42,167 nt of DNA, taken from positions 1-42,167 of the forward strand of contig NZ_CADCWA010000168.1 in assembly GCF_902806285.1 (NCBI RefSeq). Direction: 5' to 3'. Numbering within the stretch: position 1 is the stretch's first letter; the number at the start of each line of letters is the position of its first letter. The position numbers were made by a program, and so were the translations under genes. The stretch is from an uncultured Sphingomonas sp. Lineage in GTDB: Bacteria > Pseudomonadota > Alphaproteobacteria > Sphingomonadales > Sphingomonadaceae. The notes beneath the pieces were generated by a model. The model was not told the DNA's origin and ran no database searches. It worked only from the letters and a program-made list of their open reading frames with translations. Positions 1 to 42,167 of the stretch are shown here, in pieces.

Positions 1-2
1 TT

Positions 3-620
3 TGCTTCAAACTCGAGCGAGATCATCCGCTGCCGCTGGCCGGGGTCGACGAGGCCGGCTGCGCGCCGCTGGCAGGGCCGGTGGTCGCCGCAGCGGTGGT
101 GCTGGACCGCGATCGATTCCCGCGGGGCATCGACGACAGCAAGAAGCTGGACCTCCAAACGCGCGAGGCAATCTATGCCAAGCTGCAGCAGCAGGCCCGC
201 TTCGGCGTCGGCATCTGCACGGTCGAGGAAATCGACTCGCTCAATATCTACTGGGCGCGGATGCTGGCCATGATCCGTGCGGTGGATGCGCTCGGCTTCG
301 AGCCGGCGATGGTGATGGTCGACGGCAACCGCTGCCCCAAGTGGGAGCGGGTCAGCGTCGCGGTGGTTGCGGGCGATGCCAAATGCCGCTCGATCGCCGC
401 CGCCTCCATCGTCGCCAAGGTCACCCGTGACCGGATGATGGCGGAATATGCCGAGACGCACCCAGGCTATGGCTGGGAAAGCAATCGCGGCTATCCCACG
501 CCTGACCATCGGCGGGCATTGCGCGAACTCGGGCCGACGCCGCTCCATCGGCGCAGCTTCGGGCTGGTCCGCGAGGTGCTCGCCGCGGCCGCCCAGCCGA
601 TGCTGTTTGCGGCGGAGTAG
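3..620 (+). CDS. rnhB: Ribonuclease HII, 5'-truncated by window edge
   Basis: Open frame from base 3: CFKLERDHPLPLAGVDEAGCAPLAGPVVAAAVV...GIDDSKKL...DGNRCPK...AASIVAKVTRDRMM...HRRSFGLV, the RNase HII pattern; directly upstream of ccrM. Confidence 0.93.
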   Translation, partial: CFKLERDHPLPLAGVDEAGCAPLAGPVVAAAVVLDRDRFPRGIDDSKKLDLQTREAIYAKLQQQARFGVGICTVEEIDSLNIYWARMLAMIRAVDALGFEPAMVMVDGNRCPKWERVSVAVVAGDAKCRSIAAASIVAKVTRDRMMAEYAETHPGYGWESNRGYPTPDHRRALRELGPTPLHRRSFGLVREVLAAAAQPMLFAAE

Positions 621-3025
<2,405 letters not shown>

Positions 3026-3029
<4 letters not shown>

Positions 3030-3772
3030 AGAAGATAACCGCCGTCGCTGACGAACACGGAGCCGGTCACGTTGCCGCAGCTTTCGTTCGACAGCAGAAA
3101 GGCGATCTGCCGGGCGATTTCCTCGGGCTTGTTGAAGCGGCCGAGCGGCGTGCCCTGCGCGGCGATCTCGCGAAACGCGGCGTCGCGCCCGACTTCGGCG
3201 GCCCGCCTGTCGAACTCCGGACTTTCCCACATCGGCGTTTCCACCCCGCCCGGCGCGATGACGTTGACCCGGATGCCGCGCAGTGCGCTCTCCTTGGCGG
3301 CCACCCGGGCGAGCTGGAGCAGCCCTGCCTTGGACGCGGCGTAGGCGCCGATGCCCTGTTCCGCCTTGAAGCTTGCGGCGGACGCGACGCACACGATCGA
3401 GCCGCCGTCGCCCATCGCCCGAAGCGCCGCCTGCAGGCTGAGGAACGCGCCGTCGAGGTTGGTCGCCATGACCTTTCGCCAATCCTCGAACGACAGGTCG
3501 GTGATCCGGCCGGTCCCGGCCACTCCCGCGTTGACCACTGCACCGTCCAGCTCGGGCAGCTCCACATCTGCCCAGAACGCGGGATCGCCGACATCTCCGG
3601 CCAGGGCGGAGGTGGCGCAAGGAACGTCAAGCTCGTCGAGCGCGGCCGAGTGGCGATCCGCCAGGATCAGCCGAGTCGCTCCGACCTCCGCCAGATGGCA
3701 AGCAGTCGCCAGTCCGATGCCGGAGCCAGCACCGGTGATCAGGATGGCGCCACAGCGCGGGAGTTCCTGCAT
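3026..3772 (-). CDS. SDR family NAD(P)-dependent oxidoreductase
   Basis: LITGAGSGIGLATA, VNAGVAG, YAASKAG, PGGVETPMW, VSDGGYLL. Confidence 0.9.
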
Positions 3773-3878
3773 GACTTGCCTTTCAGGTGGAGCGCTCAGC
3801 TCGAGTGAGCGGCGGCGTTAGGAGATCGTTATCGTTTGCCCATTAACAACCAACGGCGTCCGGGTCCGGAGAGCCGCA

Positions 3879-4277
3879 ATGAAACAGCTTGTCTACATCA
3901 GCACGTCCCGCAGCGAAGTTCCCAGCCTCACCGAGGTCGAAAGCATCCTCAGTGCATCGCGCCGCAACAACGCGCGTGACGGGCTTACCGGGCTGCTGAT
4001 CGTCGGCGGACGCCGCTTTCTTCAGGCGCTGGAAGGACCGGAAGCGCAGCTGTCGGCCGCTTACGCCCGGATCAAGCGCGACCCGCGCCACTTCGCCTTG
4101 GTCGAACTCAGCCGCAAGCCGATCACCAAGGCGAGCTTTCCCGACTGGGCCATGGGGTATGAGGCGGGGCGGGGCGATCTGGCCGAGCTGGTGTATCAGC
4201 TCACCTCCATGATCGACGAGCCCTCGCTGCAGGCCCAGCTCCGCGGCTTCGCCCAGCTGCACAGCAAGGCTGCCTGA
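3879..4277 (+). CDS. Short stand-alone BLUF-domain blue-light sensor protein
   Basis: LVYISTSR...NNARDGLTGLLIVGGRRFLQALEGPE...RDPRHFALVEL...FPDWAMGY matches BLUF Tyr/Asn/Gln/Trp positions. Confidence 0.88.
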   Translation: MKQLVYISTSRSEVPSLTEVESILSASRRNNARDGLTGLLIVGGRRFLQALEGPEAQLSAAYARIKRDPRHFALVELSRKPITKASFPDWAMGYEAGRGDLAELVYQLTSMIDEPSLQAQLRGFAQLHSKAA

Positions 4278-4343
4278 CCGCCGCCTTTCTCCCACAGCAC
4301 CCATCTGCTATTGCCGCCTGGCTCGGCTCTGGGGAGAGCGGCC

Positions 4344-4514
4344 ATGGCTGAAGAGAATCGGGTCTATTTCGCGCGCCGAGCCGCAGAGGAGCAGTTGCGC
4401 GCGGAGCAGGCAGCCGACCCCGACGCGGCCGAAGCGCACCGCAAGCTGCAGCGCGCTTATGTTGAGCGGGCAAGTATCGGGGATCGCTGGCCCGAGCGGG
4501 AGATCGTGGGCTAG
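4344..4514 (+). CDS. Small hypothetical protein (56 aa)
   Basis: Complete ORF MAEENRVYFARRAAEEQLRAEQAADPDAAEAHRKLQRAYVERASIGDRWPEREIVG between BLUF and IlvC-like genes. Confidence 0.6.
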   Translation: MAEENRVYFARRAAEEQLRAEQAADPDAAEAHRKLQRAYVERASIGDRWPEREIVG

Positions 4515-5476
4515 CGCCCGCCAAGCAATTGCTGACGCGCGGCTTCCAGCGCGCTGGTCCGCGCTCTGGCCCTTGCATGCCGCAGCCGCGGATAGTCGGC
4601 GGCCGCTTCCTCCCCCAGCGCTCGCGCGAAATCGCCAGCTTTGATCTCATGAAGGATGGTTTGCATGCGCCGCTGAGCGGCCTCATCCACCATCCGCCCG
4701 CCACCTAGCAGCGCCCCCAGTTCCGCGGTGTTGCTGATCGCCTCGGCCATGCCGGCGATGCCCCGCGCCTCGATCAGCTCGGCTAGGAGCTTCAATTCGG
4801 ACACGCATTCGAGATATGCCACCTCCGGCTTGTACCCCGCCGCGACCAGCGTCTCGAAGCCGGCCTGGAGCAGGGCGGGCACGCCGCCCCAGACCACCGC
4901 CTGCTCATTGAACAGGTCGGCGACGCATTCCTCCTCGAAGGTCGAAGCGATGATGCCGGCGCGGCCGCAGCCGATCGCGGAGGCGTAGGCCAGGGCGAGC
5001 GGCCAGGCGCCTCCGCTCGGATTTTGCGCGACCGCAGCCAAGGCGACCATCCCGCGGCCCGCCTGGTACAGGGAGCGGAGCGCGCTCCCTGGACCCTTGG
5101 GTGCGATCATGATGACGTCGAGGTCGGGCCGAGGCTTGATCAGCCCGAAGTGGATGGCGAGGCCGTGGCTGAAGCCGAGTGCCGCGCCTCCGACCAGCGC
5201 GGGTTCGATCCGATCATAAACCTCGGCGAGATGCTCGTCGGGCGCCAGGAGCATGACCAGGTCGGCCTCCGCTGCGGCTTCGGCCGGCGCCATGACGGCA
5301 AGGCCCGCCGATTGCGCGTCCGCGATCCCGGGGCTGCCTTCCCGCAGGCCGACCCGAACGGCAACCCCGCTCTCCCGCAGGTTGAGCGCCTGGGCGCGGC
5401 CCTGGTTGCCGAACCCGATGATCGCAACCGTCCGCCCCTGCAAGGGCGCGAGGTCGATGTCGGGATCGCGGATCAT
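4511..5476 (-). CDS. Divergent ketol-acid reductoisomerase family protein (IlvC-like)
   Basis: VAIIGFGNQGRAQALNLRESG, FSHGLAIHFG, MIAPKGPGS, ADLFNEQAVVWGG, YKPEVAYLECVSELKLL, ISNTAELG. Confidence 0.85.
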   Translation of the reverse strand: MIRDPDIDLAPLQGRTVAIIGFGNQGRAQALNLRESGVAVRVGLREGSPGIADAQSAGLAVMAPAEAAAEADLVMLLAPDEHLAEVYDRIEPALVGGAALGFSHGLAIHFGLIKPRPDLDVIMIAPKGPGSALRSLYQAGRGMVALAAVAQNPSGGAWPLALAYASAIGCGRAGIIASTFEEECVADLFNEQAVVWGGVPALLQAGFETLVAAGYKPEVAYLECVSELKLLAELIEARGIAGMAEAISNTAELGALLGGGRMVDEAAQRRMQTILHEIKAGDFARALGEEAAADYPRLRHARARARTSALEAARQQLLGGR

Positions 5477-5486
5477 AGGGCCAGCG

Positions 5487-6419
5487 CTACCCTGCGGCGC
5501 CGAGCAGCGCCAGTGCGCGCTCCGCTACGTCCCGGCCGTCGAGCGGCTCGGGGAAGCGGGGCCACTCGGGCGGCGGCTGGTGCGCGAACCAGGTGTATTG
5601 CCGCTTCGCATAGTTGCGCGTCGCTTGGCAGCCGGCGGCGAGCGCCTCTTCGCGGCTCAGTTCGCCGGCCAGCAACGCCGCGATCTCCCGCACGCCGATC
5701 GCTCGCATGGCGGGAAGTGACGGGTCGAGGCCTCGTGCGAGCAGCAGCCGCACTTCGTCGACTGCTCCCTCCTCGATCATGGCCGTGAACCGCTCGTCGC
5801 AGCGGCGGTAAAGCCAGGGGCGCGGCGGCAGCAGGACAAGGGCTCGCAACTCCATGTCCGCGCCGATCCCACCCGAGCGTTTCGCTTGCCATTCCGCCAG
5901 CGGGCGGCCCGTGGACAGGACGACCTCCAGCGCCCGCGCGATCCGAGCGGCGTCCGTTGGCCTGAGACGCTCAGCACCCACCTCATCCCGCCGCTGAAGC
6001 TCCGCCAAATTCTCCTCGACGCCGCGCGCCCGCACCGCGGTCCGGATCGCGGGGTCGATCGGCGGCACGGGTGCGATTCCGTCGAGCAGGGTGCGGAGGT
6101 ACAGGCCGGTGCCGCCGACCAGGATCGGCAGCCTGGCTCCGGCTTGAGCCTGCCGGACCTCACCTCGCGCCGCTTCGGCCCAATCGGCTGCGGAGAAGGG
6201 CAGGGCAGCGTCGCGGAAGCCGAACAGCCGGTGTTCGGCCCGTGCGGTCTCGTCGGCGCCCGGCCGTGCGCTGAGGACGCGCAGGTCTGCATACACTTGG
6301 GCGCTGTCGGCGTTGATGATCACGCCGCCCGTGCGTTCCGCCAACTTCAGTGCAAGTGCCGACTTGCCGCCGGCCGTCGGACCGGCGATGACGGCAACAG
6401 GAGGACGCGACTTGATCAT
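5487..6419 (-). CDS. miaA: tRNA dimethylallyltransferase
   Basis: [82 protein letters not shown]. Confidence 0.95.
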
Positions 6420-7296
6420 TGCGACGCTGATAGCAGCCGGAAAGCTCGACCGGGACCGTATTCACCAGGCTGCCACCCTGCTGGAGGACGCCCGCCTGCG
6501 CCCCGGCGGGTGGAGCTGGCTGGACGAGGGCGACGCCGCCGACATCGAGATCGATGGCGGGGAAGTGAGCGCCATCCGCCGGCTGCTCGAAGGTGCGCTG
6601 CCGGACACCGACGTGGTCGTGCAGCCGGCGGACACGCGCGAGAAGAAGCTGCTGGTGGCGGACATGGACTCGACCATGATCGGGCAGGAATGCATCGACG
6701 AGCTCGCCGATTATGCCGGCATGAAGGAGGAAATCGCGGCCGTAACGGACGCGGCGATGCGCGGCGAGATCGAGTTCACCGAAGCTTTGCACCAGCGGGT
6801 GGCGACCCTCAACGGGCTTGGCGTGGGCTGCATCGAACGTTGCCGGACCGACCGCATCCGCGCCAATCCGGGCGCACGGACGCTGGTTCAGACGATGCGG
6901 GCGCGCGGCGCCGGCACGCTGCTGGTCACGGGCGGCTTCCACGACTTCGCCGACCCGATGGCGGCCGAGCTTGGCTTCAACGAGGTCCGGGCCAACTGGC
7001 TGGAGAGCATGCATGGCCACCTGACCGGGCGGGTGACAGGCGAGATCGTCGATGCCGACGCCAAGCGCCAAGCGCTGGTCGACCTGCGCAGCGAGTTGCA
7101 CCTGCCGCGCGAAGCGGTGCTGGCCGTCGGGGACGGAGCGAACGATGCGCCCACGATCGAGGAGGCCGGGTTGGGGGTCGCTTACCGGGGCAAGCCGAAG
7201 CTGAGGCAAGTGGCGGACGCGGTGATCGACCATAACGACCTGACCGCGCTGCTGTGGGCGCAGGGCATCCCGCGCCGCGAGTGGGCCGACGCCTAG
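6412..7296 (+). CDS. serB: Phosphoserine phosphatase
   Basis: [58 protein letters not shown]. Start may be TTG 6412 or ATG 6388. Confidence 0.93.
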
Positions 7297-8030
7297 CGCA
7301 CCCGAACGGGTACGCACGCCTGCCGGCCCAGCGAGCGGCAGGCGGCGGTTGCCGCGGCAAGGGTCGGGTACGGACCGACCTGCAGCCGCAGCAGCGATCC
7401 GGCCGGAACATAGGCCGGGAGCTTGCCCGGTAGCCTGGGGGCAAGTCGCGCAAACAGGGCCTGACCCGCGCCGGGCTGGCGGAAAGCCCCGAGCTGGATG
7501 CGCCAGGAACCGGCTGACCGCGACGGCGGCAACGCGGCTGAGCGACGCTTGCCGGTACCTCCGCTAGCCATCATTCTGGGCTGAACCGACCCAGCGGACT
7601 CGGCGGCACCCCGCTCGGCCTCCGCCATGACCAGTTCCATTTCCGACTGCGTGGCTCGTGCTTGGCGCAGGCCTTGTGCGGCGGCGCGGCGCACCATTGC
7701 GTAGCCTGCGACCCGATCGGGCGCGACGCCATCGCCATTGAACATCGCGGTTCCATAGATCAGCAGCGCCCGCGGCTCCCCGGCCTGCGCAGCGCTCTTC
7801 AGCCAAGGCATGGCGCCCGTCCGGTCGCCTTCCCGGAACAGGAGAATGCCGAGAGCCGCCTGAGCGGGGGCGTAACCCTGGCGCGCCGCCCGTTCGTAGA
7901 GCGCGCGGGCGCGCACCGGCTGGCGCCGCTCCAGCCGTTCGGCTTGGCTGGTGAGCCCAACGGCACTGGTGGCGGACCCGCGAGGCTGGGCCGCCAGAGC
8001 CACGAGAAGTGGCAGCATCATTCCAAACAC
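7293..8030 (-). CDS. Sel1-like repeat protein with C-terminal SPOR domain
   Basis: RARALYERAARQGYAPAQAALGILLFREGD / AMPWLKSAAQAGEPRALLIYGTAMFNGDGV are Sel1-like; GSWRIQLGAFRQPGAGQALFARLAPRL...LRLQVGPYPTLAAATAACRSLGRQACVPVRV is SPOR. Confidence 0.85.
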   Translation of the reverse strand: MFGMMLPLLVALAAQPRGSATSAVGLTSQAERLERRQPVRARALYERAARQGYAPAQAALGILLFREGDRTGAMPWLKSAAQAGEPRALLIYGTAMFNGDGVAPDRVAGYAMVRRAAAQGLRQARATQSEMELVMAEAERGAAESAGSVQPRMMASGGTGKRRSAALPPSRSAGSWRIQLGAFRQPGAGQALFARLAPRLPGKLPAYVPAGSLLRLQVGPYPTLAAATAACRSLGRQACVPVRVR

Positions 8031-8149
8031 ATGCGCCCCCGGACTCGTTCGCCGACAGCCTAGAACAAGCCAGAGGCAACGTTAACCGGATTTTAGCTCC
8101 ACCGGGAGCATCTCACCGGTAACACGGCCAATCAGGCGAGGGGATCGGA

Positions 8150-8875
8150 ATGCGCGTTCTGGCTATGGCATCGCAGAAGGGAGGCTCGGGCAAGACCACG
8201 CTTTCCGGTCACTTGGCGGTGCAGGCGCAACTGGCGGGACACGGCCCGGTCTGCCTGATCGACATCGACCCGCAGGGCAGCCTTGCCGACTGGTGGAACG
8301 AGCGCGAGGCCGACATGCCGGCGTTCGCCCAGACCACCGTGGCCCGGCTGGCTTCCGACCTTGAGGTGCTGCGGCAGCAGGGTTTTCGGATGGCGGTAAT
8401 CGACACCCCGCCGGCCATCACCATGGCCATTCAGAGCGTCATCGCGGTGGCCGAGCTGATCGTCATCCCGACCCGGCCGAGCCCGCACGACCTGCGCGCG
8501 GTCGGCGCCACCGTCGACCTGTGCGACCGCGCGGGCAAGCCGCTGATCTTCGTGGTGAATGCCGCAACGCCCAAGGCCAAGATCACCAGCGAGGCCGCAG
8601 TGGCCTTGTCGCAGCATGGCACCGTCGCCCCCGTCACCGTCCATCACCGCACCGATTTCGCCGCCTCCATGATCGACGGCCGCACCGTGATGGAGGTCGA
8701 TCCCAAGGGCCGCTCCGCCCGCGAGGTGGTGGAATTGTGGGACTACATCAGCGAGCGGCTGGAGAAGAACTTCCGCCGCACCGTGTTCTCGGCGCCCGCC
8801 GCAGCCCCCGGTGTCGTCGGGGTCGCCGCTCCACGTCCGGTTGGCGGCTTCGGCCGCCGGGTCGTCGGCCAGTAA
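8150..8875 (+). CDS. Orphan ParA-family ATPase
   Basis: MRVLAMASQKGGSGKTTLSGHLAVQA (deviant Walker A), LIDIDPQGSLADWW, AVIDTPPAITMAIQSVI. Confidence 0.92.
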   Translation: MRVLAMASQKGGSGKTTLSGHLAVQAQLAGHGPVCLIDIDPQGSLADWWNEREADMPAFAQTTVARLASDLEVLRQQGFRMAVIDTPPAITMAIQSVIAVAELIVIPTRPSPHDLRAVGATVDLCDRAGKPLIFVVNAATPKAKITSEAAVALSQHGTVAPVTVHHRTDFAASMIDGRTVMEVDPKGRSAREVVELWDYISERLEKNFRRTVFSAPAAAPGVVGVAAPRPVGGFGRRVVGQ

Positions 8876-8891
8876 ACGGAAGGCTGCTTCA

Positions 8892-9647
8892 GTGACGAGC
8901 GAACCCAAGGCTTTCGCGTCCCTTTCCTCCGGGCTGCTCGCGCGCAAGGGGGCGGCGCGTCCGGCGATGCGGCCGCAGGGCTTCGGCCAGGCGGGGGCAA
9001 GCCTGGACGATCTGGGCTGGAACGACATGGGTCACGAGCCACAGCGCCCGCTGCTGACGCCCGTGCTTGCAGCGGACGAGTTCCCGTTGGGCGCAAACCA
9101 GCCTGCGCCCCTGTCCCGTACTCCGCTGGCAGGGTTGACGCCGGTCTCGCCGGTCCACGACCAGCAAGCGGAGATCGAGGAGCGCTTTGGCCAGCCGGAC
9201 GAAGCGGAAGAGCAGGCCGGCTCCACGCAGGCCCAGCCCGCGCAAGACGAAGACGAGACAAGCGAGTACGGTCAGGATTTCCGCGAGGACGATCAGCAGC
9301 CGCTCGAGCTCTCCGACCCATTGCCTGCCGCTTGGCCGGAACAGCCGGGGAGGGAAGCCGTGCCCACCGCGCCCGTGGTGGAGCAAGCGTTGACGCCCAC
9401 CGCGAAGCCCGCGCCGAAGCGCTCTCGCCAGCCGCGTTCCGATCAGGTCGCCAAGGACAAGGCGGCGTTCACGCTCCGTCTCGACCCCAGCCGCCACCTC
9501 AAGCTGCGCCTGGCCTGTGCGGTCAATGCCAAGTCGGCGCAGCAGCTGGTGACCAGGGCGCTCGACGCACTGCTGTCTTCGATGCCTGAAGTGGAAGCTA
9601 TGGCCAGCCAGGCGCCCGAACGGGGCAGCCGAAAGGGACAAGCATGA
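8892..9647 (+). CDS. Hypothetical protein with C-terminal ribbon-helix-helix-like segment, coupled to ParA
   Basis: GTG start 17 nt after the parA stop; long acidic/low-complexity N-terminus, then DKAAFTLRLDPSRHLKLRLACAVNAKSAQQLVTRALDALLSSMPE, resembling RHH DNA-binding proteins. Confidence 0.7.
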   Translation: MTSEPKAFASLSSGLLARKGAARPAMRPQGFGQAGASLDDLGWNDMGHEPQRPLLTPVLAADEFPLGANQPAPLSRTPLAGLTPVSPVHDQQAEIEERFGQPDEAEEQAGSTQAQPAQDEDETSEYGQDFREDDQQPLELSDPLPAAWPEQPGREAVPTAPVVEQALTPTAKPAPKRSRQPRSDQVAKDKAAFTLRLDPSRHLKLRLACAVNAKSAQQLVTRALDALLSSMPEVEAMASQAPERGSRKGQA

Positions 9648-11014
9648 CCAGCCTGCTGCGCGCCTCCACAGCCGTGTCCTCGCTGGCGATCGCCGGCCTG
9701 ATTGCCGGCTGCGCCGGTCCGCTGGGCCGAGGTTCGGAGCGGCAGGGTCTTGCCGCCGGCGCCAGGGGCGCAACCGTGGGTGCGGCAACCCGGGCCCACG
9801 TGGCGCTGGCTTCCGGTGACTACGGTTCCGCGGTGACCTGGGCGGAGCAAGCAGTTGGGAACAACCCCAAGGACGCGACCCTGCGGGGGCTGCTCGGCAA
9901 CGCTTACCTCGGGGCCGGCCGGTTCGCTTCTGCAGCCGCAACCTACCAGGATGCGCTGACCCTGGCACCCGGCCAATCCGCGGTGGCCCTGAAGCTGGTG
10001 CTTGCAGAAATCGCGCAAGGCAAGGACGGGTCCGCGATACAGCTGCTCGACCAGCTACGGGGCGCGGTCGATCCCGCGGACGTCGGGCTGGCGCTGGCGC
10101 TGGCGGGTCAGCCGGGCAACGCGGTCGCCCTGCTCGACGAAGCCGCCCGGCAGCCGGGCGCCGACGGGCGGACGCGGCAGAATCTGGCGCTTGCCCATGC
10201 CCTCGCGGGCGACTGGGAAATGGCGCGGGCGGTAGCCGGCCAGGATCTTCCTGCCGACCAGATCGACGCCCGGCTCCAGGGCTGGATGGCGCTCGCCAAG
10301 CCGCAGAGCCCGGCGGTGCAGGTGGCCTCGCTGCTTGGCGTGACCCCAGCCGCGACCGACCCTGGCCAGCCGGTACGGCTCGCCCTGGCGGAAACGCAGG
10401 TGCGGCTCGCGTCGGTCGCGCCCGTGCCGTCCGCCCCCGTACCGCCGATCGAACTGCCGGCCGAGCAGCCGGCGCTTGCCGCCACCGAGACCACCGTGAT
10501 GAACGACCCCGGCTTCGCAGCGGCGCCCGTGCCGGTGGAGCCGGTCGCGGTGGCTGCGGCGTCGGTGACCATCCCGCTTCCGGCGCCCGTGCCGGCGCCT
10601 GCTCCGGCCGAAGCGCCGATGCAGCTGGCGAACGTCGGCGGGGAACTTGATTCGATCCGCCGCGAGCCTGTGCGGCCCAGCGGCGCCTTGCCGAAGGTCG
10701 CGCAACTTCGCCGCAGCGCCGCCGCCCGCTTCGCCCGGAGCGGCGTGGTGGTGCAGCTCGGCGCCTACGGCTCGCGGGGGCGGGTGCAGGCTGCCTGGAG
10801 CATGGTCGTTCGCCGCCACGGTTCGCTGAGCCGCTACACTCCGGCGAGCGCGCGTTTCCAGAGCGCGGGGGGAACGGTTTACCGGCTGTCGCTCAAAGGC
10901 TTCGCCAGCGATGGGGAAGCCCGGAGCCTGTGCCAGCAACTGAAGCGGTCGGGGTCGGCCTGCTTCGTCCGCAACGTCGCAGGCGACACTCCGGTCCGCT
11001 TCGCAGCGCGCTAA
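9644..11014 (+). CDS. TPR-containing lipoprotein with C-terminal SPOR domain
   Basis: Signal peptide and lipobox (LIAGLIAGC), TPR-like repeats, C-terminal VVVQLGAYGSRGRVQAAWSMVVRRHG...YRLSLKGFASDGEARSLCQQLKRSGSACFVR (SPOR); ATGA overlap with the upstream gene. Confidence 0.87.
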   Translation: MTSLLRASTAVSSLAIAGLIAGCAGPLGRGSERQGLAAGARGATVGAATRAHVALASGDYGSAVTWAEQAVGNNPKDATLRGLLGNAYLGAGRFASAAATYQDALTLAPGQSAVALKLVLAEIAQGKDGSAIQLLDQLRGAVDPADVGLALALAGQPGNAVALLDEAARQPGADGRTRQNLALAHALAGDWEMARAVAGQDLPADQIDARLQGWMALAKPQSPAVQVASLLGVTPAATDPGQPVRLALAETQVRLASVAPVPSAPVPPIELPAEQPALAATETTVMNDPGFAAAPVPVEPVAVAAASVTIPLPAPVPAPAPAEAPMQLANVGGELDSIRREPVRPSGALPKVAQLRRSAAARFARSGVVVQLGAYGSRGRVQAAWSMVVRRHGSLSRYTPASARFQSAGGTVYRLSLKGFASDGEARSLCQQLKRSGSACFVRNVAGDTPVRFAAR

Positions 11015-11886
11015 GCGCCGAGCAGCAGGTCCAGCACCGCCATCCGCATCGCCACTCCGTTCGCCACCTGGCGGAGGATGAGCGAGCGCGGGTGATCGGC
11101 CACTTCGTCGGCAATCTCGACTCCCCGGTTCAGCGGGCCGGGATGGAGCACCACGGCATGCGGAGCCGCCCTCGCCAGCCGTTCGGCGGTCAGGCCGTAG
11201 CGCGCCAGATACTCGCCCGGCCCGTCGCCCAGTTCCCCGTGGAGCCGCTCGCGCTGGACCCGGAGCATCATCACGGCATCCGCGCCACCGATCGCCGCGC
11301 CGATCTCGCCCCGGCCAGGCAGCTCGTCGGGCAGGAGCGAAGGTGGGCCCGCCAGCCGCACCGTCGCGCCGAGCCGTTCGAGCAGCTTGCGGTTGGAGCG
11401 TGCTACCCTGCTGTGCCGGATGTCACCGCAGATGGCGACGGTCAGCCCTTCCACTCGCCCGAAGTGCTGGCGGAGGGTCAGGGCATCGAGCAGGGCCTGC
11501 GTCGGATGTTCGTTGGTGCCGTCGCCGGCGTTCAACACCGGGCAGTCCATCAGCTCGGCGACTGCCGCCACGGAGCCGTTCGCTCCGTGCCGCAACACGA
11601 GCGCGTCGGGCCGCATGGCGTTGAGCGTCAGGGCCGTGTCGGCCAGCGTCTCACCCTTCTTCACGCTGGATTGCTCGACCGGCAGGGTGAGCGGCGTTGC
11701 GCCGAGCCGGGCGGCGGCGGCGGCGAAGCTCATCAGGGTGCGGGTGCTGTTCTCGTAGAACAGGTTGAAGACGATCCGGCCCTCATGCCTGTCCGAAGCA
11801 CTCGCGCCGGCGGCAAACTGGTCGGCGGCGTCCAGCAGGGCCGCAATCTGCTCGTCGCTCAGGGAGTCGATGGAGAGAAGGTCCAC
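11011..11886 (-). CDS. pyrB: Aspartate carbamoyltransferase catalytic subunit
   Basis: FYENSTRTLMSF, VEQSSVKKGETLADTALTL, VLRHGANGS, NAGDGTNEHPTQALLDALT, VLHPGPLNRGVEI; GTG start at 11886 is an estimate. Confidence 0.92.
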   Translation of the reverse strand: MDLLSIDSLSDEQIAALLDAADQFAAGASASDRHEGRIVFNLFYENSTRTLMSFAAAAARLGATPLTLPVEQSSVKKGETLADTALTLNAMRPDALVLRHGANGSVAAVAELMDCPVLNAGDGTNEHPTQALLDALTLRQHFGRVEGLTVAICGDIRHSRVARSNRKLLERLGATVRLAGPPSLLPDELPGRGEIGAAIGGADAVMMLRVQRERLHGELGDGPGEYLARYGLTAERLARAAPHAVVLHPGPLNRGVEIADEVADHPRSLILRQVANGVAMRMAVLDLLLGA

Positions 11887-11897
11887 GAGCCGCTTCG

Positions 11898-12380
11898 CTA
11901 ACCGGCTTGCGGCAAGTTGGCCAGCGCATCGATCGCACCTTGCAGGATGTGCGCGGCCGCCATCTTGTCGACGGCTTCGGCACGCCTGGCCCGGCTGACG
12001 TCCGCGGCAACCATCGCCCGCTCGACCGCCTGGGTCGACCAGCGTTCGTCCCACAGCAGGGTGGGCAGGCCGAGCGGAAGGCAGTTGCGGGCGAAGGCGC
12101 GGACCGACTGGGTGCGCGGCGAATCGGTACCGTCCATGTTGAGCGGCAGGCCGATCACCAAGCCCGCGACCTGCTGCGCGGTGGCGAAGCCGCGAAGTGC
12201 GTCCAAGTCCTGGGTGAACCTGGTGCGGCGGATGGTTTCGGCCGGCCCCGCGAAGCTCCAGCCTGCGTCGCATAGAGCGAGGCCGATGGTCCGGGTGCCG
12301 ACGTCCAGGCCCGCGAGCTTGCCTCCCGGAACCGCCGCCGCGAACTCCCCCGGGCTGGCGGTGATCAGCGCTGCCGCCAT
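11898..12380 (-). CDS. ruvX: Putative Holliday junction resolvase / pre-16S rRNA nuclease YqgF
   Basis: [72 protein letters not shown]. Confidence 0.92.
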
Positions 12381-13474
12381 GCCGCCAGCCGCTGCTGCGC
12401 GTCCTGCCGGACGTTCGCCCAGAACAGCGCATAGTCATAAACGTGGTAGTTGTTGCCCGGCAGAACATAAGGTCCGATCGCCGGGACCTCGCCGCCGATC
12501 AGGAGAAAGCCGCCCTCGCAGCGCGCACCGACCTGGCCTGGGGCGAGGGTCGCATCGCTGAGGTCGCCGTTGGGCACCAGCGTGCCGAGGTTGGCGGCAG
12601 GCGGCGCGGCGCCGTTCCGGGTGCCGGTCAGCGGATTGACGCACAGCAGATCCTCGCGCCGGCGCTGCTGGCCGGTGGGGCCAACCGAGCCGTCGTAGAC
12701 GTCGGTGATGAGGTCGGTGTTGGCGGGCTCGCCGAAGGTCTGCCAGCCGAGCACGCACCGCGCCTGGTCCGCCCGCTCGCAGGCGGGGAGGCCGAAGGCG
12801 GGGATGTCGGCGGCAGCGGAGACCGGCCAGCCGACGACATAGGCGGCGGCCACCCGGCGGGCGACCGGCTTGCCCGCGACCTTTTCCCGCAGCAGCCGGG
12901 TGAGGTGCAGCGCGCCCTGGCTGTGGCCGGCGAGGATCAGCGGCCGCTCCCCGGCTTCGAGGAGGAAGCGGTCGAAAGCGCGGGCTACGTCGGCATAGGC
13001 AAGATCGAGTGCCTGGGTCGCGTCCTCGCTCTCGAGGAGGAAAGCGCCGAACGCCGCCTGGCGGTAGCGCGGCGCCCAGACCTGGCCGGCGCCGGCCAGC
13101 GCGCTCGCCTGGCTGCGGACGAACAAGGCGGCGCGGTCGCGGCTCTCGCGGTCGTCGAGCGGGGCGTTCCAGCGGTCGGTGCGCAGATAGGTGGTCGGGT
13201 GGATGTAGAAGACCGCAGCGTTGCCGCCGGCCGACGCCGTTCCGGCGCCCTGCGGCACCCAGCTCGACGGGTCGCCGGCCAGCCCGGGGCGGGCGATCCA
13301 GTTGGCCTCTTGGGCGTAGTCCGGGCCGCTGGTCGGCGGCTGCTGCTCGAACCTGCCCTGCGGCGTCGCCCGGCTGATCAGCACCCCCTGGCCGAACTGG
13401 AACAGGGCGAAAGCGCTGGCGACCACCAGCAGGGTCAGGAAGAACACGACCAGGAGAAAGCGGCGGGCGCACAT
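12365..13474 (-). CDS. DUF3089 family alpha/beta-hydrolase-like protein
   Basis: N-terminal membrane segment; [42 protein letters not shown], ...[17 protein letters not shown]. Confidence 0.82.
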
Positions 13475-13486
13475 CGGTGGGCGGAC

Positions 13487-13921
13487 CTAGGCAGTGCGCC
13501 GGGCGGCGGCAAGGCAAGCGAAGGAGGCGTCGCGAGCGGCACCGCCGGGCGGTCCAGCTTGACTCGGGTTGACTTGCCGCGCCGTTTGCGCCGGCGGCCT
13601 CCCCCTTGTCACCTTAGCAGGAGGCAGGGCTGTCACCTTTGGTTCGCGAGGCGCCGGAGCAGCGGCGGCCCGCCCGTTACCTTTGTCACCTTCGCGCAGC
13701 GGCTGGCTGAAGCCACTGAGGCTGAGCTCAAGCGCCCGGTCCCAGCCCGCGGCGAACAGCCGTCCGCCCGACCGGTTGCGAAAGGCGTAAGCGCTCTTGC
13801 GGCTGATCCCGGCGGCGGCGGCGGCGCGGCTGACGGAACGGGTGATGCGCAGCGTGGCGAGGAAGATCGCCTGCCGCTCAGGCGTCCAGCCGTCGCGGCG
13901 GGTGCGGGGTGGGTGAGGCAT
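13487..13921 (-). CDS. HTH-type small hypothetical protein
   Basis: RRDGWTPERQAIFLATLRITRSVSRAAAAAGISRKSAYAFRNRSGGRLFAAGWDRAL, helix-turn-helix-like N-terminus with low-complexity tail. Confidence 0.65.
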   Translation of the reverse strand: MPHPPRTRRDGWTPERQAIFLATLRITRSVSRAAAAAGISRKSAYAFRNRSGGRLFAAGWDRALELSLSGFSQPLREGDKGNGRAAAAPAPREPKVTALPPAKVTRGRPPAQTARQVNPSQAGPPGGAARDASFACLAAARRTA

Positions 13922-14028
13922 GCGCCATCCCAAGCACAGCGAGGGGGCTGTAGGACAGGATTTTATGCTGTCTGCGGAAGGTCGCCACTAAGCCGTCGAA
14001 GTGTCGCCGGGTCCCGCTGCAGGCAGGC

Positions 14029-14415
14029 TCACCGACGGAAAACCAAAGCCTTGTTGACCGTGAAATTGACGAAGAAGGCTGTCCCGATGCCCGCCATCTT
14101 GGCCAGGGCCGGCGCCAGATCGAAGTGGGTTATCTTCAGATAAGTGATGCCCACATTCACCGCCAAGCCAAGCATCGCGGCGGCGGCGAACAGCAGGAAC
14201 TGGCGTCCGCTCGCCTCCGACTTGAACACGAAACGACTGCTCAGCAGGTAGTTGACGATGACCGCGATCGCGAAGCTGCAAGTGGCCGCGGCCAGGACGG
14301 TCATCCCCTGGCTGAGCAGCAGGACGAACCCGGCGACGTCCACGAGCGCCGCCGTTCCAGCCGTGCAGAAATAGCCGGCAAGCTGACGGGCAACTCGGGG
14401 GGAAGGTGTCTTCAT
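14029..14415 (-). CDS. GtrA family membrane protein
   Basis: GYFCTAGTAALVDVAGFVLLL...AIAVIVNYLLSSRFVFKS...LFAAAAMLGLAVNVGITYL...KMAGIGTAFFVNFTVNKALVFRR. Confidence 0.88.
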   Translation of the reverse strand: MKTPSPRVARQLAGYFCTAGTAALVDVAGFVLLLSQGMTVLAAATCSFAIAVIVNYLLSSRFVFKSEASGRQFLLFAAAAMLGLAVNVGITYLKITHFDLAPALAKMAGIGTAFFVNFTVNKALVFRR

Positions 14416-14880
14416 GATTCCGAAACCCCTTTGGTCGTCGGGTTCCGAACGTCACGGGCCGCCGGTCCACGGCAAGTTGCCAGATCCTGGCAGCGGGAAT
14501 GCTCCCGACGTGAGTCGATTCTACAAGGGGCAAGAACACCGAAGCTCATGGGGATCAAATCCGCAACGGGCGCATGAAAAGCGGCATCGAGTGCCATGCT
14601 TCTCTGTGATCATGCGACTGGTTGTCTGGCGGATCGGCGGCCAGAATAGCCACCCGGATTTGCACCGGGTCCTTGCGGTTAGTGCGTAGATGGGCGTCTG
14701 CGCGCCCGATTGCAACAGGTTGTTTTACTTTGGCTTGGAAAACCCAATGCGTACCCGCGCTTGCTCATGCGAAGGTTCTCGCCGGTCCGGCCGCCGTGGC
14801 CGACAGCATCCATCGTCTTGGCGCAGCCCGCGCTGGCCCCTCCACCATCCAGCTACGCCGACCTAAGCTGGCCGACGCTC

Positions 14881-16347
14881 CTACCGACCTCCAAGCTTCA
14901 GCCGCACGAACGCCATTGCTCCGGTGGGGCGCCGGCCGCCGTACAACGGAGCAAGCTCGCCAGGCACGAAGTTCAGCGCGAACAGGCCGCCGGCGCCGAG
15001 CGTCAGGGCGGGGGTGAGGGGGAAGTCGCGGAGGGCGCCGAGCGAGAGTTTGCCGACGCGGTACGCTTCGCCATGTTCGTCCGTGTCGAGCAACTCGCGG
15101 TTCTCCGTCAGCTCGCCGCGGCCGAACAGGGTCCAGGCCGACTGCTTCAGCCCGAGCTCGGCGACGAAGGCGTCGTCGCGGTGGTGCTCGGCGGTCTTGC
15201 GGCCCCAGGCCAGCGTGCCCGCCAGCTTCCACCCCGCCGCCAGCTCCCGAGCGTAGAGCGCGCTGGCCGACCAGCGCTTCTGGTCGACCCCGGGCTCCAG
15301 CTGCTCGGGATCGGTGAAGCGGCCCCAGCTGCCCTGCAGCGCCAGCGTTTCGGTGGGGTTCCAGGACAGCCGCGCCGCGGTCGAGTCCAGGGGACCAGTC
15401 TCGATGTTCCAGCGGTGCTGGTCCGGCTCGCGCCCGTTGAAGCGGCTGACTTCCAGCTTCAGCCGGTCGTGGACGATGCCGGCGGTGACCACGCCGAAGC
15501 TGATGTGGGTGGAATCGAGCCAATGGTGGCTGATCGGCGCCTCGGGCGAGTCCATGATGGCTTCCCGGTGCATAAAGGCCGGCGGCCCGAACGCCGGCTC
15601 GCCGGGCAGGCCCGCGTAGAGGAAGACGCTGCTGTCCGGACCGAGGTTTTGCGAGGCGGACGCGGCCAGCTCCATGAAGAAGTCGTGCGGGTGCTGGCGG
15701 TCGATCAGCCGGTCGGTGCCGTTGGCGGTCTCGCCGCTGGCGAGCAGCAGCGGGTAACCGCGCTTGCCCATCAGCGGGTCGGGGCTGAGCATGGCCCGGA
15801 GTTGCAGGGTGCCGTTGCCGAGCGGGCGGTGCGCCATGCCCATCAGCATGCCGGAAGCGAACGCCTGTTCGTCGCCGCGGCGGCCGCCCTGACGGTCGTA
15901 GACCAGGTTGAGCAGGCCATGCCCCATCAGCGTCCAGTCACCGCTGACGCCATGGAGGCCCATATGCTCGGAGCTGTCCGGCTGCCAGGCGGTGCCGGAA
16001 GCCTCGCGCGCCATCGGGTAGGGCCCGAGCGCAGCGGTGGCGGCCGCGGCGGCGGCGTGGTGCGCATGATCGCCGGTCTGCGGGGCCGGGGCGTGATGGG
16101 CGTGAGTTTCCGGAGCGGGCTGCGGTTGCTCGGGCGTGGGCGTCACGGCGGGTGCGCCATGGTCGTGGTGCTGCGCCGCAGGTGGCGCTTGTTCAGGCGC
16201 GGGCTTGGCGGCGCCATGGTCGTGGTGCTGCGCCGCGGGTGGCGCTTGTTCAGGCGCGGGCTTGGCGGCGCCATGGTCGTGGTGCTGCGCCGCTGCGGGG
16301 GCGGCAACCGCTAGCGCCGCGGCGCCGATCAGCAAGGACTTGAGCAT
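14881..16347 (-). CDS. His-rich exported protein, probable outer-membrane/metal-associated beta-rich protein
   Basis: Signal peptide MLKSLLIGAAALAVAAPAAAQ followed by AAQHHDHGAAKPAPEQAPP repeats; C-terminal region with alternating amphipathic segments, ending in LKLGGR. Confidence 0.7.
   Translation of the reverse strand: MLKSLLIGAAALAVAAPAAAQHHDHGAAKPAPEQAPPAAQHHDHGAAKPAPEQAPPAAQHHDHGAPAVTPTPEQPQPAPETHAHHAPAPQTGDHAHHAAAAAATAALGPYPMAREASGTAWQPDSSEHMGLHGVSGDWTLMGHGLLNLVYDRQGGRRGDEQAFASGMLMGMAHRPLGNGTLQLRAMLSPDPLMGKRGYPLLLASGETANGTDRLIDRQHPHDFFMELAASASQNLGPDSSVFLYAGLPGEPAFGPPAFMHREAIMDSPEAPISHHWLDSTHISFGVVTAGIVHDRLKLEVSRFNGREPDQHRWNIETGPLDSTAARLSWNPTETLALQGSWGRFTDPEQLEPGVDQKRWSASALYARELAAGWKLAGTLAWGRKTAEHHRDDAFVAELGLKQSAWTLFGRGELTENRELLDTDEHGEAYRVGKLSLGALRDFPLTPALTLGAGGLFALNFVPGELAPLYGGRRPTGAMAFVRLKLGGR
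16154..16300 (+). repeat. 57-bp tandem repeat (~2.6 copies) encoding a His-rich 19-aa unit
   Basis: gcgccatggtcgtggtgctgcgccg starts at 16154, 16211 and 16268 (period 57); encodes AAQHHDHGAAKPAPEQAPP on the minus strand. Confidence 0.9.
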
Positions 16348-16426
16348 ATGGCTTAGCTGATCCCGGTTCTGTGGTGAACGATCGCACTGCGCTTTCGCGG
16401 CACAGCGCTGGACCTGCGATGAACCA

Positions 16427-17194
16427 TCATGCCGGGTCGACCGGCCGGCTGCCGACCACCATCGGCCCGAGCGCGGCAAAGCTGTCCATCCGGTTGCCGG
16501 CCTGGTCCCACAGCGAGCTGACGGACCCGTCGAAGTAGAGCGCGTTGCGGCACCCGAGCCCGTCGCGGAACAGCCGGGCGAACTTGCCGAAGCTCACCGG
16601 GGCTTGGCTGATGGCAAAGGTGGCGGTGCCGTCCGGCGCGATGCCCACGCCGTTGCGGATGTAGCGGGAGCGGCCGTCGGCTTCGAACGCGGGGTGGAGC
16701 TTGCCGCCGATCACGAGCATGGGGCCCGACTGGCTGGCGAAGGCGATCCGCCGGTCGGGCTTGAACTCGGCGGTCGGCACCACGGCGGCGCGGCCGTCGT
16801 CCCGGACCAGGAACACGCCGTTGGGCAGGAGGTGGAAGTTGCCCCCGCCGGCGCGGCGGTTGATGGGGTGCAGCTGCCGTCCACGCTCGATCAGCAGGCC
16901 GATCGCCCGGCCCTCGGCGTCGAACATGCCGGCGTTCATCGCGAAGCGCACCTGGCCGGCGGACCGGCCAAGCACATGCTCCAGGGCGGCGAAGCTGCGG
17001 AGCGGGCGGCCGTCGGCCCCGGCGGAACGAAGCTCGATCCGCGCCTCCGGGTCCCGGCAGACGATGAAGCGGTCGCCTTCGAACAGCAGTTGGCGGCAGG
17101 CGCCGTCCGGGTCGGGGGCGGCGGCGGTCGCCTGGGCGCTGTCGGCCTTGCGGCAGGCGGCAAGCAGCAGGAGCAGGGCGAGGATCGTCTTCAT
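16427..17194 (-). CDS. Phosphodiester glycosidase (NAGPA/DUF2233-like) family lipoprotein
   Basis: MKTILALLLLLAAC lipobox; VRFAMNAGMFDAEGRAIGLLIERG, NFHLLPNGVFLV, FASQSGPMLVIGGKLHPAF, RNGVGIAPDGTATFAIS, ALYFDGSVSSLWD. Confidence 0.82.
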   Translation of the reverse strand: MKTILALLLLLAACRKADSAQATAAAPDPDGACRQLLFEGDRFIVCRDPEARIELRSAGADGRPLRSFAALEHVLGRSAGQVRFAMNAGMFDAEGRAIGLLIERGRQLHPINRRAGGGNFHLLPNGVFLVRDDGRAAVVPTAEFKPDRRIAFASQSGPMLVIGGKLHPAFEADGRSRYIRNGVGIAPDGTATFAISQAPVSFGKFARLFRDGLGCRNALYFDGSVSSLWDQAGNRMDSFAALGPMVVGSRPVDPA

Positions 17195-17214
17195 CGCCGT
17201 GAGAAGTGGCGGCT

Positions 17215-18651
17215 TCAACCGAGGTTGTCGATGCCGAGTTCGCCGAGCTTGCGGTACAGGGTCGAGCGGCCGATGCCGAGGCGGCGCGCGACCTCCGTCA
17301 TCTTGCCGCGGTAATGGCCGATCGCCAGCCGGATCACGTCCGCCTCGATCTCCTCCAGCGGGCGCAGGTGGCCGTCGTCGCGGAACAGGGTGATCGCGGG
17401 AGCACCGGCCATCGCCGCCTCCTGCGAGACCTTGCTGAGTTCGGGAGCGAAGTCCTGGGCACGGCCGGAGAAGCGCGACTGGATGGCGATATGGGGGAAG
17501 TCCTGTCCGGTCAGCGCCGCGCCCTGGCACTGCAGCGCGGCGCGGAACAGCACGTTGGACAGCTGGCGAACGTTGCCCGGCCAGCCGTAGCGCATCAGCA
17601 CGGCCAGCGCGTCGTTGGCGATCGACAGCGGCGGGATGCCCGGCTGCCCTGCGATTCGCGCGAGCAGGTGCCGTGCCAGCGCCGGGATGTCGCCGCTGCG
17701 TGCACGGAGCGGCGGCACGGTTACGACGGTACCCGCCAGCCTTTGGGCGAGACCCGAGTGGAACTGCTCGCCCAGCGGAGCACCGGCCGTGGCGATCACC
17801 CGGACGTCGACGGAATGGCTGCCGTTGCACCCCACCGGGCGCACCTCGCCAGTGGCCAGGACCCGGTCGAGCGCGGCCTGGGTCTCGGGCGGCAGGCTGC
17901 CGACCTCCTGCAGCAGCAGGGTCCCGCCGTCCGCCTCGACCAGCTTGCCGACGCGTTCGGCGAAGGCTCCGGGGAAGGCGCCCGCGACATGGCCGAACAG
18001 CTCGGAGTCGATGATGTTGGCCGGGACCGCCTTGCAGTCGATCTGGTGAAACGGGCCGCGCGCGCGCTGGGACGCGGCGTGGACGCCGCGGGCGATCGTC
18101 TCCTTGCCCGTGCCCGGCTCGCCGACGATCAGCAGCGGCAGCCGGTGGCGGGTCGCCTTGGCCGCCACCGCCAGTGCCGCGCGGAACTCGGGCGCGGCGC
18201 CGACCAGTTCCTCCAGCGCCAGCGCCGGCGCCAGTTTCTCGGACAGCGGCGCGAGTTCGCCGGCGGCGCGGCGCCGGTCTGCGTTGACCGACAGCGCCTC
18301 AAGCAGCCGCTCGGGCGCGACCGGGCGCGACAGGAAGTCGGAGGCCCCAGCGCGCATGGCTTCCACCGCCTGGGCGATCGAGCCGCTTTCCGCCAGCACG
18401 ATGATCGGCAGCCCCGGGCGGTCGACGCGGAGCGCGCGGACCAGGGCGGGACCGTGCGCCGAGTTCCAGCCGCCGATCAGCACCGCCCGGATTTCATGCC
18501 CGTGCGGGCCGCTCAGCAGCTCCGTCGCTTCGCTCGCGCCGGGAGCGCCGAGCGTGTTCCAGCCTGCCCGGCTGGCGGTTGCGGCGACGAGACGACGCTC
18601 GGCGGCGTCGGCATCGACCAGCAGCAGGAAACGAATGGTATCGGCGCGCAT
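17215..18651 (-). CDS. NtrC-like AAA+ Fis-family transcriptional regulator with degenerate motifs
   Basis: Receiver-like N-terminus, GEPGTGKETIARGVHAAS (Walker A), GAFPGAF, GGTLLLQEVGSLPPETQAALDRVL, YGWPGNVRQLSNVL, Fis HTH EIEADVIRLAIGHYRGKMTEVARRLGIGRSTLYRKL. Confidence 0.9.
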   Translation of the reverse strand: MRADTIRFLLLVDADAAERRLVAATASRAGWNTLGAPGASEATELLSGPHGHEIRAVLIGGWNSAHGPALVRALRVDRPGLPIIVLAESGSIAQAVEAMRAGASDFLSRPVAPERLLEALSVNADRRRAAGELAPLSEKLAPALALEELVGAAPEFRAALAVAAKATRHRLPLLIVGEPGTGKETIARGVHAASQRARGPFHQIDCKAVPANIIDSELFGHVAGAFPGAFAERVGKLVEADGGTLLLQEVGSLPPETQAALDRVLATGEVRPVGCNGSHSVDVRVIATAGAPLGEQFHSGLAQRLAGTVVTVPPLRARSGDIPALARHLLARIAGQPGIPPLSIANDALAVLMRYGWPGNVRQLSNVLFRAALQCQGAALTGQDFPHIAIQSRFSGRAQDFAPELSKVSQEAAMAGAPAITLFRDDGHLRPLEEIEADVIRLAIGHYRGKMTEVARRLGIGRSTLYRKLGELGIDNLG

Positions 18652-18755
18652 GCTGCTGGGGTAGCGGCAAGCGGTAAAGATGGACTTAAGGGCTTGGGGC
18701 CGGCGGGCCGGCTTGTTATGGGCGGACCGGTACGGTCGGGATCCGGGGAGTGTAG

Positions 18756-18905
18756 ATGGCGGACCAAATCAACAGCAACGGGGGCGGCGAGGTCGATTTC
18801 AAGCATCACGCCCGCGACTACAGCCTCATGATCAAGCTCCTGAAATATGGCGCGATCATCTCGCTTGCGATCGCGTTCCTCGTGCTGATCATCATCTCCA
18901 GCTGA
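18756..18905 (+). CDS. aa3-type cytochrome c oxidase subunit IV-like small membrane protein (49 aa)
   Basis: MADQINSNGGGEVDFKHHARDYSLMIKLLKYGAIISLAIAFLVLIIISS*; absent from the supplied ORF track because of its size. Confidence 0.8.
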   Translation: MADQINSNGGGEVDFKHHARDYSLMIKLLKYGAIISLAIAFLVLIIISS

Positions 18906-18910
18906 GCACC

Positions 18911-20059
18911 ATGGCGTTGAAGATTGCGGTTCTGGCGGAGACGGCGCCCGGCGAGACCAGGGTCGCGGCGATCGCGGAGACGGTGAAGAAATACGTCGCG
19001 CTCGGGGCCCAGGTGGCGGTCGAGGAGGGGGCGGGAGCGGCGGCTGCGATCGGCGACGGGGAGTTCGCGGCGGCCGGCGCGAGCCTGGGCTCCAGGAGCG
19101 CGGTGCTGGCCGGAGCCGGCATCATCCTCGGCGTGAGCGGGCCGGAGCCCGACGCGCTCGGCGGCGCGGAGCGGGGCGCGCTGCTGATCGGAGCGCTCGA
19201 TCCGGTCCGGCGGGGCGCCGCGATCGAGGCCTATGCCGCGGCCGGGCTGCAGGCGTTGGCGATGGAATGGATGCCGCGGATCACCCGCGCCCAGTCGATG
19301 GACGTGCTGTCCTCCCAGTCCAACCTCGCCGGTTACAAGGCGGTGATCGACGGGGCCGCCGCGTACGGCCGGGCGTTTCCCATGATGATGACCGCCGCGG
19401 GGACGATCAGTCCGGCCCGCGTGTTCGTCATGGGGGTCGGGGTCGCCGGGCTGCAGGCGATCGCGACGGCGCGGCGGCTCGGCGCCCAGGTCACCGCGAC
19501 CGACGTCCGTTCGGCCACTCGGGAGCAGATCCAGTCGCTCGGCGCCAAGCCGATCTTCGTGGAGAATGTCGCGGGGATCGAGGGCGAGGGGACCGGCGGC
19601 TATGCCACCGAGACCTCCGAAGAGTATCGCCGCGCCCAGGCCGAGCTCGTCTCCGGGCACCTCGCCAAGCAGGACATCGTGATCACCACCGCGCTGATCC
19701 CGGGGAGGCCCGCACCCCGGCTGATCGCGGATGCGCAGATCGCGTCCATGCGTCCGGGCAGCGTGATCGTGGACCTGGCGGCGGACGCCGGCGGCAATGT
19801 GGAAGGGACGAGGGTGGGCGAGCGGGTGGAGCGGCATGGCGTCACCATCCTGGGCCCTGCCAACCTGGCGCGCAGCCTGCCGGCCGATGCCTCCGCCCTG
19901 TTCGCGCGCAACGTCTACAACTTCCTGGCGGCGTTCTGGGACGGGGACGCGGGCGGGCCGGTGCTGCCCGACGATGACGAGATCGTACGCGGGATCCGGG
20001 TGACCAAGGACGGCGCAGTCGTCAACGAGCGGCTGCTGGCGGCACGACCGGCAGGCTGA
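18911..20059 (+). CDS. pntAA: NAD(P) transhydrogenase subunit alpha (soluble part)
   Basis: MALKIAVLAETAPGETRVA, AMEWMPRITRAQSMDVLSSQSNLAGYKAV, VFVMGVGVAGLQAIATARRLGAQVTATDVR, SVIVDLAADAGGN. Confidence 0.94.
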   Translation: MALKIAVLAETAPGETRVAAIAETVKKYVALGAQVAVEEGAGAAAAIGDGEFAAAGASLGSRSAVLAGAGIILGVSGPEPDALGGAERGALLIGALDPVRRGAAIEAYAAAGLQALAMEWMPRITRAQSMDVLSSQSNLAGYKAVIDGAAAYGRAFPMMMTAAGTISPARVFVMGVGVAGLQAIATARRLGAQVTATDVRSATREQIQSLGAKPIFVENVAGIEGEGTGGYATETSEEYRRAQAELVSGHLAKQDIVITTALIPGRPAPRLIADAQIASMRPGSVIVDLAADAGGNVEGTRVGERVERHGVTILGPANLARSLPADASALFARNVYNFLAAFWDGDAGGPVLPDDDEIVRGIRVTKDGAVVNERLLAARPAG

Positions 20060-20078
20060 GCGGAGCGCTTGGCGAGGC

Positions 20079-20495
20079 TTACTCGCCGATCAGATGCAGG
20101 GCGATTTCCCGGCGCGGGGGCCGGCGGCGATGCTCGAACAGGTAGATGCCCTGCCACGTCCCGAGCCACAGCCGGCCGTCCGCAAGCGGGATGCCGAGGT
20201 GCGTCTGGGTCAGCGCCGAGCGCAGGTGCGCGGGCATGTCGTCCGGACCTTCCTCATGATGCTCGTAGGCCACGGACTCCGGAGCAAGGCGGTCGAAGTA
20301 GCGCTGGAGGTCCCGGCGAGCCGCCGGCGCGGCGTTCTCTTGGATCAGCAAGGAAGCAGAGGTGTGGCGGCAGAACAGCGTCAGGAGGCCGGATGATAGG
20401 CGTTGCTCGCTCGTCCACCTGACGACCCGGTCTGTGATGTCGAGCAGCCCGGCCGCGGGCGCCACGACCTCAAGCAGGCTCCAAGCTTGTTTCAT
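20079..20495 (-). CDS. yjbQ: YjbQ family (UPF0047) protein
   Basis: GLLTLFCRHTSASLLIQENA...DLQRYFDRLAP...MPAHLRSALTQTHLGIPLADGRLWLGTWQGIYLFEHR. Confidence 0.9.
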   Translation of the reverse strand: MKQAWSLLEVVAPAAGLLDITDRVVRWTSEQRLSSGLLTLFCRHTSASLLIQENAAPAARRDLQRYFDRLAPESVAYEHHEEGPDDMPAHLRSALTQTHLGIPLADGRLWLGTWQGIYLFEHRRRPPRREIALHLIGE

Positions 20496-20572
20496 TGCAG
20501 TAACTTAGCCCCAAAACACTAGCGCGCCAGCCGTAGGGCCAGCGCGCATCATGTTCGGCACTCTGATTAAGC

Positions 20573-20590
20573 CCGGCTAACGCCGGTTTT
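20573..20590 (+). terminator. Possible weak intrinsic terminator (+ strand)
   Basis: CCGGC-TAAC-GCCGG followed by TTTT (20573-20590). Confidence 0.35.
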
Positions 20591-20593
20591 AGC

Positions 20594-20638
20594 TTAACGG
20601 CTCCAGCCGCAGCCCCATACCCAGTTCCAGAAGCTCAT
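20594..20638 (-). CDS. Candidate 14-aa Trp-rich micro-ORF MSFWNWVWGCGWSR
   Basis: Minus-strand ATG...TAA; GGGAG-type ribosome-binding site about 7 nt upstream of ATG; lies between the EAL gene and yjbQ. Confidence 0.4.
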   Translation of the reverse strand: MSFWNWVWGCGWSR

Positions 20639-20645
20639 GTTCCGT

Positions 20646-20688
20646 CTCCCTGTTGCGCGCAGCACGATTCGCGCTGCAACAAGGGAGC
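20646..20688. repeat. Imperfect inverted repeat over the micro-ORF ribosome-binding site
   Basis: ctccctgttgcgcgc...gcgctgcaacaagggag, ~15-bp stem with two single-nt bulges. Confidence 0.65.
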
Positions 20689-20732
20689 ATTAACCTTAAT
20701 CGATACGGTTAGCAAATGATTATGGATGTTCT

Positions 20733-23033
20733 TTAAGCAACTCTCCTGCTGGTTCGCAGCTGCAGATGCTGGATCAACTCGCGAACGCCCATCGGGCGTC
20801 CGATGGCGTAGCCCTGCGCCACGTCGCACCCCAGCTGAGCGAGTTGATCCAGCAAAGTCCGGTCCTCCACGCCTTCAGCAACCACCGTTCGACCGAGCGA
20901 ATGGGCGAGAGCAATCGTAGACTCGACCATGATGAAATCTGAACGGCTGTGTCGCATGGCTTTGACGAACGTCTGGTCGATCTTGATCTCGTTCGCGGGC
21001 ACCTTCTTGAGGTACTCAAGTGTGGATAGGCCCGTTCCATAATCATCGATGGCAATTCGAACGCCGTAATCTCTGAGTGCCTCGAGGACGGCGGGGCCGG
21101 TGGCCGAGCTGTGCAGCGCTTCCGTTTCCGTGAGTTCTAGCGTCAGTCGATCGGCCGCGAGGCCGTGCGTGCGCAGCAGCTGCTGTACACGGGTTACAAG
21201 CCCCTTGTCCGCAAGGAGACGGGCCGAGATATTAACGGCAACACTGAAGTGAACGCCGCGCCGGTTGACAGCGGCAGCCGTTGCAATGGCGCGATCCAGG
21301 ATGAAGTCCGTGAGCTTGCCGATGCGGCCTTGCTGTTCGGCCGCAGCCACGAATTCTGTAGGCGAAATCGGGCCTTTCACGGGATGGGTCCAGCGAGCCA
21401 AAGCCTCCGCGCCCACTATTTGCTGCCGGCTGAGGTCAAGCTGGGGCTGGTACGCCACCCAGACCTCGCCATTGTCGATGGCGGCATCTAACTGTCCAAG
21501 CAGCGATATACGCCAGCCCACATCTTCCTGCTTAGACGGATCGTGATACTTCCATTTCAGGCCTTCGTCCCAGGCTTCGTTGGCCGCGACGAGAGCACTG
21601 CCGAGCCGGTTTTGTAGCGGTCGCGCGCTCCCCAGTTCCGCGCCAAAGGTCACCGCGGCATCGATGGTCTGACCGTTCACGCTCAATGGTGAGCGGAACA
21701 AGGCATGTAGAGCTTCCAAGTGATTGGCGAGAGGTGCTTCGAGGCTAACGAACCAGGCGAATACGCCCTCGTCACCGTGAAAGATGCGGGCATCGCTTCC
21801 ACCGGCAACCAGCAACCGTTGAACCATCTGACCAATAAGCGTCGCCTCCTCGTTCGGGTCCAGCGTCGAGGCAATCTCGGCGTAGTTGTGGATGCGAGCG
21901 GCCACCATCGCCTGGCTGCTTCCGCCCTGCTCGGCGCGCAGAGCGGCAAGATTCGGGAGACCGGAAAGGCTGTTGATGTATCCGCCACTCTGCCAACGTA
22001 ACCAGCCCAGCCTTGCGGCTACGAAGGCGAGCGCGAAGAAAGCTGCCATCACGTCTACGAACATGAGATACGCTTCGAAGACGACGGGGCCAAACAGCAG
22101 CAGCGAGGCCGTGCCGGCGAGAAGCGCGGCGGTACGAAGCCCCTTGGTTCGAAAGATAGTCAGAGCGACAACCACCATCGCCAGCAGCCAGGCCGGTATG
22201 AACCCGAGGTCCCTCGGCGAGCCCTTCTTCAGCGTTTCGGCACCGATGATGTGCACCATCGCGCTTGGCATCCGACCTTGACCCGGGATCCAATAACCGG
22301 AGTTCTTCTGGTCTGCCGCCGCCCCGATCACGACTTGCTTGTTTTTGAAAGCGCGAGAGTCGACCCGCCCGGTGAGAACCTCACTCGCACTAACGTACGG
22401 CACCGTTGCGGGTAGTATCGAATAGTCCAATCGATACCCGCCGGGCGACCTGCCCGGCAGCCCAGCGATAGCGACGGAAAGGCTCGGAATCGCCCGTCTG
22501 CTGGCCTGTGCCGAGTAAGGCAGGCGCCACACGGCATCCTGGTAATTGTAAAAGAATGATACGCTCGCAATCGCGGCATGCCTGGTGAACAGCGGCAAAG
22601 GCAGCGCCTCGATCGAATTGCCGGTTTGATTACCACTTCTTGTGCGGGCCACCATTGTGACCCGTCCCGATTGCATTAGCGCTGCCGCGAGAGCCCGATC
22701 ATTGTAGGCGTCGGTGGGACCCTCATGCGAGGTCTCCAAGAAGATGCTGCGTGCACCCAGGGCAGTCACAATATCAACCAGTTGCGCGTGGTGTGCGCGC
22801 GGCCAAGGCCACTCCCCGACTTTGCGCAGGCTAGTATCATCAATCCCGACCAGGATGATGTCGCCGCTTGCTTGCGTCGGGTGCAGCCTGTTTCGAAAGG
22901 CTCGTGCCATATCTTCAGCTATCTCGCCGAGCTGAAAGAACCCGAAGAGCAGCGAAGCAACCGCCGTCCACACCAACAGCCGAAGCGGTCGGTGGTTCGG
23001 GGCGTCACTTGTGCGTAGCTTTGTTTGGCGCAT
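20733..23033 (-). CDS. CHASE2 - degenerate GGDEF - EAL domain protein (probable c-di-GMP phosphodiesterase)
   Basis: N-terminal TM then CHASE2-like GDIILVGIDDTSLRKVGEWPWPRAHHAQLVDIV, TM helices, HGDEG in place of GGDEF, EAL: VWVAYQPQLDLSRQQIVGAEALARWTHP, IAIDDYGTGLSTLEYLKKVPANEIKIDQTFV, VAEGVED. Confidence 0.93.
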   Translation of the reverse strand: MRQTKLRTSDAPNHRPLRLLVWTAVASLLFGFFQLGEIAEDMARAFRNRLHPTQASGDIILVGIDDTSLRKVGEWPWPRAHHAQLVDIVTALGARSIFLETSHEGPTDAYNDRALAAALMQSGRVTMVARTRSGNQTGNSIEALPLPLFTRHAAIASVSFFYNYQDAVWRLPYSAQASRRAIPSLSVAIAGLPGRSPGGYRLDYSILPATVPYVSASEVLTGRVDSRAFKNKQVVIGAAADQKNSGYWIPGQGRMPSAMVHIIGAETLKKGSPRDLGFIPAWLLAMVVVALTIFRTKGLRTAALLAGTASLLLFGPVVFEAYLMFVDVMAAFFALAFVAARLGWLRWQSGGYINSLSGLPNLAALRAEQGGSSQAMVAARIHNYAEIASTLDPNEEATLIGQMVQRLLVAGGSDARIFHGDEGVFAWFVSLEAPLANHLEALHALFRSPLSVNGQTIDAAVTFGAELGSARPLQNRLGSALVAANEAWDEGLKWKYHDPSKQEDVGWRISLLGQLDAAIDNGEVWVAYQPQLDLSRQQIVGAEALARWTHPVKGPISPTEFVAAAEQQGRIGKLTDFILDRAIATAAAVNRRGVHFSVAVNISARLLADKGLVTRVQQLLRTHGLAADRLTLELTETEALHSSATGPAVLEALRDYGVRIAIDDYGTGLSTLEYLKKVPANEIKIDQTFVKAMRHSRSDFIMVESTIALAHSLGRTVVAEGVEDRTLLDQLAQLGCDVAQGYAIGRPMGVRELIQHLQLRTSRRVA

Positions 23034-23174
23034 CTCGGGTTGGCTATCGAGGAAAAAGGTTATCAAAGTGGAAACCGTTTCCCGGTGAATCACCTTGTTT
23101 GCGGTTCGGCGCGCACTCGACAGGCGGGTGGGGGCGGGCCAAGGTGCTCGCCTCACCGCGGGCGGAGGTAAGCC

Positions 23175-23465
23175 TTGGACCTGATCTCGATCATCTCGAT
23201 CTTCGTGCTGGCCTGCTTTGTCGGCTATTTCGTGGTCTGGTCGGTCACTCCGGCGCTGCACACGCCGCTGATGGCGGTGACCAACGCGATCTCTTCCGTG
23301 ATCATCGTTGGAGCGCTGATCGCGGCAGCGGCGGCTGGTAGCAGCGTGGCCAAGTGGTTGGGCCTGCTCGCCGTGGTGCTTGCCAGCATCAACATCTTCG
23401 GCGGCTTCGCGGTGACCAGCCGGATGCTGGGCATGTACAAGAAGAAGGAGCGCAAGGATGCCTGA
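23175..23465 (+). CDS. pntAB: NAD(P) transhydrogenase subunit alpha part 2 (membrane)
   Basis: TTG start; [37 protein letters not shown]...[24 protein letters not shown]. Confidence 0.92.
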
Positions 23466-24948
23466 GGCGGTGCACGAACAGCCTGCCTGGGTGCTGCTCG
23501 CCTACCTGGCTGCGGGCGTGTGCTTCATCCTGGCGCTGCGCGGGCTGTCGCACCCGGAAACGAGCCAGCGCGGCAACCGGCTCGGGATGGTCGGCATGAC
23601 GATCGCGGTGGTGACCACCCTCATCACCCATGTGCCCACCAGCGGCTACAGCCCCGGCGACGGATCGTTTGATCCCTTGGCGATTGAAACAGGGACGATC
23701 TTTCAGATACTTGCGGCGATCGCCATCGGCGCGGTTATCGGGCTCACGACCGCCCGCCGCATCCAGATGACCGCCATGCCGCAGCTGGTCGCGGCCTTTC
23801 ACTCGCTGGTCGGACTGGCCGCGGTGCTGGTCGGGGCGGCGGCCTTTCTCAACCCGGAAGCGTTCGGCATCGCCACTCGCGTCACGCCGATTGCTTCACC
23901 CTCCTTTCTCAGCATCGACCCCGTCAGCCGGATCGAGATGAGCCTCGGCGTCGCCATCGGAGCGATCACCTTCTCGGGCTCGGTGATCGCCTTCCTCAAG
24001 CTCAACGGCAACATGAGCGGCGCGCCCATCCTGCTGCCCGGTCGGCACCTCATCAACCTCGGCACGCTTGCCGCCATCCTGGGCCTCATCGCCTACTTCA
24101 CGGTGGACCAGAGCCCGTGGGTGTTCTGGACGGTTACCGCACTGAGCTTCGCGATCGGCTTTCTGCTGATCGTGCCAATCGGCGGCGCGGACATGCCGGT
24201 GGTCGTGTCCATGCTGAACAGCTATTCGGGCTGGGCGGCGGCGGCGATGGGCTTCACCCTGCACAACAGCGCCATGATCATCACGGGGGCGCTGGTCGGC
24301 AGCTCGGGCGCGATCCTGTCCTACATCATGTGCCGGGCGATGAACCGCAGCTTCCTGAGCGTGATCGCCGGGGGGTTCGGGGCGGTCTCGAGCAGCGGGA
24401 GCGGGGAGGTCCTCGACCGCCCGTACAAGCGCGGCTCGGCCGAGGACGCGGCCTTCCTGATGAAGCAGGCGGACCAGGTGGTGATCGTTCCCGGCTACGG
24501 CATGGCGGTGGCGCAGGCGCAGCATGCGCTGCGGGAGATGGCGGACCAGCTCAAGGCCGAGGGGGTGCGGGTCAAATACGCCATTCACCCGGTCGCGGGC
24601 CGGATGCCCGGGCACATGAACGTGCTGCTGGCCGAAGCCAACGTGCCCTACGACGAGGTGTTCGAGCTGGAGGACATCAACAGCGACTTCGCGCAGACCG
24701 ATGTCGCCTTCGTGATCGGCGCCAACGACGTCACGAACCCCGCGGCCAAGACCGACAAGAGCTCGCCCATCTACGGCATGCCGGTGCTGGACGTGGAAAA
24801 GGCGCGCACCGTGCTGTTCATCAAGCGGAGCATGGGCGGCGCGGGCTATGCGGGCGTCGACAACGAGCTGTTCTACCGCGACAACACCATGATGCTGCTG
24901 GCCGACGCCAAGAAGATGGTGGAGGAGATCGTCAAGGCGCTCGGCTGA
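23458..24948 (+). CDS. pntB: NAD(P) transhydrogenase subunit beta
   Basis: [103 protein letters not shown]. Confidence 0.95.
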
Positions 24949-25165
24949 GCCGCCCCGCGCCCGCCCCGTCGTTCCCCGGCAACACTCCGGCGGGTTGTTA
25001 ACGATTCTGGCGCTATGACGGCGGCAAGCGCTTGCCGAGACTCGTTCGATGGTGGATGAAGTCGCTGTCGAGGGTCTGGCAAAGCCATTCGGCAACAATT
25101 GCTTCTGGGTTCAAGCCCCCAGCCGGTCACTCGGTGCGGGGTGCGTCGGGTGAGGGGAACATCAT

Positions 25166-25885
25166 ATGCGCAAGCTGGGCATCATCGGCGGGGCGAGCTG
25201 GTCGTCCACCGCCTTGTATTACGAGCAGATCAATCGGGCGGTGGCGGCACGGCTGGGCGGATTGCACAGCGCCCGGCTCGTCGTCGAAAGCCTCGACTTC
25301 GAGACCGACTATGCCGCCTATCACCGCAGCGGCGACTGGGCCGGTGCCGACCGGGTGATCGCGGGCGCGGCCGAGCGGCTGAAGTCGGCCGAGGCGGAGG
25401 GCCTGCTGCTGGCCTCCAACACGATGCACAAGAACGCCGAAGCGGCGCAGCGGGCTTCGAGGCTGCCGCTGGTCGACATCCGGGAGGCGACCGCCGACCG
25501 GCTCCATGCCGACGGCCGCACCCGCATCGCCCTCTTGGGCACCCGCTTCACCATGACGGAGCCCTGGGCCCGCGAGCGCTACGAGAAGCGGGGTATCGCC
25601 ATCTGCGAACTTCTGCCGGAGTGGCGGGCCGAGGTCGACCGGATCATCTACGAGGAGCTGGCCGGCGGCCGGGTGGTCCGCGACAGCCAGCGCAAGCTGA
25701 AGACGCTGATCACCGAGCTGCAGAAGCAAAAGGTGCAGGCCGTGGTGCTCGGCTGCACCGAGCTGGTGCTCGCCGTGGACGTGCGCGCCAACGTGCTGCC
25801 GGTTTACGATACCACGGCGATCCACGCCCGCGCCGCGGTGGAATGGATGCTGGCGGATGAGGAACAGGCGCGGGCAGCGGCTTAG
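25166..25885 (+). CDS. Aspartate/glutamate racemase family protein
   Basis: MRKLGIIGGASWSSTALYYEQINRAV, LLLASNTMHKN, VVLGCTELVLAV. Confidence 0.87.
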   Translation: MRKLGIIGGASWSSTALYYEQINRAVAARLGGLHSARLVVESLDFETDYAAYHRSGDWAGADRVIAGAAERLKSAEAEGLLLASNTMHKNAEAAQRASRLPLVDIREATADRLHADGRTRIALLGTRFTMTEPWARERYEKRGIAICELLPEWRAEVDRIIYEELAGGRVVRDSQRKLKTLITELQKQKVQAVVLGCTELVLAVDVRANVLPVYDTTAIHARAAVEWMLADEEQARAAA

Positions 25886-25930
25886 CTTCGACCAGCTTGC
25901 GCGCCGCCTCGCGCGGCCTAAGTACGAAGC

Positions 25931-27874
25931 ATGAACCGCACCCCCGCCGACCGCCCGGAGCACCCCCGGGCGACTGAGCGCTTCAACGAGGATCAGGCGA
26001 CTTACACCGTTCGCGGCAGCGACGCCCCGGACCTGGAGGCGGGCGTGGCGGCGATCCGCAACGTGCTGAAGACCCTGCCGGCGCGACCCGGCGTATACCG
26101 GATGCAGGACGCCAAGGGCGACGTGCTCTACGTCGGCAAGGCGCGTGCGCTCAAGCAGCGGGTTACCAACTACACCCAGGTCGCGCGCCTGTCGAAGCGG
26201 CTGCAGCGGATGGTTGCGCAGACCCGCTCCATGACGGTGGTCACGACCCGCACCGAAGCCGAGGCGCTGCTGCTGGAGGCGCAGCTGATCAAGCGCTTCC
26301 GGCCACCGTACAACGTGCTGTTGCGGGACGATAAGAGCTTCCCGTTCATCCTGCTGCGCGAGGACCACCAGTTCCCGCGGGTGCAGAAGCATCGCGGTGC
26401 GCGGCGGATCAAGGGCCAATATTATGGGCCGTTCGCCAGCGCGGGGTCGGTCACTCGGACGCTTAACGCGCTGCAGAAGCTGTTCCTGCTCAGGAGCTGT
26501 TCCGACAGCTTTTTCCAGAACCGGTCGCGTCCGTGCCTGCTCTACCAGATCCGCCGTTGTTCGGCGCCCTGCGTCCAGCGCATCGAACCGGCTGCGTACG
26601 GTGAGTTGGTCGAGGACGCGAAGAACTTCCTGACCGGCAAGTCGACCAACGTGCAGGCGCGCCTCAGCAAGCTGATGGCGGAGGCGGCTGAGAAGCATGA
26701 TTATGAGCTGGCCGCCGTCTACCGCGACCGGCTGCGGGCGCTGACCTATATCCAGGGCAGCCAGACGGTGCATGCCGAGGGGCTGGGCGACGCCGACATC
26801 TTCGCGCTGGCCTGCAAGGCAGGGCAGATGTGCATCCAGGCGTTCTTCATCCGCGGCGGGCAGAACTGGGGGCACCGCGCCTTCTTTCCGGCGCATACCA
26901 GCGACGTGCCGGAAGCCGATGTTCTCGCAAGCTTTCTGGTCCAGTTCTACGAGGACATGCCGCCGCCCAAGCGCATCCTGGTCGATCGCGATCTGCCCGA
27001 GCCGGAGCTGATCGCGGAAGCGCTTTCGGAGCGGGCCGAGCGCAAGGTGCTGATCGAGCGGCCGCAGCGCGGCGACCGGCGCAAGCTGATGGAGCAGGCG
27101 ACCCGCAACGCGGAGGAAGCGCTCGAGCGGCGCATGGCGGAGAGCACCACCCAGGGCAAGCTGCTGCGCGAGCTCGCCGACACCTTCGAGCTGCCGGACG
27201 TGCCCAAGCGGATCGAGGTCTACGACAACAGCCACATCATGGGCACCAATGCGACCGGCGCGATGATCGTCGCCGGCCCGGAGGGCTTCCGCAAGAACAG
27301 CTACCGCAAGTTCAACATCAAGAGCGGGATCACTCCGGGCGACGACTTCGGGATGATGAAGGAGGTGCTGGAACGGCGCTTCGCCCGGCTGGAGAAGGAG
27401 GACCCGGACCGGCAGAGCGGCGAGTGGCCGGACCTGCTGCTGATCGACGGCGGCCGCGGTCAGCTCAATGCGGTGATGGAGATAATGGAAGACGCCGGGG
27501 TCCACGACGTGCCGGTGGTCGGCGTGGCCAAGGGGCCCGACCGCAATGCCGGGCGCGAGGTGTTCCACTTGCCGAACGGGCGCGAGGTGACGTTTCCGCC
27601 GAACAACGCGCTGCTGTTCTACCTGCAGCGGCTGCGTGACGAGGCCCATCGCTTCGCCATCGGCACCCACCGGGCGAAGCGGGCCAAGAGCCTGACGACC
27701 TCGACGCTGGACGAGGTTCCGGGGATCGGTCCCAATCGCAAGCGGGCGCTGCTGATGCACTTCGGGACCGCGCGGGCGGTCAAGGGCGCGGCGTTGGAAG
27801 ACCTCGAGCGGGCGCCGGGGATCAGCAAGGGAACGGCGCGGCAGCTTTACGACTATTTCCATCCTAATGGGTGA
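25931..27874 (+). CDS. uvrC: Excinuclease ABC subunit C
   Basis: PARPGVYRMQDAKGDVLYVGKARALKQRVTNY, PFASAGSVTRTLNALQKLFLLRSCSD, RIEVYDNSHIMGTNATGAMIV, LLIDGGRGQLNAV, HhH C-terminus. Confidence 0.97.
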   Translation: MNRTPADRPEHPRATERFNEDQATYTVRGSDAPDLEAGVAAIRNVLKTLPARPGVYRMQDAKGDVLYVGKARALKQRVTNYTQVARLSKRLQRMVAQTRSMTVVTTRTEAEALLLEAQLIKRFRPPYNVLLRDDKSFPFILLREDHQFPRVQKHRGARRIKGQYYGPFASAGSVTRTLNALQKLFLLRSCSDSFFQNRSRPCLLYQIRRCSAPCVQRIEPAAYGELVEDAKNFLTGKSTNVQARLSKLMAEAAEKHDYELAAVYRDRLRALTYIQGSQTVHAEGLGDADIFALACKAGQMCIQAFFIRGGQNWGHRAFFPAHTSDVPEADVLASFLVQFYEDMPPPKRILVDRDLPEPELIAEALSERAERKVLIERPQRGDRRKLMEQATRNAEEALERRMAESTTQGKLLRELADTFELPDVPKRIEVYDNSHIMGTNATGAMIVAGPEGFRKNSYRKFNIKSGITPGDDFGMMKEVLERRFARLEKEDPDRQSGEWPDLLLIDGGRGQLNAVMEIMEDAGVHDVPVVGVAKGPDRNAGREVFHLPNGREVTFPPNNALLFYLQRLRDEAHRFAIGTHRAKRAKSLTTSTLDEVPGIGPNRKRALLMHFGTARAVKGAALEDLERAPGISKGTARQLYDYFHPNG

Positions 27875-27885
27875 GGGCTGCGAGG

Positions 27886-28023
27886 ACCTCCCTGCCGCGC
27901 AGCGGTGGGGAGGGGGACCGCCAAGCGCGGCTTGGTGGTGGAGGGGCCTGCTGCGGTCGGCGTTGGCCCCTCCACCATGCTTCGCATGGTCCCCCTCCCC
28001 ACCGGCTTTGCCGGCAGGGAGGT
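27886..28023. repeat. ~138-bp nested inverted-repeat element in the uvrC-recO gap
   Basis: Exact complementary arms: 27886-27897/28012-28023 (12 bp), 27903-27919/27988-28004 (17 bp), 27936-27948/27965-27977 (13 bp); local hairpin ccaagc-gcg-gcttgg (27921-27935) opposite tgc-ttc-gca (27978-27986). Confidence 0.93.
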
Positions 28024-28027
28024 TCTG

Positions 28028-28765
28028 ATGAGGCTGACCAGTCCCGCCATCGTCCTCGGGCTCCGGGCGCACGGCGAACATGGCGCGGTGGTGCGGCTGC
28101 TGACGCCCGAGCACGGGCTTGTTGCCGCCTATGTCCGCGGCGCGCGGGGGCGGCGGATGCGGCCGGTGCTGATCGCGGGCAACCTGGTCGAGGCACAGCT
28201 CGCCTCCCGCACGGACACCCAATTACCGCAGGCGACCGTGGAGCTGACCCACAGCCGCGGGTCCTTGTTGGGGGAGCCGTTGCCGGCTGCGGCGATCGAG
28301 TGGATCGCCGCGCTGACGGCCGCCGCGCTGCCCGAACAGCAGCCCTACCGCCACATCTACTCCGGCCTGGCAGGACTGCTCGACGCGATCGAGGCCGCCC
28401 CGGCCGCGGCAGGCTGGGCGGCGGCGCTGGTGCGGTTCGAGCTGCTGCTGTTGGCTGAGCTGGGCTTCGGCCTGGACCTGAGCGAATGCGCCGCGAGCGG
28501 GCGCACAGACCAGCTGGTCGCTGTCAGCCCGCGGTCGGGCCGGGCGGTCAGCGCTGCGGAGGCGGAGCCCTATGCGGGCCGGCTGCTGCCGCTGCCCGCG
28601 TTTGTACTCACCGGAGCGCCGGCGAGCTGGGCCGATACGCTGGACGGACTGGCGCTGTCCGGGCACTTCCTGGCGCGCGACGTGCTGACGGACCGGACGG
28701 AGCCGCTCCTGGATGCTCGCGCCCGACTGCTTGACCGCTTGCGTCGGGCGGCCGGGCTGGCCTAG
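28028..28765 (+). CDS. recO: DNA repair protein RecO
   Basis: [58 protein letters not shown]...; the longer ORF from 27905 runs through the repeat. Confidence 0.92.
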
Positions 28766-28775
28766 CGTTCAAGCC

Positions 28776-29183
28776 ATGGCCATTCCCGACACGCTGGCGG
28801 TGCTCTTCCCGCATGAGGCCGAGACCCGCGGGATCATCGTGCGGGTGGCGGTCAGCTATCTCGCGGAGCAGTCGGCGCCGGCGAGCGGACGCTGGTTCTG
28901 GTCCTACCATATCCGGATCGAGAACGAGGGGCCCAAGTCCGTCCAGCTGTTGTCCCGCCACTGGCTGATCGCCGACGGCCGCGGCGCGGTGCACGAGGTG
29001 CGGGGCGAGGGGGTAGTGGGCGAGATGCCGCTGATCGCGCCCGGCGCGAGTTTCGACTATGTCTCCGGCTGCCCGCTCGCGACCCCGACCGGCTCCATGC
29101 ATGGCAGCTACCGGATGGTCGACGAGGACGGCGAGGCGTTCGATATCGCCATCCCGAAGTTCGCGTTGGTCGGGCCGGTCTGA
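28776..29183 (+). CDS. apaG: ApaG (Co2+/Mg2+ efflux) family protein
   Basis: RWFWSYHIRIENEGPKSVQLLSRHWLIADGRGAVHEVRGEGVVGEMPLIAPGASFDYVSGCPLATPTGSMHGSYRMVDEDGEAFDIAIPKFAL. Confidence 0.95.
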   Translation: MAIPDTLAVLFPHEAETRGIIVRVAVSYLAEQSAPASGRWFWSYHIRIENEGPKSVQLLSRHWLIADGRGAVHEVRGEGVVGEMPLIAPGASFDYVSGCPLATPTGSMHGSYRMVDEDGEAFDIAIPKFALVGPV

Positions 29184-29194
29184 GCCGCGGCCGC

Positions 29195-29626
29195 TTGCGC
29201 GTCTTCACCATCGGCTATGAGGCGGTCACGGTGGCGGACTTTCTTGCAGCGTTGAAAACCGCAGGTGTTGAACGGGTGATCGACGTTCGCGCACTTCCGC
29301 TTTCGCGGCGGCCGGGCTTCTCCAAGACTCCGCTGAGGGGCGCGTTGGCCGAGGCCGGGATGGACTATGTCCACCTGCGGGCACTGGGCACACCGGCAGC
29401 CGGGCGCGAGGCCGCGCGCAAAGGTCGGCAGGCGGAGCTGGAGCGGATCTACTCGGGCCAGCTGGAGCTGCCCGAAGCCATCGCCGCGGGCGCGCAGATG
29501 CTGGAGCTGGCGGGGGAGAAGCCGAGCGCGCTGCTGTGCTACGAACGCGAGCCGGCGGGCTGCCACCGCAACCTGCTGCTGAAGTGGACCGCTCCGGAGG
29601 CGGAGGTCACCCACTTGTTCGCGTAA
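29195..29626 (+). CDS. DUF488 domain-containing protein
   Basis: MRVFTIGYEAVTVADFLAALKTAGVERVIDVRALPLSRRPGFSKTPL...LLCYEREPAGCHRNLL. Confidence 0.88.
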   Translation: MRVFTIGYEAVTVADFLAALKTAGVERVIDVRALPLSRRPGFSKTPLRGALAEAGMDYVHLRALGTPAAGREAARKGRQAELERIYSGQLELPEAIAAGAQMLELAGEKPSALLCYEREPAGCHRNLLLKWTAPEAEVTHLFA

Positions 29627-29633
29627 GCGTTGT

Positions 29634-29719
29634 GCTCCCGCGAAGGCGGGAGCTCAGTACTGGGTCCCCGCCTTGAGTCCCATCGAAGTATTACTTCGAT
29701 GGGTGCCCTTCGCGGGGAC
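29634..29719. repeat. REP-like hairpin pair; second hairpin interrupted by a palindromic insert; possible bidirectional terminator
   Basis: GCTCCCGC-GAAG-GCGGGAGC (29634-29653); GTCCCCGC (29664-29671) / GCGGGGAC (29712-29719) enclosing palindrome cccatcgaagtattacttcgatggg (29679-29703). Confidence 0.85.
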
Positions 29720-29727
29720 ACAGCGTG

Positions 29728-30198
29728 CTAAACGTCCGCCGGCGCCTCTGCCGCGGTTTCGCTGACGATCAGCGCTTCGATGTCGGGGATCGGGCGGCCG
29801 CTCATCTCCTTGTTGATGGAGCAGACGATCCGCTTCTCCACCTCCTTGTGGAGTTCCTTGCGGAGCACGCCGAGCGCTTTGGGCGGCGCGATGATGCACA
29901 GGTGCTGGAAATCGTTCTTGAGCGCCCGCATCCGCAGGTTCTCGGCGGCTACCTTGACCCAATTGTCCTCGTCCTGCTGCTTGAAGTCGGTTTCCTCCAT
30001 CGATGGACGGCCCATGCCTGAGCTGGTGGCGGCAGTCCCCTGCGCGTCCCTTCGGATCTCCCGATTATAGTCGGCGTCGTCGCGCTCGTCGTGCGCCTCG
30101 GTGCGCAAGTCGATCTGGTTCTCGTCACCTTCGTTGCGGAAGAACAGCATCTTCCGGCCATCGATGACGAGCACGAGCGCGTTGTTGGGAATGGGCAT
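29728..30198 (-). CDS. Host attachment protein family (baeRF-like)
   Basis: NNALVLVIDGRKMLFFRNEGDENQIDL...MEETDFKQQDEDNWVKVAAENLRMRALKNDFQHLCIIAPPKALGVLRKELHKEVEKRIVCSINKEMSGRPIPDIEALI. Confidence 0.82.
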   Translation of the reverse strand: MPIPNNALVLVIDGRKMLFFRNEGDENQIDLRTEAHDERDDADYNREIRRDAQGTAATSSGMGRPSMEETDFKQQDEDNWVKVAAENLRMRALKNDFQHLCIIAPPKALGVLRKELHKEVEKRIVCSINKEMSGRPIPDIEALIVSETAAEAPADV

Positions 30199-30252
30199 TC
30201 CGGTCTCCTTCTTGGTGAAGGCAAGAACGAGAGGCCCGTGTGCCCCGTTCCG

Positions 30253-33057
<2,805 letters not shown>

Positions 33058-33118
33058 GAAGCTATCCTGTTCTATCAGTCTGAAGGACGGGGAACCCGTC
33101 CGGAGCGGCCTAGCAGCC

Positions 33119-33134
33119 CGCGCGTACGCGCGCG
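33119..33134. other. Alternating pyrimidine-purine tract CGCGCGTACGCGCGCG upstream of gyrA
   Basis: Read directly; contains a 14-nt perfect palindrome (33119-33132). Confidence 0.8.
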
Positions 33135-33147
33135 AGAGGAAAGGCCG

Positions 33148-33903
33148 TCACCCGCGGACGTAGAGCGGCTTGTCGGGGGTGGAGCCCTCCGCATCGTAGC
33201 GCCAGCCGTCGCGCTCGAAGGAGGGAAGGGCGGCAAGGTCGGCAACCCGCTCGTCGCATACCCAGCGCGCCATCGTGCCGCGCGCGACCTTGGCGGTGAA
33301 GCTGTGGAACTGCAGCCCCTCCGCGGTCCGCACCCGGAAGTCGGGCGCGATCACCCGCACGCCCCGCTTGGGGAGGTGCGGGCCGACGGCGGCGTAATAT
33401 TCGTTGCTGGCGAGGTTGAGGATGGTGCCCGAGCCGTCCGCCTTGAGGTCGGACAGCACGGCGCGGGCGACCTTGCTGCCCCAATGATCGGTCAGCTTGT
33501 CGCGGGTGGGCGCCCAGCGCGTGCCCATCTCCAGCCGGTACGGCCGGATCGCGTCGAGGGGACGGAGCACGCCGTAAAGGCCCGACAGGATGCGCAGATG
33601 CTCCTGCGCGAAGGCGATGGTGTCCTCGTCAGCGCTGGCGGCGTCGAAGCCGCGGTACACGTCGCCGGCGAAGGCACGGATGGCCGGGCGTTCCTCGGCC
33701 CGGGCAAAGGTCTTGAACCGCGCGGCGTTCAGTGCCGCGAGCTTGGGCGAGAGGTGCATCAGCTCGGCCAGCCGCCCGGGCCCGAGCTTGGCGGCCGCGC
33801 GCGCGATCCTGTTGGCTTCGGCGGCGAAGCGGGCCTCGGTCGGGCGCTCGGCGTAAGGGCTGGTCAAGTCCAGCGTCTTGGCGGGCGAGAGGAGGATGAT
33901 CAC
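33148..33903 (-). CDS. yaaA: YaaA family peroxide stress protein (DUF328)
   Basis: MIILLSPAKTLDLTSPY, FNGDVY-type AFAGDVYRGFDA, LRILSGLYGVLRPLDAIRPYRLEMGTRW, NLASNEYYAAV. Confidence 0.94.
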   Translation of the reverse strand: MIILLSPAKTLDLTSPYAERPTEARFAAEANRIARAAAKLGPGRLAELMHLSPKLAALNAARFKTFARAEERPAIRAFAGDVYRGFDAASADEDTIAFAQEHLRILSGLYGVLRPLDAIRPYRLEMGTRWAPTRDKLTDHWGSKVARAVLSDLKADGSGTILNLASNEYYAAVGPHLPKRGVRVIAPDFRVRTAEGLQFHSFTAKVARGTMARWVCDERVADLAALPSFERDGWRYDAEGSTPDKPLYVRG

Positions 33904-34088
33904 GGCAGCGCCCGCTAGCAGCGCCGCTCCGCCCGCGTCAAAGCGGGCTGCCGCGGGACGCCGCTGGAAAGCCCTTTTCTCCTTGTGTCATTACGGGATA
34001 GTTAACCTGCCGGACATTTATTCTTTCATAACAGGGCTCGTACAAGCTGGCGCCGAGCAAGGGTTCCACGCGCACGAGGCAGCAGCAT

Positions 34089-35525
34089 TTGCGGTTCGAC
34101 GATCGTCTGTCCACCGTCCTTGGCCTGTCCGCCGACGGCCCGCGCGATCGCGCGGTGCAGTGGCGGCAACTGGTCGAGCTCGTCGCTCGCGGAGCCGGCA
34201 CGTCCGATCCGGCGCTGCTGACCCGTGCCCTGGAGCGTATCGCCATTCTGTCCAGCGAGGTGCCCGACGCGGTGCGGGTGGCCGCCGCCAGGGCGGTCGC
34301 CGGGCCGTTTGTCCCGCGCGCCTTGCTCGCCAGCTTCCTCGACCGGTCAGAGACTGCCGCGCCGTTGCTGGCTGCCGTCCAGCTCGACGACGCGGGCTGG
34401 GCCGAGCTGCGAGCGAAAGCCTCGCCGTCCGTGCAGGCGCTGATGGACTCGCAGCGGCCGGCGGCGCTGGAAGGGCGGGCGCCGGAGCTCCCTCCGCCCG
34501 GGCGTTTGCCGGCCAACGACGTCGCGGAGCGCGCGCGCGCCGCGCCAGCCCCCGCCGACCCGCCGGGGCTGTTCCGCTGGGAATGCGGGCCGACCGGGGA
34601 AATCGACTGGATCGAAGGGGCCGCGCGTGCCGCATTGATCGGACGCTCGCTGGCCGAAGACTTCGGCCAGCGCTTCGCCGCGCGGCTGCCCTTCAACGAC
34701 GAGCCGCTGGTCGTCGCGGGGGAAGGAGAGATGGCGGGGGAATGGCGGTGGAGCGGAACGCCGGCTTTCTTCCCGGACACCGGGCGCTTCGCCGGCTACC
34801 ATGGCTCGGCGCGGCGGGGCGAAGGCGCCCTCGCGGCGGTCGAGACCCCGTTCGCCGGAGGAACCGCGCTCCAGGGCGATCGCCTGCGCGAGCTGATCCA
34901 CGAGTTGCGGACGCCCTTGAACGCGATCATCGGCTTCGGCGAGATCATCGAGGGTCAGATCCTGGGTCCCGCCCACCGCGCTTACCGCGACCGCGCGGCC
35001 GAGATCGTGCGGCAGGCGCGGCGGCTGCTGGCGGCGGTGGACGACCTGGACCTTGCCGCCAAGCTGCAGTCGGGCCGCCTGCGGAATGGAGAAGGGAGCC
35101 CATTGCCCGAACTGCTCGCCGAGGTGGCGGACCGGCTTGAGCCCGAGCTTGCCCGCAAGGGTGTCAGGCTGACGCTTGTACAACCGGGCGCGGCCTACCG
35201 GACGTCGCTCCAGCGGGACCTGGCCACCCGCCTGCTGCAGCGCTTCGTGGAGGCGGTGCTGGGGGCCACGGGAGCGGGCGAGGAACTGGGCCTGCGCACC
35301 GGGAGTCAGGGGCACCTGGTCGCGGCGACCTTGAACCGGCCCGCGGCCTTAGGAGGAAGGGCCGAACAGGAACTCCTGGACCCTTCGTTCAGCGCGCCGG
35401 GAGAGAGCGGGCTCGGCACCGGCTTCGCCCTGCGGCTGGTGCGGGGACTGGCGGTCGTGGCGGGCGGGCGGCTGGAGATCACGGCGGGCGGGCTCAGCCT
35501 CCACTTGCCGACAGCGTCCGGATAG
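34089..35525 (+). CDS. Atypical sensor histidine kinase with intact HisKA and degenerate catalytic domain
   Basis: LRELIHELRTPLNAIIGFGEIIEGQILGPAHRAYRDRAAEIVRQARRLLAAVDDL; C-terminal LATRLLQRFVEAVLGATGAGEEL...GLGTGFALRLVRGLAVVAGG. TTG start uncertain. Confidence 0.85.
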   Translation: MRFDDRLSTVLGLSADGPRDRAVQWRQLVELVARGAGTSDPALLTRALERIAILSSEVPDAVRVAAARAVAGPFVPRALLASFLDRSETAAPLLAAVQLDDAGWAELRAKASPSVQALMDSQRPAALEGRAPELPPPGRLPANDVAERARAAPAPADPPGLFRWECGPTGEIDWIEGAARAALIGRSLAEDFGQRFAARLPFNDEPLVVAGEGEMAGEWRWSGTPAFFPDTGRFAGYHGSARRGEGALAAVETPFAGGTALQGDRLRELIHELRTPLNAIIGFGEIIEGQILGPAHRAYRDRAAEIVRQARRLLAAVDDLDLAAKLQSGRLRNGEGSPLPELLAEVADRLEPELARKGVRLTLVQPGAAYRTSLQRDLATRLLQRFVEAVLGATGAGEELGLRTGSQGHLVAATLNRPAALGGRAEQELLDPSFSAPGESGLGTGFALRLVRGLAVVAGGRLEITAGGLSLHLPTASG

Positions 35526-35526
35526 G

Positions 35527-35601
35527 TGGTGGGCCCGGAGGGATTCGAACCCCCAACCTGGCCGTTATGAGCGGCTGGCTCTACCATTGAGCTACAGGCC
35601 C
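35527..35601 (-). tRNA. tRNA with CAU anticodon; C4-G69/C5-G68 suggests tRNA-Ile2 (lysidine) rather than elongator Met
   Basis: GGGCCTG TA GCTC AATGGTA GAGC C AGCCG CTCATAA CGGCC AGGTT GGGGG TTCGAAT CCCTC CGGGCCC A CCA; CCA encoded. Confidence 0.92.
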
Positions 35602-35644
35602 CGAAGCTGCGGATAGCGCCGGGGCGGCGATGCGCCAAGGGATG

Positions 35645-36097
35645 TCGTGGTCGCTCGCGACGGTGGTAGGGGAAGGCATGTCCGCGAGATCGGGTCCGGG
35701 TGTTGGCGAACTGGCGCTGTTTGCCGAAGCATGGGTGGCGCTCACGCTGGCCAGCCTGGCCGTGCGCTCCTGGCCGTTCCGCTGGATCGTCGGGAGCGCG
35801 GGCTTCCGCGGCCGGGGCGGCGGCCCGCGCGACCCTGCCGCCATCGCCGTGGCCGTGCGCCGGGCCTCGCGCCGGGTGCCGTGGCGGACGGTCTGCTTCC
35901 AGGAGGGGCTGGCGGCGCAATGGATGCTTCGCCGGCGGGGCGCGCCGGCCCGGCTGCACTACGGCATCAGGAGCGATGCCGACCGCCTGTCGGCCCACGT
36001 CTGGGTGACGCTGCGCGGCCGGCCGGTGATCGGGGAGGAGCGGGAGGACCCGCATCGCTGCGTCGCGACCTTTCCCGCCCCGGTGCTGGACGCTTGA
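35645..36097 (+). CDS. Lasso-peptide B2-like transglutaminase-fold protein (orphan)
   Basis: LFAEAWVALTLASLAVRSWPFRWIVG...VRRASRRVPWRTVCFQEGLAAQWMLRRRGAPARLHYGIRSDADRLSAHVWVTLRGRPVIGE, with conserved Cys and His positions. Confidence 0.85.
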   Translation, partial: SWSLATVVGEGMSARSGPGVGELALFAEAWVALTLASLAVRSWPFRWIVGSAGFRGRGGGPRDPAAIAVAVRRASRRVPWRTVCFQEGLAAQWMLRRRGAPARLHYGIRSDADRLSAHVWVTLRGRPVIGEEREDPHRCVATFPAPVLDA

Positions 36098-36144
36098 ACG
36101 GCCGCTTCCTATAGCCACGCAGGTTCGCGGCCGGGGCGAGACAC

Positions 36145-37230
36145 GTGTTTCCTTACTGGTTTCTGTTCGCCTTCTTCGCGCTTGGCGCCACCCTGTTCCG
36201 GAGCGCGCCGCCGCAGCCCGCGCCCTTGAGCGCCGCTGCCGCTGCCCCCGTTCGTCCGCAGCCCCATCGCTCGGCCATGCTGCTGTTGGGCGCGCTGCTG
36301 ATCGCCCTTCTGGTCGGCCTGCGCTACCGCGTCGGCGCGGACTGGGAGACGTACGAATTCTACTTCCGTTGGGCGAGCTACGCGTCGCTTGGCCGGGTGC
36401 TGCAGCTCAGCGATCCCGCCTACCAGTTCCTGAACTGGAGCGTGCAGCACCTCGGCGGAGAGATGTGGGGCGTCAACCTGCTCTGCGGGCTCATCTTCAG
36501 CTGGGGCTTGTGGCGCTTCGCCCGCCTGCAGCCGGAGCCCTGGCTGGCCGTGCTGGTGGCGGTGCCCTATCTGATCGTGGTGGTGGCCATGGGCTATTCG
36601 CGCCAGGCGGTCGCCATCGGGATACTGCTGGCCGGGCTGGCGGCGCTCGGGCGCGGCGCTTCGGTGGTCAAGTTCGCGCTCTACGTCGGCTTCGCCGCAC
36701 TGTTTCACCGCACCGCCATCGTCGTCCTGCCGCTGGTGATCTTCGCGGGCGAGCGCAACCGGCTGCTCAACTTCCTGGCCGGGGGCGCGCTGTTCCTGCT
36801 GCTGTACGACGCGCTGCTGGCGGAATCGGTCGACACGCTGGTCAAGAACTACATCGTGGCCGAGTACCACTCCCAAGGCGCGGCGATCCGCGTGGGCATG
36901 AGCCTGCTGCCGGCCCTGCTGTTCCTGGCCGCACCCAAGCGCTTCGGCTTTCCGCTCGAGGAGGAGCGGCTGTGGCGCATGTTCTCCTACGCCGCGATCG
37001 GTTTTCTCCTGCTCCTGCTGGTGCTTCCGTCGAGCACGGTGGTGGACCGGCTGGCGCTGTACATCTTCCCGCTTCAGCTCGCGGTACTGGCGCGCCTGCC
37101 CTTGGCGCTCGCCAGCGAGGGCCTCGGGCGCCTCCTGGTGATCGCCTACGCCTTTCTGGTGCAATTCGTGTGGCTGAACTTCGCGGCGCACGCGGCGTAT
37201 TGGGTGCCCTATCGCCTGTTCCCCATGTGA
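36145..37230 (+). CDS. EpsG-like / O-antigen polymerase membrane protein
   Basis: Multiple TM segments; LLVGLRYRVGADWETYEFYF, PAYQFLNW, MGYSRQAVAIGILLAGL, ALFHRTAIVVLPL. Confidence 0.82.
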   Translation: MFPYWFLFAFFALGATLFRSAPPQPAPLSAAAAAPVRPQPHRSAMLLLGALLIALLVGLRYRVGADWETYEFYFRWASYASLGRVLQLSDPAYQFLNWSVQHLGGEMWGVNLLCGLIFSWGLWRFARLQPEPWLAVLVAVPYLIVVVAMGYSRQAVAIGILLAGLAALGRGASVVKFALYVGFAALFHRTAIVVLPLVIFAGERNRLLNFLAGGALFLLLYDALLAESVDTLVKNYIVAEYHSQGAAIRVGMSLLPALLFLAAPKRFGFPLEEERLWRMFSYAAIGFLLLLLVLPSSTVVDRLALYIFPLQLAVLARLPLALASEGLGRLLVIAYAFLVQFVWLNFAAHAAYWVPYRLFPM

Positions 37231-37304
37231 GCGCGGGAAGCGAGTTGCGGCGGCTGCCGCCGTCGGTCTAGAGCCCGCGGCTGGGCAGCGGGAGTGAGCG
37301 GAAG

Positions 37305-38186
37305 GTGAGAGGGATCATCCTCGCCGGCGGGAGCGGCAGCCGCCTGTACCCGGCCACGCTTGCAGTGTCGAAGCAGCTGCTGCCGATCTTCGACAAGCCG
37401 ATGATCTACTACCCGCTCGGCACCTTGATGCTGGCGGGCATCCGCGAGATGCTGGTGATCTCCACCCCGGCCGACCTGCCGCGGTTCGAGGCGCTTCTGG
37501 GGGACGGATCGGCGTTCGGCGTGCGCCTGTCCTATGCGGAGCAGGCCGCGCCCAACGGCCTCGCTGAAGCCTTTATCATCGGCCGCGAGTTCGTCGGCGG
37601 CGAGCCGGTCGCGCTGATCCTTGGCGACAACGTCTTCTACGGTGCGGGGCTTGCCGCGACCGTGCGCAACGCGGCGGAGCGAGGGCAGGGCGCGACCGTG
37701 TTCGCTTATTCGGTCGAGGAGCCCCAGCGGTACGGCGTGGTCGAGTTCGATCCGGGGTCGGGCACCGCCTTGTCGATCGAGGAGAAGCCTGCCGCGCCCA
37801 AGTCGAATTGGGCGGTGACCGGCCTCTATTTCTACGACAACTCCGTGCTTGAGATCGCGGCGGGCCTGACGCCCTCGGCCCGCGGCGAACTGGAGATCAC
37901 GGACGTCAACCGGACCTACCTCGACCGCGGCTCCCTGCAGGTATGCCGCCTCGGCCGGGGCTACGCCTGGCTCGATACGGGCACGCACGACAGTCTCCAC
38001 GATGCATCCTCGTTCGTGCGCACGATCGAGCACCGGCAGGGGCTCAAGATCATGTGCCTGGAAGAGATCGGGATGGAGCTTGGCTACCTCGAGCCGGCGG
38101 CGCTGCTGGCGCGGGCCGACCGGCTGGGCCGGACCGACTATGCCGACTATCTCCGCCGCCGCGCCCGGGACCACCTCCATGCTTGA
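37305..38186 (+). CDS. rfbA: Glucose-1-phosphate thymidylyltransferase
   Basis: [80 protein letters not shown]. Confidence 0.96.
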
Positions 38187-38730
38187 GGTGGTGGAGATCG
38201 GGCTGGGCGTACGCGAGGTGCGGCCGGCGCGCTATTCGGACGAGCGGGGGTTCTTCTCCGAAGTCTGGAATGCCGCGAGGTGGGCGGAGCAGGGGCTGGA
38301 CCTCGCGTTCGTCCAGGACAACCACTCGCTGTCGCGCGGCACGGGCGTGCTTCGCGGCCTCCACTACCAGGTGCCGCCTTTCGCCCAGCAGAAGCTGGTC
38401 CGGGTGACCCGCGGCGCGGTGTTCGACGTCGCCCTCGACATCCGCCGGAGCTCTCCGACCTTTGGGCAGTGGGTCTCGGCCACCCTGTCGGCCGCCGAGT
38501 GGAACCAGCTGCTGATTCCGGCCGGCTTTGCCCATGGTTTCATGACCTTGGAAGAGGAAACGGAAGTCCAGTACAAGGTCACGGCGCCCTACAGCGCCCC
38601 CCACGACCGCGCCATCCGCTGGAACGATCCGGCGTTAGCGATCGAATGGCCCGCGAGCGGGGCCGAGCTGACGCTGTCGCCCAAGGACCGCGCCGCACCG
38701 CTCCTCGCCGAGGCGGAGCTGTTCGCCTGA
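38179..38730 (+). CDS. rfbC: dTDP-4-dehydrorhamnose 3,5-epimerase
   Basis: [90 protein letters not shown]. Confidence 0.96.
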
Positions 38731-39788
38731 TGGACCGGGTGCTGGTGACGGGCGGCGCGGGCTTCATCGGCAGCGCGGTAGTGCGCCGCCTGGTCGGCAA
38801 GGGCGTGCGGGTGGTGAACCTGGACAAGCTCACCTACTCCGGCAACCTCCATTCGCTGCGGGACGTCGAGGGCGCGGCCAACCACCGCTTCGTGCACGGC
38901 GACATCGGCGATCGGGAGCTGGTCGAAGCGCTGCTCGCCGAGGAGCGGATCGAGGGCATCATGCACCTCGCCGCCGAGACCCACGTCGACCGATCGATCG
39001 ACGGACCCGAGCTGTTCGTCGAGACCAATGTGGTCGGGACCTTTCGGCTGCTGAACGCCGCGCTGGGTTATTGGCGCTCGCTCGATGCGGAAGCGCAGCG
39101 GCGGTTCCGTTTTCACCATGTTTCGACCGATGAGGTGTTCGGCGACCTGCCGTTCGACGGAGGCGTGTTCACCGAGGATACGCCCTATGTCCCGTCTTCG
39201 CCCTACTCCGCGAGCAAGGCCGCGTCCGACCATCTGGTCCGCGCCTGGCACCACACCTACGGCCTGCCGGTGGTGCTTTCCAACTGCTCGAACAATTACG
39301 GGCCCTACCATTTTCCCGAGAAGCTGGTGCCGCTGGTCATCCTCAACGCGCTGGAGGGCCGGCCATTGCCGGTCTATGGCCGCGGAGAGAACGTCCGCGA
39401 CTGGCTGCACATCGACGACCATGCCGCGGCGCTGGAGCTAGTTCTGACCCACGGAGTGCCCGGCGAGAGCTACAATGTCGGCGGCCGGGCCGAGCGCACC
39501 AACCTGCAGGTGGTGGAGGCCATCTGCGACCTGCTGGACGAGCGCGTGCCCTTGAGCGCCGGCGAGTCGCGGCGCGCGCTGACTCAGTTCGTGGACGACC
39601 GGCCCGGCCACGACCGCCGCTATGCCATCGATCCCGCCAAGATCGAGCGCGAGCTGGGCTGGCGAGCCGAGCAGACGTTCGAGAGCGGACTTGCCCGGAC
39701 GATCGACTGGTATCTGACGAACGAGTGGTGGTGGCGGCCGATCCGCGAAGGCAAGTACCGGGGCGAGCGGCTGGGCACGGCGGCATGA
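38730..39788 (+). CDS. rfbB: dTDP-glucose 4,6-dehydratase
   Basis: [97 protein letters not shown]. Confidence 0.96.
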   Translation: MDRVLVTGGAGFIGSAVVRRLVGKGVRVVNLDKLTYSGNLHSLRDVEGAANHRFVHGDIGDRELVEALLAEERIEGIMHLAAETHVDRSIDGPELFVETNVVGTFRLLNAALGYWRSLDAEAQRRFRFHHVSTDEVFGDLPFDGGVFTEDTPYVPSSPYSASKAASDHLVRAWHHTYGLPVVLSNCSNNYGPYHFPEKLVPLVILNALEGRPLPVYGRGENVRDWLHIDDHAAALELVLTHGVPGESYNVGGRAERTNLQVVEAICDLLDERVPLSAGESRRALTQFVDDRPGHDRRYAIDPAKIERELGWRAEQTFESGLARTIDWYLTNEWWWRPIREGKYRGERLGTAA

Positions 39789-40678
39789 AGCTCCTGGTGA
39801 CCGGCCGGGCGGGCCAGCTTGCCCGCAGCCTGGCCCAGCGTGCCGTCGATCACGCGGACGTGGAGCTCCGTTTCGCGGCACGGCCCGAGGTGGACCTTGC
39901 CAAGCCGGGCAGTCTGGCCGCGGCGATCGGCAGCGAACGACCGGACGTGGTGGTCAATGCCGCGGCCTATACCGCGGTGGACGAGGCCGAGAACGAGCCC
40001 CGCCTTGCGCAGCGCATCAACGCCGATGCGGCGGGGGAGGCGGCGGCGGCGGCGGCGGAGGTCGGGGCGGCCATCATCCAGATCTCCACCGACTATGTAT
40101 TCGACGGCAACCGCGACAGGCCTTATCGCGAGGACGATCGGGTGCAGCCGCTCGGCGTTTACGGGCGCACCAAGCTGACTGGGGAAGAGCAGGTCCGCGC
40201 CGCCAACCCGCGGCACGCGATCCTGCGCACCGCGTGGCTGTACAGCCCGTTCGGCCGGAACTTCGTGCAGTCGATGATGACGGCAGCGCGCTCCCGGCCC
40301 GTGCTGACGGTGGTCGACGATCAGCGGGGCAGCCCGACCTCGGCGCTGGACCTGGCGGATGCGGTGCTGGTGCTGGCCGGGCGCTGGTCCAGCGGCGGAC
40401 GGCCGGCGGGCGGGGCCACCTACCATGTCGCGGGCTCGGGGGTGACCAGCTGGTGCGGGCTGGCCGACGCGGTCATGGTTGAATGCCGCACGCTCGGCTT
40501 GCCCGCTGCGGAGGTCAGACCGATTGCCACCGAAGACTGGCCGACCCGGGCCGAGCGGCCGCGCTACTCCGCGCTCGACAGCGGCAGCTTCGCCGCCGAG
40601 ATCGGCGTGGTTCTGCCGGACTGGCGAGTGTCGGTCCGGTCCGTGGTGCGGCAGCTGGCGCGCGAAGTCGCCGCGTGA
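39785..40678 (+). CDS. rfbD: dTDP-4-dehydrorhamnose reductase
   Basis: MKLLVTGRAGQLARSL, VVNAAAYTAVDEAE, QISTDYVFDG, PLGVYGRTKLTGEEQV, ILRTAWLYSPFGRNFVQSM, DQRGSPTSA. Confidence 0.95.
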   Translation: MKLLVTGRAGQLARSLAQRAVDHADVELRFAARPEVDLAKPGSLAAAIGSERPDVVVNAAAYTAVDEAENEPRLAQRINADAAGEAAAAAAEVGAAIIQISTDYVFDGNRDRPYREDDRVQPLGVYGRTKLTGEEQVRAANPRHAILRTAWLYSPFGRNFVQSMMTAARSRPVLTVVDDQRGSPTSALDLADAVLVLAGRWSSGGRPAGGATYHVAGSGVTSWCGLADAVMVECRTLGLPAAEVRPIATEDWPTRAERPRYSALDSGSFAAEIGVVLPDWRVSVRSVVRQLAREVAA

Positions 40679-41805
40679 GCAGCGACCCGCGGCCGACGGC
40701 CGTCATCCTGGATTCCTCGGTGGCGGTCACCGGAGGCCTCCGCGCGGCCCAGCGCATGGCCAAGCTGCTCGCGCCATGGCTGCGCTTCGTGCTGGTGCTG
40801 CCCTCCGCGGCGCGGATAGACGCCCGCGAGCTGCAGCCCTTTGCCGCGGTGGAGCGGCTGCGGCTCGTGCAGCTGCGAAAATCGTTCGGCGCAGTGGCTA
40901 GCTACGGCCCGGCCTTGCTGGCCAGCGGCGTCGGGTTGCTGAGGCTATTGCGGAAGCACCGGGCGCAGGTGCTGGTCGTCAACGACTTCTTCCAGCTCCA
41001 GGGCTGGGTCGCGCGCAGTCTTGGCTGGCGCGGGCGGATGGTGACATGGGTGCGGTTCGATCCGTGGCGCTTTCCCCGCCCGATCGCCAGCCTCTGGGTG
41101 GCCGCCGCGCGCCAGGCCTCGGACGAGGTGGTCGCTGTGTCGCGGTTCATCGCGGAGCGGCTGCCGGCGGGCACGAACGCCAAGCTGCTGTACGACTGCA
41201 TCGACCCGGAGCTTGCGGCGGTGCCCAAGCCGGATCAGCGCCGCGAGGACATCCTGTTCGTGGGCAACTACATTCCGGGCAAAGGCCAGGACGACGCGAT
41301 CGAAGCCTTCCAGGAGGTCGCGGCGCGCTTTCCGCAGGCTCGGCTGCTGTTCCATGGCGGCGACATGGGTCTGGCCAAGAACCGCGGCTACCGTACCGGC
41401 CTGCAACGCCGGGTGCGCGAGCTTGGGCTCGGCGAGCGCGTGCTGTTCGGTGACTTCGCGACGGATCTCCCGTCGGCCCTGGCGGGCGCACGAATGGCGC
41501 TTAACCTGTCCCGCTCCGAATCATTTTCGCTGACCTGCCTGGAAGCGCAGCAGCTTGGAGTGCCCGTGATCTCTTATCGGTCCGGCGGGCCCGAGGAGAT
41601 CATCGAGGATGGCACGACCGGTCACCTCGTCGGCGTCGGCGACATCGCGGAGATCGCCGCGGCGATGGCCCGATTGCTTGAAAGGCCGCACCTGGCCGAG
41701 CGGATGGGGGCGGCGGCCGCCCGGTCCGTTCGCGAGCGTTTCGGGCCGGAAGCATTCGTCGCAGCGGTGCTCCCGCTTCTGCGCGGCCCCGGCGCCTTGA
41801 ACTGA
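40675..41805 (+). CDS. GT4-type glycosyltransferase
   Basis: [75 protein letters not shown] start overlaps the rfbD stop. Confidence 0.9.
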
Positions 41806-41851
41806 TCACCGCTTTATGCTGGACCCCGCGCGGCGGAGGGGAAGCAGGGCC

Positions 41852-42167
41852 TTGTCTCGTTATCTGGTAACCGGAGGCGCCGGGTTTATCGGCTCCCACC
41901 TGTGCGACCGGCTGGCCGAGCAGGGACATGAGCTGGTCGTCCTGGACGACTTCTCGTCGGGCAAGCGCGCCAACCTCGACGGGCCGGCGGGGGCGGCGCG
42001 GCTGGTGCGGGCCGACGTGCGGAGCGGTCTCGACTCTCAAGCCATCGGGCCGTGCGACGGCATCGTTCACCTGGCCGCGCTGATCAGCGGTTTCGATAGC
42101 CTGCGGTCTCCCGACGAGTACCTCCAGGCCAATCTCCACGGATTGCTGCGGGTCATCGACTTCGCGG
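41852..42167 (+). CDS. NAD-dependent epimerase/dehydratase, 3'-truncated by window edge
   Basis: TTG start; [44 protein letters not shown]...[36 protein letters not shown]; absent from the ORF track. Confidence 0.88.

Follow-up and report, generated by a model that had tools for sequence, protein, structure and literature searches.

A palindromic insertion between uvrC and recO of an uncultured Sphingomonas, probably a nuclease-less member of a DUF559-bearing mobile-repeat family

The window analysed here, a stretch of 42,167 nucleotides from an uncultured Sphingomonas sp., carries uvrC and recO on its forward strand, separated by 153 nt between the uvrC stop codon, which ends at 27874, and the recO ATG at 28028. 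An earlier note on this DNA had described the gap as a large hairpin built from three exactly complementary arm pairs, and all three are indeed exact: 12 bp (27886-27897/28012-28023), 17 bp (27903-27919/27988-28004) and 13 bp (27936-27948/27965-27977). The segment 27870-28040 folds with a minimum free energy of -131.3 kcal/mol, compared with -86.8 +/- 4.5 kcal/mol for dinucleotide shuffles (z = -9.94; 0 of 200 as low), and the palindrome itself extends over 27883-28026. The opposed mini-hairpins that had been noticed within it, at 27917-27939 and 27974-27990, are likewise present. The features of the locus are as follows.

25931..27874, + strand: uvrC, whose ancestral stop codon overlapped the recO start
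27883..28026, no strand: the whole palindromic element, 144 bp, AGGACCTCCC...GGGAGGTTCT, with limits drawn from other copies and from the empty sites of relatives
27887..27946, + strand: left half-unit, comprising the outer arm CCTCCC, HP1, GGGGAGGGGGACC, HP2 and GGTGGAGGGG (covariance model 70.5 bits, E 1.7e-13)
27887..27913, + strand: HP1, local hairpin of the left half (stem pairing and compensatory changes among copies)
27917..27939, + strand: HP2, local hairpin of the left half, ACC...GGT (stem pairing above that of shuffled partners)
27949..27964, no strand: unconserved centre, the place of a DUF559 gene of about 345 bp in other family members
27967..28022, - strand: right half-unit, an inverted copy of the left unit (covariance model 64 bits, E 5.5e-12)
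27974..27990, - strand: HP3, equivalent to HP2 of the right half (sequence and stem pairing among copies)
27994..28022, - strand: HP4, equivalent to HP1 of the right half, with its 3' arm on the + strand forming the Shine-Dalgarno sequence
28017..28022, + strand: GGGAGG, terminal arm and predicted recO Shine-Dalgarno sequence (from sequence, and from the same placement before murF, acpS and other genes)
28028..28765, + strand: recO, 245 aa, ATG start (open reading frame and orthologue alignment)

The ATG at 28028 is the correct start of recO, because RecO orthologues align from this position. As had been pointed out, the element is open in frame with recO: the longest recO call (27905-28765, + strand) begins at a GTG within the element and crosses it, adding 41 spurious residues to the 245-residue protein. 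The proposed Shine-Dalgarno sequence does lie ahead of recO, but its spacing to the ATG is 5 nt, the 4 nt given previously having been counted from the end of the arm. Outside uvrC, the gap holds no Shine-Dalgarno sequence other than this GGGAGG, which is the only plausible one for recO and very probably the one in use.

The palindrome is a copy of a dispersed, covarying family of the Sphingomonadaceae and not a device specific to recO. A search of its own genome (an assembly of 2.52 Mb in 203 contigs, 87% complete) with 27880-28030 retrieved about ten loci, and a covariance model of the half-unit found 13 matches there, 80 in G031, at least 149 in G179, at least 144 in G242 and a single one in G014. 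Further copies, whose existence the earlier note had left to be checked, are thus present both in the own genome and in related ones: 29 of 61 same-genus genomes (own included) have matches, as do 21 of 121 genomes and 10 of 46 genera across the order. Plasmids of Sphingomonas, Sphingobium and Novosphingobium also bear the repeat, with no annotated feature beneath any of these plasmid matches, and the phages searched gave one 34-bp match only. Nothing in Rfam 15 matched 27800-28100 at the gathering score, only microRNA-like chance matches appearing below threshold, which rules out a known Rfam family as the identity of the element. Elsewhere in the window, a sul1 RNA motif (RF03058) lies at 14620-14675 on the - strand, with a score of 78 bits, well over the gathering score.

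Copies of the element follow the layout CCTCCC-HP1-GGGGAGGGGGACC-HP2-GGTGGAGGGG-centre-CCCCTCCACC-HP3-GGTCCCCCTCCCC-HP4-GGGAGG; some of them carry GGGGAGGTGGCA...TGACGGAGGGG as an alternative module. The conserved covarying structure is a pair of adjacent local hairpins in each half. Among 112 distinct HP1 sequences, 98.3% of the stem cells are paired, with compensatory changes, and among 89 distinct HP2 sequences the value is 96.2%, against 82.1% when the partners are shuffled; G-C, C-G, A-T and T-A all occur at variable stem positions of both hairpins. Covariation, by which the earlier note had proposed to judge the structure, is therefore strong across element copies. The 138-bp long-range hairpin results from the two halves being inverted copies; as the conserved unit it was replaced by the local hairpins, since mosaic copies mix the GGGGAGGGGGACC and GGGGAGGTGGCA modules and DUF559-bearing members space the halves about 350 bp apart. 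Read from the outer end of a half towards the centre, the stems contain 145 cells with a G.T wobble and 21 with an A.C mismatch. Because the halves are inverted, the strand that folds better is a different one at each end, an asymmetry suggesting that selection has acted on the DNA ends in folded form and not on a single mRNA. Three composite copies of the own genome (L003, L004 and L008, on C181, C86 and C14, respectively) contain a second, nested hairpin (AACAGGT...GACATGACTGAGACTGTCC...ACCTGTT) in one half, which apparently belongs to another repeat family.

In the closest relatives (G008, L061; identity over the segments compared, 98.7% for uvrC and 93.8% for recO) the two genes overlap by 4 nt (ATGA) and are free of the element, as they are at L062 and L090; in the own genome the element parts the uvrC TGA from the recO ATG, both signals being kept. 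Because the closest relatives display this overlap, the uvrC-recO element is viewed as a recent insertion. Two other genomes, G031 (L036) and G021 (L059), also have an element at this position, with GGGAGG or GGTAGG ahead of recO, and their RecO proteins are more distant than those of the element-free relatives. Independent insertion is the simpler reading of these two cases, for which ancestral presence followed by losses may be an alternative. At two further sites of the own genome, which from our own reading of the protein sequences we take to be murE-murF and pdxJ-acpS, the element sits where element-free relatives overlap by GTGA or ATGA. A DUF559-bearing element of Sphingomonas parapaucimobilis lies between the transhydrogenase genes pntA and pntB (...GCATGA/TCCTCCCC...GGGGAGGAATAAG/ATG), a filled site only, which is consistent with a split stop/start overlap. 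Target-site duplications showed no excess over shuffles among 55 elements, and a single 5-bp repeat accompanies the pdxJ-acpS insertion. With its 144 bp, its CCTCCC/GGGAGG terminal inverted repeats and the lack of a transposase gene, the element has the form of a MITE, and its multiple copies, together with the filled and empty sites in relatives, attest to its mobility.

While the window copy is intergenic, other members of the family have entered protein genes in frame. The UvrC gene at L083 (254-2320), from a Sphingomonadaceae bacterium, contains an element at 1721-1847 that contributes 43 extra residues and no stop codon, and in-frame element inserts occur in IleS at L310 and L336 and probably also at L319. 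In IleS, the linker that joins the QWF..MD and TLR motifs is an insertion hot spot across species; other repeat-like inserts occupy it at L312, L325, L334 and L338, and the inserts as a whole look like at least two palindromic repeat families. The Rickettsia palindromic elements (RPE), likewise from Alphaproteobacteria, also interrupt conserved proteins in frame. The inserts in UvrC and IleS liken the present family to them by insertion behaviour; unlike RPE, the sphingomonad copies are mostly intergenic and linked to DUF559.

This link emerges from the spacing of the half-units, which often face each other at roughly 335-375 bp, the intervening space encoding DUF559 (PF04480) in a gene of about 345 bp (about 105 aa) that scores above the Pfam cut-off. 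To our knowledge, DUF559 is not known as a transposase. In 35 of the 75 DUF559 loci from the same genus, the gene has an inward-facing half-unit on each side; half-units in the wrong orientation were seen at 1 or 2 of these loci, and control flanks 470-640 bp out from the 75 had none on either side. The flanked loci correspond to the lower-scoring DUF559 group, in a nearly clean split, and the own genome has one of them, a diverged copy (L250, G000:C50:21629-21940). Flanked genes are intact over the domain in 33 of 35 cases, with dN/dS values of 0.05-0.36 in most pairs compared, and residues E11, D39, E50, D52 and H56 are invariant in 11 copies. Among solved structures, 3hrl comes nearest (E 1e-23), followed by 3r3p, a mobile-intron nuclease (E 4e-4), and DUF559 is predicted from its sequence to be a Vsr-like PD-(D/E)XK nuclease. 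Such nucleases and homing endonucleases (PDB 3hrl, 3r3p; Caulobacter VsrA, PMC12907096) have in common with it the domain, conserved acidic residues and one mobile-intron relative, but the sphingomonad gene differs in being framed by hairpin repeats, copies of which are found without the gene as well. Over 60 genomes, elements and DUF559 tend to be present together (odds ratio 13, Fisher p 2e-5, uncorrected for the tree), the discordant cases being seven genomes with elements and no DUF559 and six with DUF559 and no elements. DUF559-bearing elements end in the same way as the 144-bp element, which, because the same inverted half-units bound DUF559 genes, is interpreted as their nuclease-less, MITE-like form. 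In three species, DUF559-bearing elements (L246 in G031, L269 in G034 and L272 in G093) precede a biotin-carboxylase-like gene (LLIANRGE), apparently at the same site.

The segment 27883-28026 thus probably belongs to a DUF559-bearing mobile-repeat family of sphingomonads, as a non-autonomous, MITE-like member that inserted recently, split the uvrC/recO overlap and supplied the recO Shine-Dalgarno sequence. The element would consist of two inverted copies of a half-unit, each with two adjacent hairpins, which in the larger form would enclose the gene for the Vsr-like nuclease; both the larger and the nuclease-less forms are most likely moved by DUF559, acting on their folded ends. As judged from the empty sites, insertion would have divided the 4-nt stop/start overlap with preservation of both signals, and would have left the terminal GGGAGG in position to serve recO. 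In an unlikely alternative, DUF559 would be a homing-type nuclease, able to carry the element only to the matching site of a related genome, and another enzyme would disperse it to new sites. The homing nuclease 3r3p is a Vsr-like relative of DUF559, and both uvrC-recO (in three species) and ileS have been occupied repeatedly; on the other hand, the many scattered, non-matching sites per genome, with up to at least 149 half-units, argue against such a homing role.

The putative contribution of the ends to translation was assessed from 95 outward-facing gene starts found no more than 150 nt from 177 element ends. The distance past GGGAGG is no more than 15 nt for 40 of these starts and 3-10 nt for 32; start positions are individually approximate, since genes were called by ORF length and codon-position GC. 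Compact genomes explain part of this fit, which may only mirror purifying selection within them. With GGGAGG facing outward at both ends, the element would be able to sit either way round between co-transcribed genes and still leave the gene behind it expressed. In a second alternative, quite unlikely in our view, the hairpin is a translational switch specific to recO, hiding its Shine-Dalgarno sequence until a signal (temperature, a helicase, the ribosome or a protein) opens it. The predicted cost of opening this sequence, 18.3 kcal/mol here and 16.2 and 17.0 kcal/mol at two other filled uvrC-recO sites, compared with 1.1-6.3 kcal/mol at five empty sites of element-free relatives, is compatible with such a role; the right half alone has a predicted cost of 8.8 kcal/mol. 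Since the sequence is by this prediction thermodynamically buried, recO output has probably been altered. However, the insertion is recent and missing at recO in the closest relatives, and the same element precedes murF, acpS and many unrelated genes. The excess of G.T over A.C also argues against selection at the mRNA level, as one transcript cannot satisfy the wobble bias of two oppositely oriented halves. A generic portable ribosome-binding site, partly buried by prediction, fits better than a recO regulator.

An RNA-level element retained by selection in operons, whether an RNase III processing site, a transcription attenuator or a terminator, is very doubtful: the fold is very stable, some operons hold the element co-directionally and Correia/NEMIS elements work at the RNA level (PMC2229807), yet copies occur on both strands and in both orientations, and at convergent sites too, no Rfam family matches at the gathering score and the wobble asymmetry indicates the own strand of each end, not a single transcript.

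The earlier note had also considered a MITE- or REP-like origin, of which the first part stands, given the other copies, the empty sites, the compensatory variation and the only plausible Shine-Dalgarno sequence of recO inside the element, while a strict REP identity does not, there being neither RAYT nor GTAG. In common with bacterial MITEs (Correia/NEMIS, ERIC, RUP, YPAL; PMC2229807, PMC10969869), the element falls in the range of 100-200 bp, has terminal inverted repeats and a stable fold, is gene-less and lies between genes, at times open in frame. Unlike them, the larger sphingomonad form encodes DUF559 and no known transposase, target-site duplications are not above chance and the ends bring an outward Shine-Dalgarno sequence that replaces the native one; a term search of the two articles cited found no mention of a ribosome-binding site or Shine-Dalgarno sequence. 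REP/BIME sequences and their RAYT (REP-associated tyrosine transposase; PMC2817692, PMC3116915) offer a further parallel in their short covarying hairpins, often in inverted pairs, intergenic and in many copies, and in a single-domain nuclease gene framed by the same repeats; here, however, the nuclease is DUF559 (PD-(D/E)XK, Vsr-like) and not Y1/HuH, and the repeated half-unit, about 50-60 nt long, comprises two hairpins. For all this resemblance, it is highly improbable that a RAYT (Y1 tyrosine) transposase moves the repeat with DUF559 as a passenger: Y1_Tnp (PF01797), found in 7 of 41 relatives, is missing from the own genome and from the element-rich complete genomes G020 and G021, which largely rules out RAYT as the partner, the consensus of 56 half-units has no GTAG (or CGTC) tag beside a 20-40-bp palindrome, and the gene enclosed by the ends is DUF559 instead of RAYT. 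The behaviour of the element thus resembles that of REP-RAYT systems and MITEs, while its enzyme and anatomy appear to differ.

The association of DUF559 with inverted repeats was also evaluated beyond the family, using the longest exact inverted repeat (at least 11 bp) between 200-nt flanks of best-scoring loci, which are not a random sample. Such a repeat was present at 14 of 21 best-scoring loci at the class level, compared with 2 of 20 controls, and at 17 of 25 best-scoring loci at the phylum level (Pseudomonadota), compared with 5 of 100 controls (p 9e-8). Where the sphingomonad repeat is missing, most DUF559 genes are accompanied by G-rich inverted repeats of another kind, such as CCCCTCCCGCTTGCGGGAGGGG. 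A 30-bp inverted repeat flanks a DUF559 gene on a Pseudanabaena plasmid, and none was found in the flanks examined of a Photobacterium gene; there are hints that the association crosses phyla. On cyanobacterial plasmids of Synechocystis and Pseudanabaena (L405, L407), DUF559 adjoins G-rich hairpin repeats of the CCCCTAGCCCCC type.

We are evenly divided on a broader proposal, according to which DUF559 nucleases drive a widespread, undescribed mobile class in which a tiny Vsr-like PD-(D/E)XK gene lies inside inverted G-rich hairpin repeats and nuclease-less derivatives are dispersed in trans, in other Pseudomonadota and perhaps in cyanobacteria. Such a class would parallel REP-RAYT on an unrelated nuclease fold, with the sphingomonad ends doubling as portable ribosome-binding sites that allow settling in overlapping gene pairs. 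The open-access literature searched holds no paper describing the sphingomonad repeat or tying DUF559 to repeats and, if proven, the class would be categorically new. The unannotated palindromic repeats of many sphingomonad genomes gain a concrete candidate for their mobilizer, a single-domain Vsr-like nuclease, and many orphan DUF559 genes gain a possible function. In-frame inserts in IleS and other essential proteins, as well as spurious N-terminal extensions such as that of recO, are likewise explained by the repeat family. Because the element brings its own Shine-Dalgarno sequence, an operon of overlapping genes can be split and its downstream gene retained.
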